Positions 1 to 64,000 of a DNA stretch of 64,000 nucleotides are shown here, in pieces. Origin of the DNA: Cyanobium sp. NS01. Its GTDB lineage: Bacteria; Cyanobacteriota; Cyanobacteriia; PCC-6307; Cyanobiaceae. Every line of letters begins with the position of its first letter. The stretch's first letter is position 1. Under the pieces are notes generated by a model. It saw only the letters and a list, made by a program, of their open reading frames with translations, was not told the DNA's origin and did not search any database. The translations under genes were made by a program, and so were the position numbers. Location: NCBI RefSeq assembly GCF_014280235.1, contig NZ_CP047940.1, forward strand, positions 682,001-746,000, written 5' to 3'.

Positions 1-784
1 TCGAGGGCGGCAGGGCCTGTCGCGGCCCGGCGCTGACCCAATGGGCTCCCGGCCAGCTGTCGGCATGGCGGCGCAGATCGGGGTCGTCGGCATTCAGCAG
101 GCGCACGGCGCTGTGCTCCAGCAGGCTCCGCTTGATCGCCCGGTAGGCCTCCAGGCTGCCGTGCCGTTCCAGGTGGTCAGGGGTGAGCGTGGTCCAGAGG
201 CCCACCCGGGGCGCCACCACCTGAGCCGCCTCGATCTGATAGCTGCTCAGTTCCACCACCATCCATTGCGGCAGCCCCTCGGGGGCGCTCAGCCGCTCCA
301 GCACCAGCTCCGCGGCGGAGAGGCCCACGTTGCCGGCCATCGGCGCATCGATGCCGTTGCTGTTGAGCAGGTGGTGCACCAGATGGGTCACCGTGGTCTT
401 GCCATTGGTGCCCGTGATGCCGATCCAGGGCACCGGTCGGCTGGCCTCCCAGGCCGGCACCAGTTCCCCATCCACGCGCACGCCGCGGCGCCGCAGATCC
501 TCCATGGCCGGATGGTCCCAGCGAATGCCGGGGCTCAGGATCAGCCGCTCCAGCTGGGGTCCCAGGCTGTCGAGCGCCTTGACCTCCAGGGGGATGCCCA
601 GGCGTGCCTCGATCCCCAGCTGCCGCAGCTGTTCAGCACGCCGGCGCTGCTCGGCGTCAGTGGCCGAATCGATCACGCACACCCGATGGCCCTCCCGGTG
701 GAGCAATCGAGCGGCGCCAGAGCCGGAGCGTCCGATCCCCACCACGGCGGTCAGACCCTCACGGCGCAGGGGCGTGGTGGACAT
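1..784 (-). CDS. murD: UDP-N-acetylmuramoylalanine--D-glutamate ligase, 5' part (runs off the window)
   Basis: Cytoplasmic Mur ligase that adds D-glutamate to UDP-MurNAc-L-Ala in peptidoglycan synthesis, using ATP. Only the first 261 residues are present; the gene leaves the left edge. A Gly-rich stretch GIGRSGSGAARLL lies near residue 16, and the Mur-ligase P-loop GITGTNGKTT lies near residues 121-130 with its Lys at 129. The text LTPDHLERHGSLEAY is the usual MurD central-domain signature. Start is the ATG at 784, the only one that keeps the Gly-rich N-terminus. It lies downstream of tRNA-Val on the same strand with 35 bases between. Assignment is firm; the C-terminal domain cannot be seen. 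Confidence 0.93.
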   Translation of the reverse strand, partial: MSTTPLRREGLTAVVGIGRSGSGAARLLHREGHRVCVIDSATDAEQRRRAEQLRQLGIEARLGIPLEVKALDSLGPQLERLILSPGIRWDHPAMEDLRRRGVRVDGELVPAWEASRPVPWIGITGTNGKTTVTHLVHHLLNSNGIDAPMAGNVGLSAAELVLERLSAPEGLPQWMVVELSSYQIEAAQVVAPRVGLWTTLTPDHLERHGSLEAYRAIKRSLLEHSAVRLLNADDPDLRRHADSWPGAHWVSAGPRQALPPS

Positions 785-819
785 CGGGGGCGGCGCTGCA
801 GGGCGCCGGTTCAGACAAG

Positions 820-891
820 TGGGCGATACTGGAATCGAACCAGTGACTCCTACCGTGTCAAGGTAGTGCTCTACCTCTGAGCTAATCGCCC
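820..891 (-). tRNA. tRNA-Val(GAC)
   Basis: Read on the minus strand, the 72-base sequence folds as a cloverleaf. The acceptor GGGCGAT pairs with ATCGCCC, the anticodon stem CTACC/GGTAG encloses the loop TTGACAC with anticodon GAC, and the T-arm contains GGTTCGATTCC. The discriminator base is A, and no CCA is encoded after it. It reads valine GUC/GUU codons. Confidence 0.95.
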
Positions 892-1172
892 GTAGGACGG
901 GTTTGAGGTGTGACGGTTCAAGCCTGAAGCTGGATGCTGATCGGCTTGATGTTGAACGGCTTGATGCTGAACGAAACCCTGAACGGATAGATCAGCCCAG
1001 GAACGTCAAACAACGAAATGACGACGACGCTGGTGGTGAGCAATGACCAGGCCGGAAGCCTGGATTCAGTGATCAACGGATCCCGTTCTGGAGCGGGATG
1101 CCATCGCTGCCGTGCCCTGCCATGACAAGGTGATTGGAACCTAGCAGTCGGAGCTCCTGCAACCAGCCGCCA
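892..1172. repeat. AT-richer gap with a tandem 15-mer and two hairpins
   Basis: This 281-base gap holds no convincing gene. Two head-to-tail copies of a 15-mer, CGGCTTGATGTTGAA (942-956) and CGGCTTGATGCTGAA (957-971), differ by one base. Two perfect hairpins follow: CCAGGC/GCCTGG at 1047-1063 and ATCCCG/CGGGAT at 1080-1099. The hairpins lie 3' of the S4-domain gene on the minus strand and could help end its transcript or belong to a small RNA. Neither has a clear T-run. Confidence 0.5.
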
Positions 1173-1955
1173 TCAGCGGCGCTGCAGGGTGATGCGGAAG
1201 CGGTCGCGCTTGGTGGGGCTGATCGCCTCCACCTGCAGCTCCCCCTTGCCGCTCAGCTGCACCCGGTCGCCCTCCACCAGTTCGTGGCCGGGGCGGGTCA
1301 CCGCGGCCCAGTTGAGCCGCACCTGTCCGTCGCGGATCCAGCTGCCCATCCGACTGCGCGAGACGCCGAAGCCGGCGGAGGCGACCGCGTCCAGCCGCCT
1401 GGAGGCCTCCACCGTGTCGATACGGCGCGGCAGGCGGCGCCCCGGAGGCTGCAGTTGCTCCAGGGGCAGGGGCTCCAGGCTTACCGGCACGCTGCGCACC
1501 CTCAGGTCCACCGCCTCGGGGAGGGCCCAGCTGGTGGCGATCACGGCCTGGGCGCCACGGTCGCCGCGCAGCCAGAGATCGCCCAGGGCTTGCGGCGGTA
1601 GCCCCGCGGTGGTGAGGCTGGCGCGGAAATCGGCTGGTTCAGCCGGATCGAACAGGAAATTGCCGTTCAGGCTGAGGCCACCCAGGGCTGCTTCCACCGG
1701 ATCGCACTCCTGGGCGCCGTCCCGCCGGCTGAGCAGCAGCCGGCGGCGCTCCGCCCCGCTGTAGCCCCCCTCGGCATGGAGCTGCAGTTCGGCCAGATCG
1801 CCCAGGCGCTGCTGGGCCTCCTCCAGCACCGAGCCCTCCAGAAAACCGCTCCAGAGGGGCTGCCAGGTGTGCAGCACCCGTTCGGCGCTGGCGATCAGGG
1901 CCTCCAGCTCGCCTGGATGGCGGCTGCCCGACAGCAGGTCGCGGCGGGGCAGCAT
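1173..1955 (-). CDS. Photosystem II S4 domain protein (YlmH-like RNA-binding protein)
   Basis: A 260-residue protein of the cyanobacterial/plastid PSII S4 family, whose members are linked to photosystem II assembly and carry a C-terminal S4 RNA-binding domain. The N-terminal part (LLSGSRHPGELEALIASAE) matches the YlmH-like region. The S4 domain lies near residues 180-250, with RLDAVASAGFGVSRSRM and GQVRLNWAAV. It overlaps the stop of the upstream membrane-protein gene by one base (TGATG), so the two form an operon. Family membership is recognised from sequence; the exact role is known only by homology. Confidence 0.85.
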   Translation of the reverse strand: MLPRRDLLSGSRHPGELEALIASAERVLHTWQPLWSGFLEGSVLEEAQQRLGDLAELQLHAEGGYSGAERRRLLLSRRDGAQECDPVEAALGGLSLNGNFLFDPAEPADFRASLTTAGLPPQALGDLWLRGDRGAQAVIATSWALPEAVDLRVRSVPVSLEPLPLEQLQPPGRRLPRRIDTVEASRRLDAVASAGFGVSRSRMGSWIRDGQVRLNWAAVTRPGHELVEGDRVQLSGKGELQVEAISPTKRDRFRITLQRR

Positions 1956-2506
1956 CAGCGGTCTGCCAGGCGCACTACCGCCAGGGGCCGGTGCTGCTGC
2001 AGCAGCAGCCAGGGCATGTCCACGCCGCTGGCGGTCTCAGCCAGCAGCAGCCAGCTGCCTTCCTCCAGCCGGTTGCGCAGGCCGCGGATCCTGTCGTCGT
2101 CCTCGGAACTCACGCTGGCCGCGGCGGCGAAACTGCCCATCCAGCCCGACACCAGACCCAGCAGGGCTCCGATCAGGTGCTGGCTCCAGGCCCCCGCAAA
2201 GGCGAAGGTGTCGAGATCGGTGATGTAGGTGAAGGTGAGCCCGGCCATGAAGCCGAAGGGCAGCAGCCAGCGGGCCATGCTGCGCTGCCTGTTGCGGCGC
2301 GCCACCGCTGGATTGAGGCGGGGCACGTCATCCAGGCTGCTCTCCTGGGCCCCGATGGCCACCAGCTCCGCCAGGGGAGGCTGCCGCTCGGCCAGGCTCT
2401 CCTGGCACTGCTTCAACCGCTTGCGGTCGTTGAACACCACCACCACGCTCGTGCCCACGCCGCCTTGCCTCAGAAATTCGGTCTGCGCGGCATTCTCGCT
2501 GCTCAC
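1955..2506 (-). CDS. Conserved cyanobacterial two-helix membrane protein, function unknown
   Basis: A 183-residue protein I do not recognise by function. Residues 1-75 are polar and include FNDRKRLKQCQESLAERQ. Two hydrophobic segments follow near residues 80-97 and 110-130, the second Gly/Ala-rich (LIGALLGLVSGWMGSFAAAA). After an acidic patch SSEDDD comes a soluble tail. It is the first gene of a two-gene minus-strand unit with the S4-domain protein, overlapping by one base, and is divergent from serA with 39 bases between start codons. The pairing suggests a thylakoid- or membrane-linked role, which is inference only. Confidence 0.7.
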   Translation of the reverse strand: MSSENAAQTEFLRQGGVGTSVVVVFNDRKRLKQCQESLAERQPPLAELVAIGAQESSLDDVPRLNPAVARRNRQRSMARWLLPFGFMAGLTFTYITDLDTFAFAGAWSQHLIGALLGLVSGWMGSFAAAASVSSEDDDRIRGLRNRLEEGSWLLLAETASGVDMPWLLLQQHRPLAVVRLADR

Positions 2507-2545
2507 TACACTTCACCTCCGGCTTACCCACCCCACCTGCCGGGC

Positions 2546-4132
2546 ATGACAAAGGTTCTCGTCTCCGATCCCATCGACCAGGCGGGGATCGACATCCTCT
2601 CCGAGGTGGCCCAGGTGGACCTCCGCCCCGGTCTCTCGGCCGCGGAGCTCAAGGCCTGCATCGGTGGCTACGACGCTCTGATGATCCGCTCCGGCACCAC
2701 GGTGACCGCCGAGGTGATCGAAGCCGCCGACCGCTTGCGCATCATCGGTCGGGCCGGCGTCGGCGTCGACAACGTGGACGTGCCTGCGGCCACCCGTCGC
2801 GGCGTGTTGGTGGTGAATTCGCCTGAGGGCAACACGATCGCGGCCGCCGAGCACGCCCTGGCCCTGATGCTGTCGCTGTCGCGCCACGTGCCCCAGGCCC
2901 ACGCCAGCACCCTGGCCGGTGGCTGGGACCGCAAGACCTACGTGGGCAATGAGCTCTACAAGAAGAAGCTCGGCGTGGTGGGCCTCGGCAAGATCGGCTC
3001 CCACGTGGCCCGGGTGGCCAAGGCCATGGGGATGGAGCTGCTCGCCTACGACCCCTTCGTCTCCCCCGAGCGGGCCCAGACGATGCAGGTGAAGCTGCTG
3101 CCCCTGGCCGAGCTGTTCGCCGAGGCCGACTACGTCACCCTGCACCTGCCCCGCACGCCCGACACCGAGAATCTGGTGAACGCGGCGTTGCTGCGCACCA
3201 TGAAGCCCACGGCCCGCCTGGTCAACTGCGCCCGGGGGGGCATCGTCGATGAGGCGGCCCTGGCCGAGGCCGTGGAGGCCGGCGTGATCGCCGGCGCCGC
3301 CCTGGACGTGTACGCCAAGGAGCCCCTGGCCGCCGACTCGCCCCTGCGGCTCGTGAAGGAACGTCTGCTGCTCACCCCCCACCTCGGGGCGAGCACCGCC
3401 GAGGCCCAGGAGAACGTGGCCATCGATGTGGCCGAGCAGATCCGGGACGTGCTGCAGGGCCTGCCCGCCCGCAGTGCGGTGAACATCCCCGGCCTCAACG
3501 CCGAGGTGATGGAGCAGCTGAAGCCCCATCTGCAGCTGGCCGAGACCCTGGGGCAGCTGCTCAGCCAGCTGGCCGGCGGCGGCATCAGCGAACTGGAGGT
3601 GCGCCTGCAGGGGGAATTCGCCAGCCATCCGGCCCAGCCCCTGGTGGTGGCCGCCCTCAAGGGAATGCTTTCCACCGCGCTCGGGGATTCGATCAACTAT
3701 GTGAACGCCAGCCTGGAGGCCAAGGAGCGCGGCATCCACGTGCTTGAGGTGAAGGATGACGCCGCCCGCGACTACGCCGGCGGCTCGCTGCAGCTCAGCT
3801 CCCGCAGCAGTCTCGGCAACCACAGCGTCACCGGAGCCGTGTTCGCCGATGGGGAGTTACGGGTCACCTGCATCGACGAGTTTCCCGTGAGCGTGAACCC
3901 GAGCCGCCACATGCTGTTCACCCGTCACCGGGACATGCCAGGCATCATTGGCCAGATCGGTTCGGTGCTGGGCGAGAACAACGTCAACATCGCCTCGATG
4001 CAGGTGGGCCGCCGCATCGTGCGGGGGGATGCGGTGATGGTGCTCAGCCTCGACGATCCGATTCCGGCCAGCCTGCTGGCCCTGGTGCATGAGATCACCG
4101 GCATCCAGGAGGCCCATCCGGTGACCCTCTGA
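2546..4132 (+). CDS. serA: D-3-phosphoglycerate dehydrogenase
   Basis: Oxidises 3-phosphoglycerate to 3-phosphohydroxypyruvate with NAD+, the first step of the phosphorylated serine pathway. The 528-residue length is the long form with catalytic and NAD domains, an intervening domain and a C-terminal ACT domain. The NAD fold is marked by VGLGKIGSHVA, catalytic signatures by NCARGGIVDEAAL and TPHLGASTAEAQ. The ACT domain begins near residue 455 (MLFTRHRDMPGIIGQIG), implying amino-acid feedback as in the family. Start is the ATG opening MTKVLVSDPIDQAGI; the open frame extends upstream without homology. prmA follows 29 bases later. Confidence 0.96.
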   Translation: MTKVLVSDPIDQAGIDILSEVAQVDLRPGLSAAELKACIGGYDALMIRSGTTVTAEVIEAADRLRIIGRAGVGVDNVDVPAATRRGVLVVNSPEGNTIAAAEHALALMLSLSRHVPQAHASTLAGGWDRKTYVGNELYKKKLGVVGLGKIGSHVARVAKAMGMELLAYDPFVSPERAQTMQVKLLPLAELFAEADYVTLHLPRTPDTENLVNAALLRTMKPTARLVNCARGGIVDEAALAEAVEAGVIAGAALDVYAKEPLAADSPLRLVKERLLLTPHLGASTAEAQENVAIDVAEQIRDVLQGLPARSAVNIPGLNAEVMEQLKPHLQLAETLGQLLSQLAGGGISELEVRLQGEFASHPAQPLVVAALKGMLSTALGDSINYVNASLEAKERGIHVLEVKDDAARDYAGGSLQLSSRSSLGNHSVTGAVFADGELRVTCIDEFPVSVNPSRHMLFTRHRDMPGIIGQIGSVLGENNVNIASMQVGRRIVRGDAVMVLSLDDPIPASLLALVHEITGIQEAHPVTL

Positions 4133-4161
4133 ACAGGCCTGTTCCCCCGCCGCGATCAACC

Positions 4162-5085
4162 ATGACCCTGTGCTGGTGGCGGCTGGAACTCCCTGTGCCG
4201 CCCCAGCTGGAGGAGTCGCTGCTGTGGAAACTGCAGGACCTGGGCCTTCCCCGGGTGGCGATCCGGCATCGGCCTGAGCGACCAGACCAGCGCCTGCTGC
4301 AGGCCTGGCTGCCGGCCATCGACTGGCCTGAGCCAGAGCGGCGCCAGCTGGAGGCTGCCCTGGCCCAGCTGGCCGATCCCTTTGGGCTGGTGTTCCCGCC
4401 CGTGTCCTGGCAACAGCAGGCCGACGAAGACTGGAGCAGCAGCTGGAAGCAGCACTGGCGACCCGATCCAGTCGGGCAGCGGCTGCTGATCCTGCCCGCC
4501 TGGCTGGATCGCCCTGCGGAGCACGCCGACAGGCTCGTGATCCGCATGGACCCCGGCAGCGCCTTCGGCACGGGCAGCCATCCCACCACCCGCCTCTGCC
4601 TCGAGGAGATCGAGGCGCTGCTGGCGCAGCAGGGGGCGGCGGGCTTCAGCCCGGCAGGGGAGTTCAGCGTGGCCGACCTGGGCTGCGGCAGCGGCGTCCT
4701 CGGCATGGCGGCCCTGCTGCAGGGCGCCACCCGGGTGGCCGCCGCCGACACCGATGCCCTGGCTGTGCGCGCCACCCGGGCGAACGCCACCATGAACGGC
4801 TGTGGCGAGCAGCTGCAGGTGGTGCAGGGCTCAGCAGCGGAGCTCGCGGCCCTGCAGGCCGGCCAGCGGGCCGACCTGCTGCTCTGCAACATCCTGGCGC
4901 CGGTGCTCGAGGCCCTCTGCCCCGCCTTCAGCAGCCTGCTGGCTCCTGGGGGGGTGGGCGTGCTCAGTGGCCTGCTGGAGGATCAGACACCGCGCCTGCA
5001 GAGGGTTCTCGCGGCCGAAGGCTGGCTCAGCAGCCTGGCGCGCCGGCAGAGCGGCTGGGCGCTGTTGCGGATCCGCAGGGCCTGA
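4162..5085 (+). CDS. prmA: Ribosomal protein L11 methyltransferase
   Basis: SAM-dependent enzyme that methylates ribosomal protein L11. The 307-residue protein has the L11-recognition N-terminal half, the family signature DPGSAFGTGSHPTT near residue 135, and the SAM-binding motif DLGCGSGVLG near residue 172. A post-motif LLCNILAP fits the NxxP-like catalytic loop region of the family. It follows serA by 29 bases on the same strand and is probably co-transcribed. Start is an ATG and the length is normal. Confidence 0.94.
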   Translation: MTLCWWRLELPVPPQLEESLLWKLQDLGLPRVAIRHRPERPDQRLLQAWLPAIDWPEPERRQLEAALAQLADPFGLVFPPVSWQQQADEDWSSSWKQHWRPDPVGQRLLILPAWLDRPAEHADRLVIRMDPGSAFGTGSHPTTRLCLEEIEALLAQQGAAGFSPAGEFSVADLGCGSGVLGMAALLQGATRVAAADTDALAVRATRANATMNGCGEQLQVVQGSAAELAALQAGQRADLLLCNILAPVLEALCPAFSSLLAPGGVGVLSGLLEDQTPRLQRVLAAEGWLSSLARRQSGWALLRIRRA

Positions 5086-5250
5086 GGCCGAGGCCTGATG
5101 TCGCATAAGGCACGCTGATCTGTGTCTGCCCTTTGATTGGCCTTCCGGCCCTCGGGCCCCGAAATCGACAGGAACGGCCTGTGGCGGATGTATGAAGGGC
5201 GGGTCCTACAGGCCCGGTTGCCCGGGTGCCTGTGAGCCCCAATCCCTTCC

Positions 5251-5550
5251 ATGGCTTCCTACAAGGTCACCCTCATCAACGAGAGCGAAGGCCTCAACAA
5301 GACCATCGAGGTTCCTGACGATCAGTACATCCTCGACGCCGCTGAAGAGCAGGGCATCGACCTCCCCTACTCCTGCCGCGCCGGTGCCTGCAGCACCTGC
5401 GCCGGCAAGCTGTCCTCCGGAACCGTTGACCAGTCTGACCAGAGCTTCCTCGACGACGACCAGATCGAAGCTGGTTTCGTGCTCACCTGCGTGGCTTACC
5501 CCACCAGCGACTGCACCATCAAGACCCACTCCGAAGAAGAGCTCTACTGA
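5251..5550 (+). CDS. petF: Plant-type [2Fe-2S] ferredoxin I
   Basis: Soluble electron carrier that takes electrons from photosystem I to FNR and other stromal-type enzymes. At 99 residues it is exactly the usual size. Cluster ligands are Cys42, Cys47 and Cys50 (CRAGACSTC) and Cys80. The C-terminus HSEEELY is typical for cyanobacterial PetF and contains the FNR-contact acidic residues. A 165-base leader separates it from prmA, so it probably has its own promoter. A strong intrinsic terminator at 5607-5629 follows, making it a likely monocistronic, highly expressed gene. Confidence 0.97.
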
Positions 5551-5606
5551 GTTCTCAGGCTGTCTGACGGCAGGCCCCAGGCCTCTCGTCTTCCCGTTCT
5601 GACCAT

Positions 5607-5629
5607 GCCACCCTGATGGGTGGCTTTTT
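5607..5629 (+). terminator. Intrinsic terminator of petF
   Basis: Perfect 7-bp stem GCCACCC/GGGTGGC with a four-base loop (TGAT), followed immediately by TTTTT. It sits 57 bases after the petF stop. The ATG of the next gene at 5631 begins two bases after the T-run. Confidence 0.88.
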
Positions 5630-5630
5630 C

Positions 5631-6077
5631 ATGCCCTCCCAGCCGCCTCCCGCCCCGCTGCCTCGGCCCGATCAGGAGCTGCTGGAGCCAGGCAGTGTGC
5701 ACGCCAGTCCAGGCGGCCAGTACAGCTATCGGGTGCTGGGGGCCTGCTGCCGGCTGTTCGACCGGGAAGACCTGCCCTGGCCGTGCTGCCGGCTGGCCTG
5801 GCGCAGCAAGGAGCCCAGCTGGCGGCGGGTGGGCCGGCGCTTCGTGGCCGACCTGGCCGCCCGCCGCTGTCCTTCCTATGCCGTGGAGCTGCTCCAGCCT
5901 GGCTCCCGGCCCACCGCCACGGTGATCACCCTGTTCCCGGTGCGCCTCGCCGGCGGCCTGCAGGAGTGGTGGTACAGCAAGTTGCCCAGTTCCTTCGACC
6001 CCACCAACCAACAGCCTCCAAGGGCCGCTCCCCCGCCGTCCAGCCAGCAAAAAGCCGGTGTGGGGGACACCGGCTGA
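5631..6077 (+). CDS. Small hypothetical cyanobacterial protein
   Basis: A 148-residue protein I do not recognise. It has a Pro-rich N-terminus (MPSQPPPAPLPRP), a core rich in Arg, Trp and Cys (GACCRLFDREDLPWPCCRLAW), and a disordered Pro/Ser-rich tail after residue 125. An in-frame ATG at 5616 lies inside the petF terminator loop, so the start at 5631 is preferred. The last 25 bases overlap a terminator hairpin that serves psbV on the other strand. With no visible spacing from the petF terminator, it may be expressed by read-through or be translated from an unseen start further in. Confidence 0.6.
   Translation: MPSQPPPAPLPRPDQELLEPGSVHASPGGQYSYRVLGACCRLFDREDLPWPCCRLAWRSKEPSWRRVGRRFVADLAARRCPSYAVELLQPGSRPTATVITLFPVRLAGGLQEWWYSKLPSSFDPTNQQPPRAAPPPSSQQKAGVGDTG
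6049..6075 (-). terminator. Intrinsic terminator of psbV
   Basis: On the minus strand the 9-bp perfect stem AGCCGGTGT/ACACCGGCT closes a five-base loop and runs into TTTTT (plus-strand A-run at 6049-6053). It lies 34 bases beyond the psbV stop and overlaps the 3' end of the plus-strand gene that ends at 6077. Confidence 0.88.
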
Positions 6078-6108
6078 GGCTTCACAGGACCGCTGGAACC
6101 CAGCGGGC

Positions 6109-6642
6109 TCAGAAGTAGATCTTGCCGCCGCCCCACTGCAGGCCCTGGGCCTTGGGCGCCACCAGGATGTAGCCGGCCATCAGGCGCAGGTCGTCGTCAT
6201 CGAGATCGCGCATCTTCACGAACACGTCGCTGCTGCGCATGCTGGGATGCAGGTCGGCAATGCTGTATTCACCGTCGTAGCTGGTGGGGTCTTTCATGTA
6301 GTCCACCAGGGCCTCGACGTTGTCGCGGGCCGGGGTGGCCAGGGCCAGGGTTTCAGGATCGAGCCCCACGTTCTGGTTGGTCTTGGTGATGCCGCCGGCG
6401 TGGCACTCGCCGCAGCTGTTGTTGAACAGCTTGCGACCGCCCTTGATCTCCGCTTCGCTGAAGGTCACCGCGGTGCCGTCAGGGCTGGCGGGAACGGTGA
6501 GCTGCTCGCTGGTCCACTGGGCGGCCAGGGCCTGGCCGCCGAAGCCGAGGCAGAGCAGCAGGGCCAGGGGCAGCGCCAGCAGGGCACGGGCAGCGGCCCG
6601 CAGCACTCTGCGAAGGGCCGATGGGGAGAAGGTTGAGGCCAT
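6109..6642 (-). CDS. psbV: Cytochrome c-550, extrinsic photosystem II subunit
   Basis: Lumenal haem protein that stabilises the oxygen-evolving Mn4CaO5 cluster on photosystem II. From the ATG at 6642 the product is 177 residues with a Sec-type signal peptide ending near residue 40 (GGQALA, then AQWTSEQLTVPAS). The haem-binding CGECH has Cys77, Cys80 and His81. The C-terminus AQGLQWGGGKIYF is diagnostic of PsbV. A longer in-frame start at 6693 would put a charged, Pro-rich stretch before the signal peptide, so 6642 is preferred. It lies 113 bases downstream of the RNase Z gene with its own terminator, suggesting separate control. Confidence 0.95.
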   Translation of the reverse strand: MASTFSPSALRRVLRAAARALLALPLALLLCLGFGGQALAAQWTSEQLTVPASPDGTAVTFSEAEIKGGRKLFNNSCGECHAGGITKTNQNVGLDPETLALATPARDNVEALVDYMKDPTSYDGEYSIADLHPSMRSSDVFVKMRDLDDDDLRLMAGYILVAPKAQGLQWGGGKIYF

Positions 6643-6755
6643 TGGGGGAAGCCGGCGGTGTGGCAGAGGGAGGTGGGGCGACGGAAACCGCATCGGAGAC
6701 CTTGTATCACGGGCAACGGGGCCGTAGCGGCGCAGTCGGGAGAACTGTTGCAGGG

Positions 6756-7799
6756 CTAGGGCTGTGGGGCCGCCCGTGCTCGGCGTCTTGGGCTGGCCCT
6801 GGGGGCAGCGGCGCCGCTGCTGGGGGCAGTCGCGGCCTCGGCCAGTGGCTCGGCGGGGCCGGGCACCACGTCGAGCGTCAGAAAGTCCTTGGCCAGCAGC
6901 GTGTTGGCGAAGATGGCGCGTGCTTCCTCCACGAGGTCCTCGGCGCTGATCGCGTTGCCGGCCACGTAGCGCGGGCTCAGATGGGTCAGTGCCAGCTGCT
7001 TGACCCCGGCGGCCAGGGCCGTCTGGGCGGCCATGGTGCTGGTGGAGTGCTGGCGCTGGTAGGCGAGCTCCGCCTCCCCATGGGAGAAGGTGCTCTCGTG
7101 GATGAGCAGATCGGCGCCGCGGGCCAGCTCCACGGCGGCCTCACAGAACACCGTGTCGGTGCAATACACCATGCTGGCGCCGGGCTGGGGCGGGCCGCAG
7201 AGGCTGCCGCCGCGGATGATCCGGCCGTCCTCCAGGCTCACAGTCCGCCCCTGCTTCAGCTCGGCATAGACGGGCCCGGGCGGGATGCCCAGAGCCTGGG
7301 CCCTGGCCACGTCGAAGCGCCCCGGCCTCGGTTTCTGGTCCACGCGGTAGCCGAACGCCGGCACCCGGTGGGTGAGGGGGGTGCAGCGCACGGTGAGATC
7401 TCCGTCGTCCAGCAGCAGATGGCCCTGCTCGGCCGCCTGGCGCACCTGGTGATGCCGCAGGGGATAGCCGATGCGGGTGGAACTGGTGTGCAGCACCCCC
7501 TCCAGGTAGTCGCGCAGGCGATCGGGGCCGTAGAGGTCGATGCCGCTGCAGCTGCCGGCCATGCCAAGGCTGGCGAGCAGGCCCGGCAGGCCAAAGATGT
7601 GGTCGCCATGCATGTGGGTCACGAACACCCGGCGCAGCTGGCTCACGCGCAGGGAGCTGCGTAGAAACTGGTGCTGGGTGCCCTCGCCGCAGTCGAACAG
7701 CCAGAGCTCGCTGCGCTGCGGCAGGCGCAGCGCCACGGCGGAAACATTGCGGCTACGGGTGGGAACGCCGGAGCTGGTGCCGAGAAACGTGACCTGCAC
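6756..7799 (-). CDS. rnz: Ribonuclease Z (tRNA 3' endonuclease)
   Basis: Zinc-dependent metallo-beta-lactamase-fold nuclease that trims tRNA 3' trailers. With the GTG at 7799 the 347-residue protein begins [18 protein letters not shown], the canonical N-terminus; the open frame upstream has no homology. The zinc motif [15 protein letters not shown] lies near residue 60, and [11 protein letters not shown] and LTHLSPRY supply the later His ligands. The last 25 residues are Ala/Arg/Pro-rich and likely disordered. It is relevant here because the neighbouring tRNAs lack an encoded CCA. It is divergent from the SpoIID-like gene. Confidence 0.93.
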
Positions 7800-7890
7800 G
7801 GGCCTTGTGCCTCCTGCGCATGCTGCCACGCCGGGGCTGGCGGGCTGCCAACAGCATCGCCACAATGGGGGGCCTTCTGCCGGCCCACCT

Positions 7891-9186
7891 GTGGCGCTGC
7901 ACTCCCTGATCTCCCGCCGCTCGGATGTGATCCTCCCCCTGGCCCTGGCGCTGCCGGTGGTTGCCCTGGTGCCCAGTGGCAGCGAGCTCCAGGCCCAGCA
8001 GGGGGAGCCAGAGATCCGGGTGCTGTTGGCTGAGGGCAACGAAATCCGCCTCAGCTCGCTGCGGCAGCCCCTGGTGCTGCGCAGCGGGGCCCGCTCGCCC
8101 GCGCTGCTGGAGCTGGCTCCGGCCACTGCCTTGGTGCTTCGGCTGCAGGGGGGGCGCCTGCAGGTTCAGAGCGAGGCGGGCTCCAGGGAACTGCCTGCCG
8201 CCAAGGGCCTCTGGCTGGAGGCCAAAGAGCCCGGCGTGGGCGCCCGGGAGGCCTTGTTCCAGCTGCAGAAACGGCACTACCGCGGACGGTTGATGCTGCG
8301 CCGCGAGGGCCAGACCCTCCAGGCCATCAATCACATCGGCCTCGAAACCTATCTCCCGAGTGTGGTGGGTAGCGAGATGCCGGCCAGTTGGCCCCAGGCC
8401 GCCCTGCGGGCCCAGGCCGTCGCGGCCCGCACCTACGCCCTGCGCCAACGCAAGCCAGGCTCCGCCTTCGACGTCACCGCCACGGTGAGCAGCCAGGTGT
8501 ACAAGGGTGTGGAGGCCGAAACCGACTCCACCCGGAGCGCCGTGGCCAGCACCCGCAGCCAGGTGCTCTTCTACCAGGGCAAACTGGCCACCACGGTGTT
8601 CCACAGCAGCAGTGGCGGCCGCACTGAGAACAGCGGCGATCTCTGGACACGCCAGCTTCCCTACCTGGTGAGCGTGCCTGATTTCGACCACAACAGCCCT
8701 GTGCACCAGTGGGAGAAGCCTCTGCCCCCGCAGGCTCTGCGCCAGGCCTTCGCCGAAACCGGGGGGGTGCGGCGCATCGATGTGCTGGCCACCACGGCCA
8801 CCGGCCGGGTGCGGCAGGCCAGGGTGATCGGCCCGGCCGGCACCCTGGTGGTGACCGGCCCCCAGCTGCGCAGCCGCCTGGGCCTGCGCAGCACCAAGGT
8901 GCGTTTTGAGGTGGTGGAGCCCAGCCGTCCCCTCACCCGGGGCCTGCCCACGCCGCCGCCGCCTGTGCTGGCGGTCTCCAGGGTCTCCACGACCCCCTTG
9001 GCTCAGCCGTTCCCCGCCGTGGATTCGGCCACCGAGGCCCCTTCCCTGCTGGCGATCGGTCGAGGCTTCGGCCACGGGGTGGGCATGAGCCAGTGGGGCG
9101 CCCTGGCCATGGCGGAACAGGGCCGCAGCCATGAGACCATCCTGAGCCACTACTTCAGGGGCACTCAGTTGCGCCGCTACCCCTAG
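7891..9186 (+). CDS. SpoIID/LytB domain protein (exported)
   Basis: A 431-residue protein of the SpoIID family. In Bacillus the family cleaves peptidoglycan glycan strands; cyanobacterial members are uncharacterised amidase-enhancer-like proteins. The GTG at 7891 gives an N-terminal hydrophobic segment ([15 protein letters not shown]), probably a signal peptide. The SpoIID core is visible as [18 protein letters not shown] and [14 protein letters not shown] near residues 153-180. The C-terminal signature [20 protein letters not shown] precedes the stop. It is followed by nagB after one base, so the two may be co-transcribed, which would link wall turnover and amino-sugar use (inference). Confidence 0.85.
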
Positions 9187-9187
9187 C

Positions 9188-9949
9188 TTGAGCCGCTCTG
9201 AGGAGCTGGAGCTGATCCGGTTTGAGAACGCCGCAGCCGTGGCGGACCATCTGGCAGAGCGCCTCTGGCAGCAGCGCCTGGAGACTCCCCAGCAACCCCT
9301 GGGACTGGCCACAGGACGAACCATGGAGCCGGTTTACGCCGCTCTGGTCAAGCGGTGGCACCGGGCACCCGAAGCGGAGCGCCGCTCTGTGCGCCGTTCC
9401 TGGCTCAGCTTCAATCTGGATGAGTACGTGGGCCTGGCCCCCGGTGATGGCCGCTCCTTTGCGGCTTTCATGCAGGAGCGGCTGGCCGGCCCCCTGGGCC
9501 TGAAGTCCAGCCAGGTGCGGCTGCCCGATGGCCTCGCCGCCGACCCCGCTGCTGCGGCCGCGAGCTATCGGGCGTCTGTGGCCGCTGCGGGGGGGATCGG
9601 CCTGCAGGTGCTTGGGCTTGGCCTCAATGGCCACGTGGGCTTCAACGAACCTCCCTGCGCTGCCGATGCCCCCTGCCGCTGTGTGGCCCTCAGCGCCACG
9701 ACGCGTGAGCAGAACAGCGGGGCTTTCGGCGGCGACCTGGCGGCCGTGCCGGCCAGGGCAATCAGCCTTGGACTGGCGGAGATCCTCGCTGCCCGCGCGA
9801 TTGTGCTGGTGGTCACGGGCGGTGCCAAGGCGGCCGTGCTGCGGCGGCTGCTGCAGGATCCCCCCAGCGCCCTGCTGCCGGCGAGCTGGCTGCGCAGGCA
9901 CCCCGCCGTCACGCTGCTGGCCGACCAGGCCGCCCTCAGCCTGGCCTGA
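9188..9949 (+). CDS. nagB: Glucosamine-6-phosphate deaminase
   Basis: Converts glucosamine-6-phosphate to fructose-6-phosphate and ammonia. The 253-residue product shows NLDEYVGL near residue 76 and the family signature LGLGLNGHVGFNEP near residue 145, which favours NagB over 6-phosphogluconolactonase. TTREQNSG supplies the allosteric/phosphate-loop-like region. The start is a TTG one base after the stop of the SpoIID-like gene, implying translational coupling; no better start is seen before the conserved region. It converges with yebC, 19 bases away. Confidence 0.85.
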   Translation: MSRSEELELIRFENAAAVADHLAERLWQQRLETPQQPLGLATGRTMEPVYAALVKRWHRAPEAERRSVRRSWLSFNLDEYVGLAPGDGRSFAAFMQERLAGPLGLKSSQVRLPDGLAADPAAAAASYRASVAAAGGIGLQVLGLGLNGHVGFNEPPCAADAPCRCVALSATTREQNSGAFGGDLAAVPARAISLGLAEILAARAIVLVVTGGAKAAVLRRLLQDPPSALLPASWLRRHPAVTLLADQAALSLA

Positions 9950-9968
9950 CCGGGCGCCAGAGCGGGAT

Positions 9969-10754
9969 TCACTCCGCCATCAGGGCCTCCAGCAGGGCGT
10001 CCTCGGCCTCCAGGTTGGAGGTCACGCCGCGCACGTCATCGAGATCCTCCAGGGCATCGAGCAGGCCCAGGCATCCCCGCAGCTGCTCGGCCTCGTGCAG
10101 CGGGCAGGGGGTCTGGGGAATCCAGCGGTGCTCCCAGCCTTCCACCGTGAAACCTGCTCCCTGCAGAGCCTCCTGCAGGGCTTCCAGGGCACTGAAGTGG
10201 CACTGCAGCTCCACTCCCCCTGCCTGGAGCTCGTAGTCCAGGGTTGGGGGACCACCGGCGGCCTCGATCGCCTCCAGCCCCTCCAGCAGGGACAGTTCCA
10301 GCCGTTCCGGGGCGAGGGGTGAACAGAGGCTCACCACGCCGCGCTGCTCGAACAGATAGCTGACGCAGCCGCTTTCCCCCAGGTTGCCGCCGTGCTTGTT
10401 GAAGGCCAGGCGCACGTCGGCGGCGGTGCGGTTGCGGTTGTCGGTGAAGGCCTCGATCAGCACCGCCACGCCGCCTGGCCCGTAGCCCTCGTAGCGCACG
10501 TCAGCGAACTGCTCCCCGCCACCGCTGAGCTGCCCTGATCCCTTCAGGATTGCCCGCTCGATGTTGGCGTTGGGAACGCCGGCGGCCTTGGCCTTCTCGA
10601 TCGCGGTGCGCAGCTGGAAGTTGCCACTGGGGTCGGCGCCGCCGCGGGCGGCCACGCTGATCTCCCGGCCCAGACGGGTGAACACAGCTCCCCGCTTGGC
10701 ATCCACCACCGCCTTGGTGCGCTTGATCTGGGCCCATTTGCTGTGGCCGGCCAT
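9969..10754 (-). CDS. YebC/PmpR/TACO1-family protein
   Basis: The 261-residue protein starts [21 protein letters not shown], the hallmark of the YebC family. [25 protein letters not shown] and [28 protein letters not shown] follow in the usual order. Members have been described as DNA-binding regulators, and others as translation factors acting at difficult peptide bonds; sequence cannot separate these. The length is slightly above the usual 240-250 residues. It lies directly downstream of truB on the same strand with a 39-base gap. Confidence 0.92.
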
Positions 10755-10793
10755 CGGAGCTGGGAGGTGGTCGAAGGAGAGGAGCGAGCCGGC

Positions 10794-11681
10794 TCAGCCG
10801 AGCGCATCGAAGACCAGCTTCGGTTGCAGCCGATCAGCGGCGCAGGCCAGGGCCATGCCCACCAGGTTGCCATCCGGACCGAGCACCGCCACCGGCTGCC
10901 CGGGTGGCCAGTCCGCCTGGCCCTCCAGGCTCCTGCCGCAGCGCCAGCCCTCCAGTTCGCCCGGCTCCAGCTGCCGGCGCGGCAGATGGCCGAGGGCCGC
11001 GAGCGGGTTCAACAGCGGTGGCAGCGGCGGCTGCTCCAGGGCTTCAAGGGGCATGGCCTGGGCCAGGCTGAAGCCCAGGGCCCCGGTGCGTCGCAGCTCC
11101 GCCAGGGCGCCGCCGCAGCCCAGGGCTGTGCCGAGGTCCCGCGCCAGGGAGCGGATGTAGGTGCCCGCCGAGCACTGCACCTCCAGCTGCAGGCGCCCCG
11201 TGCCCGGCTCCCAGTGGCGCAGCTCCAGCTGCGTGATGGTCACGGCCCGGGGGGGCAGGCTGAGGGCCTCGCCCCGGCGGGCGCGGGCGTAGGCCCGCTC
11301 GCCCTGCACGTGCACGGCGGAGACCTGGGGCGGCACCTGCAGGATCGATCCGCGGAAGGGCGCCAGGGCCCGCTCCAGGGCGTCGTGTGGCAGTGGCGGC
11401 AGGGGGTGGCGCTCCAGCACGGTGCCGCTGAGATCGTCCGTGTCGGTGCACAGCCCCAACTGGATCGTGCCCTCGTAGTGCTTGTCACCCACCAGGTAGG
11501 GCAGCAGCCGGGTGGCCGGTCCGAGCGCCAGGGGCAGCACGCCGGTCACGGCGGGATCGAGGGTGCCGCCGTGGCCCACCCGCCGCAGGCCGTAGGCCCG
11601 CCGCACCCGGGCCACGCAGCCGTGGGAGGTGAGTCCGGCGGGCTTGTCCAACACCAGAAATCCACAGGGCTGGTCAGCCAT
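10794..11681 (-). CDS. truB: tRNA pseudouridine-55 synthase
   Basis: Isomerises U55 to pseudouridine in the T-loop of tRNAs. The product from the ATG at 11681 is 295 residues and opens with the conserved GFLVLDKPAGLTSHGCV. The catalytic-Asp motif GHGGTLDPAVTGVLPLALG lies near residue 35. GTYIRSLARDLG is the second TruB signature. In-frame ATGs at 11693 and 11717 also exist, none with a clear ribosome-binding site. It is divergent from the queuosine-precursor transporter and upstream of yebC. Confidence 0.93.
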   Translation of the reverse strand: MADQPCGFLVLDKPAGLTSHGCVARVRRAYGLRRVGHGGTLDPAVTGVLPLALGPATRLLPYLVGDKHYEGTIQLGLCTDTDDLSGTVLERHPLPPLPHDALERALAPFRGSILQVPPQVSAVHVQGERAYARARRGEALSLPPRAVTITQLELRHWEPGTGRLQLEVQCSAGTYIRSLARDLGTALGCGGALAELRRTGALGFSLAQAMPLEALEQPPLPPLLNPLAALGHLPRRQLEPGELEGWRCGRSLEGQADWPPGQPVAVLGPDGNLVGMALACAADRLQPKLVFDALG

Positions 11682-11725
11682 GCCGGCACCCATCAGCCTG
11701 GAACAGTCCCACGCCACCCTCCCCG

Positions 11726-12427
11726 ATGACCCTGCAGCAGCGCCGCGACCTGGCGTTCCTGGTGCTGGCCGGCCTCTTCCTGGGCAGCATGGCGATGCTG
11801 AACATCCTGGGCCTCACCCGCTTTCTGCAGCTGGGGGCGATCGGCTCCTGGCCGATCGTGGTGGCGGTGGGCGCCCTGCCCTACCCGGTGACCTTCCTCT
11901 GCACCGACCTGATCAGTGAGCTCTGGGGCGAGCAGAAGGCGACCCAGCTGGTGTGGGTGGGGCTGGCCCTCAACGGTTGGGTGGTGCTGATCCTCTGGCT
12001 GGGGGGCGTGCTGCCTGGCCTGGCGGGGGCACCGGAGGCCACCTTCTTTGAGGTGCAGCACCTCGCCTTCGGGGCCGTGGGGGCCTCGATGCTGGCCTAC
12101 CTGGCCGCCCAGTTCGCCGATGTGCGGCTGTTCCATTTCTGGAAGCGCTTCAGCGGCGGCGGTGCCCTGTGGCTGCGCAACAACGGCTCCACCCTGGGCA
12201 GCCAGCTGGTGGACACCACGGCGGTGGTGCTGGTGAGCCACTACGCCAGCCATGTGCTGCCGATCCGTGCCGACGAGGCCGTGCTGCCCCAGCTCGGCAG
12301 CTACATCGCCAGCGGCTATCTGTTCAAGGCTCTGGCCGCCCTGGTCGACACCCTGCCCTTCTATGCCCTCACGGCCTGGCTGCGGCGCTGGCTCGAGGTG
12401 CCCGGCCAGGGGGCGGAGATCGGCTGA
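11726..12427 (+). CDS. Queuosine precursor transporter, VUT/YhhQ family
   Basis: A 233-residue integral membrane protein with about six hydrophobic segments. Family markers are FLCTDLISELWGEQKATQLVW near residue 55, which is strongly conserved in YhhQ-type preQ0/preQ1 importers, and SQLVDTTAVVLVSHYA near residue 155. The family imports queuosine precursors for tRNA modification. queA, which acts late in that pathway, lies elsewhere in this window (46471-47676). Start is an ATG divergent from truB, whose 5' end is 44 bases away. Confidence 0.85.
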   Translation: MTLQQRRDLAFLVLAGLFLGSMAMLNILGLTRFLQLGAIGSWPIVVAVGALPYPVTFLCTDLISELWGEQKATQLVWVGLALNGWVVLILWLGGVLPGLAGAPEATFFEVQHLAFGAVGASMLAYLAAQFADVRLFHFWKRFSGGGALWLRNNGSTLGSQLVDTTAVVLVSHYASHVLPIRADEAVLPQLGSYIASGYLFKALAALVDTLPFYALTAWLRRWLEVPGQGAEIG

Positions 12428-12432
12428 GCCCC

Positions 12433-12449
12433 CGCCAACTAAGTTGGCG
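12433..12449. repeat. Short perfect inverted repeat
   Basis: CGCCAAC and GTTGGCG pair over a three-base loop (TAA) in the 42-base gap between the transporter gene and the methyltransferase gene. No T-run follows, so it is a weak terminator at best and may be an attenuating or RNA-stability hairpin. Confidence 0.5.
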
Positions 12450-12469
12450 CCACCGATACCAGCGCAGCA

Positions 12470-13222
12470 GTGACGACGGCAGTGGGCACGGGGCTGGGAG
12501 TGGAGCACTTCCTGGCGGATGGCTTTTCGCTCAAGCAGCACCTGGCCGACTACCTGCGCCTCGAGCCCAGTGAGCTGGAGCAGCGGCTGCCCAGCAGCAC
12601 CGAGCAGCTGGCCGCCCTCCACCCCGGCGCCTTCGACTTCGCCCAGGCCGGCCGCTTCTATGAAGACACCGTGGGCACGGCCCACCTGCTGGAGCTGGCC
12701 GCCTGGCACCTGGGCAGCGCTGAGTACATCGCCGACACCCTCAGGCTGCAGCAGCGCTTTGCCGAGGGCCAGGTGCTCGACTTCGGCGGCGGCATCGGCA
12801 GCCATGCCCTGGCCGCCGCCGCCTTGCCGCAGGTGGAGCGGGTGTGGTTCGTCGATCTCAACCCCCACAACCGGGCCTGCGTGCAGGCGCGGGCCGACAG
12901 CCTGGGGCTGGGAGCGCGCCTCTCCTGTCACCGCGACCTGGACGACGCCAGGCTGCCAGGGCGGTTCGACACCCTGGTGTGCCTGGACGTGCTGGAGCAT
13001 CTGCCCGATCCAGCAGGTCAGCTCGAACAGTTCGCCCAGCGCCTGGCGCCCTCTGGAACCGCTCTGCTCAACTGGTATTTCTTCAAGGGCTTCAACGGCG
13101 AATACCCATTTCACGTGGATGAGCCGGCCCTGGTGGACCGCTTCTTCCACACCCTCCAGGAGCGCTTTCTGGAGGTGTTCCACCCCTACCTGATCACCAC
13201 CAGGGCCTACCGACTGCGCTGA
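12470..13222 (+). CDS. Class I SAM-dependent methyltransferase, substrate unknown
   Basis: A 250-residue protein with a UbiE/Coq5-like Rossmann methyltransferase core. The SAM loop VLDFGGGIGSHALA lies near residue 103, the acidic VWFVDLNPHN follows at the end of strand 2, and DTLVCLDVLEHLPDP lies near residue 166. The first 90 residues are an all-alpha extension that may shape substrate choice. Start is the GTG at 12470, 42 bases after the transporter stop; a hairpin lies in that gap. The substrate cannot be told from sequence. Confidence 0.75.
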   Translation: MTTAVGTGLGVEHFLADGFSLKQHLADYLRLEPSELEQRLPSSTEQLAALHPGAFDFAQAGRFYEDTVGTAHLLELAAWHLGSAEYIADTLRLQQRFAEGQVLDFGGGIGSHALAAAALPQVERVWFVDLNPHNRACVQARADSLGLGARLSCHRDLDDARLPGRFDTLVCLDVLEHLPDPAGQLEQFAQRLAPSGTALLNWYFFKGFNGEYPFHVDEPALVDRFFHTLQERFLEVFHPYLITTRAYRLR

Positions 13223-13260
13223 GAGCACAGCCGATAGGCCCAGAGGGCTTGGGGCTCGCG

Positions 13261-13527
13261 TCAGACGGCCAGGGCCACGTTGATGCGCTTGCGGGTACGC
13301 AGGCCGCGCTTGATGGTGTCAAAGCCCACGACGCCATCACTGAGGGCAAACAGGGTGTCGTCAGAGCCGCGGCCCACATTGAGGCCGGGCAGTACGGAGG
13401 TGCCGCGCTGGCGGATGAGGATGGAGCCGGCGCTCACGCTCGTGCCGCCGGAGGTCTTGACGCCCAGGCGCTTGGAGTTGGAGTCGCGGCCGTTGCGGGT
13501 GGAGCCTGTGCCTTTCTTGTGGGCCAT
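13261..13527 (-). CDS. rpmA: 50S ribosomal protein L27
   Basis: An 88-residue large-subunit protein whose N-terminus reaches the peptidyl-transferase centre. It opens with [20 protein letters not shown] and contains [20 protein letters not shown], the family core. The N-terminus has no cleavable extension. It is the second gene of the rplU-rpmA pair, 81 bases downstream of L21, as in most bacteria. Confidence 0.97.
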
Positions 13528-13608
13528 GGATCAGGGGGGTGATGAACGCGGAGAGGGTGGATGGAAACGATCGTGGGGATCTGGTCAGCTTGTTCTGGCC
13601 AGAGGACC

Positions 13609-13968
13609 TCAGCCCAGGGCCTTGCCAGCCACGGTGATGGCTTCCACCATCACACGGGTGAGCTCCTGGCGGTGGCCGTTCTTGCGACGGGTCTTCTTCT
13701 TGGGACGCATCTTGTAGACGATCAGCTTGGGACCGCGGCGGTGAGCCATCACCTTGAGCGTCACGCTGGCTCCGCTCACGTAGGGCTGGCCCAGGGTGGC
13801 GGCCTGGCCGTCGTTCACGAGCAGCACGCTCTCGAGAGTGACGGTCTCATCGACGGCGGCGGGCAGGCGGTCGAGGTCGTAGTAGCGGTTGGCCTGAAGC
13901 CAGAACTGCTGGCCGGAGGCCTCCACGATGGCGTAGGGCGCCGGGGCTGCGGCGGGGTCTTGGGTCAT
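13609..13968 (-). CDS. rplU: 50S ribosomal protein L21
   Basis: A 119-residue 23S-rRNA-binding protein. YAIVEASGQQFWLQANRYYDLDRL is the L21 N-terminal signature (seen from residue 12), and VYKMRPKKKTRRKNGHRQ the basic C-terminal loop. Ten extra Ala/Pro-rich residues precede the usual start. The gene is divergent from kaiA with a 157-base shared regulatory region; this rplU-kai neighbourhood is known from marine picocyanobacteria. Confidence 0.96.
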   Translation of the reverse strand: MTQDPAAAPAPYAIVEASGQQFWLQANRYYDLDRLPAAVDETVTLESVLLVNDGQAATLGQPYVSGASVTLKVMAHRRGPKLIVYKMRPKKKTRRKNGHRQELTRVMVEAITVAGKALG

Positions 13969-14125
13969 GGGGATGGGGCGTGGTCAGGCTGACCGGCGGG
14001 TGACCGCCGGCCGATTGGGCCAGACGCACAATCGAAAGACAATGGCAAATCCTCCGATTCCAAGCTGCCTTTCGTCAACATTGGGGCACCTGTCCGCCAG
14101 ATTCCCCTGGCTGCGGACCGCCCCT

Positions 14126-15046
14126 ATGCCCAAGTCGGCCCTCACCGTTGCCTCCCTTGTCCGCGATCCCACCATGCAGGCCGGGGTGTCCCGTTGGCTG
14201 GCCGCTGGCCGCTACACCCTCGTCAGCGTCGACCCCCTGGCCGACCCTGTGGCCGACCTCGACCGCCTGCGCGAGGAGTTCGACGCCCTGCTGATCGAGG
14301 CCGATGCCGTGGATGGTTCGGTGCTGAGCGGTCTCACCGAGCGGGGTCTGGTGCTGCCCGCGGTGGTGATCGGTGAGGTCAATGGCGAGGTCAGCTTTCA
14401 CGAGGCGGAGGTGAGGCTGCAGGCTGATCAGCTGGAGCAACTCAGCTACTGCCTCGATGCTGCGGTGTCGCGTTTTCTGCGTCAGGGCCTGGGCAATCCC
14501 GCTGAAGCCAACCCCGGACCCGGCTTCGCCGTCAGTGTGTCGCCCCCGACCGGGGGCCAGGATGATCAGCCCTCCGCCGCGAAGGCTGGAGCCGCTGTCG
14601 CGACCAGCGAGGCCCCCCGGCCCTGGCGACTGGATGGCCGCCTCAAGGAGCGGCTTGGACTGCTGGGGGTGTTCTACAAGCGCGATCCCTCCCGCTTCCT
14701 GCGCAACCTGCCCAAGGGGGAGCAGGACGACCTGCTGCGTTCGCTGGAGCGCAGCTATCGGGATCTGCTCATCCATTACTTCCGCAACCCCTCGGCGGCC
14801 AACCAAGCGCTGGAGAGCTTCGTGAACACGGCCTTTTTCAGTGATCTATCCATCACGACAACCGTTCAAATCCACATGGACCTGATCGATCTGTTTTCCA
14901 AGCGTCTGCAGTTGGAGGGTCACAAGAGTGATTTTCTTCAGGATTACAGGCTGGCTCTGCTGGATGTGATGGCCCATCTCTGCGAGATGTACCGACGCTC
15001 AATCCCTCCCGATGTGCCGCTGATGCCATTCGCTTCAGAGGCTTGA
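14126..15046 (+). CDS. kaiA: Circadian clock protein KaiA
   Basis: Stimulates KaiC autophosphorylation in the Kai oscillator. From the ATG at 14126 the product is 306 residues, against 284 in S. elongatus. Residues 1-130 form the pseudo-receiver domain (opening MPKSALTVASLVRDP). A Gly/Ser/Ala-rich linker spans roughly 133-168. The KaiC-binding helical domain follows, with LGVFYKRDPSRFLRNLPKGE, VNTAFFSDLSITTTVQIHM and the clock-conserved end VMAHLCEMYRRSIP. An in-frame ATG at 14042 would add 28 residues without recognisable homology. It is divergent from rplU and is followed by kaiB after 36 bases. Confidence 0.95.
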   Translation: MPKSALTVASLVRDPTMQAGVSRWLAAGRYTLVSVDPLADPVADLDRLREEFDALLIEADAVDGSVLSGLTERGLVLPAVVIGEVNGEVSFHEAEVRLQADQLEQLSYCLDAAVSRFLRQGLGNPAEANPGPGFAVSVSPPTGGQDDQPSAAKAGAAVATSEAPRPWRLDGRLKERLGLLGVFYKRDPSRFLRNLPKGEQDDLLRSLERSYRDLLIHYFRNPSAANQALESFVNTAFFSDLSITTTVQIHMDLIDLFSKRLQLEGHKSDFLQDYRLALLDVMAHLCEMYRRSIPPDVPLMPFASEA

Positions 15047-15082
15047 GGCGCAGATGCATTCGCACACCTGGACATTCCTGTC

Positions 15083-15511
15083 ATGACACCCCGTAAAACT
15101 TACATTCTGAAGCTGTATGTGGCTGGCAACACTCCCAACTCGATGCGCGCGCTGAAAACGCTGCGCGACATTCTGGAAACCGAATTCAAGGGGGTCTATG
15201 CCCTCAAGGTGATCGATGTGCTCGTGAACCCACAACTGGCCGAGGAGGACAAGATTCTGGCCACGCCCACCCTCACCAAGATCCTGCCACCCCCGGTGCG
15301 CCGCATCATCGGCGATCTCAGCGACCGCGAACGGGTGCTGATCGGCCTGGATCTGCTCTACGACGAGCTGACCGACGATGGTGAGCTCAATGAGCTTCTG
15401 CACGCCAGCCAGGGCCTGGCTGCTTCGCGCCTCTCTGGAGAGGATGATGCTCTGGCTGATCTCGTTCAGGAAGGATCGCTTCCTGATGATGGTCTGAATC
15501 CCCGAGCTTGA
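15083..15511 (+). CDS. kaiB: Circadian clock protein KaiB with C-terminal extension
   Basis: Fold-switching thioredoxin-like protein that binds phosphorylated KaiC and sequesters KaiA. Residues 1-95 match the canonical protein very closely ([58 protein letters not shown]). S. elongatus KaiB ends near residue 102. This one runs to 142, with an acidic tail of about 45 residues (for example [15 protein letters not shown]). It sits between kaiA and kaiC with gaps of 36 and 28 bases, a compact operon. Confidence 0.96.
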
Positions 15512-15539
15512 TCAGGGCATTGATCTGCCCCCAGCCCTT

Positions 15540-17099
15540 TTGTCCACGTCTCCCCAGGTCATGCAGGAAAACAGTCCAATCGACGCTCAGTTGATGCAGG
15601 TCCAGAAGCTGCCCACCGGCATCGATGGCTTTGACGATGTCTGCCATGGGGGGTTGCCGATCGGCCGCTCGACGCTGATCAGCGGCACCTCGGGAACGGG
15701 GAAGACCGTGCTGTCGTTGAATTTTCTCTACAACGGCATCCGACAGTACAAAGAAGCCGGCATCTTTGTGACTTTTGAGGAGTCGCCGCTCGATATCATG
15801 CGCAATGCGGCCAGCTTTGGCTGGGATCTTCAGGAGATGATCGAACAGGACAAATTGTTTGTTCTGGATGCATCACCAGACCCAGATGGCCAGGACGTGG
15901 CTGGAAACTTTGACCTTTCCGGACTGATTGAGCGCATCAACTACGCCATTCGCAAATACAAGGCCAAACGGGTAGCCATCGATTCGATCACCGCTGTCTT
16001 CCAGCAGTATGACGCCGTTTCGGTGGTGCGCCGGGAGATCTTCAGACTGATTGCCCGGCTCAAGGAGATCGGTGTCACCACCGTCATGACCACCGAGCGC
16101 ATTGATGAGTATGGGCCGATCGCTCGCTACGGAGTTGAAGAGTTTGTGTCCGATAATGTGGTGATTCTGCGCAATGTGCTGGAGGGCGAACGGCGCAGGC
16201 GCACCGTGGAGATTCTCAAGCTGCGGGGTACGACCCACATGAAAGGCGAGTTTCCGTTCACGATGGGCAGCCATGGCATGAGCGTGTTCCCGCTGGGGGC
16301 GATGCGGCTCACCCAGCGGTCTTCCAATGTGCGCGTGAGCTCGGGTGTCCCCCGGCTGGATGCCATGTGTGGCGGTGGCTTTTTCAAGGACTCCATCATC
16401 CTGGCCACGGGAGCCACCGGCACGGGCAAGACGCTGCTGGTGTCCAAGTTCATTGAAGACGCCTGCCGCAGCAAGCAACGCGCCATTCTGTTCGCCTACG
16501 AGGAATCCCGGGCCCAGCTGCTGCGCAACGGCACCAGCTGGGGCATTGACTTTGAGCAGATGGAGCAGGATGGCCTGCTCAAGATCATCTGTGCCTATCC
16601 GGAATCCACTGGCCTGGAGGATCACCTCCAGATCATCAAGACCGAAATCAGTCAGTTCAAGCCGTCGAGGATGGCCATTGACTCGCTCAGTGCCCTGGCC
16701 CGCGGCGTCAGCCACAACGCCTTCCGCCAGTTTGTGATCGGGGTTACGGGCTATGCCAAGCAGGAGGAAATTGCCGGATTCTTCACGAACACATCAGAAG
16801 AGTTCATGGGCAGCCACTCCATCACCGATTCCCATATCTCCACGATCACCGATACCATCCTCCTGCTCCAGTATGTGGAGATCCGTGGTGAGATGGCTCG
16901 CGCCCTGAATGTGTTCAAGATGCGAGGCTCCTGGCATGACAAGGGGATCCGCGAATTTGTGATCACCGATAACGGCCCTGAGATCAAAGACTCCTTCTCC
17001 AACTTCGAGCGGATCATCAGTGGTGTGCCCCACCGGGTCACCACCGATGAGCGCAGTGAGCTCTCCCGGATTGTGCGCGGCGTGGCTGATGAGCGCTGA
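15540..17099 (+). CDS. kaiC: Circadian clock ATPase/kinase KaiC
   Basis: Hexameric double-RecA-fold ATPase and autokinase, the clock core. The 519-residue product from a TTG start has the CI P-loop GTSGTGKT at 49-56 with catalytic Glu80/Glu81, and the CII P-loop GATGTGKT near 291-298 with YEESRAQLLR. The autophosphorylation pair is in SHISTITD: Ser434 and Thr435 here, matching S431/T432 of S. elongatus. The C-terminal A-loop region ending SRIVRGVADER is present for KaiA binding. An ATG at 15561 is an alternative start that would shorten the protein by seven residues. GC is clearly lower than in most neighbours. Confidence 0.97.
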   Translation: MSTSPQVMQENSPIDAQLMQVQKLPTGIDGFDDVCHGGLPIGRSTLISGTSGTGKTVLSLNFLYNGIRQYKEAGIFVTFEESPLDIMRNAASFGWDLQEMIEQDKLFVLDASPDPDGQDVAGNFDLSGLIERINYAIRKYKAKRVAIDSITAVFQQYDAVSVVRREIFRLIARLKEIGVTTVMTTERIDEYGPIARYGVEEFVSDNVVILRNVLEGERRRRTVEILKLRGTTHMKGEFPFTMGSHGMSVFPLGAMRLTQRSSNVRVSSGVPRLDAMCGGGFFKDSIILATGATGTGKTLLVSKFIEDACRSKQRAILFAYEESRAQLLRNGTSWGIDFEQMEQDGLLKIICAYPESTGLEDHLQIIKTEISQFKPSRMAIDSLSALARGVSHNAFRQFVIGVTGYAKQEEIAGFFTNTSEEFMGSHSITDSHISTITDTILLLQYVEIRGEMARALNVFKMRGSWHDKGIREFVITDNGPEIKDSFSNFERIISGVPHRVTTDERSELSRIVRGVADER

Positions 17100-17119
17100 G
17101 CACCAGCGCTGAGCCTGGA

Positions 17120-19165
17120 CTAGAGACTCACCGGCTGTGCAGCCAGGGCTGGGAGCGGCGCAAGCTCCAGGCTCTGGGCCCTGCGCTCGGCGCTGAGCTG
17201 CAGTTCATCCTGGTCGGATTCTTCAAGGGAGAGATCAAACCAGAACACGCTGCCAACCTCCGGCTCGCTGGCCATCTTCACCTGGGTGCCGTGCTTGTCG
17301 AGGATGCCACGCACGATCGAGAGTCCAAGGCCCGTGCCCGCCTCGATGTGCACCGCATTCTCGACCCGGAAGAAACGCTCGAAGATGCGGGCCTGGTCGG
17401 CTTCGGAGATGCCGCAGCCGCTGTCACCGATCTCGATCCGCAACCGCGGCAGCGGTGAGGTGAGCTCGCAGCGGGGGTTGTCTTCCCTGGGCACCTGGTC
17501 GTCGTGGAGCAGGCAGAGATCGGGCCAGGGATAGGCCCTCAGCACGATCTGTCCACCGGGCGGGGTGAACTTGAGGGCATTGCCCACCAGGTTGCCGAAC
17601 ACCTGCAGCAGCAGGTCCCAGTTGCCGAGCACCCTGGGCAGCAGCGTTTCGGCTTCGAACCGAAGCTTCACGCCTCGCTCCTCGGCATTCAGCCGGTAGG
17701 TGCGCAGGATCTGCTCGATCGCCTCGGCCACATCCAGCGGCTCAAAGCTCCAGGATCGCTCCGATTCCAGCCGCGACAGATCGAGCACGTCGTTGACCAG
17801 CCTGGTGAGCCGGTCGGTTTCGGCGTTGGCGATGCCGAGGAATTCGTGCTTCTCCTGGTCAGAGAGCTGGTCGCCCAGGTCGTAGAGGGTTTCCACGTAG
17901 CTCTTGATGTTGAACAGCGGCGTGCGCAGCTCGTGGGACACATTGCTGATGAAACGGCTCTGGGCGGCGTTGAGCTCCACCTCCCGGGTGAGGTCCTGGA
18001 TGGTCATGGCGATGCCCTTGAGCGATTCGCCGCTGGCATCGCGCACCGGCTGCAGCACGATGCGCAGGGTGCGGGCGGGATCGCCGACGCTGCAGCGCAC
18101 GTCGGCGGCATCCTGCTGGCCGATGATCATGTTGTCGAGGGCGGAATGCAGCTCCAGGGCCAGCCGTTCCGGCAGCTCGCCGATCAGTTCCTGGCCCTCG
18201 AGATTGCGGCCCTCCCAGCGGAACAGGCGCCGGGCGGTGGGGTTGGCCAGCACGATGCCCCCGGCGGCATCGAGCAGCACGGCGCCGTCGGCCATGGTGG
18301 CGATCAGCGATTCCTGCTTCACCTGGGCGGCAGTGAGCTCCTCGATGTTGGCCGCCTTGTACACCTCCAGCTGGGAGGTCATCGCGTTGAAGCCCTCCAG
18401 CAGTTCCCCCAGTTCTCCCCCCATCGGCAGGGCGATGCGGGTTTCGAAGTCGCCCACCGCCACCTGGCGCACGCCCCGCAGCAGCTCCTTCACCGGCTGG
18501 GTGATGGTGAGGGCGTTGAACACGGCCCCCAGGATCACCAGCACCCAGATCGAGATGAACACGGCCACCGTCACCTCCCGGGTGAGGGCCGCGCTGGCCA
18601 GCAGGGTTTCGTTGGGGTTGATGCCCATGGCCATCACCCCAAAGAAGTGCCCCTCATTCACCAGCGGCACGAACACGTCCGTGACCTGGCCGTCGGGGGT
18701 GAGGTGCTGGCGCACCAGGGGATTGTCTGGCCGCTTCTGGATGTCGGGGGGAAGTTCCAGACGCCGACTCAGCAGCAGTTCGCTGCCCCCCGAGGTGCCG
18801 CCGATCGGGATGCCCAGATAAATGATCCCGTCAGGATCGGCGAAGAAGATGTAACGCAGGCTGCGGCTGGTCTGCCAGAAGCGCTCGGCCAACATGGCCA
18901 GCTCGCGGTCGTTGCCCTCCGCCACCAGGGGCGTCACGTTGGCGGAGAGCAGCAACCCCAGGTCGCGGGCATAGCGGGTGTCGCTCATGCGGGCGTCCCG
19001 CTGGATGCCGTTGAGCGCCAGGAAGGTGATGCCGGTCATCAGCAGGCTCACCACCAGGGTGGCCACCGCCAGCAACTTGGTCTGCAGGCTGAACTCGGCC
19101 CACCAGCGCGCCAGGGCCTGGCGCCAGGAGAACGGGGGGGGAGCGGTGCTGCTCGACGGGCTCAT
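17120..19165 (-). CDS. nblS: Sensor histidine kinase NblS (Hik33/DspA type)
   Basis: The 681-residue essential-type cyanobacterial kinase that controls high-light, nutrient and cold responses, usually through RpaB. Two membrane helices lie near 32-52 and 196-218 around a periplasmic sensing domain. A HAMP segment follows near 220-270, then a PAS domain (about 285-400). The HisKA box is FISNVSHELRTPLF with His411, followed by NIKSYVETLYDLGDQLSDQE, highly specific to this orthologue. HATPase motifs GNLVGNALKFTPPGG and GTGLGLSIVRGIL are intact. Its ATG overlaps the purD stop by four bases, so it is translated behind purD. Confidence 0.93.
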   Translation of the reverse strand: MSPSSSTAPPPFSWRQALARWWAEFSLQTKLLAVATLVVSLLMTGITFLALNGIQRDARMSDTRYARDLGLLLSANVTPLVAEGNDRELAMLAERFWQTSRSLRYIFFADPDGIIYLGIPIGGTSGGSELLLSRRLELPPDIQKRPDNPLVRQHLTPDGQVTDVFVPLVNEGHFFGVMAMGINPNETLLASAALTREVTVAVFISIWVLVILGAVFNALTITQPVKELLRGVRQVAVGDFETRIALPMGGELGELLEGFNAMTSQLEVYKAANIEELTAAQVKQESLIATMADGAVLLDAAGGIVLANPTARRLFRWEGRNLEGQELIGELPERLALELHSALDNMIIGQQDAADVRCSVGDPARTLRIVLQPVRDASGESLKGIAMTIQDLTREVELNAAQSRFISNVSHELRTPLFNIKSYVETLYDLGDQLSDQEKHEFLGIANAETDRLTRLVNDVLDLSRLESERSWSFEPLDVAEAIEQILRTYRLNAEERGVKLRFEAETLLPRVLGNWDLLLQVFGNLVGNALKFTPPGGQIVLRAYPWPDLCLLHDDQVPREDNPRCELTSPLPRLRIEIGDSGCGISEADQARIFERFFRVENAVHIEAGTGLGLSIVRGILDKHGTQVKMASEPEVGSVFWFDLSLEESDQDELQLSAERRAQSLELAPLPALAAQPVSL

Positions 19166-20460
19166 CGGCGACGCACCTGGTGACCGATATCGCGCCGGTA
19201 GGTCATGCCGGTGAAGTGCACCTGGGCCAGTCCTTCATAGGCCCTGGCGAAGGCCGCGTCGAAATCCTCCGCCTGGGCCACCACGGCGAGCACCCGCCCA
19301 CCGCTGCTGACGCAGGTTCCATCGGGGGCGCGCCTGGTGCCGGCGTGGAAGATCTGCAGCTCGTCGCCCGGGCTGGCCACGCCCTCCACGGGGTCGCCCT
19401 GCCGGATCGTGCCCGGGTAGCCCTCGGCGGCGGCGATCACGCAGGCACTGCAGCCGCTGCGCAGGCTGAGCGGTGGAGCGGTGTCGAGCCGGCCCTCGGC
19501 GCAGGCCAGCAGCACCTGGGCCAGTTCCTCGCCCAGCAGGGGCATCAGGGTTTCGCACTCGGGATCGCCGAAACGGCAGTTGAACTCGATCACACTCAGC
19601 CCCTGCGGCGTCAGCATCAGGCCCGCATAGAGCACGCCGCGGTAGTCGATGCCGCGCGCCTGCAGGGCCCGCAGGGTGGGCTCAAGCACCTGCTGCCGCA
19701 CCTCCTCCATGGCGGCGGCGTCGAGGAGCGGGGCCGGGGCATAGGCCCCCATGCCGCCGGTGTTGGGGCCGGTGTCTCCTTCGCCGATCCGCTTGTGGTC
19801 CTGAGCCGCAGGCAGCAGCAGCAAACGCTCGCCATCGCAGAGGGCGAACACGGAGACCTCCGGACCGTGGGTGCGCTCCTCAAGCACCAGGGAGGCGCCG
19901 GGGCCGAAACGGCCCGCGAAGATCGCCTCGATGGCTGCGCGGGCCTCCTCCAGCGTTTCGGCCACGGTCACCCCCTTGCCGGCGGCCAGGCCATCGGCCT
20001 TGACCACCAGGGGCTGGCCCTGGGCCTCCAGGAGCGCCAGGGCCTCCTCGCGGTTGGCTGCAGGCCAGAAGCCCGCACTGGGCACCCCGGCCTCCTGCAT
20101 CAGGGTCTTGGCCCAGCGCTTGCTGGACTCCAGCTGGGCTCCATCGGCGCCGGGACCGAACACCGCCACACCGCAGGCCCTGAGCTGGTCAGCGAGCCCA
20201 GCCGCCAGCGGCACCTCCGGGCCGATCACCACCAGATCGATGGCCAGCTCGCGGCAGCACTGCTGCAGGGCGGGCCCATCGCCCTCGCCGATCTCCAGCT
20301 GGCGGCAGCCGGGTAGATCGCCGCTGCCGCCATTGCCCGGGCTCAGCCACACCTGGCCTACTCCAGTGGAGCGGGCCAGAGCCCAGCCGAGGGCGTTCTC
20401 CCGGCCACCGGAACCCACCACAAGGATGCGGAGGTCGTGCTGCGTTGCCTCAGGGGCCAT
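19162..20460 (-). CDS. purD: Phosphoribosylamine--glycine ligase
   Basis: ATP-grasp enzyme that joins glycine to phosphoribosylamine, the second step of purine synthesis. The 432-residue product has the N-terminal VVGSGGRENALGWAL, the ATP-grasp region PLVVKADGLAAGKGVTVAET near residue 145, and GVLYAGLMLTPQGLSVIEFNCRFGDPECE near residue 275. It overlaps nblS by four bases at its 3' end. purC lies close by on the other strand, separated by one unknown gene, so purine genes loosely cluster here. Confidence 0.96.
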   Translation of the reverse strand: MAPEATQHDLRILVVGSGGRENALGWALARSTGVGQVWLSPGNGGSGDLPGCRQLEIGEGDGPALQQCCRELAIDLVVIGPEVPLAAGLADQLRACGVAVFGPGADGAQLESSKRWAKTLMQEAGVPSAGFWPAANREEALALLEAQGQPLVVKADGLAAGKGVTVAETLEEARAAIEAIFAGRFGPGASLVLEERTHGPEVSVFALCDGERLLLLPAAQDHKRIGEGDTGPNTGGMGAYAPAPLLDAAAMEEVRQQVLEPTLRALQARGIDYRGVLYAGLMLTPQGLSVIEFNCRFGDPECETLMPLLGEELAQVLLACAEGRLDTAPPLSLRSGCSACVIAAAEGYPGTIRQGDPVEGVASPGDELQIFHAGTRRAPDGTCVSSGGRVLAVVAQAEDFDAAFARAYEGLAQVHFTGMTYRRDIGHQVRRR

Positions 20461-20548
20461 CGGGCTCGGAACTGGGGTAGGGAGAGAGGTCAGTGGCTAG
20501 GTTGAAACCACCAGCATGGCTGGCCCCTGGCCCGACAGGCCTGCCAGG

Positions 20549-20570
20549 CCCGGTCCAGGAGTGGACCGGG
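20549..20570. repeat. Perfect 8-bp hairpin upstream of the purC-linked gene
   Basis: CCCGGTCC (20549-20556) and GGACCGGG (20563-20570) pair across a six-base loop in the 168-base gap between the divergent purD and the next plus-strand gene. No T-run follows. It could lie in the 5' leader of the 20629 gene and shape its translation; no known purine riboswitch pattern was recognised. Confidence 0.45.
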
Positions 20571-20628
20571 TGCCCGCTTCTGGCCCATCAGGGGTCTCGT
20601 TCCTGAACTCCCGCTCCATTCTCTCCCC

Positions 20629-21576
20629 ATGCAGGCTGGTCGATCGCGAAGCACCGCGCTGGCTCTGGGCCTGGCCTGGGCGACGTTGCTGCCCGGGGGA
20701 GGCGGAGGCCGGCTGAGGGCCCAGCCCGCCCCTGAGGCCATCCCCCCACTCCTGGACCTCTGCCAGCAGGCCCGGGCCGCGGCGGACGCGGTTCAGCTGC
20801 GCAGCCTGCAGGATCGCCTGCTGGCCCTGCCCACGGACCAGGGACTGGAGCCGGTGCTGGCCAGCGCCGATGCCCTGGTGCGCTGTGAGGCCCCCGACGC
20901 CGCCCTGACCGTGCTGGCGCGCCGTTCTCCCGCTCCCGGTCCTGGCCGCCGGGCCTGGCTGCTGCTGCAGTGGCGGGCCGCCGATGCGGGACTCGACCAC
21001 GAGCGCGCCGCCCAGGCCCTGCGCTGGCTGGCGGAGGGCGACCCGGTGCGCCTTCAGGAGGTCAGCCTGCCCCTGGCCCCGCGGCAGGGAGCATCGCCGC
21101 AGACCCGCTCCGCCCTCGACCAGCTGGCCGACCACCTCGAAAGCCTGGGCCGCGCCGACGAGGCCGCCGTGGTGCTGCTGGCCAGCCGCGGCACGCCGGA
21201 GAGCGACGCCCGGCGCTGGGGCCGAGCGGTGGCCCTGAGCACAGGCCTGGAGCCTGATCTGCGAGACAGCCTGCTGGAGCGGGCCCTCGAACAGGCCGCC
21301 GCCAGCGGTGCCTGGGGGCTGGTGGCCGACCTGCTCGATCAGCAGCTCGCCGCAGCCCCGTCCGGCCCCATCACCCAGCTCTCAGCGGCCGAGGCCCAGG
21401 CGCTGCAGCGGCGCCTGCGGCTCAGCGGCCGGATTGACGATGCCTACGGTGAGTGGCTGCTGCAGCGCCGCTTTGCGGCGGATCCGGCCCGGGCCGCCCA
21501 GCTGGATCGGCTGCTGCGCTCCCCCCGTGATCCCGGCGGCCATGCCGTCCAGCCCCCTGACCCATCCCTGCCATGA
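20629..21576 (+). CDS. Exported or lipoprotein-like alpha-helical hypothetical protein
   Basis: A 315-residue protein I do not recognise. It opens with a short hydrophobic leader (residues 9-25, [17 protein letters not shown]), probably a signal sequence. The rest is almost wholly helical, rich in Ala, Leu, Arg and Asp, and reads like tandem helical-hairpin (TPR-like) repeats: [50 protein letters not shown]. No catalytic motif is seen. Its last four bases overlap the purC start, so it is the first gene of a two-gene unit. Confidence 0.65.
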
Positions 21577-22340
21577 GCGCCTACAGCCTCGGTTCCCTGC
21601 TCCATGAAGGCAAGGCCAAACGGGTGCACGCCACCGACCAGCCCGACCTGGTGGCGGTGGAGTTCAAGGACGATGCCACCGCCTTCAATGCGCTCAAAAC
21701 GGCCCAGCTGGTGGGCAAGGGGGAACTCAACTGCCAGATCTCGGCCCTGCTGTTCGAGCTCCTGGCCCGTCAGGGCATCCCCACCCACTACCTCGGACTG
21801 GGCGAGGGGGAGCACGGCGGCCATTGGATGTTGGTGAGGCCGGTGCGCATCGTGCCGATCGAGGTGGTGATCCGCAATCTGGCGGCCGGCTCCCTCTGCC
21901 GCCAGATGCCGATCGAGGCGGGCACCCCTCTGGAGCCGCCGCTGCTCGACCTCTATTACAAGGATGATGGCCTTGCAGACCCCCTGCTCACCGAGGCGCG
22001 CCTGCAGCATCTCGGCCTGCTGGATTCCAGCCAGCGCCAGGAGCTGGAGCGGCTGGCCCGTGAGGTGAATGCTGCGCTCCAGGAGATGCTGGCCAGCGTG
22101 GGACTGATCCTGGTGGATTTCAAGATTGAACTGGGCTTCACGGCCGACGGGCAGCTGGTGGTGGCCGATGAGATCAGCCCCGACACCTGCCGGCTCTGGG
22201 ACCGAGGGATTGCCGACAGCGACGATCGCATCCTCGACAAAGACCGCTTTCGCCGCGATCTTGGCGGAGTGGTGGAGGCCTATGGGCAGGTTCTCAAACG
22301 GCTCCAAGGGGTCTGTCCCCAACCGGAGGTCTACCGGTAA
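21573..22340 (+). CDS. purC: Phosphoribosylaminoimidazole-succinocarboxamide synthase
   Basis: Joins aspartate to CAIR with ATP in purine synthesis (SAICAR synthase). The 255-residue protein begins [16 protein letters not shown] and contains [26 protein letters not shown] and [15 protein letters not shown], the standard set of signatures. Its start overlaps the previous gene's stop by four bases. bamA begins 42 bases after its stop on the same strand. Confidence 0.96.
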
Positions 22341-22382
22341 GGTCACGGCATTTGCGGCCATCCCGCGCTCTTCGTGACTGGC

Positions 22383-24665
22383 ATGGTGGGTTCATTCGGC
22401 TGGAAAGGTGCGGGTCCGCTCCTGGGTCTTGCACTTCTGGCAGGCTCGCCGGTGCTGGCCCAGGACCAGCAGCAGGAGACGGCCGCTCCCGCCGTGCAGC
22501 CGGAGGAGAGTCCGCCCACAGCGCCGGGCGAGGGGGAGTTTGACTTCCCCATCCCCGCCCCGGCCGAGCAGCCGGCCACGCCCGCACCGCAGCGGACGGC
22601 ACCGGCACCAGAGGGGTCGACACCGGCCCCAGCCCAGGAAAGCCCGGCTCCCGCTGACGCTTTCGGGGTGCCTGAGCAGTCCGATGTTCCTGAGGAGCCG
22701 CGGGTTCAGATCGCTGAGATCGTGGTGGAGGGCCTCGAAGGGCATCCCGAGAGCGAGCGCCTTGAGCTGGCCGCCTATGCCGCCATGGCGGTCACCCCCG
22801 GCACCCGGGTCACCCGCAGTGAACTGCAGACCGACCTCTCGGCCATCTATGCCACGGGCTGGTTTTCCGATGTGCGCATTCAGCCCCAGGATGGGCCCCT
22901 GGGGGTGAGGCTGATCGTCTCGGTGGTGCCCAACCCCGTGCTTCAGGCCGTGGAGCTGGAGCCCACGGATCTGAAGCTGCCGGAGCAGGTCGTCAGCGAC
23001 ACCTTTGCCGCCGACTTCGGCAAGACCCTCAACCTGAACGCCATGCAGTCCCGCATGCAGGATCTGCAGAGGTGGTATGCCGATCAGGGTTATTCGCTGG
23101 CAAGGGTCACCGGCCCCACCCGGGTGAGCCCCGACGGCACGGTGGAACTGCTGGTGCGGGAAGGCACCGTGGAGGGGGTGGAAGTCCAGTTCCTGGATAA
23201 GGAGGGTTCGGCCACCAACGAAAACGGTGAGCCGATCCGCGGCAAGAGCAAGCCCTGGGTGGTGAGCCGCGAGATCTCCATGAAGAATGGAGATGTCTTC
23301 AACCGCCGCCAGCTGGAGGAAGACATCCGCCGCCTCTACGGCACAGGTCTGTTCGGCGATGTCAAGGTCACCCTGCGCCCGGTGCCCGCCGAACCCGGCA
23401 AGGTGGTGATCGTGCTGGGCATGGTGGAGCAGTCCACCGGCTCCATCTCGGGCGGCATCGGCTACAGCCAGACTCAGGGCGTGTTCGGACAGATCCAGCT
23501 CCAGGAGAGCAATCTGTTGGGCAGAGCCTGGAATCTGGGTACCAACTTCTCCTATGGCCAGTTCGGTGGCCTGGGCGATATCACCTTCACCGATCCCTGG
23601 ATCAAGGGTGATCGCTTCCGAACCTCTTTCCGCGCCCGGATCTTCTTCAGCCGGGAAGTGCCCCAGTTGTTCCAGAGCGAGAACAACGACACCACCTTTG
23701 ACCTGAAGGACTTCAACGGCGCTGATTTCGACGTCGTCACCAACAGCCCTGTGGACACCTCCGGGCCGTTCGCTGAGGTGCGCACCAACTTCGACACCGT
23801 GGCGATCCAGCGGGTCGGGGCCAACGTGCAGTTCATCCGCCCCCTCAACGGTGGAGATCCCTTCAAGCGGGCCCCCTGGAACCTGATCCTGGCCTTCGGT
23901 GGCCAGGAGGTCACGCCGATGAACTTCTCGGGCTCGAAGTTCAGCCAGGCCGTGGTCGGCGTCGACGACGACCTGCCCCAGCCGGTGCGGGTGCGCAGCA
24001 ATCAGGTGATCTGCCTGGCCTTCAACTGCGCCTCGGAAAACCAGTTGCTCAGCTTCAGGGTGGGAGCCACCTTCAGCTCCCTCGACGACCCCCGCAATCC
24101 CACCAGTGGCAACTTCTTCAGCATCGGCACCGAGCAGTTCCTCTCGGTGGGAGAGGACTCCCCCACCTTCAACCGTCTGCGCACCACCTTCACCCACTTC
24201 ATCCCGGTGGACTGGCTGAAGATCTACAAGGGCTGCCGTCCCAAGCCGGGCGAGACCCGCGATTGCAAGCAGGCCCTGGCGTTTCAGGTGTCCGCCGGCA
24301 CCCTGATCGGCGATGACATCCCCCCCTACGAAGCCTTCTGCCTCGGCGGTGGCAACTCGGTGCGGGGCTACTTCGACTGCGACCTGGGGGTGGGCAAGAG
24401 CTATGCCGAGTTCACGGTTGAATACCGCTTCCCCCTGTTCAGCATCATCAGCGGCTCGGTGTTCTTTGACGCCGGCACCACCTTCGGCACCCAGAGCGAC
24501 ATCCCCGGCAACCCTGGTGGCCTGCTCGGCAAGGAGGGTGAGGGCTTCTCACCCGGGGTCGGCGTGATCGTCACCACCCCCGTGGGGCCGTTGCGGCTGG
24601 AGGTGGCCACGGAGAACTTCACCGACAACTGGCGCTTCAACCTCGGTGTGGGCTGGAAGTTCTAG
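22383..24665 (+). CDS. bamA: Outer-membrane assembly protein BamA (Omp85)
   Basis: Inserts beta-barrel proteins into the outer membrane. The 760-residue precursor has a signal peptide ending near PVLAQDQQQ. A Pro/Ala/Glu-rich periplasmic linker of about 80 residues follows. Then come POTRA domains (about 100-370), including VQIAEIVVEGLEG and AVTPGTRVTRSELQTDLSAIYATGWFSDV. The Omp85 barrel includes SGGIGYSQTQGVFGQIQLQESNLLGR and GGGNSVRGYFDCDLGVGKSYAE, and ends in the C-terminal aromatic GWKF typical of barrels. An in-frame GTG at 22374 is an alternative start. It heads the lipid A gene run, with lpxC overlapping its stop by one base. Confidence 0.92.
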   Translation: MVGSFGWKGAGPLLGLALLAGSPVLAQDQQQETAAPAVQPEESPPTAPGEGEFDFPIPAPAEQPATPAPQRTAPAPEGSTPAPAQESPAPADAFGVPEQSDVPEEPRVQIAEIVVEGLEGHPESERLELAAYAAMAVTPGTRVTRSELQTDLSAIYATGWFSDVRIQPQDGPLGVRLIVSVVPNPVLQAVELEPTDLKLPEQVVSDTFAADFGKTLNLNAMQSRMQDLQRWYADQGYSLARVTGPTRVSPDGTVELLVREGTVEGVEVQFLDKEGSATNENGEPIRGKSKPWVVSREISMKNGDVFNRRQLEEDIRRLYGTGLFGDVKVTLRPVPAEPGKVVIVLGMVEQSTGSISGGIGYSQTQGVFGQIQLQESNLLGRAWNLGTNFSYGQFGGLGDITFTDPWIKGDRFRTSFRARIFFSREVPQLFQSENNDTTFDLKDFNGADFDVVTNSPVDTSGPFAEVRTNFDTVAIQRVGANVQFIRPLNGGDPFKRAPWNLILAFGGQEVTPMNFSGSKFSQAVVGVDDDLPQPVRVRSNQVICLAFNCASENQLLSFRVGATFSSLDDPRNPTSGNFFSIGTEQFLSVGEDSPTFNRLRTTFTHFIPVDWLKIYKGCRPKPGETRDCKQALAFQVSAGTLIGDDIPPYEAFCLGGGNSVRGYFDCDLGVGKSYAEFTVEYRFPLFSIISGSVFFDAGTTFGTQSDIPGNPGGLLGKEGEGFSPGVGVIVTTPVGPLRLEVATENFTDNWRFNLGVGWKF

Positions 24666-25525
24666 TGGGGCTCTGGCCCGCCGACTATTCCCGGGCCTGG
24701 ACCCTCAGCGCTGCCGTGGAGCGCTCGGGTGTGGGTTTGCACAGCGGCGCCCTCTCCCGGGTCAGGCTGCAGTCGTCCAGGCGACCGGGCTACTGGCTGG
24801 GCTGGCTGGACCAGCCGGATGCCCCCCTGCTGCAGCTGGGGCCGGCGGCCGTCCATGTCACCACCCTCTGCACGGCGGTGGCGCTGGGGGACCGTCAGCT
24901 GGCCACCGTGGAGCACCTGCTGGCCGCCCTGGCCGGCACCGGCGTGAGCCAGGCCGAAATCCTGGTGGATGGTCCGGAGGTTCCCCTGCTCGATGGCTCC
25001 GCTCTCCCCTGGGTGGAGGCGATCGCTGAAGCCGGTCTGGAGCCGGTGGAGGGCACACCGCCCTCGCCCCAGCTGGAGGCGCCGCTCACGCTGCACCAGG
25101 GGGCCGGCTTCGTCACGGCCCTGCCAGCTCAAGGCCTGAGGCTGGGGGCCGGCATCGAGTTTGGCGAGGCGGCGATCGGTCGCCAGCTCTATGGCCTGGA
25201 GCTCAGCCCGGCGGCGTTCGTGGCGGAGATCGCCCCGGCACGCACCTTCGGCCTGCTCTCCCAGGTGGAGCAGCTGCGGGCGGCCGGCCTGATCCAGGGC
25301 GGTGCCCTCGACAACGCCCTCGTCTGTGATGGCGATCACTGGCTCAACCCGCCGCTCCGGTTTGCCGATGAACCGGTGCGCCATAAAATCCTGGACCTGT
25401 TGGGCGATCTGGCCTTGGTCGGTCTGCCACGGGCCCAGGTGTTTGCCTTCCGGGGCTCCCATGGACTCCACACCGCCCTCGCGGCCGCCCTGGCGGACCT
25501 GCCCCGTTCGTCGTTTGCCGCTTGA
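24665..25525 (+). CDS. lpxC: UDP-3-O-acyl-N-acetylglucosamine deacetylase
   Basis: Zinc enzyme that commits UDP-acyl-GlcNAc to lipid A synthesis. The 286-residue protein starts with a GTG that overlaps the bamA stop by one base (TAGTG). [11 protein letters not shown] near residue 18 is the N-terminal signature. The zinc and active-site elements [39 protein letters not shown] and GSHGLHTAL are all present. It sits between bamA and fabZ, in the conserved order of picocyanobacterial lipid A loci. Confidence 0.94.
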
Positions 25526-26034
25526 CCCCCTTGCCCACCTCCCCCGACCCTTCCGCCGCCTGCCCCGAGAACCCCGCGGCTGCTGAGCCGGTGCCGCCGT
25601 CCGTGGTGCTGAGCGCCGAGCAGATCCAGGGGCTGCTGCCCCACCGCTATCCCTTTGCCCTGGTGGATCGGGTGATCCTGCACGAGCCGGGCAAGCGGGC
25701 CGTGGCCATCAAGAACGTGACCGTCAACGAACCCCACTTCCAGGGGCATTTCCCCGGTCGGCCCCTGATGCCCGGGGTGCTGATCGTGGAGGCGATGGCC
25801 CAGGTGGGCGGCCTGATCGTGACCCAGATGCCCGACCTGCCCAAGGGCATGTTCGTGTTTGCCGGCATCGATGGCGTGCGCTTTCGCCGCCCGGTGGTGC
25901 CCGGCGATCAGCTCGTGATCACCTGCACTCTGCTCACCCTCAAGCGCCGGCGCTTCGGCAAAGTGGCCGCCGAAGCCCTCGTGGATGGTGAGCTGGCCTG
26001 TTCCGGTGAATTGATGTTCTCTCTGGTGGACTGA
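25522..26034 (+). CDS. fabZ: (3R)-hydroxyacyl-ACP dehydratase
   Basis: Hot-dog-fold enzyme of fatty-acid elongation that shares hydroxyacyl-ACP with lipid A synthesis. The 170-residue product has [14 protein letters not shown] with its active-site His, and [19 protein letters not shown] with its active-site Glu. A TTG at 25522 overlaps the lpxC stop by four bases. Residues 1-25 from this start are low-complexity, so a GTG at 25591 giving a shorter protein of family length is possible. It is followed by lpxA with a one-base overlap. Confidence 0.92.
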
Positions 26035-26840
26035 TGGCCACCACGATCCATCCCACCGCCGTGGTCGACCCGCGCGCCGAGCTGGCCGCCGGTGTCGCGG
26101 TGGGTCCCTATGCGGTGATCGGGCCCCAGGTGCGCCTCGGCCCGGACTGCAGCATCGGCCCCCATGTGGTGCTCGATGGCCGGGTGCGCATGGGCCGCGG
26201 CAACCGCATCTTCCCCGGGGCCTGCATCGGCCTGGAACCCCAGGATCTCAAGTACACCGGCGATCCCACCGAGGTGGTGATCGGCGATGACAACACGATC
26301 CGCGAGTACGTGACCATCAACCGTGCCACCACCGACAGCCAGCAGACCCGCATCGGCGATGGCAACCTGCTGATGGCCTACAGCCACCTGGGCCACAACT
26401 GTGCCCTGGGCGATCGGATCGTGATCGCCAACGGCGTGGCCGTGGCCGGCCATGTGGTGATCGGCGATCGGGCCGTGATCGGTGGGGTGCTGGGCATCCA
26501 CCAGTTCGTGCAGATCGGCAGCCTGGCGATGGTGGGGGGGATGAGCCGCATCGAACGCGACGTGCCGCCCTTCACTCTGGTGGAAGGCCACCCGTCGCGG
26601 GTGCGGGCTCTCAACACGATCGGCCTGCGCCGCAGCGGGCTCACCGAGCTGGATGGGGGCCTGCAGTTCGCCGATCTCAAGCGCTGCTGGTCCCTGCTCT
26701 ACCGGCAGGAGCTGACCCTGGCCGAGGCGCTGGATCAGCTGCGGGCCACTCCGCTCACGGCTGCCGCTGAGACGCTGGTGGCCTTTCTGGAGTCCTCGCT
26801 CCAGCCAGGGCGTCGCGGTCCGATCCCCGGAGCCCGCTGA
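26034..26840 (+). CDS. lpxA: UDP-N-acetylglucosamine acyltransferase
   Basis: Trimeric left-handed beta-helix enzyme that moves a hydroxyacyl chain from ACP to UDP-GlcNAc, the first lipid A step. The 268-residue protein shows hexapeptide repeats from residue 2 ([20 protein letters not shown]), the conserved [16 protein letters not shown], and the catalytic-His region [20 protein letters not shown]. The C-terminal helical domain begins near [14 protein letters not shown] overlaps the fabZ stop by one base, and its own stop overlaps lpxB by one base. Confidence 0.95.
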
Positions 26841-28027
26841 TGCTGCGACTGCTGGTCAGCACCGGTGAGGTGTCCGGCGATCTGCAGGGGGCGCTGCTGG
26901 TGCAGGCGCTCTATGAGGAGGCGAGTCGGCGCGGGCTGGAGCTGCAGGTGGTGGCCCTCGGTGGCGACCGCATGGCCCGGGCCGGTGCCGAACTGCTGGC
27001 CGACACCACCCGCATGGGCGCCATTGGCCTGTTGGAGGTGATGCCCTTCGTGCTGCCCACCCTGCGGCTGCAGCGCCGCCTCAAGCGCTGGTTTCGCCAG
27101 GCCCCGCCGGACGGGGTGGTGCTGATCGACTACATGGGCCCCAACGTGAACCTGGGCCTGCGGCTGAAGCGGCGCTTTCCGGGGGTGCCGGTGACGTACT
27201 ACATCGCTCCCCAGGAGTGGGCCTTCAAATTCGGATCCGAAGGCCGCACCAACCTGATCCGCTTCACCAACCAGATCCTGGCCATCTTCCAGGAGGAGGC
27301 CCGTTACTACGGCTGCCGGGGCGCCAACGTCACCTATGTGGGCCACCCCCTGGTGGACACCGTGGAGGAATCCCCCAGCCGCAGTGAGGCCAGAGCCCTT
27401 CTGGGTCTGGTCAACGAGGCACCGGTGCTGCTGCTGATGCCCGCCTCCCGGCGCCAGGAGCTGCGCTACATGCTCCCCTACATCGTGGCGGCCGCCGCCG
27501 AGCTGCAGCGCTGCCAGCCGGAGCTGCAGGTGGTGGTGCCCGCTGGGCTCTCGGGTTTCGAGGCCCACCTCAGCCGCCAGCTCGATCAGGCCGGGGTGAA
27601 GGCCCTGGTGATTCCTGCCGCCGATGCCGACCGGCTCAAGCCGGCCCTCTGCGCGGCCGCCGACCTGGCCCTGGCCAAGTCGGGCACGGTGAATCTGGAA
27701 CTGGCCCTGCGGGGGGTGCCCCAGGTGGTGGTGTACCGGGTGAGCGGGCTCACGGCCTTCGTGGCGCGACGCATCCTGCGCTTCAGCGTGCCCCACATCT
27801 CGCCGGTGAACCTGGTGCTGGGGGAGCGGCTGGTGCCGGAGCTGCTGCAGGCCGACCTCACCGCCGAGGCGATCGTGCGGGCTGCCCGGCCCCTGCTGCA
27901 GCCGGACAGCGGCGCCCATGGCTCGATGCTGGAGGGCTATGCCAGGTTGCGGGCGGTGCTGGGCGAACCTGGCGTCACTCGCCGAGCCGCCGCCGCCATC
28001 CTCGATCTGGTGCTGGAGACCCCATGA
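26840..28027 (+). CDS. lpxB: Lipid-A-disaccharide synthase
   Basis: GT19 glycosyltransferase that condenses lipid X and UDP-diacylglucosamine. The 395-residue protein starts [48 protein letters not shown] lies near residue 33, [13 protein letters not shown] near residue 120, and the sugar-nucleotide region [12 protein letters not shown] near residue 275. It overlaps lpxA by one base and msrA by four bases. With bamA, lpxC, fabZ and lpxA it forms the envelope operon; lpxD is not in this window. Confidence 0.94.
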
Positions 28028-28719
28028 GCCCGCCATCGCCTCGCCACGCCAGCTCTCGGTCGCCAGTTCCCTGGCCGCTGAGCTGCAGCGGGCGGCGCCT
28101 CCTGGGCGCGCTGCTGGCCCTGCTTCTGCTGCTGGGGGTGGTGTTCACGCCCCGGCCGGCCCTGGCGTCCGAACCGCAGCAGGCGGTGCTGGCAGGGGGC
28201 TGCTTCTGGTGTCTGGAGCACGATCTCGAAGGCTTGAACGGGGTGTTGGAGGTGGTGAGCGGCTACAGCGGCGGTGACCTCGCCAATCCCACCTACGCCC
28301 AGGTGTCCGCCGGGGGAACGGGCCACCAGGAAGCCGTGCAGGTGCGCTTCGATCCCGCGCAGATCAGCTACCCCACCCTGCTGCGGGCCTACTGGCGCAA
28401 CGTGGATCCCCTCGATGGGGCGGGGCAGTTCTGCGATCGCGGCGACTCCTACCGGCCGGTGATCTTCACCTCCGGCGGCGATCAGCAGGCCCAGGCCGAA
28501 GCAAGCCAGGAGTCAGCCGCCCAGGCCCTGACTGTGGAGGTCTCGGCGCTGCAGGTGGCGATCAGACCGCTGCAGCGGTTCTGGCCGGCGGAGGCGTACC
28601 ACCAGAACTACGCCGATCAGAACGGCACGAGCTACGGCTACTACCGCTGGGCCTGTGGCCGCGACCGGCGGCTGCGGGCGGTGTGGGGGGACCAGGCGCG
28701 AGCGGCCGATCCGTGGTGA
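28024..28719 (+). CDS. msrA: Peptide-methionine (S)-S-oxide reductase, probably exported
   Basis: Repairs oxidised methionine. In this 231-residue form a hydrophobic segment near residues 28-42 ([15 protein letters not shown]), ending at FTPRPALA, looks like a signal peptide, so it probably acts in the periplasm or lumen. The catalytic motif is [15 protein letters not shown] near residue 58, with the nucleophilic Cys in [22 protein letters not shown] and [10 protein letters not shown] complete the family set. Start overlaps lpxB by four bases, so it is the last gene of the lipid A operon. Confidence 0.92.
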
Positions 28720-28733
28720 GCAAGGCCGCCGCC

Positions 28734-28748
28734 GCAAGGGGGCCTTGC
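28734..28748. repeat. Short inverted repeat after msrA
   Basis: GCAAGG/CCTTGC with a three-base loop sits 15 bases after the msrA stop and is followed by an A-rich run (AAAAGAAAAG). The purine run is on the wrong strand for a plus-strand intrinsic terminator, so a terminator call is not supported. Confidence 0.4.
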
Positions 28749-28879
28749 AAAAGAAAAGATAAAGATCGCCTGGTTGTGGAGTGTTCTCTGCGTCACCTTG
28801 ACGGCCGGTTTCCCTGCCGGGGCGGTTCAGAAGCGGCCCAATCCGCTTAGGCTGGACGAACTGACGGGCAGAGTTTTGT

Positions 28880-29077
28880 ATGTATCTGCTGACCATCCGC
28901 GAAGGCTTGCAGACCCGCCATATCGGTCCCTATGCCAGCCCCAAGCAGGCTGCTGACGACCTCGACCGCCTGCTGCCCTACTGCAGCAACCGGGCCCGCT
29001 GGCTGATCCATGCCCTCGAAGCCCCGGCTGAGGCCAGGGCCGACTGTGCCGGCCCGGCGGGCCCGATTGCCGCTTAG
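28880..29077 (+). CDS. Small conserved picocyanobacterial protein, unknown function
   Basis: A 65-residue protein beginning MYLLTIREGLQTRHIGPYAS, with KQAADDLDRLLPYCSNRARWLIHALE in its core. The compact alternation of hydrophobic and charged residues suggests a small alpha/beta fold. The last 15 residues are Ala/Gly/Pro-rich. I do not know its function. It has a 160-base upstream region of lower GC and so probably its own promoter, and it converges with pepA 48 bases away. Confidence 0.72.
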   Translation: MYLLTIREGLQTRHIGPYASPKQAADDLDRLLPYCSNRARWLIHALEAPAEARADCAGPAGPIAA

Positions 29078-29125
29078 CCAGCAACGGTGTGAGCACCCGC
29101 GGCCCGAGCCTCGGCGGCCCGAGCC

Positions 29126-30664
29126 TCAGCTGCCGCTGCTGGCTCCGCGGCAGACCCACTCCACCAGGGTGCGCACCCCGTAACCGGTGGCACCAGCGGG
29201 GTCCAGCCCCCGGCCCTTGTCGCTCCAGACGGTGCCGGCGATGTCCAGGTGGGCCCAGGGCAGCCCCTTGGTCACGAAGTCCTGCAGGAACAGGGCAGCG
29301 GTGATCGAGCCCCCCGGGCGGGGGGCGGTGTTCTTGAGATCGGCCACGCCACTCTTGAGACCCTTCTTGTAGGAAGCGCGCAGGGGCATGCGCCACAAGG
29401 CCTCACCGCCCGCCGCGCCCGCCGTCAGCAGGGCCTCGGCCAACCCATCGCTGTTGGACCACAGCCCGGCCATCTCGTCGCCCAGGGCGATCACACAGGC
29501 GCCGGTGAGGGTGGCCAGATCCACCACGGCATCGGGCTCCAGGCCGCAGGCGTAGTCGAGGGCGTCGGCCAGGGTGAGGCGCCCTTCCGCATCGGTGTTG
29601 TTGATCTCGATCGTCTTGCCCTTGGACGTCGTCACGACGTCGCCGGGATGGACGGCACCGCCGCTGATCATGTTTTCGCAGCTGGCCACGATCACATGCA
29701 CCTCCACGCCGGCGGGCTGCAGCTGACCGATCGCCCGTGCCGCCCCCAGTACGGCCGCGCTGCCGCCCATGTCGTACTTCATCATCTCGATCTGGGAGCC
29801 ACCGGTCTTGAGGTTGTAGCCGCCGGAATCGAAAGTGAGCCCCTTGCCCACAAGCACCACCCGGCGCTGGGCGCCTCCCTGGGGGGTGTAGGTGAGGTGG
29901 ATGAACTTGGGGGGCAGATCGGAGCCCTGGGCCACCGCCAGGAAGGCCCCCATGCCGGCCGCCTCGCAGTCGGCCCGCTCCAGCACCTTGAGGCTGAGGC
30001 CATGGTTCTGGGCGATCGAGGCTGCTGTGTCCGCCAGGTGCTGGGGCGTGGCCACGTTGGGCGGAGCCGCCACGAGCTGGCGGGCCAGCTCAACCCCTGC
30101 GCAGGTGGCCTCCACCCGCGCCAGGCCGTTGCTGGCTTCGGCCGGCAGACCGATCAGATCGATCCGCTGTGGCAGGGGCCGGGCCTTGGGCTCGCCCTTG
30201 AAGCGCTGGTCCTCGTAGAGGCTGAGGCGCACCGCGATGGCCATCGCCGCCGCCGCCTCAGCTGGATCCAGGCCGGCCAGCGGCAAGGCCAGGCCCAGCT
30301 GCTCACTGCCGCTGGCCAGGGCGCAGCGGGCCGCGGCGGCCGCCGCCTCCTGCAGGCTGGTGAGTGCGTAGCTCGCCGCTTCGCCGAGCCCCACCAGGAT
30401 CACGCTGCCGGGCTGCTGGCCCAGGCGTTGCAGGCTGAGGCACTCGCCGGGTTTGGCCTTGAAGCGCCGCTGGCGTAACCACGGCTCAAGCTCAGCGCCG
30501 AGGGCTTCGGCCAGGGCGGGATCGAGGGGCTCGAAGCCGCCCTCGTGGCTGGGGCCGGAGGAGCCTTCCGGGCCGTTCTGGGGGCTGGCAAACAGGCCGA
30601 TGGCCACCGTGTCACACGCCCCCAGTGAGCTGCTCAGCGACGCGGGGATGCAGCGGAACTCCAT
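29126..30664 (-). CDS. pepA: Leucyl (cytosol) aminopeptidase
   Basis: M17 dinuclear-metal aminopeptidase, hexameric in the family, removing N-terminal residues from peptides. The 512-residue length fits. Metal and active-site signatures are VLVGKGLTFDSGGYNLKTG near residue 275 and the family hallmark NTDAEGRLTLADAL near residue 353. MMKYDMGGSAAVLGA lies between them. The ATG at 30664 gives MEFRCIPASLSSS. It is on minus between two convergent or parallel small genes with no overlap, so it may be transcribed alone. Confidence 0.95.
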   Translation of the reverse strand: MEFRCIPASLSSSLGACDTVAIGLFASPQNGPEGSSGPSHEGGFEPLDPALAEALGAELEPWLRQRRFKAKPGECLSLQRLGQQPGSVILVGLGEAASYALTSLQEAAAAAARCALASGSEQLGLALPLAGLDPAEAAAAMAIAVRLSLYEDQRFKGEPKARPLPQRIDLIGLPAEASNGLARVEATCAGVELARQLVAAPPNVATPQHLADTAASIAQNHGLSLKVLERADCEAAGMGAFLAVAQGSDLPPKFIHLTYTPQGGAQRRVVLVGKGLTFDSGGYNLKTGGSQIEMMKYDMGGSAAVLGAARAIGQLQPAGVEVHVIVASCENMISGGAVHPGDVVTTSKGKTIEINNTDAEGRLTLADALDYACGLEPDAVVDLATLTGACVIALGDEMAGLWSNSDGLAEALLTAGAAGGEALWRMPLRASYKKGLKSGVADLKNTAPRPGGSITAALFLQDFVTKGLPWAHLDIAGTVWSDKGRGLDPAGATGYGVRTLVEWVCRGASSGS

Positions 30665-30698
30665 GGACTGCCCTTAGGGGACGCGATCGTAGCCAGCG

Positions 30699-31328
30699 TC
30701 AGGTGCCGGCCTCGGCCGTGAACGGCGTGGCCCAGCGGCCGCGGGTCTCTTTGTTGAAGGGGGGCTGCCAGCGGCGGATCAGGGCCTGCTCCAGGGCTCG
30801 CCGGGGCCGGATCGCCTGGGGCACATCCAGCCAGAAGCGGATGCTGAGGCGGCTGGGCAGACCCGTGTGGCTGAGGGCTTCGCCGTAGGCCTCCAGATAG
30901 CTCTTGCAGTCGTGGGTGCCTTTCCAGCGCCGGCTGGCCTCGCCGGTTTCGCCCACATAGAGCAGCAGCGGGCCGGGCAGGGAGGGTTCCTGGTCGACCA
31001 CCAGATAGAGCGCCGCGCCGGTCTGGGGGGGCTCGGGCCAACGCCAGAACAAGAGCGACTGGGGCTGGAGGCTCAGGGGCTGGAGCCTGGTGGCGCTTGC
31101 CTCCGCTCCGCTGATTGGGGCCTCTGCCGGGGCCGGCGTGAGCGCAGGCGCGGCGAACAGCGAGGGCTGGCTCGCCGGCTCCGGCTCAGCGTCGAACAGC
31201 GGTTTCTGAAAGGCGGCAACCCGTTGCTGCCAGCTCAGCAGCTGATGTCGCTCCAGTCGGTGCTCGGCCCCTGGGGTGCCAGGGGCCCCGTGTCCGGCCA
31301 CGCCAAACAGTTCCCCCTGGCGAGCCAT
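30699..31328 (-). CDS. GIY-YIG nuclease-fold protein
   Basis: A 209-residue protein with a GIY-YIG-like domain in the C-terminal half: GAALYLVVDQE, LLYVGETGEASRRWKGTHDC and SYLEAYGEAL. The N-terminal half is Pro/Ala-rich and probably disordered. It ends RALEQALIRRWQPPFNKETRGRW, which matches the NKE-type catalytic or structural end of GIY-YIG proteins. Such stand-alone proteins occur widely in picocyanobacteria and their targets are unknown. It is three bases downstream of the HhH gene on the same strand, suggesting a small DNA-handling unit (inference). Confidence 0.75.
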   Translation of the reverse strand: MARQGELFGVAGHGAPGTPGAEHRLERHQLLSWQQRVAAFQKPLFDAEPEPASQPSLFAAPALTPAPAEAPISGAEASATRLQPLSLQPQSLLFWRWPEPPQTGAALYLVVDQEPSLPGPLLLYVGETGEASRRWKGTHDCKSYLEAYGEALSHTGLPSRLSIRFWLDVPQAIRPRRALEQALIRRWQPPFNKETRGRWATPFTAEAGT

Positions 31329-31331
31329 CGC

Positions 31332-32027
31332 CTAGCGCCGGGGTCCCGGGGGCAGCACGGGGCCGGCGGGACCCGCCCCGAAGCGCACCCTTCCGAGCCA
31401 GCGCTCCACCAGGGCCGGTGGCAGCTGCAGTCGCTCCTGCAGCTCAGCCAGGTCCTGGAAGGGCCGGCGCGCCCGCTCCCGCTGCAGGCGCTGCGACTGC
31501 TGGCTGGACAGCCCCAGGGCCAGCAGGGTTGAGGCGCTGGCCCGATTCAGGTCGACGCGGCTGCGTTCCGGGCTGGTGGGGGGCTCGCCGTACCAGCGGA
31601 AGGCGAGCACCGGCAGCCAGGGCGCCACCTGCGCTGCCGACCAGCCCAGGGCCTTGTGCAGGTCTTCTGCATCGCTGAGCTGGATGCCGCCGGCCTGGAG
31701 CCTGAGCAGCAGGTCCACCTGCTCTGCACCGATGCCAGGCAGCCGCCACCAGTCCGCAGCGGTGGCCCGGTTCACGTCCAGGCGCCAGCCGAGGGCCGCG
31801 GCATGGCGCACAGCGTCGGCGTCACGCAGGGGCTGGGAGGGGTCCTGGCGCAGCTTCAGGGCCAGCAACTCCCGCTCGATCTCGTCCTCGCGGGAGGCCC
31901 CTGAGCAGGTGGACGGGGGCGGCGCCTGCTGGGAAGCAGCAGGCGCGGGCGATGGGCTGGCGGGGATCTGGCCCGTGGCCACCAGCAGCTGCCGCGCCAG
32001 GGGGTCCAGCCAGTGCCTGCTGGCCAT
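31332..32027 (-). CDS. Helix-hairpin-helix (ComEA-like) protein
   Basis: A 231-residue protein with two HhH-type repeats. VNRATAADWWRLPGIGAEQVDLLLRL lies near residue 105, and VDLNRASASTLLALGLSSQQSQRLQRERARRPF near residue 165. The pattern of xN(R)A...L.GI is the ComEA/PsbU-like DNA-binding motif. No signal peptide is evident, so it differs from classical exported ComEA. It is the first gene before the GIY-YIG gene (three bases apart). Confidence 0.72.
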   Translation of the reverse strand: MASRHWLDPLARQLLVATGQIPASPSPAPAASQQAPPPSTCSGASREDEIERELLALKLRQDPSQPLRDADAVRHAAALGWRLDVNRATAADWWRLPGIGAEQVDLLLRLQAGGIQLSDAEDLHKALGWSAAQVAPWLPVLAFRWYGEPPTSPERSRVDLNRASASTLLALGLSSQQSQRLQRERARRPFQDLAELQERLQLPPALVERWLGRVRFGAGPAGPVLPPGPRR

Positions 32028-32072
32028 GGGTGGATGCCATCTGCTTTCGTGAGCCCGAACCTAGCGGCTGGA

Positions 32073-32774
32073 TCAGGGGTCAGGCCAGTCGATCAGGTCC
32101 CAGCAGAGTCCGAGCACGGCGGCATGGGCCCGGTCCCGGGCCGGCAGCTTGCGCAGCACGTTGTGCAGATGGGTCTTCACGGTGTCGACGCTGAGGAAGA
32201 GGCTGCGGGCGATCTCGGCGTTGCTGGTGCCCCGGGCCACCAGGGAGAGCACCTCCAGTTCCCGCGGGGAGAGCAGCTCAAGCGGCCCCTCGCCGGGTGC
32301 CCAGCCCTGGATCAGGGCGCGCAGGGTGCGATCGAGGTAGATGCCGCCACCGGCGATCGTGGACAGGGCGGCCAGCCCGGCTCCCTGGCCGAAGCGGGAC
32401 TCGGGCACCAGCCCCTCGCAGCCGGCCGCCATGGCCTGGCGCAGCTGTCGTCTCCGCTGCTGCCGCCCCACCACCACCAGCACGGCCAGGTCTGGCCAGC
32501 GAGCCTTCACGGCCAGCAGCAGGCCGATGCCGCTGCCCTGCTCGAGCTGATCGCTCACCACCAGCAGGGAGGGGGCAAGCCGCTCCACCAGGGCCAGGCC
32601 CTCCGCTGCCGTCGTGGCGGCTCCCACCACGGCCCTGGAGGCCATCGACCCCGCCACCCACACGCTCAGGCTCACCCGGTTGCCGAGGCAGAGCACCACC
32701 CTGCTGTCCTTCAGCAGCGCTGCTGCCTGCCGCCCCCGCTCGCGGATGGCGTCGAGATTGGGGGTGTAGTCCAC
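32073..32774 (-). CDS. NarL/LuxR-type regulator with a degenerate receiver
   Basis: A 233-residue DNA-binding protein (GTG at 32774). The C-terminal HTH is a clear LuxR/NarL domain: LLSPRELEVLSLVARGTSNAEIARSLFLSVDTVKTHLHNVLRKL, seen from about residue 168. The N-terminal 130 residues follow the receiver fold (LLVVSDQLEQGSG at the phospho-Asp position; AGGGIYLDRTLRAL linker). However, strand 1 reads VVLCLGNR rather than the acidic pocket, and the conserved Lys region reads GLVPESR. Phosphorylation control is therefore doubtful. It is divergent from the DUF1825 gene with 178 bases between. The frame is open further upstream without homology. Confidence 0.8.
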   Translation of the reverse strand: MDYTPNLDAIRERGRQAAALLKDSRVVLCLGNRVSLSVWVAGSMASRAVVGAATTAAEGLALVERLAPSLLVVSDQLEQGSGIGLLLAVKARWPDLAVLVVVGRQQRRRQLRQAMAAGCEGLVPESRFGQGAGLAALSTIAGGGIYLDRTLRALIQGWAPGEGPLELLSPRELEVLSLVARGTSNAEIARSLFLSVDTVKTHLHNVLRKLPARDRAHAAVLGLCWDLIDWPDP

Positions 32775-32952
32775 GGGGCGCGAACTCAGGTCAGGGCCGC
32801 CTGAGGCCCCATCCTGGCTGCGCTCAGCCGGGTTGTCTGCAGGGTTGGTCCTGGCGGCGCAGGATGCGGCGATTACGCCAATCCACACTCCCCAGGGCCC
32901 TGCCTTCCTGCTCACAATTGAAGGCACGCAGATCCGTGGAGCTGGGCAGCCA

Positions 32953-33276
32953 ATGGCCTTCTTCGATTCCGAGATCGTCCAGGACGAGGCCAAGCGGCTG
33001 TTTCTCGACTACCAGCAACTGATGCAGATCGGTGGCGACTACGGCAAGTTCGATCGCGAAGGCAAGAAGCTCTACATCGAGCAGATGGAGGCGATGATGG
33101 ATCGCTACCGGGTGTTCATGAAGCGGTTCGAGCTCTCGGAGGACTTCCAGGCCAAGCTCACGGTGGAGCAGCTCCGCACCCAGCTGGGCCAGTTCGGTCT
33201 CACGCCGGAAGCGATGTTTGAGCAGATGCACCACACCCTGGAGCGGATGAAGGGCCAGCTCGAAGCCCAGACCTGA
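32953..33276 (+). CDS. DUF1825 family protein
   Basis: A 107-residue all-alpha protein of a family found across cyanobacteria, function unknown. It begins [20 protein letters not shown] and contains [20 protein letters not shown] and [20 protein letters not shown]. Start is the ATG at 32953; upstream open frame has no similarity. It precedes tyrS by 82 bases on the same strand. Confidence 0.85.
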
Positions 33277-33358
33277 CCAGCCATGGCCTCCGCTTCCAGC
33301 TGAGGCAGTGCCGGGGCCCGGGGCCTGCCTACGATCCGCCGCTGAGCGGGGCAGGTCG

Positions 33359-34624
33359 ATGGCTGAGCACACAGTGGAGCTTCCGACCTGGTTGGAGCGG
33401 GGCCTCGCCGACCTGTTCCCAGCCGTCGCTCCCGCGACGTCTGCGGGAGCGGACCCGGATGCAGACAACTGTCTGGCCCTGCGCCTGCAGGAGGCCGAGC
33501 GGGAGGGACGCCCGCTGAGGATCAAGCTGGGCATCGACCCCACGGGCACCGACATCCACCTGGGCCACGCGATCCTGTTCCGCAAGCTGCGGGCCTTCCA
33601 GGACGCCGGCCACACGGCGGTGCTGATCCTGGGGGACTTCACGGCCCGGATCGGTGACCCCACCGGCAAGAGCGCAACCCGGGTGCAGCTCAGTGCTGCC
33701 GCCGTGGAAGCCAATGCCGCCACTTACCTGAGCCAGCTGGGCCAGGGCCAGCCCCCGGAACGCTCCCTGCTCGACTTCGACACCCCAGGGCGGCTGGAAG
33801 TGCGCCGCAACGGCGAGTGGCTGGCCGATCTCGATCTCCCCGCCGTGATCGACCTGCTCGCCACCTCCACCGTGGGCCAGATGCTGGCCAAGGACGACTT
33901 CTCCAGGCGCTACGGCTCCGGCACGCCGATTTCCCTGCACGAATTCCTCTACCCGCTGCTGCAGGGCTACGATTCCGTGGCGATCCAGGCCGATCTGGAG
34001 CTGGGCGGCACCGACCAGAAGTTCAACGTGGCCATGGGGCGCGACCTGCAGCGCCACTTCGGCCAGCGCCCCCAGTTCGGCCTGCTGTTGCCGATCCTTC
34101 CGGGCCTCGACGGGGTGCAGAAGATGAGCAAGAGCCTGGGCAACACCGTGGGTCTCGACGAGGACCCGCTGTCGATGTACGCGAAGCTGGAGAAGCTTCC
34201 CGATGCCCTGGTGGGGGATTACCTCACGCTGCTCACCGATCTCGATCCCGCTGCCCTGGGCGCCGGCTGCCGAGAGCGCCAGCAGGCCATGGCCCTGGCG
34301 ATCACCGCCCAGCGGCATGGTCTGGCGGCCGCTGAGCAGGCCCAGCGGGATGCCGCTGCGCTGGTGGCCGGGGCCGAGGCGGCTCAGGTGCCGGAGGCCT
34401 CCCTGGCGGCCGTGAGCTTCCCGGCGACGGCCTTCTACCTGCTGCGGGCTCTTGGCCTCTGTGCCAGCAGCAGCGAGGCCCGTCGCCAGATCCAGGGCGG
34501 TGGCGTGCGGCTCGATGGCGAGAAGCTCTCCGACCCCAACCAGACCTTCGCCGCGCCCGACGACCTGGCCGGCAGGGTGCTGCAGCTCGGCAGAAAGACC
34601 TTCCGGCGCCTGGTGCCGGGCTGA
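33359..34624 (+). CDS. tyrS: Tyrosyl-tRNA synthetase
   Basis: Class I enzyme that charges tRNA-Tyr. The 421-residue product from the ATG at 33359 has the HIGH-type motif [11 protein letters not shown] near residue 67, [17 protein letters not shown] near residue 216, and [10 protein letters not shown] near residue 254. An S4 RNA-binding domain closes the protein ([20 protein letters not shown]). The form with HLGH and KMSKS fits the TyrZ-like type. It lies upstream of pyrF with an 80-base gap. Confidence 0.94.
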
Positions 34625-34704
34625 GCCGCTCTGGATCAGGACGCCCTGGCCCGAGCCCGGTGCTCCGACCCACCTAGGGTGCGGCTCAGCCTCCGCCACT
34701 GCCG

Positions 34705-35484
34705 GTGAGCGTCGATCCCACCCTGGCCGTTGCTTCCTGGCACGCTGCCTCGCCGAGCCCGGCTCCGGGCCACCAGGAACCTGCCGAGCAGATCATCGTG
34801 GCCCTCGATGGCCTCCAGGCCGGGGAGGCCCTGGCCCTGGCCATCGCCATCCCCGGCCTGCGCTGGGTGAAGGTGGGTCTGGAGCTGTTCGTGTCGGCCG
34901 GTCCCCAGGTGGTCCGTCGTCTGCGGGACGAGGGCCTGTCGGTGTTTCTCGATCTCAAACTGCACGACATCCCGGCCACCATGGCCGGGGCCTGTCGCAG
35001 CGCGGCGGCCCTGGGAGCGCAGCTGATCACCGTGCATGCCTGCGCCGGGGCCGAGGCCCTCGCCGCTGCCCAGGCCGGCGCCGCCGAGGGAGCAGAGGGG
35101 GCCGGCCTGGGCGCTCCCTCCCTGCTGGCCGTGACCGTGCTCACCAGCTGGGAGGCGCAGCGCTTCCGCACCGAGCTGGCCATCGAGACCCCCCTGGAGC
35201 CCTACGTCCTGCAACTGGCCCGGCTCGCCGCCGCTGCCGGCATCGCCGGTGCCGTGTGCTCTCCCCTGGAGGTGGCGGCCCTGCGGCAGGCCCATCCCCG
35301 GCCCTTTCATCTGGTGACCCCGGGCATCCGGCCTGCAGGCTCTCCCGCCGGCGACCAGCGGCGGGTGCTGACGCCGGCTGAGGCCTTGGCCGCCGGGGCC
35401 AGCCAGCTGGTGATCGGCCGGCCCATCACCGCGGTGCCTGATCCGGCGGCGGCCTTCGCCACCTGTTGCGCTGAGCTGTCCTGA
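34705..35484 (+). CDS. pyrF: Orotidine-5'-phosphate decarboxylase
   Basis: Last step of UMP synthesis. The 259-residue TIM-barrel protein contains IIVALDGL near residue 30, the catalytic signature [15 protein letters not shown] near residue 87, and VTPGIRPAG plus LVIGRPIT for phosphate binding. The first 28 residues from the GTG at 34705 are low-complexity, so the mature start could be slightly later. It is followed by the acyltransferase gene after 15 bases. Confidence 0.94.
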
Positions 35485-35499
35485 GTCGAGGCCTGTCTC

Positions 35500-36873
35500 A
35501 TGCCCCGTCTGCACGTCGGGGGGGTCCAGCCCCCGCTCCGCTTCATCCCGCCGATGCGCCGGCCCTGGGTGCGGCTGCTGCTGCGCGGTCTGCTGCCCCT
35601 GCTGCACCGCTGCCAGGGGGTGTGGCGCATCGAGGTGGCCGGCGGCGACGACCTCGCCAGGCTGTTCCAGGCCCACCAGCGCGGTGAGCTGCGGCTGCTG
35701 CTGGCCTTCCGCCACCCGAGCACTCGCGACCCCCTGGTGCTGGCCTGGCTGTTCTGGTGTGCCCTGCCGCGCCAGGCCCGCCGCCAGGGCCTGCGGCTGC
35801 CCCAGCCCTGCCATGCCCAGTTTCTCTACGACCGGGGTGTGCCGCTCTGGGCCGGCGCCGCGGTGGGCTGGCTGCTGAGCCGGCTGGGGGGCATCCCGAT
35901 CCAGCGCGGCAAGCTCGATCGCCAGGCCCTCCGCCTCGCCCGGGACGTGGCGGCCCGGGGCCCCTTCCCCCTGGCCATCGCCCCGGAGGGGGCCACCAAT
36001 GAACATGGGGATCTGATCGCTCCCCTGGAACCGGGGCTGGCCCAGATCGCCTTCTGGACCTGTGATGACCTGGCGGCGGCGGGGCGCGACGAGCGGGTGC
36101 TGATCGTGCCCATCGGTGTGCGCTACGAGCTGCTGCGGCCCAGCTGGCCGCGCATCGACGAGCTGCTGCTGCTGCTGGAGCGGCAGCTGGGGGTGGCTGC
36201 CCCCGCCGCGGGCGATCCCGCCTTCCCGTCGCCCGAGGCGCGGCGCTATGGGCGGCTGCAGGCAGTGTCCACGGCCCTGCTGGGGGCCATGGAGGTGTTC
36301 TACCGGCAGGCCCATGGGCTGGTGTTCGATGCCAACGCCCCCTTCGTCGATCGCCTGGCGCGGCTGCGGGAGGCCATGCTCGGCTTGGCTGAGGCCCGCT
36401 TCGGGCTCAGGCCCCAGGGCACGCTGCAGGAGCGTTGCCGCCGCATCGAGCAGGCCGGTTGGGAGCGGATCTACCGCAGCGATGGCCAGCAGCTCTCACC
36501 GGTGGCCCTGGGCCTGGCCGACTGGACCGCCGCCGAGGCCAGCCTCTGCCTGGAGCACATGCACCTGGTGGAGCCGTTTGCGGCCATCAGCGGTCACTAC
36601 GTGGCCGAGGCACCCACGCCGGATCGCTACGCCGAGGTGCTGCAGATCCTCTGGCGGGCCGTGGCCTGGATCGAAGGCCGCCCGGGGGCCTCGCCGCCGT
36701 CGCTGGGCCGCAGCCGGGCACGGCTGCAGGTGCAGGCCCCGATCGAGGTCACGGAGCGCTATGCGGCCTATCGACGCGATCGCCGCCGATCGGTTGAGGC
36801 CCTCACCGCCCAGGTGCGGCAGGGACTCGAAGCCACGCTGCTTCAAGCCGGTGCCGATGGGGCCAGGGGCTGA
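35500..36873 (+). CDS. PlsC-like glycerol-phosphate acyltransferase family protein
   Basis: A 457-residue protein with an LPLAT domain. The HX4D catalytic motif is RHPSTRDPLVLAW near residue 67. GGIPIQRGKLDRQ near residue 130 is motif II, and IAPEGATNEHG near residue 163 is the EGT-type motif III. The 200-residue C-terminal region is helical and unlike short PlsC enzymes. The family acylates glycerol phosphates or lysophospholipids at the membrane; the exact acceptor cannot be told. It lies 15 bases after pyrF, and converges with the glycosyltransferase gene. Confidence 0.82.
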   Translation: MPRLHVGGVQPPLRFIPPMRRPWVRLLLRGLLPLLHRCQGVWRIEVAGGDDLARLFQAHQRGELRLLLAFRHPSTRDPLVLAWLFWCALPRQARRQGLRLPQPCHAQFLYDRGVPLWAGAAVGWLLSRLGGIPIQRGKLDRQALRLARDVAARGPFPLAIAPEGATNEHGDLIAPLEPGLAQIAFWTCDDLAAAGRDERVLIVPIGVRYELLRPSWPRIDELLLLLERQLGVAAPAAGDPAFPSPEARRYGRLQAVSTALLGAMEVFYRQAHGLVFDANAPFVDRLARLREAMLGLAEARFGLRPQGTLQERCRRIEQAGWERIYRSDGQQLSPVALGLADWTAAEASLCLEHMHLVEPFAAISGHYVAEAPTPDRYAEVLQILWRAVAWIEGRPGASPPSLGRSRARLQVQAPIEVTERYAAYRRDRRRSVEALTAQVRQGLEATLLQAGADGARG

Positions 36874-36885
36874 GGGGGTTGGGGA

Positions 36886-38220
36886 TCAGGCCGCCAACGT
36901 GGGCTTGCCGATCAGCTCCCCGTAGAGCCGCTCGAGGGCGTCGAGATTGCGGCTGAGGGTGTAGCGCTCCAGCACCCGGGCCCGCGCCCGCCGCCCCAGC
37001 TCGGTGGTGAGCACGGGCTGGTCCCGCAGGACCGGCAGCAGGGTGCGCAGCTGGGTGGTCACCCCCTGGGTGCTGATCACGATGCCGGCCCCGCCATCCA
37101 GCACCTCGCCATCGGCGCCGGCATCGGTGGCGATGCAGGCCGTGCCACAGGCCATGGCCTCCAGCAGGGCCAGGGAGAGGCCCTCCACCAGGGAGGGCAG
37201 CAGGAACACTTCGGCCAGCTGCAGCAGCGCCACCCGGGTGGCCAGGTTGGGCTCGTAGCCCCACCACACCACGTCATCGTCCTGGGAGGCGCCCTGGAGG
37301 GCGGCCCGCAGGGGCCCATCACCGACGATCACGAGCCTGCAGCCAGTGGGGCGCACCAGCCGCCAGGCCCTGAGCAGGGCCTCCACGTTCTTCTCGGTGG
37401 CCATCCGGCCCATGTACAGGAACACGCGGCTGCCGCCGAACTGGTGGCGCAGGGCCTGCAGTTCTTTGGAGGGAGCGGCTGGAGCGGGCGTCCAGGTGTC
37501 GCTGTCCACGCCGTTGGGGATCACGGCGAGGCGTTCGGGCCTCACCCCCAGCCGCATCAGCACCTCTGCCTGGCGATCGGAGAACACGATCACCCGGTCG
37601 AAGCGAGCCAGGGCGGGGGCGTAAAGCTGGTAGGTGAGTTGCTGGGTGCCGGCCGTGAGGTTGCGCAGGCTGGCGTCAAAGGCCGGATGGAAGGTGGCCA
37701 CCAGCGGCAGGCCCAGCTGCTGGCAGAGGTCCGGCAGCCGGAAGTCGAGCGGGGACAGGGTGAGGCTGGCGTGCACCAGATCGGGGCGCAGCCGCTCCAG
37801 CGACTCCCGCAACTCCCGCTGGGCCCCGGGTGAGGGAATCGTGTACACCTGGGATTTCACCAGGTAGGAGAGGATCACCTCCGGGTCCGTCCCGCCTGGG
37901 GAAGGCGCCCCTACCGGGCCCAGGTCATGCACCGCCTCCGGCAGGTCCAGCACTGCCCCGTCCCCCAGCCTGCCCCCGGCACCACCAGCACGGCTGCGCT
38001 GCCCGCGGCGCCTCAGGTTCGAGCCCCCCCAGCGACCGACGGCCTCAGGCGACAGGCCACCGGGCTCGACCCCAGGGCGCCCGAGCTGGGCAGCAGGGGT
38101 GTCGAAGTGGATGAAGCTCACGCCGTGGCCGCGCTCCCGCAGGGCATACGTCGTGGTGAGGCCGTAGGTGACGTTGCCGCAGAAGGGAGATTTCTTGCCT
38201 AGCCAGGCAATCTGAGCCAC
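36886..38220 (-). CDS. GT4-type glycosyltransferase with an internal low-complexity insertion
   Basis: A 444-residue GT-B enzyme starting at the GTG at 38220 (VAQIAWLGKKSPFCGNVTYG), a start region I recognise from a conserved cyanobacterial family. Residues about 42-114 are an Arg/Gly/Pro-rich insertion. Then come YLVKSQVYTIPSPGAQRELR, LVATFHPAFDASLRNLTAGT and VIPNGVDSDTW. The donor-site EX7E motif is EGLSLALLE near residue 340. Sugar donor and acceptor are unknown; lipid or polysaccharide glycosylation is likely from the family. The MFS gene upstream ends 26 bases before its start. Confidence 0.82.
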   Translation of the reverse strand: MAQIAWLGKKSPFCGNVTYGLTTTYALRERGHGVSFIHFDTPAAQLGRPGVEPGGLSPEAVGRWGGSNLRRRGQRSRAGGAGGRLGDGAVLDLPEAVHDLGPVGAPSPGGTDPEVILSYLVKSQVYTIPSPGAQRELRESLERLRPDLVHASLTLSPLDFRLPDLCQQLGLPLVATFHPAFDASLRNLTAGTQQLTYQLYAPALARFDRVIVFSDRQAEVLMRLGVRPERLAVIPNGVDSDTWTPAPAAPSKELQALRHQFGGSRVFLYMGRMATEKNVEALLRAWRLVRPTGCRLVIVGDGPLRAALQGASQDDDVVWWGYEPNLATRVALLQLAEVFLLPSLVEGLSLALLEAMACGTACIATDAGADGEVLDGGAGIVISTQGVTTQLRTLLPVLRDQPVLTTELGRRARARVLERYTLSRNLDALERLYGELIGKPTLAA

Positions 38221-38246
38221 CCAGCCTCGCGCGTCTTCCCCTGACG

Positions 38247-39656
38247 CTACCAGCGGCGCCAGGGCTGCTCGGCCAGGGCCGCCACCAGGGCGATCGAGGC
38301 CAGCGCCCACAGCACCGGCAGCAGACCCCAGCGGCTCACCACCGCACCGGCGAGCACCAGGGGCAGGCTCAGGGCGATGTTGATCAGGTTGTTCTGCAGG
38401 CCGAACACCTTGCCCCGCATCGCCTCGGGGGTGTCTTCCTGGATCGTGGTCTGGGCCGGGATCGCCAGCATCGCGGCGCCGACCCCCAGCACGCCGCAGA
38501 GCAGCAGGGTGAACACGAGACTGCCGCGCAGCTGGCCCAGCAGCAGCAGGCTCCAGCCAATCGTGCCCAGGCCGGCGGCGGCCAGGCTGCGGCGCGGCAG
38601 CCGCTGACCCAGCTGGGCCACGGCCAGGGCGCCGATCCCCAATCCCAGGCCACTCATGGCCAGCAGCGTGCCGAAACGGGTTGGACCGAGCCCCGGCACC
38701 GCCGAGGCCAGGCTGATGGCCAGCACGTAGAGGGCCGCCAGCAGGCTGTAGAGCAGCACCAGCTGGCCCATGGCCCGGGCCACCGGCGGCCGCTCCCGCA
38801 CCACGGCCAGTCCCTGGCGGATCTCTGACAGCACCGACGTGCGGGCCACCGGCCGGGGCGATTCCCGCCAGCGGATGCGGGAGATCGAGAGGGCCGCGAT
38901 GCCGTAGCAGGCGGGCAGCAACAGGAATTCACCCCCCTCGATGCCGATCCCGGCCAGGACCCGCTGCAGCAGCCGCAGGATCGGATCGCCGAGGGCAAAG
39001 CCCACGATGGTGGCCGCCATGCTGGTGGCCTGATAGAGGGAATTGGCCGCCAGCAGGTGCTGGCTCGGCACCAGCTGGGGGATGGCGGCCTGCTCAGCCG
39101 GCGCAAAGAACTGGGTGAGCACCGATTCCAGAAAGGTCATCAGCACCAGGCCCCAGTAGCCCACGCTCAGCCCCAGCCACAGCGGGCTGTCCACCAGACA
39201 GAAGGGCACGAACAGCACCAGCGCTGCCCGCAGGCCATTGGAGGCCACCATCACGGTGCGCTTGGGCCAGCGGTCGGCCCAGACGCCGGCCACGGTGCCC
39301 AGCAGCATCGCGGGCAGGGTGTTGGCCACGTAGATGCCCGTGGCCAGCAGCGTGATCATCTGGGCCCTGGTCTCGGGCAGATCCATCCGCATCGCCGTGG
39401 CGGCCTCGGCCAGGGCGGGGTTGGCATCCGGCGTACCGCGCACCCAGGTCTGGGCGATCAGGAACACCATCAGCACGATGTAGAACTTGTCGGCCAGCTG
39501 GGAGAAGATCTGCCCCAGCCAGAGCAGGCGGAAGTCGGGCAAGGCCAGCACGGCCTGGATCCCTGATCTCGTCCTGCCTGGGCCCGGCCCCCTGCTCACA
39601 GGGGAGCCCTCTGGACTGCCGGTCAAGCTGGATTGGCCCCGAGCACGGCTGCCCAT
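38247..39656 (-). CDS. Major facilitator superfamily transporter
   Basis: A 469-residue membrane protein with about 12 hydrophobic segments. Residues 1-33 are polar. The first helix region LPDFRLLWLGQIFSQLADKF and the loop GVWADRWPKRTVMVASNGLR (the MFS A-motif position) fit the MFS_3/EntS-like group. GLQNNLINIALSLPLVLAGA lies near the end. The substrate is unknown. It sits between recO and the glycosyltransferase gene on the same strand, with gaps of 17 and 26 bases. Alternative internal starts are possible because the first 30 residues look non-conserved. Confidence 0.82.
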   Translation of the reverse strand: MGSRARGQSSLTGSPEGSPVSRGPGPGRTRSGIQAVLALPDFRLLWLGQIFSQLADKFYIVLMVFLIAQTWVRGTPDANPALAEAATAMRMDLPETRAQMITLLATGIYVANTLPAMLLGTVAGVWADRWPKRTVMVASNGLRAALVLFVPFCLVDSPLWLGLSVGYWGLVLMTFLESVLTQFFAPAEQAAIPQLVPSQHLLAANSLYQATSMAATIVGFALGDPILRLLQRVLAGIGIEGGEFLLLPACYGIAALSISRIRWRESPRPVARTSVLSEIRQGLAVVRERPPVARAMGQLVLLYSLLAALYVLAISLASAVPGLGPTRFGTLLAMSGLGLGIGALAVAQLGQRLPRRSLAAAGLGTIGWSLLLLGQLRGSLVFTLLLCGVLGVGAAMLAIPAQTTIQEDTPEAMRGKVFGLQNNLINIALSLPLVLAGAVVSRWGLLPVLWALASIALVAALAEQPWRRW

Positions 39657-39673
39657 GATGGCTCAGGGCCGTT

Positions 39674-40468
39674 TCAGGGCGGTCCGGAGGCGGTTTCAAT
39701 CCCCTGCCGCAGCAGCCGGAAGGATCGGGGGCGCCGGCTCAGATGCTCGCCGCACCAGCACTCCAGCAGCTCCAGCAGGTGCAGCCACACGACTTGGGGG
39801 CCCATCAGGGCCCCGTCGCGGCGGCGGGGCAGGGTGGCCCGCGGCAGCCGTTGCAGCAGGGCCAGTTCGGAGGCATTCAGCACCACCCTGGCTCCGGCGA
39901 TGGCGCCGATCGCGAAGCCCTCGCCGGGCAGCAGGCTGCAGCGCCACTCCCAGGTGCCCACGGGAGGGTCCAGGGGCGCCCCGCTGCGGCAGCAGCTGCT
40001 CAGGGGCAGGGCGTAGCCGCCGAGGGCCAGCACGTGCACTGCCGCCTGCACGGCCACGGCGAGGGCCTCCAGGTTGTCGCTGCGATCGCGCACCAGCAGC
40101 TCCAGCCGACCCAGATGCATCAGCACGGTGGTGAGCATGCCCGGCACCGGCTCGTCTGTGGGCACCAGGGCCATGCAGAGTTCAGCCAGGGCCTGGGCGG
40201 CTGCGAGGGTCTCCAGGCGCTGGGCCAGCTGGCTGTAGTTGTGCAGCACCCGTAGTTGGCGCACCCGTCGCAGGCCGCTGCGTCCACCCACCTGCAGCTG
40301 CAGATGGGCAAGGGGCACGGCCGCCGCCAGGCTGCTGCGGGGTTTGCGGGCCCCGGGCACGGCCAGGCGGCTGAGCCCGTGCGCCTCACTGAGCACAGTG
40401 AGCAGGCGGTCGCTCTCTCCCAGGGGCCTGCTGCTCAGGGCCAGGCTGTCCAGCCGTTCCTCAGCCAC
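39674..40468 (-). CDS. recO: DNA repair protein RecO
   Basis: Helps RecR load RecA at gaps in the RecFOR pathway. The 264-residue protein has the N-terminal OB-fold signature ALSSRPLGESDRLLTVLSE and GLSRLAVPGARKPRSSLAA. The helical C-terminal part contains LLELLECWCGEHLSRRPRSFR. It lies seven bases downstream of deoC, in a minus-strand run hpf-deoC-recO with overlaps or short gaps that suggest one transcript. Confidence 0.9.
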   Translation of the reverse strand: MAEERLDSLALSSRPLGESDRLLTVLSEAHGLSRLAVPGARKPRSSLAAAVPLAHLQLQVGGRSGLRRVRQLRVLHNYSQLAQRLETLAAAQALAELCMALVPTDEPVPGMLTTVLMHLGRLELLVRDRSDNLEALAVAVQAAVHVLALGGYALPLSSCCRSGAPLDPPVGTWEWRCSLLPGEGFAIGAIAGARVVLNASELALLQRLPRATLPRRRDGALMGPQVVWLHLLELLECWCGEHLSRRPRSFRLLRQGIETASGPP

Positions 40469-40475
40469 AGGCGCC

Positions 40476-41150
40476 TCAGCTCTTCTGGGCCAGGGCGAGG
40501 GCCACCCCCCGGCTGGTGCCCAGGCGGCTGGCGCCAGCCTCCACCAGCTCCACGGCCTGCTCGAGGCCGCTGATGCCGCCGGAGGCCTGGATGCCGGCCC
40601 GGCCCCGGGCCAGGTCGCGCAGCTGGGCCACCAGGGCCGCGGTCACCGGCGGCCCGAAGCCGGCGCCGCTCTTGAGGAAGCGGGCGCCGGCATCGATGCT
40701 GATTTCCACCAGCAGGGCCAGGGCCTCGGGCTCCAGGCGCCCCGCCTCCAGGGTCACCTTCACGGGCAGCCCGAGCTCGCAGAGGGCCGAGAGCTCATCG
40801 AGCACCCTGGCGCTGTCCCGGTCGGCCAGGGCGCCGAAGTCGGGCACCACATCGAGCTCGTCGGCCCCGGCGGCGGCGGCGGCCTCGGCCTCGGCCCGTT
40901 TCACGGCGGTGGGCACCGCTCCGAACGGGAATCCCACCACGGCAATCAGGCGCGGCCCGGAGCCGCGGCCCGAGCTCGCCAGCGGCAGGCGCTGGCGGGC
41001 CTCATCCACCCAGCGTGAGGCCACGCACAGGCCGGCGAAGCCGTAGTGGCGGGCCTGATCGCAGCCCTGCTGGATGGCCTCGCTGCCCTGCAGGGGATCC
41101 AGCAGGGCGTGCTCGATCAGGGGGATGAGATCGGGGCGTTCGCGGCTCAC
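40476..41150 (-). CDS. deoC: Deoxyribose-phosphate aldolase
   Basis: Class I TIM-barrel aldolase that splits 2-deoxyribose-5-phosphate to acetaldehyde and glyceraldehyde-3-phosphate. The 224-residue protein contains LIEHALLDPL, VVGFPFGAVPTAVKRAEAE, the Schiff-base Lys region LPVKVTLEAG near residue 150, and FLKSGAGFG near residue 183. GIQASGGISGLEQAVEL completes the barrel. Its ATG overlaps the hpf stop by four bases. Confidence 0.92.
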   Translation of the reverse strand: MSRERPDLIPLIEHALLDPLQGSEAIQQGCDQARHYGFAGLCVASRWVDEARQRLPLASSGRGSGPRLIAVVGFPFGAVPTAVKRAEAEAAAAAGADELDVVPDFGALADRDSARVLDELSALCELGLPVKVTLEAGRLEPEALALLVEISIDAGARFLKSGAGFGPPVTAALVAQLRDLARGRAGIQASGGISGLEQAVELVEAGASRLGTSRGVALALAQKS

Positions 41151-41734
41151 GCCTCCTTCGGCTGGATCACCCCGAAGCCCCCATGGTTGCGGTGATACAC
41201 CACCTGGATCTGCCCCGTCTCGGCCTCCCGGAACACGTAGAAGTCGTGGTCGATCAACTCCAGCTGGTGGGTGGCCTCATCCAGGGTCATGGGCGGCATG
41301 GAGAAGTACTTGCGCCGCACGCCGCGGTTGGGGAGTTCCGGCTCCTTGCCATCGGTGAGGCTGCCGCCGGGGGGTGGCAGGGCGGCGGCACCGGCCTCCT
41401 CGTCGCGGGCGGAGCGATGCACCGGGCCCTGATGGCGCTCGTGGATGCGCTCCTTGTAGCGGTTCAGCTGACGGGTGAGCTTGCTGGCCACCAGGTCGAT
41501 GCTGGCGTAGAGGTTGTCGCTGTGCTCCTGGGCCCGGATCACGGTGCCGTTGGCGAACATCGTCACCTCGGCGATCTGTTGGGGCACGCGGGGGTTGCGG
41601 GCCACCGAGAGGTGCACGTCAGCCTCCTTGACCATGCCCTCAAAGTGGCTGATGGCTCGGGTCAGTTTGGTTTCGGTGTACTCCCGGATGGCGGGGGTGA
41701 CTTCAAGATTGCGGCCATGGATCAGCAGTTTCAT
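41147..41734 (-). CDS. hpf: Long-form ribosome hibernation promoting factor (LrtA type)
   Basis: Binds the decoding centre and drives 100S dimer formation in dark or starved cells; in cyanobacteria the transcript was found as light-repressed lrtA. The 195-residue length is the long form. Residues 1-105 match the S30AE domain (MKLLIHGRNLEVTPAIREY; AIRDE-type FANGTVIRAQEHSDNLYASI). A variable linker follows, and residues about 140-195 are the dimerisation domain (MPPMTLDEATHQLELIDHDF, NHGGFGVIQP). It is first in the hpf-deoC-recO run and is divergent from lipB with 54 bases between. Confidence 0.94.
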   Translation of the reverse strand: MKLLIHGRNLEVTPAIREYTETKLTRAISHFEGMVKEADVHLSVARNPRVPQQIAEVTMFANGTVIRAQEHSDNLYASIDLVASKLTRQLNRYKERIHERHQGPVHRSARDEEAGAAALPPPGGSLTDGKEPELPNRGVRRKYFSMPPMTLDEATHQLELIDHDFYVFREAETGQIQVVYHRNHGGFGVIQPKEA

Positions 41735-41788
41735 CAGATAGCAGCCGGCTCCGTTGCTGGTTCATCCCCACGCTAGGAACGCCTGCCG

Positions 41789-42469
41789 GTGCCCCCCCCG
41801 CTCGACGCAATCCTTTTTGAATCCCGCCTTCCAGTGGCGTTCGAGCCGGCCTGGCGGGCCCAGCGGCAGCTGCAGCAGCGCCTGCTGGTTGCCCCTGAGG
41901 GACCCGATGCCGTGCTGCTGCTGGAGCACCAAAGCTGTTACACCCTGGGGCGCGGAGCCTCCGAGGCCTTCCTGCGCTGTTCCCCCAGCGCCCTGCCCTT
42001 CCCCTTGCACCGCATCGACCGCGGCGGCGAGGTGACCCACCACACCCCGGGCCAGCTGGTGCTCTACCCGGTGCTCAACCTGCGCCGCCACGGGGCCGAC
42101 CTGCACCTCTATCTGCGCCAGCTGGAGCAGGTGGTGATCGACCTGCTGGCGGGCTTGGCCCTGCGTGGTGAGCGCATCGAGGGGCTCACCGGCGTGTGGC
42201 TGGAGGGCCGCAAGGTGGCGGCGATCGGGGTGGGGGCCCGGCGCTGGATCAGCCAGCACGGCCTGGCCCTGAACGTGGAGGCCGATCTGGCGGGCTTCGA
42301 GGCGGTGGTGCCGTGCGGCCTCGCCGATCAGCGCGTGGGTCGGCTCGCCGACCTGGATCCCAGCCTCACGGCCGCGGGGCTGCGCGCCCCGCTGCTGGCG
42401 GCCTTCGCCCAGCGGTTCCAGCTGAACCTGCGCCCCCCGGCGTCCCACGAACAGCTCCAGGGATGGTAA
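41789..42469 (+). CDS. lipB: Octanoyl-ACP:protein octanoyltransferase
   Basis: Moves octanoyl groups from ACP to lipoyl domains. The 226-residue product has [15 protein letters not shown], the His-rich signature [20 protein letters not shown] near residue 74, and the active-site segment [15 protein letters not shown] near residue 138. The GTG at 41789 is the first in-frame start. It acts on lipoylated enzymes such as the E2 encoded by pdhC in this window. The next gene's ATG at 42463 overlaps its stop. Confidence 0.93.
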
Positions 42470-44487
42470 CGATGGTGACTCTCTGGGCAGAGCCCGTGTC
42501 GCCAGCTCCCTCATCTGCCGCTCCTGAGGTCGCTCCTGAGCTTGCCGAGATCCACTGGAGCGGCAGCCGTCGCGACCAGCAGGCCCTGGCCCTGCACAGC
42601 GACTGGAGCCAGCTCAGCGGGATTCACGGCCTCTGGCCGCTGCTGGCCGAGCGCTACGGCGATGCGCCGGCCCTGGAGGCCCCCCATGCGGCGGTGCCCG
42701 AGTCGCTGAGCTACCGCCAGCTCCAGGAGCGGATTGAGCAGCTGGCGGCAGGCTTTGCGGCCCTGGGCGTGGCCAGCGGTGACGTGGTGGCGATCTTTGC
42801 CGAGAACGGCAGCCGCTGGCTGCAGGCCGACCAGGGGCTGATGCGCTGCGGTGCTGCCGATGCCGTGCGCGGCAGCGCCGCTCCGGTGGAGGAGCTGCGT
42901 TACATCCTGGAGGACTCCGGCGCCATCGGCCTGGTGGTGGAGTCGGCGGCCCTGTGGCGGCAGCTCGAGCTGCCGCCAGCCGCTCTGGCGGCGTTGCGCT
43001 TCGTGGTGCTGATCGAGGGGGAGCCGCCTGCCGGCGCAACCCCCTCAGGCACGGCGCTGATGGGTTGGCAGGAGCTGGCCCGGCGGGGTGCTGAAGCCCT
43101 GGCGGCCGGCCGGCCGGCCCCGCCGCCACCGGCCGATCCCCAGGCCCTGGCCACGATCCTCTACACCTCCGGCACCACAGGCCAGCCGAAGGGTGTGCCG
43201 CTCAGCCACGCCAACCTGCTGCACCAGCTGCGCCACCTGGGCGTGGCCGTCACGCCCCAGCCCGGCGACCGGGTGGTGAGCGTGCTGCCGATCTGGCATT
43301 CCTATGAGCGCAGCGCCGAGTACTTCCTGCTGGCCTGCGGCTGCCACCAGACCTACACCACGCTCAAGCAGCTGCGGCCCGACCTGCAGCGGGTGCAACC
43401 TCACTATCTGATCAGCGTGCCACGGCTGTGGGAGGCGATCCTGGCGGGCTTCGAGGACGCCCTGCGCAGCATGCCGGCCCCCCGCCAGCGGCTGATCGGC
43501 GCCGCCCTGGCCAACAGCCGCGCCCAGGGGCTGGCCCGTCGCCGCATGCTCGATCTCACCCTCAGCCCCGAGCCGCCGGCGAGCCGGGCCTGGGCCGCCC
43601 TCGAGGCGCTGCTGCGCTGGCCGCTGCATCGTCTGGCCGGCGCGGTGCTGTGGCCGAAGGTGCGCACCCAGCTGGTGGGCGGACGGCTGCGCACGGCGAT
43701 CAGCGGTGGTGGTGCCCTCGCCCTGCACGTGGATGGCTTCTTCGAGGCGATCGGCATCGAGCTGCTGGTGGGCTACGGCCTCACCGAGACCAGCCCGGTG
43801 CTCACCTGCCGCCGCCCCTGGGCCAATCGCCGCGGCAGCGCCGGCCAGCCCCTGCCGGGCACGGCGATCAGAGTGGCCGACCCCGAGAGTCATCGGCCCC
43901 TGACCCTGGGGCAGCGGGGGCTGGTGCTGGCCCGCGGCCCCCAGGTGATGGGGGGCTACTGGCACAAGCCCGAGGCCAGCGCCCGTGTGCTGGACGCCGA
44001 GGGCTGGTTCGACACGGGGGATCTGGGCCATCTGCTGCCCGATGGCTCCCTGGTGCTCACCGGCCGGGCCAAGGACACGATCGTGCTCAGCAGCGGTGAG
44101 AACATCGAGCCCGGCCCCCTGGAGGATGCCCTGGTGGCCAGTCCGCTGCTGGAGCAGGTGATGCTGGTGGGGCAGGACCGCAAGCAGCTGGGGGCCCTGC
44201 TGGTGCCCCGGCCCGAGCAGCTGGTGGCGTTCGCGGCCGAGGCGGGCCTCACTTGGGCTCAGGGGCAGCCGGCGGAGCCGGCCCTGCTGCGGGCCCTGAC
44301 CCGTGAGTGCAACCGCCTGCTGGCTGCCCGGCCAGGCTCCCGGCCCGAGGAGCGGCTGGGGGGGGTGGCGCTGGTGCAGCCCTTCAGCCTCGACAACGGC
44401 CTGCTCACCCAGACCCTCAAGCAGCGCCGTGACCGCATCGCCAGCCGCGATGCCGCCGCGATCGAGGCGCTGTATCGGCCCCACTGA
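42463..44487 (+). CDS. Long-chain acyl-ACP/acyl-CoA synthetase (AMP-binding)
   Basis: Activates free fatty acids with ATP; the cyanobacterial orthologue (Aas) uses ACP to recycle fatty acids. The product is 674 residues. The AMP-binding motif [19 protein letters not shown] lies near residue 230, [14 protein letters not shown] near residue 437, and the adenylation hinge region [15 protein letters not shown] near residue 512. [17 protein letters not shown] is the C-terminal A8-like motif. Starts at 42463 and 42472 are both possible; either overlaps or abuts lipB, suggesting coupled expression. Confidence 0.9.
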
Positions 44488-44548
44488 GCGTCCGTCGGTT
44501 GACCAGCACCCGCCGCGCTGACAACCTGACTGCTGCATCCCTTCCCCC

Positions 44549-44992
44549 ATGGCCGACGCCAGTCTTTCGATCAAGCGCTCCATCACCGTGCGCGCTGTGG
44601 TCACCCCGCGCTGGAAGGAGGATGCGGAGCGGGAACTGAGCAATGGCCTCGCCGCCAGCGACGCCCAGCTGGCCCAGCTGGAGCAGGAGGGGCAGCAGGT
44701 GATCGATGAGATCCGCCGCCAGAGCGCCAACCCCCTCGACCCCCGGGTGCAGGAGCAGGTGGGGTCAGTGCAGCAGCAGGTGGCGGCGAAGCGCTCCGAG
44801 CTCGAGGAACAGAAGCGCCAGATGCTGGAGCAGCAACGCCAGGTGCGCGAGCTGGAGATGGAGCAGATCGTGGAGCAGGGGCAGCTGGAGAGCTTCTGCA
44901 CGGTGCAGGTGGGCGACAACCTGGTGGAAAAACTGCAGGCCTCGGTGCTGGTGCGCGATGGCGTGATCGAAGCGGTGGAAGGCGCCTCGTAA
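44549..44992 (+). CDS. YlqD-like coiled-coil protein
   Basis: A 147-residue protein with MADASLSIKRSITVRAVVTP at the N-terminus. A long coiled coil spans roughly residues 35-110, rich in Gln/Glu/Arg (QQQVAAKRSELEEQKRQMLE). It ends with a small beta segment (VQVGDNLVEKLQASVLVRDG). This layout fits the YlqD family, whose function is unknown. It sits 29 bases before pdhC on the same strand. Confidence 0.78.
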   Translation: MADASLSIKRSITVRAVVTPRWKEDAERELSNGLAASDAQLAQLEQEGQQVIDEIRRQSANPLDPRVQEQVGSVQQQVAAKRSELEEQKRQMLEQQRQVRELEMEQIVEQGQLESFCTVQVGDNLVEKLQASVLVRDGVIEAVEGAS

Positions 44993-45021
44993 AATCCGCC
45001 CATTCCGCGCGGCGCACCCCG

Positions 45022-46395
45022 TTGGCCACCCACGAAATCTTCATGCCCGCCCTCTCCTCCACCATGACGGAGGGCAAGATCGTGGAGTGGCTCAAGCAGC
45101 CCGGCGATCGGGTCGAGCGGGGCGAATCGGTGCTCGTGGTGGAGAGCGACAAGGCCGACATGGACGTGGAGGCCTTCCAGGAGGGCTTCCTGGCCGCCGT
45201 GCTGATGCCGGCCGGTGGCACGGCGCCGGTGGGTGAAACGATCGGCCTGATCGTGGAGAGCGAGGCCGACATCGCCGCCGTGGCCGCGGCGGCTCCCGCC
45301 GCCTCACCGGCCGCGCCCGCTCCTGCCCCTGAGGCCCCTGCAGCCCCGGCTCCCCCTGCGGCGGCCCCCGCAGCGGCCCCCGTTCCGGTGACCAGCGCGG
45401 CAACTGTGGCGGCGCCTGCGCCCCAGGCTGTTCCGCTGGCAGCCCCTGTCGCCACTGGCCGGGTGGTGGCCTCGCCCCGTGCCAGAAAGCTGGCGGGTCA
45501 GCTGGGGGTGGACCTCAATGGCCTGCGGGGCAGCGGTCCCCATGGCCGCATTCAGGCCGAGGACGTGCTGGCCGCCAGTGGCCAGCCGGTGAGTGTGCCG
45601 CGGGTGGCGGAGGGCACCGGGCCCGCCGTGGCCGCCGCCAATGGCAGCGGGGCTGCCGGGGCAGGGGCCACGGCCCCAGGGGCGCCCACGGCGGTGGGCC
45701 AGAGCTTTGGCCGGCCTGGCGAGGCCGTGGCCTTCAACACCCTCCAGAGCGCGGTCAACCGCAACATGGTGGCCAGCCTGGCCGTGCCCACCTACCGGGT
45801 GGGCTACACGATCACCACCACCAAGCTCGATGCCCTCACCCGGCAGGTGAAGAGCAAAGGGGTCACCACCACGGTGCTGATCGCCAAGGCCGTGGCCTTG
45901 ACCCTGGCCCGCCACCCCCAGGTGAACGCCGCCACCTCGGCCGATGGCAGCGCCATGGTGTATCCCACCGCCGTGAACGTGGCCGTGGCTGTGGCGATGG
46001 AAGACGGTGGTTTGATCACCCCCGTGCTGGCCCACGCCGACACCACCGACATCTACGCCCTGGGCCGCAGCTGGGCCGATCTGGTGGCCCGGGCCCGCAG
46101 CAAGCAGCTGCAGCCCGAGGAGTACAGCAGCGGCACCTTCACGCTCAGCAACCTGGGCATGTTCGGGGTGGATCGCTTCGACGCGATCCTGCCGCCTGGC
46201 ACGGGCGCCATCCTGGCGGTGGCGGCGTCGCGTCCCTGTGTAGTGGCCAACAAGGACGGCTCAATCCGCGTGGCCCATCAGATGCAGGTGAATCTCACCT
46301 GCGACCACCGCACCATCTACGGAGCCCACGCCGCCGCCTTCCTCAAGGATCTGGCCCTGTTGATCGAAACCAACACCGAGAGCCTGGCCCTCTGA
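45022..46395 (+). CDS. pdhC: Pyruvate dehydrogenase E2, dihydrolipoamide acetyltransferase
   Basis: Core acyltransferase that makes acetyl-CoA in the pyruvate dehydrogenase complex. The 457-residue protein begins at a TTG giving MATHEIFMPALSSTMTEGKI. A single lipoyl domain carries the lipoyl-Lys in ESDKADMDVE near residue 51. An Ala/Pro linker (about 90-145) leads to the E3-binding domain ASPRARKLAGQLGVDLNGLR. After a second linker comes the catalytic domain, ending with the active-site DHRTIYG near residue 430. LipB in this window supplies the octanoyl precursor for its lipoylation. Confidence 0.94.
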   Translation: MATHEIFMPALSSTMTEGKIVEWLKQPGDRVERGESVLVVESDKADMDVEAFQEGFLAAVLMPAGGTAPVGETIGLIVESEADIAAVAAAAPAASPAAPAPAPEAPAAPAPPAAAPAAAPVPVTSAATVAAPAPQAVPLAAPVATGRVVASPRARKLAGQLGVDLNGLRGSGPHGRIQAEDVLAASGQPVSVPRVAEGTGPAVAAANGSGAAGAGATAPGAPTAVGQSFGRPGEAVAFNTLQSAVNRNMVASLAVPTYRVGYTITTTKLDALTRQVKSKGVTTTVLIAKAVALTLARHPQVNAATSADGSAMVYPTAVNVAVAVAMEDGGLITPVLAHADTTDIYALGRSWADLVARARSKQLQPEEYSSGTFTLSNLGMFGVDRFDAILPPGTGAILAVAASRPCVVANKDGSIRVAHQMQVNLTCDHRTIYGAHAAAFLKDLALLIETNTESLAL

Positions 46396-46470
46396 TCCCA
46401 TCGGCCACTGGATGGTCAGCACAACCAGCGGCTCACCGTGGTGCGCTAGTACTTGCCGGCCTGATCGGCC

Positions 46471-47676
46471 GTGCCCGGCCCGCTGTGCTTGTCCAGCGAT
46501 TCCGTTCCCTTCCCCCCCGCCTGCGGTGGCGGAGCGTCCGACGACCTCAAGCTCTCGAGCTACGACTTTCAGCTGCCGCAGGAGCGCATCGCCCAGCGGC
46601 CCGTTGAGCCGCGCCACAGTGCCCGACTGCTGGCGGTGGGCGTCCCTGCCGCCAGCGCGTCCGCTGGGAATGGGCCTGACTGCCGCCACCTGCGCGTGTG
46701 GGATCTGCAGCAGGAGCTGAGACCGGGCGACCTGCTGGTGGTGAATGACACCCGGGTGCTGCGGGCCCGGCTGCAGGCGCGCCGCCGCTCAGGTGGGCAC
46801 GTGGAGCTGTTGGTGCTGGAGCCCTGGCTGGAGGAGCCCGGGCCGCCGGCGCCGGGCCGCTGGCTCTGCCTGGCCAAGCCGGCCAAGCGCCTCCAGAGCG
46901 GCGAGGTTCTGGAGGTGATCGCCGAGGGCCAGGACCCCCTGCCGGTGGAGATCTGTGGCCGCGATGCCGAAACCGGCGGCTGCATCGTGCAGTTTCCGGC
47001 GGCCTGCGCCGATGCCGCCTCCCTGGAGCCGCTGCTGGTGCGCTACGGCGCCATCCCGCTGCCGCCCTACATCCACGAGCACGATGCCGGCGACAACGAC
47101 CGCTACCAGACCCGCTACGCCGCCAGGCCCGGCGCTGTGGCCGCCCCCACCGCCGGCCTGCACCTGAGTGATGCGCTGCTGGCAGCCATCCAGGTCCGCG
47201 GAGTGGCCCTCGCCACCACCACCCTGCACGTGGGGCTGGGCACGTTCCGGCCGGTGGAAACCGAAGACCTCAGGGGCCTGGAGCTCCACAGCGAGTGGGT
47301 GGAGGTGAGCCCCGAGCTGGTGGCGGCGGTGCAGGCCTGCCGTGCCCGCGGCGGCCGGGTGATCGCCATCGGCACCACCAGCGTGCGCAGCCTGGAGGGG
47401 GTGGCCGCCCTCCACGGCGGCGAGCTCCGGCCCCACACGGGCCCGGTGAACCTGGTGATCCAGCCCGGCTTCCGCTTCGCGGTGGTGCAGGGCCTGCTCA
47501 CCAACTTCCACCTGCCCAGGAGCTCTCTGCTGCTGCTGGTGAGCGCCCTGGTCGGCCGGCGGCGCCTGCTGGCGCTCTACGCCGAGGCGATCGAGCGGGA
47601 GTATCGCTTCTTTTCCTATGGCGATGCCATGTGGATCCCGCCTGAGGCGGTGCTGCCTGAAGCGGTTTCGCCGTGA
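46471..47676 (+). CDS. queA: S-adenosylmethionine:tRNA ribosyltransferase-isomerase
   Basis: Transfers and isomerises the ribosyl group of SAM onto preQ1 in tRNA, giving epoxyqueuosine at position 34. The 401-residue product has the N-terminal signature [20 protein letters not shown] from about residue 26 and [27 protein letters not shown] lies near residue 228, and [12 protein letters not shown] and [18 protein letters not shown] near the end. The first 25 residues from the GTG at 46471 are not conserved, so a later start is possible. A YhhQ-type precursor transporter at 11726-12427 fits the same pathway. Confidence 0.93.
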
Positions 47677-47684
47677 GCTCCATG

Positions 47685-47710
47685 AAAAAAGCCCCCGTTC
47701 TGGCGGGGGC
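47685..47710 (-). terminator. Intrinsic terminator of sodB
   Basis: On the minus strand, GCCCCCG/CGGGGGC (7 bp, six-base loop, 47691-47710) runs into TTTTTT (plus-strand A-run 47685-47690). It lies 41 bases past the sodB stop. On the plus strand no T-run follows, so it serves sodB rather than queA. Confidence 0.88.
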
Positions 47711-47751
47711 TGGCCCTGGGCCCTGATGGGCCGGGCATGGAGCAGTGGGGC

Positions 47752-48351
47752 TCAAGCGGCGGCCAGGTTGGCGGCCACGAAGTCCCAGTTCACCAGCTTC
47801 TCGAGGTAGGTGGTGATGTAGTCAGGCCGGCGGTTCTGGTAGTCGAGGTAGTAGGCGTGCTCCCAGACATCCATGGTGAGCAGGGCCTTCTGGCCATGGG
47901 CCAGGGGCAGGTCGGCGTTGGCGGTCTTGGTGATTTTGAGGCTGCCGCCATCGAGCACCAGCCAGGCCCAGCCGCTGCCGAACTGGGTGGCGCCGGCGGT
48001 CTTGAACTGTTCCACGAAGGCCTCGAAGCTGCCGAAGTCGGCATTGATCTTCTCGGCCAAGGGGCCGGTGGGCTGGCCGCCGCCACCGGGCTTCATGCAC
48101 TGCCAGTAGAAGCTGTGGTTCCACACCTGGGCGGCGTTGTTGAACACCCCCGCCTTGGCGGCATCACCGGCCACGGCGGTGATGGTGTCCTCGAGGCTCT
48201 TGCCGTCGAGTTCGGTGCCCTCAACCAGCTTGTTCAGGTTGGTGACGTAGGCGTTGTGGTGCTTGCCGTGATGGAACTCGAGGGTCTGACGGGAGATATG
48301 GGGCTCGAGCGCATCTTGGCCGTAGGGAAGCGCGGGAAGCGTGTGGGCCAT
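47752..48351 (-). CDS. sodB: Iron superoxide dismutase
   Basis: Turns superoxide into oxygen and hydrogen peroxide. From the ATG at 48351 the 199-residue protein begins [20 protein letters not shown], standard for Fe-[13 protein letters not shown] and [10 protein letters not shown] carry metal-binding His residues. The Gln in GATQFGSGW is the Fe-type marker, and [14 protein letters not shown] holds the Asp and His ligands. The frame is open to 48405 but those residues have no homology. It has its own terminator and a 117-base upstream gap. Confidence 0.94.
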
Positions 48352-48425
48352 GGATGGGATGTCGTTCTGAAAAGTGCCCGCCGGCGTGACCGACGGCACA
48401 TCCATCCTAACGATCGCTAAAGATT

Positions 48426-48447
48426 CCCTGGCCGTTCCCGGCCAGGG
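48426..48447 (-). terminator. Probable terminator hairpin after the FKBP gene
   Basis: A perfect 9-bp stem, CCCTGGCCG/CGGCCAGGG, closes a four-base loop 22 bases past the stop of the minus-strand FKBP gene. The following bases (AATCTTTAG on the minus strand) have only a broken T-run, so termination may be partial. Confidence 0.6.
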
Positions 48448-48468
48448 CGGGGCCGCAGCGGCCCGGGC

Positions 48469-49086
48469 TCAGCGGCCGATCTCCAGCAGTTCCACCTCGA
48501 AGATCAAGGTGGCGTTGGGGGGGATCACGCCGCCGGCACCCCGCTCGCCGTAGGCCAGATCGGGGGGGATCACCAGCTTGCGCTTGCCGCCCACCTGCAT
48601 GCCGGCCACGCCCTCATCCCAGCCCTTGATCACCCGACCGCCGCCGAGGGGGAAGGAAAAGGGTGCGCGGCCGTAGCTGCTGTCGAACTCCTTGCCGTTC
48701 TGGAGGGTGCCGCGGTAGTTGACGCTGACGCTCTGGCCGGCGCTGGCCTCGGGGCCGTCGCCGATCACCAGGTCGGTGATGCGCAGGCCACTGGCGGTGA
48801 CCCGCTCCTTCGGGGCTGTCATGGGGTCGCCGAGCATGTCGGCCTGGGCGATCTCGGGGCTGGGTTCCGGAGCCATGGCGAACAGGGTGGGGTTGGGGTC
48901 GTCGGGATCGAGTTCATAGGGGGCCGTGCTGACCACGGCGGCAGTTTTCGCCACGGCCGGGGCGCTGAGGGGGGCCGGCTCAGCCGGGGCGGCGGCGGCC
49001 ACGGTGGTGGGGCTGACCAACTGGCTCACAAAGGCCAGCAGCAGGCACAGCACACAAACGGTGGAGCTGATCAGGATGTCGCGCAT
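48469..49086 (-). CDS. FKBP-type peptidyl-prolyl cis-trans isomerase, membrane-anchored or exported
   Basis: A 205-residue protein (ATG at 49086) with an N-terminal hydrophobic segment [20 protein letters not shown] that is a signal peptide or anchor. An Ala/Pro-rich linker follows. The C-terminal 110 residues are an FKBP domain: [59 protein letters not shown] and [19 protein letters not shown]. It probably folds proteins in the periplasm or lumen. A longer start at 49152 is possible but places polar residues before the hydrophobic segment. Confidence 0.9.
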
Positions 49087-49132
49087 GGCAAGCCCGTAGA
49101 GGCTCCGATTCTGCCGACTCGCCGGCATCGGC

Positions 49133-49471
49133 CTACTCGGCGGCTGACTCACCGTTGCGCTGGCGCAGCGACTGCTCGAGGCGATCGATGCGACCGCGCA
49201 GTTCGTCGAGCTCGCGCTGCATCGGGATGCCGAGGTCCTGCAGCAGCTGGTCGCGGTTGCGCTCCAGCTGGCGGCCTGCCTGCTCCTCCAGGCCAGGCGT
49301 GTCGCCGCGCAGGGCCCGCATCACGTCCTCCACCAGGGCGGAGGCGTGGCTGGGGTCGAGCTTGCCGCTGCGCACCCACTCCTGGCTCACGTAGCGCAGC
49401 CTGTCGTTCACCAGGGAGGTGGTGCCCAGGCCCCGCAGCAGCAGTTGGTGCAGGGGGTTGGAGGAATCCAT
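49133..49471 (-). CDS. Conserved coiled-coil (phasin-like) protein, unknown function
   Basis: A 112-residue acidic helical protein. It starts [20 protein letters not shown], has an amphipathic middle ([20 protein letters not shown]), and ends in a coiled coil ([20 protein letters not shown]). Similar small proteins are conserved in cyanobacteria and plastids; function unknown to me. It is upstream of the FKBP gene on minus, with the longest FKBP start overlapping its 3' end. It is divergent from lnt. Confidence 0.75.
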
Positions 49472-49533
49472 CAGTGAGGCCTCGCGTGAGTCGCGTGTGG
49501 TTCAACCTTGGCGCTTCCTACGGTGGCCTGCCA

Positions 49534-51048
49534 ATGGCGGTCGAGGGACGGTTGCGCGGGATCGCTCTGACGGCCGGGGCACGGGCCGCCTCGATCCGGG
49601 CCGCCGCCGCTGGCCTGCTGGCGGGCGTCGCCCTGCCGCCGCTGGGCTTCCCCCCCCTGCTCTGGCTGGCCCTGGCCGTGCTCTGGCATGGCAGCAGCGG
49701 TTCGGGGACCCGCCGCCTGGCCACGGGAGGGCTGTGGGGAGCTCTGGCGGTGCTGGTGAGCCACCGCTGGCTGCTCGGCCTCCACCCCCTCGACTGGATC
49801 GGCGTGCCCCTGCCCCTGAGCCTGCCCCTCTGTCTGCTGTTGCTCTTGGTGCTGGCGGCCCTGGGGGCGCTGCTGGTGGCGGGCTGGACCTGGCTGGCCG
49901 GCCTGCTGGGGCCTGAGCGCTGGAGCACGGCCCTGCTGCTGGCCTGCCTCTGGGGCGCCGCTGAACTGGCCCTGGCCCGGGGGCCGCTGTTCTGGCTGGG
50001 GCTGGGGGCGGCTCCCCTGCCCGGCGATCTGCCGCTTGCCGGCCTGGCGGCGCTTGGCGGCAGTGGCCTGGTGGCGGCGGTTCAGGTGCTGCTGGGCTGG
50101 GGCCTCTGGCGCCTGGCGTCGGCGTTCCGCTGGCGGCGGCTGGGGGGGTGGCTGCTGGTGGTTGTGGTGCTGCACGGCAGCGGCGCCGCCCTGCTGGCGC
50201 TGCAACCCGCGGGCGAGGGGGCCGCCGAGCGGGTGCTGGTGCTGCAGCCCGCGATTCCCACCCGCGAGAAACACACCGGGGAAGCGCGGCGGCAGCTGGA
50301 GCAGCAGCTGCAGGCGGCCCTGCTGGAGGCCCAGCAGCGGCAGGCCGTGGCGGTGCTGCTGCCGGAGGGGGCGCTGGGGCTGGAGCCCCGGCTGCCCCAG
50401 CCGGCCCCGGTGGAGCTGCTCAGCGGCGGCTTTCGCTGGCAGGAGGGGCCCGGCGGTCCCGAACAGCGCAGTGCCCTGCTGCGGTTCGGCGTGGGTGACA
50501 GCCGGCCCGCCACGGCGGTGGACAAGCACCGGCTGGTGCCACTCGGGGAGTGGGTGCCCCTGGCTGGCTGGCTGCGCTGGAGCGGCCTCTCAGCCGTGGG
50601 CGGCGTGGAGCCTGGGCCGCCGTCCCGGCTGCTGGCGCGGCCCCAGGGCCCCCTGGGAGTGGCGATCTGCTACGAGCTCTCCGATGGCATGGCCCTGAGC
50701 GCGGCCACCCGGGAGGGCGCCACCTGGTTGCTGGCCAGCGCCAATCTCGATCCCTATCCCTTGATGCTGCAGCAGCAGTTCGCTGCCCTGGCCCAGTTGC
50801 GGGCCATCGAAGCCGGCCGCTGGCTGGTGAGCTCGGCCAACACGGGTCCGGGGCTGCTGGTGGACTCCCGCGGTGAGGTGAAGGGGCGGATGGCCCCAGG
50901 CCGGGCCGGCACGGCTCTGTTTGAACCCGTGCCGATCACCCGGCTCAGCCCCTACGGCCACTGGCGGGAGACGCCCCTGCTGCTGCTGGCGCTGCTGGGC
51001 CTGGGCTTGCGCCGCTGGGAGGGGCGCAGGGCACGGCTCAACCCGTGA
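49534..51048 (+). CDS. lnt: Apolipoprotein N-acyltransferase
   Basis: Inner-membrane enzyme that adds the third acyl chain to lipoproteins. The product from the ATG at 49534 is 504 residues. The first 190 residues hold about six hydrophobic helices (AAAGLLAGVALPPLGFPPLL and others). A nitrilase-type catalytic domain follows: Glu in VLLPEGALGLE, Lys in VDKHRLVPLGEWVP, Cys in VAICYELSDGM. ASANLDPYPLMLQQQFAALAQ and the RWLVSSANTG segment are typical. A GTG at 49474 would add 20 polar residues. Confidence 0.92.
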   Translation: MAVEGRLRGIALTAGARAASIRAAAAGLLAGVALPPLGFPPLLWLALAVLWHGSSGSGTRRLATGGLWGALAVLVSHRWLLGLHPLDWIGVPLPLSLPLCLLLLLVLAALGALLVAGWTWLAGLLGPERWSTALLLACLWGAAELALARGPLFWLGLGAAPLPGDLPLAGLAALGGSGLVAAVQVLLGWGLWRLASAFRWRRLGGWLLVVVVLHGSGAALLALQPAGEGAAERVLVLQPAIPTREKHTGEARRQLEQQLQAALLEAQQRQAVAVLLPEGALGLEPRLPQPAPVELLSGGFRWQEGPGGPEQRSALLRFGVGDSRPATAVDKHRLVPLGEWVPLAGWLRWSGLSAVGGVEPGPPSRLLARPQGPLGVAICYELSDGMALSAATREGATWLLASANLDPYPLMLQQQFAALAQLRAIEAGRWLVSSANTGPGLLVDSRGEVKGRMAPGRAGTALFEPVPITRLSPYGHWRETPLLLLALLGLGLRRWEGRRARLNP

Positions 51049-51127
51049 ACTGGAGCGCCACCTCCACCAGGGTGAAGCCGAGCAGCCCGGCGAGGGCGAG
51101 GAGGGATCCGGAGCTGGTCATCAGCAT
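51038..51127 (-). CDS. Candidate 29-residue single-helix membrane peptide
   Basis: An open frame too short for usual callers: ATG at 51127, TGA at 51040-51038. The product contains a single hydrophobic stretch (SLLALAGLLGFTLVEVALQ). Size and shape resemble the low-molecular-weight subunits of photosynthetic complexes, but I could not match it to PetL, PetM, PetN, PsbM, PsbT, PsbX, PsaI or PsaM. Its end overlaps the lnt stop region on the other strand. It is followed upstream by a low-GC region (51160-51230) that could carry a promoter. Real coding status is uncertain. Confidence 0.35.
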   Translation of the reverse strand: MLMTSSGSLLALAGLLGFTLVEVALQFTG

Positions 51128-51225
51128 GAGCGCCAGGGGCGGTGCGGGGGTGAACCTTGATGGCGAGATTCTGACGAAAACCTTAAGGAAGCGCCCGTAG
51201 CGTTCGTCACCCTCCTACCAATCGT

Positions 51226-51262
51226 CACAGTCCAGCCGCTCAACACAGTCCAGCCCCGCTCA
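51226..51262. repeat. Imperfect tandem repeat before the peroxiredoxin 3' end
   Basis: CACAGTCCAGCCGCTCAA (51226-51243) is followed directly by CACAGTCCAGCCCCGCTCA (51244-51262). It lies in the gap between the candidate small gene and the minus-strand peroxiredoxin stop at 51265. Two copies only; no function inferred. Confidence 0.55.
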
Positions 51263-51264
51263 GC

Positions 51265-51837
51265 TCATCCCTCGAAGCTGCGGCGCGCCTCGCTCACCCC
51301 GGCAGGGCTGGTGCCCTTGAGGTAAGCCAGCATCGTGTCGGCATCGGACACCTCAAAGGGGTCGATGGGGCAGTTGTCCCCGAACTCGGGCTCGGCGAAC
51401 ACCTTCTCGATCACGCCGTCGTTGACGAGCATCGAGTAGCGCCAGGAGCGCAGCCCGAAGCCCAGATTCGACTTGTCGACGAGCATGCCCATCTTGCGGG
51501 TGAACTCGCCGTTGCCATCGGGCAGCAGCATCACGTTGTTGGCGCCCACCTGCTTGCCCCACTGGAACATCACGAAGGCGTCGTTCACCGAGAGGCACAC
51601 GATCGTGTCGATGCCCTGGGCCTGGAACTCGGTGTAGAGCTCCTCGTAGCGGGGCAGGTGGTTGGAGGAGCAGGTGGGGGTGAAGGCGCCGGGCAGGGAG
51701 AAGATCACCACGCGCTTGCCGGCGAAGATCTCGTCGCTGCTGAGGTCTTGCCAGCGGAAGGGGTTGGGGCCGGGCACGGATGCATCGCGCACGCGGGTCT
51801 TGAAGGTGACGCTGGGAACGCGGTTGAGGATGGCCAT
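51265..51837 (-). CDS. Type II (Prx5-like) peroxiredoxin
   Basis: Thiol peroxidase reducing hydrogen peroxide and alkyl peroxides. The 190-residue protein has the peroxidatic Cys56 in [20 protein letters not shown], the Prx5 hallmark. [20 protein letters not shown] and [19 protein letters not shown] follow as in plant and cyanobacterial type II enzymes. A second Cys is in [18 protein letters not shown]. Its upstream region (51838-52003) includes a low-GC, promoter-like stretch near 51900-51930. Confidence 0.93.
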
Positions 51838-52003
51838 GGGGGTTGTGGAAACGGGCGGATGGAACAGGCGAAGCGCTGGCCGGGGCCAGATGCTGCTGAA
51901 GTTAACTCATAATGACTCCGCTTTGCAATAGGCCAGGGCTGCTGGGGACGGGTTCCCTGCCCGGCTGCTGCTGTCAGCCTGGCCCCAGTCGCGCCAGCTC
52001 CGG

Positions 52004-52627
52004 ATGACGCCCTCCTCCTCTGCCGAAGCCCAGCGCTGGGATCGGCGCTACCGCGAGGGGCGTGATGGCTGGGAACTGGGCCAGCCGGCGCCTCCCCTGG
52101 AGCGCTTTCTGCTCCACCACCAGCTGGCTCCCCGGCCGCCTGGGCGGGTGCTGGTGCCGGGCTGCGGCCGCGGCCATGAGGTGGCCCTGCTCGCCGGGGC
52201 CGGGTTCAACGCGGTGGGCCTTGATCTCAGTGCCCTGGCCCTGGAGGAGGCCCGCCGGCGGCATGGTCCCGATCGCCCCGGGCTGCAGTGGCTGCAGGCC
52301 GATCTGCTCGATCCCCCTGCCCTGGAGCAGACGGGGCTCGCTGCCGCCAGCCTCGATGGCGTGCTGGAGCACACCTGCTTCTGCGCCATCGACCCCGCCC
52401 AGCGCCCCAGTTACGCCCACACCATCGCCCGGCTGCTGCGGCCCGGGGGCTGGCTGCTGGGACTGTTCTGGTGCCATGGACGCCCCGGCGGCCCGCCCTG
52501 GGGCAGCGATCCGGAGGCCATTGCCGCGCTCTTTGCCGGGGCTGGCCTGGTGCAGCAGCTCTGGCAACCGGCCGAGGGCTCGGTGCCCCAGCGCCAGCAG
52601 GAGTGGCTGGGGCTGTGGAGCCACTGA
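52004..52627 (+). CDS. TPMT-family SAM-dependent methyltransferase
   Basis: A 207-residue methyltransferase of the thiopurine/halide methyltransferase family. It starts with the family signature WDRRYREGRDGWELGQPAPP. The SAM loop is VLVPGCGRGHEVALLAGAGF near residue 49, and DGVLEHTCFCAIDP near residue 117 contains the conserved EHTCFCAI box. Plant and bacterial relatives methylate halides, thiols or thiocyanate; the substrate here is not known. It converges with pdxH, five bases apart. Confidence 0.88.
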   Translation: MTPSSSAEAQRWDRRYREGRDGWELGQPAPPLERFLLHHQLAPRPPGRVLVPGCGRGHEVALLAGAGFNAVGLDLSALALEEARRRHGPDRPGLQWLQADLLDPPALEQTGLAAASLDGVLEHTCFCAIDPAQRPSYAHTIARLLRPGGWLLGLFWCHGRPGGPPWGSDPEAIAALFAGAGLVQQLWQPAEGSVPQRQQEWLGLWSH

Positions 52628-52631
52628 GATC

Positions 52632-53315
52632 TCAGGGGGCCAGCCGTTCCAGGCGCCAGGGCGGCGCGCTCTGACGGCTGTAGAGGAAGCGGTCGTGCAG
52701 GCGGTTCTCGCGGCCCTGCCAGAACTCGATCGTGGCCGGAACCACGCGAAAGCCGCCCCAGCTGGGCGGCCTCGGGATCTCCCCGGCGGCGAAGCGCTGC
52801 CGCATGTGCTCCCACTGCATCTCCAGGATCTGGCGGGAGCTGATCACCTGGCTCTGCTGCGACACCCAGGCCCCCAGGCGACTTCCCCAGGGCCGTGAGC
52901 GGAAGTAGGCCAGCGACTCGGCAGCGGAGATCCGCTCGGCCTGTCCTTCGATCGCCACCTGACGCTCGAGCACATACCACGGGAACAACAGCGACACCGC
53001 CGGCTGCTGGGCGATCTGGCGCGCCTTGCGGCTCTCGTAGTTGGTGAAGAACACGAAGCCGCGCTGGTCGAAGGCCTTGAGCAGCACCGTGCGGGAGCTC
53101 AGCCGCTGGCCATCACTGCTGCAGAGCACCATGGCGTTGGGCTCCGGCACGGCGGCCGCCTGGGCCTGGGAGAACCAGAGCCGGAACTGCTCCACCGGAT
53201 CCGCGGCCAGCTCCGAGCGCCGCAGGCCGCCGCGGCGATACTCCTGGCGCAGATCCGCGAGTGCCCCGCCGCCCATGCCAGGGTCTGGGCCACGGGTGCT
53301 GTCATCGCCGGCCAT
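52632..53315 (-). CDS. pdxH: Pyridoxamine/pyridoxine 5'-phosphate oxidase
   Basis: FMN enzyme making pyridoxal phosphate. The 227-residue product (ATG at 53315) contains [56 protein letters not shown] (read near residues 61-98), and [21 protein letters not shown]. The C-terminus is [18 protein letters not shown], the FMN/PLP-binding signature. Its start codon shares the palindrome CCATGG with the start of the divergent gene at 53314. An in-frame ATG at 53276 is an alternative that would remove the overlap. Confidence 0.93.
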
Positions 53316-54105
53316 GGAAGCGGAAGGAAAGGTGGAGCCCCTGCTGCAGAGGCTGGCAGGGGTGAGCGGCATGGGGCCGGGGCAGCGCCGCCTGGTGTTG
53401 ATCCTGCCCCAGCTGGGGGATTTCGACAGCCTCGAATACGCCCAGCAACTCGTGCCCGTGCTGCCCCGGCTCGAGGCGGCCGGCATCGCGCTGCTGGCGA
53501 TCGGCCTCGGTGAGGCGGCCGGTGCGCAGCGCTTCTGCGCGTTCACCGGGTTTCCCGCTGACCGGCTGCAGGTGGAGTCGGAGCCTTGGCTGCACCGGGC
53601 CCTGGGCCTCTCCCCAGGCCTGCAGGCTCCGGGCGGACCCTGGCCATCGCTGCTGCTGATGTGCGCTGGGATCGCCTCGCCCGGCACCCTGGCGGAGGTG
53701 CTGCGCGGCTACAGCGGCGACCGCAGCGCCGCCCAGCGCCTTGCCGCCGAAGACACCGTGCTGGTGCCGCCCCTGCCGCCGATCCGCGGCTCGCTGCTGG
53801 CCCTGGCCGGCGGGGAGGGGTTCCTGCGGCCCTTCGAGCTGGCCCTGCTGCGGCTGGGCAACATGGCGGAAGTGCTCGGCCGCTGGCGCACCTATGTGCC
53901 CCACGACCGCCACCTCACCCAGCGCGGCGGCACCTTCCTGCTGGAGACCGACGACACCCTCCTGTACAGCCACCGCGATCCCGGCCTGCTGGGCTATTCG
54001 GCCACCATGGCGAGACCGCTGAGCTTCCTGGATCCGTTCCTGGAGCCGCCGGTGTCGCCACCCACCCCAACGCTGAGCCCCTCCCCTCGCCTGGAATCAC
54101 CGTGA
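53314..54105 (+). CDS. AhpC/TSA_2 (peroxiredoxin-like) family protein
   Basis: A 263-residue protein with a thioredoxin-like fold of the peroxiredoxin-like group. [20 protein letters not shown] opens the domain, with [25 protein letters not shown] next. [22 protein letters not shown] gives the late strand pattern. It lacks the classical PxxxTxxC peroxidatic motif at the first helix; its only nearby Cys is in RFCAFTG. Residues 240-263 are Pro/Ser-rich. The DUF1499 gene follows with a four-base overlap. Function is unproven. Confidence 0.75.
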
Positions 54106-54533
54106 CCATGCTGCTGCCTCCGTTCCTGATCCAGAGCCTGCTGGCCCTGAGCCTGGGCCTGTTTCACCTGGTGGGTCCGGTGCCGACCGACCTGGGCCTG
54201 GAGCAGGGGGCCCTGGCGGCCTGCCCATCGCCCGCCCACTGCGCCAGGGAGAGCTGGCCGGTGGCCGACCCTGAGGCGGCGCTGCAGCTGGTGCTGCCGG
54301 TGCTGCTGGAGCAGCCCCGGGTTGAGCTGGTCGAGCAGCAGGGCGGCTAGGTGCATGCCACCGCCAGCAGTGCCCTGTTCGGCTTCGTGGATGACGTGGA
54401 GCTCTACGCCGATCCCGATGCCGGGCTGCTGCAGGCCCGTTCGGTGTCGCGGCTGGGGGATTCCGACCTGGGCGTGAACGCCAAGCGGCTGGCGCTGCTC
54501 CAGGCCGCCCTCACACCCGGGCCCGGCGCTTGA
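54102..54533 (+). pseudogene. DUF1499 family gene interrupted by an in-frame TAG
   Basis: The frame from GTG 54102 (or ATG 54108) codes a hydrophobic leader, then ACPSPAHCARESWPVADPEA and VELVEQQGG, then TAG at 54348-54350. Directly after, in the same frame, it continues VHATASSALFGFVDDVELYA, DPDAGLLQARSVSRLGDSDL and GVNAKRLALLQ to the TGA at 54531-54533. These are the two halves of one DUF1499 protein, whose usual text at the break is G-Y-(L/V)-H-A. A TAC/TAT tyrosine codon has most likely become TAG by one base change. It could also be a sequencing error. The 3' end overlaps the minus-strand cNMP gene. Confidence 0.82.
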
Positions 54534-54903
54534 GGTCGCGCAGGCGGCTGCCCAGGGACTGCAGCATCTCCAGGGCGAACATCGGCATCTCCTGCACGGC
54601 GAACAGGAATTCCTGCTGGTTCATCACCAGCAGCTTGCAGGGCGTCTTGGCGGTGGCGGTGCCGAAGCGGCGGTGCGAGGGATCGAGGAAGGCGCCGATG
54701 CCGAAGGTCTCGCCCGGGCCGATGGTCTCCACCAGGCTGCCGGCATCCCAGTCGAGTTCCACCGTGCCCTCCAGCAGGCCGTAGAGGCAATCACCGGGGT
54801 CGTTGCTGTGGAACAGCACGTCCCCGGCAGCGATGGTCAGAACGCTGCGCTTCTGTGCCAGGGCCTCGATGGTGCTGAGGGCGTTCGTGGAGCTGAGGGA
54901 CAT
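54511..54903 (-). CDS. Stand-alone cyclic-nucleotide-binding domain protein
   Basis: A 130-residue protein (ATG at 54903). The Crp/Fnr-type beta-roll is visible: RSVLTIAAGDVLFHSNDPGD, CLYGLLEGTVELDW, GPGETFGIGAFLDPSHRRFG and TAKTPCKLLVMNQQEFLFAV. The chain ends after the C-helix (LEMLQSLGSRLRDLKRRARV), with no helix-turn-helix. The R residue of the phosphate-binding cassette in FLDPSHRRFGTA may allow cNMP binding, but this is not certain. The frame is open much further upstream without homology. Its 3' end overlaps the DUF1499 remnant tail. Confidence 0.82.
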   Translation of the reverse strand: MSLSSTNALSTIEALAQKRSVLTIAAGDVLFHSNDPGDCLYGLLEGTVELDWDAGSLVETIGPGETFGIGAFLDPSHRRFGTATAKTPCKLLVMNQQEFLFAVQEMPMFALEMLQSLGSRLRDLKRRARV

Positions 54904-55006
54904 GGGGAGGACAGCGACAGGGTCCTCGCAGAGGACAGGTCCATGGATAGCCCCCGCTGGCCAAGCTGCGGTTAAGAGAGGATTAGTGCGGTAGGCCTGG
55001 GCCGTC

Positions 55007-55522
55007 GTGGGCATCGCTGTCGCAGGAATCATCGATCCGTCATGGGCCCGCTCCCTGGATCGCTTCTCGGGTCGGGATGGCGTGGTGAACGTGTGGATCA
55101 ACCGCCGCGGGGCCTTCGGTGCTCTGCCGGTGTCGCGCGTCGAAGCGCGGTTCATCCGCGGCACCTTCCGGCGGCTGGATCGCATCACAGGCCTGCGCTT
55201 CGCCTACACCAGCCGCCGCGTTTCGGATCTCGATATCAGCGCCGTGCAAGACCTGGGCGGCAGCACAATCGGCCTCGCCTCCCGCCGCCCCGGCTGGTTT
55301 GAGGTGGCCTGGGAAGGACGCCGCGGAGGCCGGCTCACCCGCAGTGAGCGGCGCATCATCAACCATGAGATCGGCCACGTGCTCGGGCTCGATCACCCCT
55401 TCGGCAACGGCTTCAACCCCCGCTACACCACCAAGGACACGGTGATGTCTTACAACGTCCGCCGCAACTTCGGCTACACCAGCTCCGATGTGGCGGCCCT
55501 GAAGTTCATCTGGGGAGGTTGA
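55007..55522 (+). CDS. Small metzincin-type zinc metalloprotease (M10-like)
   Basis: A 171-residue protein consisting of little more than a protease domain. The zinc site is HEIGHVLGLDH (His120, Glu121, His124, His130), and the Met-turn is VMSYN with Met147. The N-terminal part (VVNVWINRRGAFGAL; RRLDRITGLRFAYTS) fits reprolysin/serralysin-like folds. No signal peptide, prodomain Cys switch or RTX repeats are seen. GTG at 55007 is the apparent start. Neighbours are accessory genes, so a secreted or toxin-like origin is possible but unproven. Confidence 0.78.
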   Translation: MGIAVAGIIDPSWARSLDRFSGRDGVVNVWINRRGAFGALPVSRVEARFIRGTFRRLDRITGLRFAYTSRRVSDLDISAVQDLGGSTIGLASRRPGWFEVAWEGRRGGRLTRSERRIINHEIGHVLGLDHPFGNGFNPRYTTKDTVMSYNVRRNFGYTSSDVAALKFIWGG

Positions 55523-55526
55523 GCTC

Positions 55527-55543
55527 GCCCTCTGCATGGGCGG
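55527..55543. repeat. Hairpin after the metalloprotease gene
   Basis: CGCCC and GGGCG pair across a seven-base loop shortly after the TGA at 55522, followed by GTTAAACC. The T-run is poor. It could end transcripts from either side, since the next gene is convergent. Confidence 0.4.
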
Positions 55544-55563
55544 TTAAACCTGATTCAACGAGG

Positions 55564-56460
55564 CTATTGATACAGATTGACGAGGACAATGCGTGTGGCA
55601 GAGGCCGCTTGCGGGTGGCCTCGGTGGACACCATGTTGCGCTGAAATCACCATGTCGCCGGCGCGGCAGAAAACGGGAAGAGCGACATGTCCAGCCAGCA
55701 AGCGGTATTCATGCTTGTTGAGGCCGTGGTGCTCGTTAAAGGCCTGGTTCTTCTGTCGCAGGGCTGCATCGTGGTGTGAACACATGATGTAGCAGTAGGG
55801 GCCTGTATCAAAACAATTGACGTCGTTGGCATAAACAAATGACTTGACCTTGATTCTCTCTCCGTCGCAGTGGTAGAAGCGCGTGTTCTCCACTCCCTTG
55901 CTGACGTAGAGGTTTCGGCACTTCACTTTCAGCTTTCTGTCGAAAGCTCTGCGGGCCAGGGTCTCAACGAGGTCTTCATGCTGGCAGTTGAGAATCAGTT
56001 GCCGATTCTCCGGAACAAGATTCTCAGGATGGAAAACATCCATCATGCCGTCGTCTTCTTCATGCCGGAAATTCACCACCGGCTTGGTGCTCTCCACAAG
56101 GGCCTTGTAGCCACGTAGCAGCCGATGCTCACCGCGGTTGAGGATCAAGTGCGGTAGCTCACGCCCCGGCGTCAACGCGGCAACGTCGTCCCAGGTGCGT
56201 TCTGCCATGGTGGCTAGTGCGTCAACGGCCTGCCTGGACGCCGCGCCACGAATCACGATCAGGCCAGTGCGAGAGAGGGTCTGGGATGCCTCCTGAACCT
56301 TCGATCGGTGCCTTCGCAGCGTCTTGAGGTCGAAGCAGATGGCACGAGTCTCACGCCATCGCCGCAGGCCGGAGTGGAGTTTTGGCTCCTGATAGAGCGG
56401 GGGAATGTCCCCAGACAGAGCCATGCCTGCCGAAGCTGATCCTGTGGACAGTAACAGCAA
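55564..56460 (-). CDS. Fe(II)/2-oxoglutarate dioxygenase-like (PhyH-type) protein, low GC
   Basis: A 298-residue protein that fits the phytanoyl-CoA dioxygenase fold. FYHCDGERIKV supplies an HxD pair (His197, Asp199). GDMVISAQHGVHRGHP supplies the distal His (276 or 279), and Arg290 in SATRIVLVN is placed for 2-oxoglutarate. RTGLIVIRGAASRQAVDAL is the usual N-terminal PhyH text. ATG at 56424 is an alternative start. GC is strikingly low: 24 of 60 bases in 55801-55860, against about 47 of 60 in a typical core line (53581-53640). This points to recent transfer. Substrate is unknown. Confidence 0.65.
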   Translation of the reverse strand: MLLLSTGSASAGMALSGDIPPLYQEPKLHSGLRRWRETRAICFDLKTLRRHRSKVQEASQTLSRTGLIVIRGAASRQAVDALATMAERTWDDVAALTPGRELPHLILNRGEHRLLRGYKALVESTKPVVNFRHEEDDGMMDVFHPENLVPENRQLILNCQHEDLVETLARRAFDRKLKVKCRNLYVSKGVENTRFYHCDGERIKVKSFVYANDVNCFDTGPYCYIMCSHHDAALRQKNQAFNEHHGLNKHEYRLLAGHVALPVFCRAGDMVISAQHGVHRGHPQAASATRIVLVNLYQ

Positions 56461-56828
56461 TCAATCGTTATGGAAGACCAAGTTGGGGGCTCGGGAGCGC
56501 TACTACGGAGCCCTGCAGATCGGCTGTCCCGTGGACTTCTACCAAGGGCGCCATGACCCTGACCACAGCGCCTGGCTCAGCTACTTCGTGGATGTGATCC
56601 AGCAGGCTGCTGCGGATCTGGCCCAGCGCGCCGAAGCCCTTCAGGCCCATCAGGAACCGCCCGATCCTCAGCCGCTTGCGGGCGTGCCTTGCCGCTGGCG
56701 AGGGCCAGGCGGACCAATTCAAGCCGGCTGATCTGGAGGAGTGGTTCGCCGTGTCGCCAACCGCAGCGGCAGGAATAAGCCAAGTGAATCCTGGACTTTC
56801 TGCCCGGCATCAATCAGATCCAGACTGA
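56405..56828 (+). pseudogene. Truncated, frameshifted Fic/DOC-family remnant
   Basis: The frame from 56405 carries text of the C-terminal half of Fic proteins from about 56489: ERYYGALQIGCPVDFYQGRH, DPDHSAWLSYFVDVIQQAAA. Near 56640-56661 homology moves to the +1 frame, which reads PILSRLRACLAAGEGQADQF and KPADLEEWFAVSPTAAAGIS, the winged-helix end of Fic proteins. It reaches a TGA at 56826-56828. The N-terminal half with the HPFxxGNGRxGR AMPylation motif is absent. Its 5' end abuts the dioxygenase gene, so the gene was probably cut when that gene arrived. Confidence 0.72.
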
Positions 56829-57162
56829 AACCAGTCTGAGACACCCGATGGCCGCCTGGACCGTGAGACCGTGGAGCTCTTCTGAGGTGGACTAGGGGTG
56901 CTTGGTCATCGCTATGCCGTAGCAAGCAGGTGACCAGCAGGGTATGGAGCGACTGTGGCTTGGCCCGGGTGGGCCCCGCGCAGAAGCTGGGCTGGATGAT
57001 CGTCACCGGATCAACGACCGTGAAAGCCGCATCTCAGTGAGGCAATCGAGGCAAGCAGCCAGGAAGGGGCGATTCTGCGCCCATTTCTGCGCTCACTGAT
57101 GGAGTGGAGACAAGAAGAAGGTCCACCCGCTTCAGAAGCCAGGTGGGAAAGCGTACTTGGAA
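56829..57162. other. About 330 bases with no recognisable gene
   Basis: Open frames on both strands here are short and have no recognisable motif. At its left edge CAGACTG (56821-56827) and CAGTCTG (56832-56838) form a small inverted repeat. The rest is of mixed composition with scattered stops in every frame and is likely decayed coding DNA between the Fic remnant and tRNA-Ala. No copy of the tRNA 3' end was seen nearby. Confidence 0.6.
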
Positions 57163-57235
57163 TGGAGCCAAGCGGATTCGAACCGCTGACCCCCTGCATG
57201 CCATGCAGGTGCTCTACCAGCTGAGCTATGGCCCC
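57163..57235 (-). tRNA. tRNA-Ala(GGC)
   Basis: Read on minus, the 73-base sequence has acceptor GGGGCCA/TGGCTCC with the G3-U70 wobble pair that marks alanine tRNAs. The anticodon stem CCTGC/GCAGG encloses ATGGCAT with anticodon GGC. The T-arm contains GGTTCGAATCC and the discriminator is A. No CCA is encoded. The accessory genes lie on its 3' side, the usual side for tRNA-linked insertions. Confidence 0.95.
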
Positions 57236-57329
57236 GTTGTGAACGCACGGCTGGAAGAACGCTGGTCGCTCAACCGTTAGGCCTGGTGGCCTTGCCTGGC
57301 GCTGCTGGAGCTTACAACGCGGTGGGCCC

Positions 57330-57947
57330 TCACACCTGGCGCCAGACGGCCACCAGCTTGCCCTGCACGGTCACCTGGTCGGCGGGCAGCACGATCGGCT
57401 CATAGGCCGGGTTGGCGGCCTCCAGGGTCACGGTGGCGCCCTGACGGTGGAAGTGCTTGAGGGTGGTGCCGCTGCCGTTCACCAGGGCGCTCACGATCGT
57501 GCCCTGGCGCAGGCGGGCGGGATCGACCACCGGCTCCAGCAGCACCACGTCGCCATCGGCGATGTGGGCCTCCACCATCGAGTCGCCGTTCACGGTGAGG
57601 GCGAACAGGCCGCGGGTGTCGAGCACGGGGGCCAGGTCGAGCCGTTCCTGCAGGTCGTCATAGGGCTCCACCAGCCCGCCGGCGGCCACGGCGCCCAGCA
57701 CCGGGATGCCGCCGCTGCCGCCCCCCAGCAGCTCCAGGGTGCGGGCCTGGCCCTCCTGCCAGGTGAGCCAGCCCTTCTGCTGCAGATGCCGCAGCCGGCT
57801 CTGGATCGGCGCCGGCGAGCGCAGCCCCATGGCCTCCATCATCTGGCGGATGGAGGGGCTGTGGCGATGGGCGCCGATGTAGTCGGCCAGCCAGTCGTAG
57901 AGCTCCTGCTGGGCCTGGGTGAGCACGTCAGGCTGGGATCGGGGCAC
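57330..57947 (-). CDS. lexA: LexA repressor
   Basis: SOS regulator that cleaves itself when RecA is active. From the GTG at 57947 it is 205 residues; a GTG at 57926 is also possible. The wHTH has QAQQELYDWLADYIGAHRHS and SIRQMMEAMGLRSPAPIQSR. The cleavage site is Ala89-Gly90 in LGAVAAGGLVEP. The Ser123 (GDSMVEAHIADGD) and Lys164 (TLKHFHR) dyad is intact, so it looks able to self-cleave, unlike some cyanobacterial LexA proteins. A LexA-box-like site lies over its own promoter (57963-57976). argF is just upstream on the same strand. Confidence 0.93.
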   Translation of the reverse strand: MPRSQPDVLTQAQQELYDWLADYIGAHRHSPSIRQMMEAMGLRSPAPIQSRLRHLQQKGWLTWQEGQARTLELLGGGSGGIPVLGAVAAGGLVEPYDDLQERLDLAPVLDTRGLFALTVNGDSMVEAHIADGDVVLLEPVVDPARLRQGTIVSALVNGSGTTLKHFHRQGATVTLEAANPAYEPIVLPADQVTVQGKLVAVWRQV

Positions 57948-57962
57948 CGCGGCGCTGTCACT

Positions 57963-57976
57963 GATACAGATGTACC
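57963..57976 (-). promoter_or_regulatory. LexA-box candidate over the lexA promoter
   Basis: On minus this reads GGTACATCTGTATC, matching the cyanobacterial LexA consensus RGTACNNNDGTWCB except at the second-last position. A -35-like TGGACA lies at 57997-57992, and 17 bases later a weak -10-like TACATC at 57974-57969 falls inside the box. The site lies between the argF stop and the lexA start, so it would make lexA self-repressing. Confidence 0.7.
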
Positions 57977-58017
57977 GCCCCCTGGTCGGTTTGTCCAGTG
58001 GGCCGCCCGGATGCCGC

Positions 58018-58998
58018 TCAGATGCCTCCCAGCAGGGCGGCCAGCAGGGCCTGCTGGGCATGCAGGCGGTTCTCGGCCTGATCGAAGATGCGGCTGGCGG
58101 CACCCTCCATGGCGCCGGCGCTGATCTCCTTGCCCCGGTAGGCCGGCAGGCAGTGCAGCACGATGGCGCGGCTGTCGGCCTCGGCGATCAGGTCTTCATC
58201 GAGGCACCAGCCGGCGAAGGCGGCGTCGCGGCGCTCCTGTTCGTCCTCCTGGCCCATGGAGGCCCAGACGTCGGTGTAGAGGGCATGGGCACCCCGCACC
58301 GCCGCCACCGGCTCGTGGTGCACCTCCACCACGCACTGACGCTCAGCCGCCAGGGCCTGGGAGCGCTCCAGCACGGCGGCATCGGGGCTGTAGTCCACCG
58401 GGCAGCCGATGCGCACGTTCACGCCCAGCAGGGCGCCACAGAGCATCAGGGAGTGGGCCACGTTGTTGCCATCGCCCACGTAGCTCAGCGTGAGGCCGGC
58501 CAGGTCGCTGGCCCGGTCGCCGAAGGCCTCCTGCAGGGTGAGGTAGTCGGCCAGGGCCTGGCAGGGATGTTCCAGGTCGGTGAGGGCGTTCACCACCGGC
58601 ACCGAGGCCCAGCGGGCGTACTCGGCCAGCTCCTCCTGGTCGTAGGTGCGCACGGCCAGCACATCCACATAGCGGCTCAGCACCCGGGCGGTGTCGGCCA
58701 CCGGCTCGCCGCGGCCCACCTGGGTGATGCCCGGCTGCAGGTCGATGGTCTGGCCGCCCAGCCGCGCCATCGCCACGTTGAAGCTGGTGCGGGTGCGGGT
58801 GGAGGCCTTGGTGAAGATCAGGCCGAGCACCTTGTCGCGCAGGTCGATGTTGCGGGTGCCGCGCTTGAGGGCTGCGGCCAGATCCAGCAGGGCGGCGGTC
58901 TGCTCGGCGCTGAGGTCGGCTGAGGAGAGCAGGTCGAGGCCGCGCAGGGCCTGGAGAGCGGCGAGGCTGGCGCCGGCAGACGTGGGCTGACTGGCCAT
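58018..58998 (-). CDS. argF: Ornithine carbamoyltransferase
   Basis: Makes citrulline from ornithine and carbamoyl phosphate in arginine synthesis. The 326-residue product from the ATG at 58998 contains the carbamoyl-phosphate site STRTRTSFNVAMARLGG near residue 64, HPCQALADYLT near residue 145, and the ornithine-binding HCLPAYRG near residue 280. An ATG at 59016 would add six residues. It lies between ftsH and lexA on the same strand. Confidence 0.95.
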   Translation of the reverse strand: MASQPTSAGASLAALQALRGLDLLSSADLSAEQTAALLDLAAALKRGTRNIDLRDKVLGLIFTKASTRTRTSFNVAMARLGGQTIDLQPGITQVGRGEPVADTARVLSRYVDVLAVRTYDQEELAEYARWASVPVVNALTDLEHPCQALADYLTLQEAFGDRASDLAGLTLSYVGDGNNVAHSLMLCGALLGVNVRIGCPVDYSPDAAVLERSQALAAERQCVVEVHHEPVAAVRGAHALYTDVWASMGQEDEQERRDAAFAGWCLDEDLIAEADSRAIVLHCLPAYRGKEISAGAMEGAASRIFDQAENRLHAQQALLAALLGGI

Positions 58999-59061
58999 CG
59001 GGCCCCGTTCAAACATCCCTTATCGGAGATGGTGAGCCCCCCAGTCAAGGGGGGCTCAGGC

Positions 59062-60942
59062 TCAGGCCAGGGCCTTGGCGTCTTCGGGCATGACGCTCTC
59101 AGCCAGCAGATCGCGCAGGTTGTCGCCTTCGATCACCTCTTTCTCAAGGATCTCCTGGGAGATACTCTCCAGCAGGGAGCGGTTGTGGCGCAGGATCGCC
59201 TGGGCCCGGTCGTGGGCCCGGTCCACCAGGCTGCGCACCTCCTTGTCGATCGCCTGGGCCGTGGCATCACTCACCACCCGGCGGGGGTTGTTGCCAGCGC
59301 CGAGGAAGCGGCTGCCGCCCTGCTTGTCGTAGGCCAGGGGGCCGAGGATCTCGCTCATGCCGTAGGTGCCCACCATCTGCTCGGCGATGTCGGTGGCGCG
59401 CTGCAGGTCGTTGGCGGCACCGGTGGTGACCTCACCGAACACGATCTCCTCGGCGCTGCGGCCGCCCAGCAGGGTGGCGATCTGGCCTTCGAGATCTTCC
59501 TTGGAATTGAGGAAGCGCTCCTCGGTGGGCAGCTGCAGGGTGTAGCCGAGGGCGCTCATGCCACGGGGCACGATCGAGATCTTGGCCACCTTGGCGCCAC
59601 CGGGCATCAGGTGACCCACGATCGCGTGGCCCACCTCGTGGTAAGCCACCACCTTCTTCTCCTCGGGCTGCAGCACCCGGCTCTTCTTCTCAAGGCCGGC
59701 CACCACCCGCTCGATCGCCTCATTGAGGTCGCCCTGCTCCACGCTGGTGCGCTTCACCCGGGCGGCCAGCAGGGCGGCCTCGTTCACCAGGTTGGCGAGA
59801 TCGGCGCCGGCGAAGCCGCTGGTGGCCTGGGCGATGCGATCGAGGTCAACGCCCTCGGCCAGCTTCACCTTCTTGGCATAGATCTCGAGGATCATCTTGC
59901 GGCCGGAGAGGTCGGGGCGATCCACCAGCACCTGGCGGTCGAAACGGCCGGGCCGCAGCAGGGCGGCGTCGAGGGTTTCGGGCTGGTTGGTGGCCGCCAG
60001 CACGATCACCGGCTTGTCCTGGCCCGTGAAGCCATCCATCTCGGTGAGCAGCTGGTTGAGGGTCTGCTCGCGCTCGTCATTGCCGCCCACCACGCCCATC
60101 GAGCCGGAGCGGCTCTTGCCGATGGCGTCGAGTTCGTCGATGAAGATGATGCAGGGCGCCTTCTTCTTGGCCTCTTCGAACAGATCGCGCACCCGGGCCG
60201 CACCGGCGCCCACAAACAGCTCCACGAACTCCGAGCCGGAGATGATGAAGAAGGGCACGCTGGCCTCGCCTGCCACGGCCTTCGAGAGCAGGGTTTTGCC
60301 GGTGCCTGGAGGCCCCACCAGCAGCACCCCCTTGGGAATGCGGGCACCGATGGCGGCGTAGCGCTCCGGGGTCTTGAGGAAGTCGACGATCTCAGTGAGT
60401 TCGGTCTTGGCCTCATCCACCCCGGCCACATCGGCGAAGGTGACGCGGGATTCCTCATCGGGCACGTACACCTTGGCCTTGCTCTTGGTGAAGCTCAGGG
60501 CCCCCTGGGCACCGCCCATGCCACTGCGGCGGGCGAAGAACTGCAGCACCAGAATGAAGATCAGCGGCGGCACCACCCAACTCAGCAGGGTGGTGAAGAA
60601 GTTGGGCTTCTGGGGCGGTGCGGCGGCAAACTCCACGCCGTGCTGCTCCAGTCGCTGGGGCAGGTCCATGTCGAAGATCGGTGTGGTGGCCAGCACCGTG
60701 GGGGCTCCTTCGGCAGGGGCCTCCTTGAGTTCGTAGCGGATCTGCTCCTGGGTGATGAAGGCGCGCTTGACGCCGTCGTCGTTCACCTGGTCGATGAACA
60801 GGGAGTAGGGCACCCGGGGCACCTGGGAGGAGCCGTTGGGAAGGAAGTTGCTGAACAGCAGCAGAACGCCGAAGCCGATCAGAATCAGATTGATCAGGCC
60901 GAAGCGCCGCGAGGGCCCTTTGTCATCCTGTCGGATCGGCAT
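59062..60942 (-). CDS. ftsH: ATP-dependent zinc metalloprotease FtsH
   Basis: Membrane AAA protease; cyanobacterial FtsH2/FtsH3 types degrade damaged D1 during photosystem II repair. The 626-residue protein has N-terminal helices near residues 16-31 and 117-135 around a lumenal domain. The AAA domain has Walker [10 protein letters not shown] near residue 207 and Walker [29 protein letters not shown] precedes the AAA domain. The zinc site is [11 protein letters not shown] near residue 430. Which paralogue this is cannot be decided here. It is divergent from the SRAP gene. Confidence 0.95.
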
Positions 60943-61037
60943 GGTGCGGCAGCCATAGGTGTGCCCAAGCTAGGCCTGGTGGGTGAGAGCCCGAACCGAC
61001 CCGGGGTTGGGAGAACCGATCCTTCACCGTCCCTGCC

Positions 61038-61694
61038 ATGTGCGGCCGCTATTCCCTCACCAGCGAGCTCGACCGCCTGCTGCCCAGGCTCCAGGGCCCC
61101 CTGCCAGCGGGGTTGCGGCAGCACTACGCCCCCCGGCCCCAGATCCGCCCCGGGGAACCGCTGCTGCTGCTGCGGCAGGAGCATGGCCAGCTGGGGGCGG
61201 CCCTGGCCCTCTGGGGTCTGCTGCCAAGCTGGGTGAAGGACCCCGGCGGCTGCCGGCGGCCGATCAACGCCCGCGCTGAAACCGTGGCCGAGAAGGCCAG
61301 CTTTCGCGGGCCCTGGCGCCATCACCGCTGCCTGATCCCCGCCGATGCCTTCCAGGAGAAGGGCCATCAGGTGCGCCGCGCCGACGGGGCGCCGTTCTGG
61401 CTGGGGGGGCTGTGGGAGCGCTGGATCGGCGCCGAAGGCAGCGAGCTCGACACCTGCTGCGTGCTCACCACCACGCCCAACGACCTGATCGCTCCCGTTC
61501 ACCACCGCATGCCCGTGGTGGTGCCGGACGGCCTGGAGGAGCCCTGGCTGGCCCCCTGCGACGGCCCCGCCCTGCGGGCCCTGGAGCCCCTGCTGCAGCC
61601 CTGGGATGGCAGCGCCTGGCGACTGGAGCCCCTCCCGAAGCCAGCGCCGCAGTGTGCACCGCTAGACCAGGAACAGTTGGAGCTGCCCTGGTGA
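61038..61694 (+). CDS. SOS response-associated peptidase (SRAP/YedK/HMCES family)
   Basis: Forms covalent protein-DNA links with abasic sites in single-stranded DNA to shield them. The 218-residue protein has Cys2 immediately after the initiator (MCGRYSLTSELD). NARAETVAEKASFRGPWRHH holds the conserved Asn and Glu region, and IAPVHHRMPVVV carries the catalytic His. Its nearness to lexA fits an SOS theme, but no LexA box was seen in the 95-base gap before it. Its stop overlaps the next gene by four bases. Confidence 0.92.
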   Translation: MCGRYSLTSELDRLLPRLQGPLPAGLRQHYAPRPQIRPGEPLLLLRQEHGQLGAALALWGLLPSWVKDPGGCRRPINARAETVAEKASFRGPWRHHRCLIPADAFQEKGHQVRRADGAPFWLGGLWERWIGAEGSELDTCCVLTTTPNDLIAPVHHRMPVVVPDGLEEPWLAPCDGPALRALEPLLQPWDGSAWRLEPLPKPAPQCAPLDQEQLELPW

Positions 61695-61936
61695 GCCTGG
61701 AGCAACTGGATGCCTTTCTGGCCGAAGCCCGCAGCCAGGAGAGCCTGGCCGCCCGCCTGAACCAGCCCCTGGAGCTGGTGGAGTTCCTGGAGCTGGCCCG
61801 CTCCTGTGGTTACGGCGTGGAGGAAGCCGATGTGCTCGCCGCCCAGGAGCGCCAGGACGCCCAGCTCAGTGATGTGGAACTGCAGCACCGGGCGGGCATC
61901 GAGGCCCGCAAGCTGCGCCACTTCATCCAGGCCTGA
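61691..61936 (+). CDS. Nif11-like domain protein
   Basis: An 81-residue protein of the Nif11 family, opening with the family text SLEQLDAFLAEARSQESLAA. VEFLELARSCGYGVEEADVL and LSDVELQHRAGIEARKL follow. The family includes leader regions of RiPP precursors such as prochlorosins, but there is no GG/GA cleavage site followed by a Cys/Ser/Thr-rich core. It is therefore more likely a stand-alone Nif11 domain. The GTG start overlaps the SRAP stop, and the DUF427 gene follows after four bases. Confidence 0.82.
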   Translation: MSLEQLDAFLAEARSQESLAARLNQPLELVEFLELARSCGYGVEEADVLAAQERQDAQLSDVELQHRAGIEARKLRHFIQA

Positions 61937-61940
61937 TCCC

Positions 61941-62498
61941 ATGGGCCAGAGCCTCCCCCCACCCCAAGGCGGCGGCCCTGAGCCTTCCGACTGGGACCAG
62001 CCGATCACCAGCCGCCGGCCAGATCAGGTGGCGCGCTATCCACGACCTCCGGCCCTGGTGGCCTGCAGCCTGCCCGTGCAGGTGCGGGCCCTGGGCGAGG
62101 AGCTGGCCAGCAGCGATCACTCCCTCTGGGTGCTCGAAACCTTCCACCCGCCCACGATCTACCTGCCGCCTCAGGCCCTGCGCAGCGAATGGCTGCGGCC
62201 CGGCTCCGGCCGCTCCTTCTGCGAGTGGAAGGGGGTGGCCAGCTACTGGGATCTGCTGCGGGATGACGGTGGCCCGCAGGAGCGCCGGCTGAGCCGCGCC
62301 CTGTGGAGCTATCCCCAGCCCACCGAGCGCTTCAGCGCCCTGGCGGGCTGGTTTTCTCTCTATCCGGCCCTGATGGACGGCTGCTGGGTGGATGGCGAGC
62401 CGGTGCAGCCCCAGCCCGGCGGCTTCTACGGCGGCTGGATCCTGCCCTGGCTGCAGGGCCCGTTCAAGGGAGATCCTGCCCACCCGGAGCTGAGATGA
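61941..62498 (+). CDS. DUF427 domain protein
   Basis: A 185-residue protein with the DUF427 pattern: HSLWVLETFHPPTIYLPPQA, SFCEWKGVASYWDLL and FSLYPALMDGCWVDGEPVQP with FYGGWILPWLQGPFKG. The Cys-Glu-Trp-Lys-Gly box is the family hallmark. Members are small beta-rich proteins of unknown function. The first 25 residues are Pro/Gly-rich. It is third in the SRAP-Nif11-DUF427 unit (four-base gap), and its 3' end overlaps the convergent mechanosensitive channel gene by 35 bases. Confidence 0.85.
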   Translation: MGQSLPPPQGGGPEPSDWDQPITSRRPDQVARYPRPPALVACSLPVQVRALGEELASSDHSLWVLETFHPPTIYLPPQALRSEWLRPGSGRSFCEWKGVASYWDLLRDDGGPQERRLSRALWSYPQPTERFSALAGWFSLYPALMDGCWVDGEPVQPQPGGFYGGWILPWLQGPFKGDPAHPELR

Positions 62499-63537
62499 GG
62501 GTGCGGGTGGGGAAGGGCATGCCGCCGCCGTGCTCGGCCACCACTGCACCGATCAGCAGCAGCACCCGGTGCTGCACGGCCCAGGCCACCTTGATGTCGC
62601 CGCTAAGGGCGAAGCAGATCAGGCGCAGGTCCAGGCTCGAGTCGCCGTAGCCGATGAAGTGCACCAGGTGGTCCTTGGCGCGATCCACACCCTCCACCTC
62701 GAGCACCCGCTCCTGCAGGGCTGAGCAGATGGCCGGAATCAGGTGGCGGTCGCCGTAGCTGAGGCCGAAGGGAATCACCAGGCGCCGGTTGTCGATCTCG
62801 GCCACGTTCTGCACCGGCTGGGTGGTGAACACGCCGTTCGGCACATAGATGCGCTGCCGATCGGGATCGCGCAGGCGGGTGTAGAACCAGCTCACGTTCT
62901 CCACGGTGCCCAGCAGGGAGAGCTGGGGCAGGCTGATCGTTTCGCCGATCGTGAAGGGCCGGTTGATGTAGATGCTCAGGCCGCTGAGGGCGTTCTCCAC
63001 AATCGTGCGGGCCCCGAAGCCCAGGGCCGCCGCCCCGAAGCCCCCGGCCGTGATCAGCACCGACGGCGACACCCCAAACATCTGCAGCACCTGGAAGCTG
63101 AGCAGCACCCAGATCAGGATGCTCAGCAGCTTGGTGAGCACGTCGAACAGGAACATCCGGTCTTTGCCGTCCAGCTGTGGCAGCAACTGGCCGGCGTAGC
63201 GCTCGGCCTTGCCGCTGAGTTCAGCCTTCCAGCGCAGCAGGGTCCAGAACACCCCCACCGCGATCAGGCCATCCCGCAGGGCGGCGCCACCCCGGGCCTG
63301 GGCCAGCAGATCCGGAGCGGCCAGGCCGGCGGCCCACCAGAGGGCTGTGCCGAGGGCCAGGGTGAGGCAGAGGCTGAGCTTGCTCAGCAGCAGCAGGGCG
63401 CGCCAGAGGGAGTCGCTGCGGAAGCGGCGGGCCAGCTGGTCGAGCACCAGCCACAGCGCCGCGGCCAGCAGCAGCCCCGCCAGCAGCAGCTGCAGGTTGA
63501 AGGGCAGGGCCGCGGCGGCAGCGGTGGACGGGGACAT
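62464..63537 (-). CDS. MscS-family mechanosensitive ion channel
   Basis: Membrane channel that releases solutes on hypo-osmotic shock. From the ATG at 63537 it is 357 residues. About four hydrophobic helices lie in residues 10-170. The pore helix and MscS signature read VLITAGGFGAAALGFGARTIVENALSG, seen near residues 157-183. The beta domain continues YINRPFTIGETISL and ENVSWFYTRLRDPDRQRIYVPNG. A cytoplasmic alpha/beta domain ends the protein. It lies five bases downstream of ribD on the same strand; the open frame further upstream has no homology. Confidence 0.9.
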   Translation of the reverse strand: MSPSTAAAAALPFNLQLLLAGLLLAAALWLVLDQLARRFRSDSLWRALLLLSKLSLCLTLALGTALWWAAGLAAPDLLAQARGGAALRDGLIAVGVFWTLLRWKAELSGKAERYAGQLLPQLDGKDRMFLFDVLTKLLSILIWVLLSFQVLQMFGVSPSVLITAGGFGAAALGFGARTIVENALSGLSIYINRPFTIGETISLPQLSLLGTVENVSWFYTRLRDPDRQRIYVPNGVFTTQPVQNVAEIDNRRLVIPFGLSYGDRHLIPAICSALQERVLEVEGVDRAKDHLVHFIGYGDSSLDLRLICFALSGDIKVAWAVQHRVLLLIGAVVAEHGGGMPFPTRTLISAPGGQDLP

Positions 63538-63542
63538 GGCGA

Positions 63543-64000
63543 TCAGCTCTTCGGACTGCGCAGCCGCCACAACAGATCGGGCCCCAGGCCGCGGGGGGCG
63601 CTGGTCTGCCAGCTGGGCACCTGCTCCATGCCAGTGAACCCCAGATCCCCCAGGGGGGTGCGGGCCGGGGTGCCGCCCATCACTTTGGGGGCGATCAGTG
63701 CCGCCAGCTCCTGCACGCACTGCTGATGCAGGGCGGCGCTGGCCAGCTCGGCGCCGCATTCCCACAGCACCTGGTTGCAGCCGCGCCGCGCCAGGTGCTC
63801 CAGCAGGGCCTGGGGCTCGCACTGCTCCAGCACCAGCCGTTCGATGCCGAGCCGGTCGAGCTGGAAGCGTCTGCGGGCCGGGGCGCCGTAGCCGTGGGCC
63901 ACCAGGGTGGGGGCTGCGCTGGTGTTCCAGAGCCTGGCCTGCCTGGGCAGATCGAGGCTGCGGCTGATCACCACCCGCAGCGGCTCCGGCCGGCGCCGCC
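63543..64000 (-). CDS. ribD: Riboflavin biosynthesis protein RibD, C-terminal part (runs off the window)
   Basis: The visible 152 residues match the reductase domain of the bifunctional deaminase/reductase: PLRVVISRSLDLP, LLEHLARRGCNQVLWECGAE and LAALIAPKVMGGTPARTPLG. The Glu-Cys/Gly-Gly pattern of the NADPH-binding loop is in VLWECGAELASAAL. The N-terminal deaminase domain lies outside the right edge. Its stop is five bases before the MscS start, so the two are probably co-transcribed. Confidence 0.88.
   Translation of the reverse strand, partial: RRRPEPLRVVISRSLDLPRQARLWNTSAAPTLVAHGYGAPARRRFQLDRLGIERLVLEQCEPQALLEHLARRGCNQVLWECGAELASAALHQQCVQELAALIAPKVMGGTPARTPLGDLGFTGMEQVPSWQTSAPRGLGPDLLWRLRSPKS

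What the first reader, a model, noticed from the sequence alone, without database searches (positions are those of the whole stretch)
56405..56828. Fic-family remnant cut by the dioxygenase gene
C-terminal Fic text appears in two frames with a +1 shift near 56640-56661, while the catalytic half is missing exactly where the dioxygenase begins. This is a fossil of an AMPylation-type system and marks an insertion junction near 56460.
Basis: partly seen in the sequence, partly recalled or inferred. Interest (0 to 1): 0.52.

Follow-up and report, generated by a model that had tools for sequence, protein, structure and literature searches.

The report
Broken scrap of DISARM phage-defence operon
This stretch is a decayed scrap of a bacterial anti-phage defence operon (the tail of its Fic gene plus a small piece of its helicase gene), a broken second copy of an operon that the same cyanobacterium still carries in full elsewhere.

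Summary
The Fic text is real. Window 56491-56812 (+) is a broken copy, 311 of 322 aligned bases identical, of the last two-fifths and trailer of an intact fic in the same genome (G000:C1:2618982-2620127). Two deletions explain the frame changes: 41 bp at about 56667 and 122 bp at 56756-56767, each between short direct repeats. Twenty-five bases further on, 56838-56878 matches drmA. The intact fic lies in a complete class 1 DISARM operon (drmD-fic-drmMI-drmA-drmB-drmC); the two scraps keep its order and strand. So this is probably what is left of a second DISARM copy, beside a tRNA-Ala that looks like an integration site in two relatives. That the dioxygenase gene cut fic is not supported: its ATG (56424) stops 66 bp short of the fic homology, and no fic was found on its far side. 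The remnant is ordinary decay. More interesting is its parent: among 21 drmD loci of this family that could be read, fic follows drmD in 9, drmMI directly in 9, another gene in 3, so Fic looks like a swappable passenger of class 1 DISARM. My five literature searches showed no description of this.

The parts
56491..56812 (+). fic pseudogene fragment: copy of the last two-fifths of a 381-aa fic (from the end of codon 232) plus the 34 bp after its stop codon
   Evidence: 311 of 322 aligned bases identical to intact fic G000:C1:2618982-2620127
56663..56674 (+).
   Evidence: gap against the intact gene; the bases are present in ATX 6A2 and the two further orthologues aligned
56756..56767 (+). 122-bp deletion scar between two copies of GCCAACC[A/G]CAGC
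56813..56837 (.). 25-bp unassigned spacer where 6275 bp of the operon (rest of the fic trailer, drmMI, first part of drmA) are missing
   Evidence: operon coordinates 10052 and 16328 flank it; no exact match of 11 bp or more to the operon
56838..56878 (+). drmA scrap (38 of 41 bp; codons about 443-456, just before the GGGKT motif)
   Evidence: E = 2.6e-10 in the own genome; the target gene is DrmA by PADLOC model
56425..56490 (.). unassigned 66 bp between the likely dioxygenase start and the first fic base
   Evidence: besides itself only matches of 22 bp or less, E 0.18 or worse, in the own genome
56879..57162 (.). unassigned tract between the drmA scrap and the tRNA 3' end
   Evidence: nothing better than E = 0.13 in the own genome besides the drmA match; only weak hits in relatives
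57163..57235 (-). tRNA-Ala (GGC); its 3' end faces the scraps and is duplicated as a partial copy in two relatives
55564..56424 (-). neighbouring gene with an open frame of 286 aa, weakly PhyH-dioxygenase-like; not part of the remnant
   Evidence: Pfam PhyH E = 0.071, below cut-off; homologues; start set; PDB oxidase/hydroxylase E = 0.084

Best explanation
A second copy of at least 6.8 kb of a class 1 DISARM operon (from fic codon ~232 to drmA codon ~456) once lay beside the tRNA-Ala gene, either duplicated from the resident operon or brought in from a very close strain. Redundant and not maintained, it collapsed by deletions, two of them clearly between short direct repeats, leaving two scraps in original order and strand. 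It no longer encodes a Fic enzyme and very likely does nothing. Shown: descent, order, deletions, missing catalytic core. Inferred: that a longer or functional second copy once existed here, the route of arrival, and lack of function. The parent operon presumably restricts phage DNA, with Fic as an optional AMP-transferase passenger (inferred from family knowledge).
For: fic copy 311/322 identical to the own intact gene, 295/322 to Cyanobium ATX 6A2, the nearest of the 12 other orthologues compared. drmA scrap E = 2.6e-10, same strand and order. Intact operon by PADLOC: DrmA 6.5e-248, DrmMI 0, DrmD 0, DrmB 1.1e-59, DrmC 1.6e-143, with Fic in between (coordinates). Both deletions at direct repeats; the three intact orthologues aligned besides the own gene carry the bases. 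With ATX 6A2 as outgroup, 10 changes on the window branch against 2 on the intact branch (two-sided binomial 0.039). 12 of 31 Fic relatives in named genomes lie next to drmD: those at 71% identity or more.
Against: Only two pieces survive; drmD, drmMI, drmB and drmC leave no detectable trace, so a whole second operon is not proved. The drmA piece is 41 bp. The 66-, 25- and 284-bp tracts around the pieces are unassigned. The 10:2 asymmetry is small, 5 of the 12 changes lie after the stop codon near the end of the homology, and one window change lies in the repeat of the second deletion. No copy of the tRNA 3' end flanks the scraps, and none of 8 ORFs scanned between 52004 and 57199 matches an integrase family. 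The other 12 genus genomes lack the scrap, so they cannot date its arrival.
Confidence: 0.8

Rival explanations
1. One reading: an intact fic at this tRNA was cut by insertion of the dioxygenase gene.
For: The fic homology begins 66 bp from the likely dioxygenase start, and the 5' part of fic is missing.
Against: No fic 5' half on the far side of the dioxygenase gene; 66 bp of other DNA in between; no fic in the flanks held of this tRNA in 12 relatives. I ran no separate search for target repeats at the dioxygenase ends. Any deletion ending there gives the same picture.
Confidence: 0.04
2. The fragments were never a functional operon here: short DISARM pieces were pasted in by illegitimate recombination or by transformation with broken DNA.
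For: Only two pieces, no att repeats, unassigned filler around them.
Against: Order and strand of the operon are kept, and the fic piece itself shows two internal repeat-mediated deletions, which is how a longer copy would decay.
Confidence: 0.15
3. The remnant still has a role: ORF 56405-56731 (108 aa) makes a small protein carrying Fic residues ~233-290, or the DNA acts as a recombination or regulatory site.
For: An ATG-started ORF of 108 aa covers the first fic piece.
Against: The first ~29 and last ~21 residues are not in the Fic frame; no catalytic motif; no Pfam match; 10 window-branch changes against 2. In one search, 6 of 13 genus genomes (own included) had any match: three relatives (G009, G004, G006) at the fic of their DISARM loci, two (G012, G001) only 22-38 bp.
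Confidence: 0.04

Closest known systems
Class 1 DISARM (drmD, drmMI, drmA, drmB, drmC)
   Same: The parent operon in this genome has all five genes by PADLOC models; the window scraps derive from it or a near twin. That these five define class 1 is recalled.
   Different: A fic gene sits between drmD and drmMI; in the window only fic tail and drmA scraps remain.
Fic/Doc proteins, PF02661; PADLOC 'SoFic'
   Same: The parent protein matches PF02661 (5.3e-19) and SoFic (6.4e-49), with HPFTDGNGRCGR and an N-terminal STRIEG motif (reading the latter as the inhibitory motif of class II Fic is recalled).
   Different: SoFic is recalled as a stand-alone defence gene; here Fic is a gene inside DISARM. 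The window copy lacks the catalytic motif.
tRNA-associated genomic islands
   Same: Partial copies (47 and 48 bp, 96% and 90%) of the tRNA-Ala 3' end lie 2.8 kb (G006) and 28.7 kb (G001) from the tRNA and are not tRNA genes by ARAGORN; G001 has an integrase-like gene beside the tRNA.
   Different: No such repeat was found in the window, and no integrase match among the 8 window ORFs scanned.

Membership tests
Fic enzyme (PF02661) | Catalytic motif HPFx[D/E]GNGRxGR | tested here: not met
   Missing from the window copy, which starts at codon ~232; the motif is at 194-205 of the intact protein.
Fic enzyme (PF02661) | Descent from a fic gene | tested here: met
   311 of 322 bases. Pfam sees nothing in the fragments; its PF02661 match in the intact protein is residues 108-210, all missing here.
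Class 1 DISARM, intact parent locus | drmD, drmMI, drmA, drmB, drmC together on one strand | tested here: met
Class 1 DISARM, intact parent locus | Protection against phage | not testable with these tools
   Needs phage challenge.
Class 1 DISARM, window remnant | Intact core genes | tested here: not met
   Only a fic tail and 41 bp of drmA.
tRNA-borne integrated element, window | Direct repeat of the tRNA 3' end flanking the insert | tested here: not met
   No second copy in the window (short or tRNA-Val matches only).
tRNA-borne integrated element, window | Integrase gene beside it | tested here: inconclusive
   None among 8 ORFs scanned between 52004 and 57199; other ORFs were not scanned.

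The most novel reading that the evidence does not exclude
In picocyanobacteria the boundary between drmD and drmMI of class 1 DISARM is an exchange slot, and a Fic AMP-transferase with an intact active site and self-inhibition motif is one of its cargoes. Fic would then be an alternative effector (AMPylating a host or phage target when DISARM senses or fails to stop a phage), gained, lost and broken repeatedly; the window fossil is one such loss.
Probability: 0.35. Interest if true: 0.6.

Novelty: new member of a known kind. Interest (0 to 1): 0.3.

Why it matters
As a remnant it is ordinary: decayed second copies of defence genes are expected. It matters because it points to its parent, a class 1 DISARM that carries a Fic gene between drmD and drmMI. 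If Fic is a real DISARM effector, phage defence by DNA restriction would be joined to protein AMPylation in one operon, which can be tested by comparing natural operons with and without fic.

Tried and rejected
Dioxygenase insertion into fic: rejected (see rivals). Pfam scan of the fragments at E up to 10 gave 0 families for the three Fic-side frames; not evidence against, since the PF02661 match of the intact protein lies wholly in the missing part. Plasmid collection, blastn distant: no match. IMG/VR viral contigs: one stretch only, a weak match of 29 query residues at 48%, so no viral carrier of this Fic was found; the phage collection was not searched. Search for DISARM traces in the three unassigned tracts (375 bp together): one, none and three exact matches of 11-12 bp, two of them of 12 bp; 60 random 375-bp window stretches gave on average 4.2 matches of 12 bp or more, so nothing. 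tblastx of 56870-57162 against relatives and the own DISARM region: only weak hits (best E = 0.001 over 19 residues, antisense within drmA), not taken up. Fic as a conserved DISARM gene beyond picocyanobacteria: not supported; the other 19 of 31 Fic relatives (65% identity or less in the best segment; filamentous cyanobacteria, Bacillota and others) show no drmD, drmMI or drmA at E <= 1e-8 in the DNA held, some of which is short. A 26% match between drmMI and G001 DNA (E = 0.006) is taken as an unrelated methylase and was not followed.

Full report
WHAT IS THERE. The window lies at G000:C1:682001-746000 of a one-contig 2.75-Mb genome. Its nearest named relatives by Fic sequence are Cyanobium and Synechococcus. 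Searching 56380-57160 in the own genome gave three matches besides itself: 56491-56767 (E = 8.5e-109) and 56756-56812 (6.3e-16), both to the region of an intact fic gene, and 56838-56878 (5.7e-10) to a place about 6.3 kb further on. The intact fic is 381 aa with PF02661 at 5.3e-19. Base by base, 311 of 322 aligned positions agree; with Cyanobium ATX 6A2, the nearest of 12 other orthologues compared, 295 of 322.

THE FRAME SHIFTS. Against the intact gene the copy lacks 41 bp at about 56667 and 122 bp at 56756-56767 (163 bp in all). At the first site the intact gene has CTCACCCG at both ends of the lost stretch; at the second, GCCAACCACAGC and GCCAACCGCAGC. Deletion between short direct repeats is the simplest cause (inference). 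The lost bases are present in ATX 6A2 and in the two further orthologues aligned, so these are deletions in the window copy. They carry the fic reading from one frame to the next and, for the last five residues and the stop, to the third.

THE PARENT IS A DISARM OPERON. Around the intact fic, on one strand, lie drmD (2620131-2623613), fic (2618982-2620127, starting 3 bases after the drmD stop), drmMI (2614687-2618862), drmA (2610459-2613998), drmB (2608546-2610438) and drmC (2607752-2608546). PADLOC models: DrmD E = 0, DrmMI 0, DrmA 6.5e-248, DrmB 1.1e-59 (484 of its residues given), DrmC 1.6e-143. The 41-bp scrap at 56838-56878 comes from drmA, just before its GGGKT motif. In the window the fic trailer and the drmA scrap are 25 bp apart; in the operon they are 6275 bp apart, in the same order and strand. 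I therefore read the two pieces as what is left of a second DISARM copy.

THE DIOXYGENASE DID NOT CUT IT. The neighbour's true start is probably the ATG at 56424: DNA homology with its closest homologue (G003) covers 55567-56424 and stops. From there to the first fic base at 56491 are 66 bp without a significant relative in the genome. No fic or drmD match lies beyond the dioxygenase gene in 50850-55570; blastn at E up to 0.5 gave only noise there (0.014 or worse), and tblastn with the six operon proteins gave nothing at E up to 0.01. The gene's family name is itself weak: PhyH E = 0.071, below the cut-off; best PDB match an oxidase/hydroxylase at E = 0.084; NCBIfam nothing of use. Homologues were found in 9 of 60 genomes, the own one counted and two of the nine weak.

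THE tRNA. All 13 genus genomes searched, the own one included, have the tRNA-Ala/lexA region. Its downstream side varies: in seven (G004, G005, G007, G008, G009, G010, G012) the segment matching window positions up to about 50849-50996 ends 0.3-2.6 kb from the tRNA, while in G011 pieces of window 52632-55515 are shared and then 5.4 kb differ. In G006 and G001 a second, partial copy of the tRNA 3' end (47 bp at 96%, 48 bp at 90%) lies 2.8 and 28.7 kb away and is not a tRNA gene. G001 has a 422-aa protein beside the tRNA matching PHROG integrases (1.2e-14); G006 has a weak integrase-like piece (0.022); Pfam at E up to 0.001 and NCBIfam (G001 protein only) found neither. So the tRNA looks like an integration site in the genus, but the window shows no tRNA repeat, and none of 8 ORFs scanned between 52004 and 57199 matches an integrase. 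No DISARM gene was found in the flanks held for 12 relatives (0.4 to about 9 kb on that side), nor in the two 16-kb stretches of the G001 island region apart from a 26% match taken as unrelated.

DECAY. With ATX 6A2 as outgroup, 10 differences fall on the window branch and 2 on the intact gene's branch (two-sided binomial 0.039); 5 of these 12 lie after the stop codon, and one window change lies in the repeat of the second deletion. The numbers are small. Together with the lost core and the shifts they fit a pseudogene.

FIC IN DISARM. Of 31 Fic relatives in named genomes, 12 (those at 71% identity or more) lie next to drmD, in one (L072) only a short drmD piece; 10 of the 12 also show drmMI (not L057, L072). 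The other 19 show no DISARM gene in the DNA held. Twelve genes, the own one and 11 of these 12 (L072, broken, left out), were read for motifs: 11 of 12 keep HPFx[D/E]GNGRxGR in full (L063 lacks the last R) and 12 of 12 keep STRIEG; of three distant relatives read beside them, one has the full core motif. In 300 family genomes, Fic matches at E <= 1e-60 occur in 13 and drmD matches at E <= 1e-100 in 35, the own genome included. One search lists 44 drmD places; 30 loci were returned (four fragments at 70% identity or more were not). Of the 24 returned at 72% or more, three do not reach the drmD end; of the remaining 21, fic follows in 9 (one of them broken, G006), drmMI follows directly in 9, and another gene follows in 3 (L132, L138, L150). 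None of the 6 more distant loci (about 50%) shows fic. In G006 the fic inside DISARM has itself lost its core (residues 77-242), an independent loss. The three other slot genes had no Pfam match at cut-off.

LITERATURE. Searches, all in the open-licence library: DISARM+Fic+drmD (0 papers); two of DISARM, Fic, 'defence system' (188 papers, 10 listed); DISARM+Fic (24 papers, 20 listed, none by title about a Fic gene in DISARM); DISARM+cyanobacteria+drmD (3 papers); DISARM+drmMI+accessory (2 papers). I saw passages of three papers: PMC9716671 (an incomplete DISARM in an Antarctic Synechococcus-like cyanobacterium; 'Fic' 0 times), PMC9142583 (DrmAB structure; mentions additional auxiliary genes; 'Fic' 0 times by the listing) and PMC12458937 (YprA helicase preprint; 'Fic' 0 times). 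The original DISARM paper was not looked up or read, so whether it lists Fic among the auxiliary genes is open.

VERDICT. The remnant is an ordinary defence-gene fossil; the lead worth keeping is the swappable drmD-drmMI slot with Fic as one cargo.

Noticed in passing
L131-L154 (drmD loci): The drmD-drmMI boundary of picocyanobacterial class 1 DISARM holds fic (9 of the 21 loci that could be read), nothing (9) or another gene (3).
   Followed up: partly
L132:470-1492 (-): 340-aa gene in the drmD-drmMI slot of G224; its start looks PIN-nuclease-like to me (recalled); no Pfam or NCBIfam match.
   Followed up: partly
L150:695-1495 (-): 266-aa gene in the same slot of G272, with hydrophobic stretches by eye; no informative family match.
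   Followed up: partly
L149:4855-5498 (G006:C1:1998144-1998787): fic inside another Cyanobium DISARM has lost residues 77-242: a second, independent Fic decay; a TIR/DUF4062-like gene (below cut-off) lies downstream on the other strand.
   Followed up: partly
G001:C1:2724091-2752830: A 28.7-kb stretch between a partial copy of the tRNA-Ala 3' end and the tRNA itself, with an integrase-like gene by the tRNA: a likely genomic island.
   Followed up: partly
L007:6045-6401 (+); Fic match G000:C1:1346077-1346268: A separate small Fic-family protein (118 aa, HPFVDGNKR, Doc-like by recall) in the same genome; one of four PF02661 places.
   Followed up: no
window 50997-57162: About 6 kb between the segment shared with relatives and tRNA-Ala; seven relatives have only 0.3-2.6 kb there and G011 has a partly shared alternative: a variable region of the chromosome.
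   Followed up: partly
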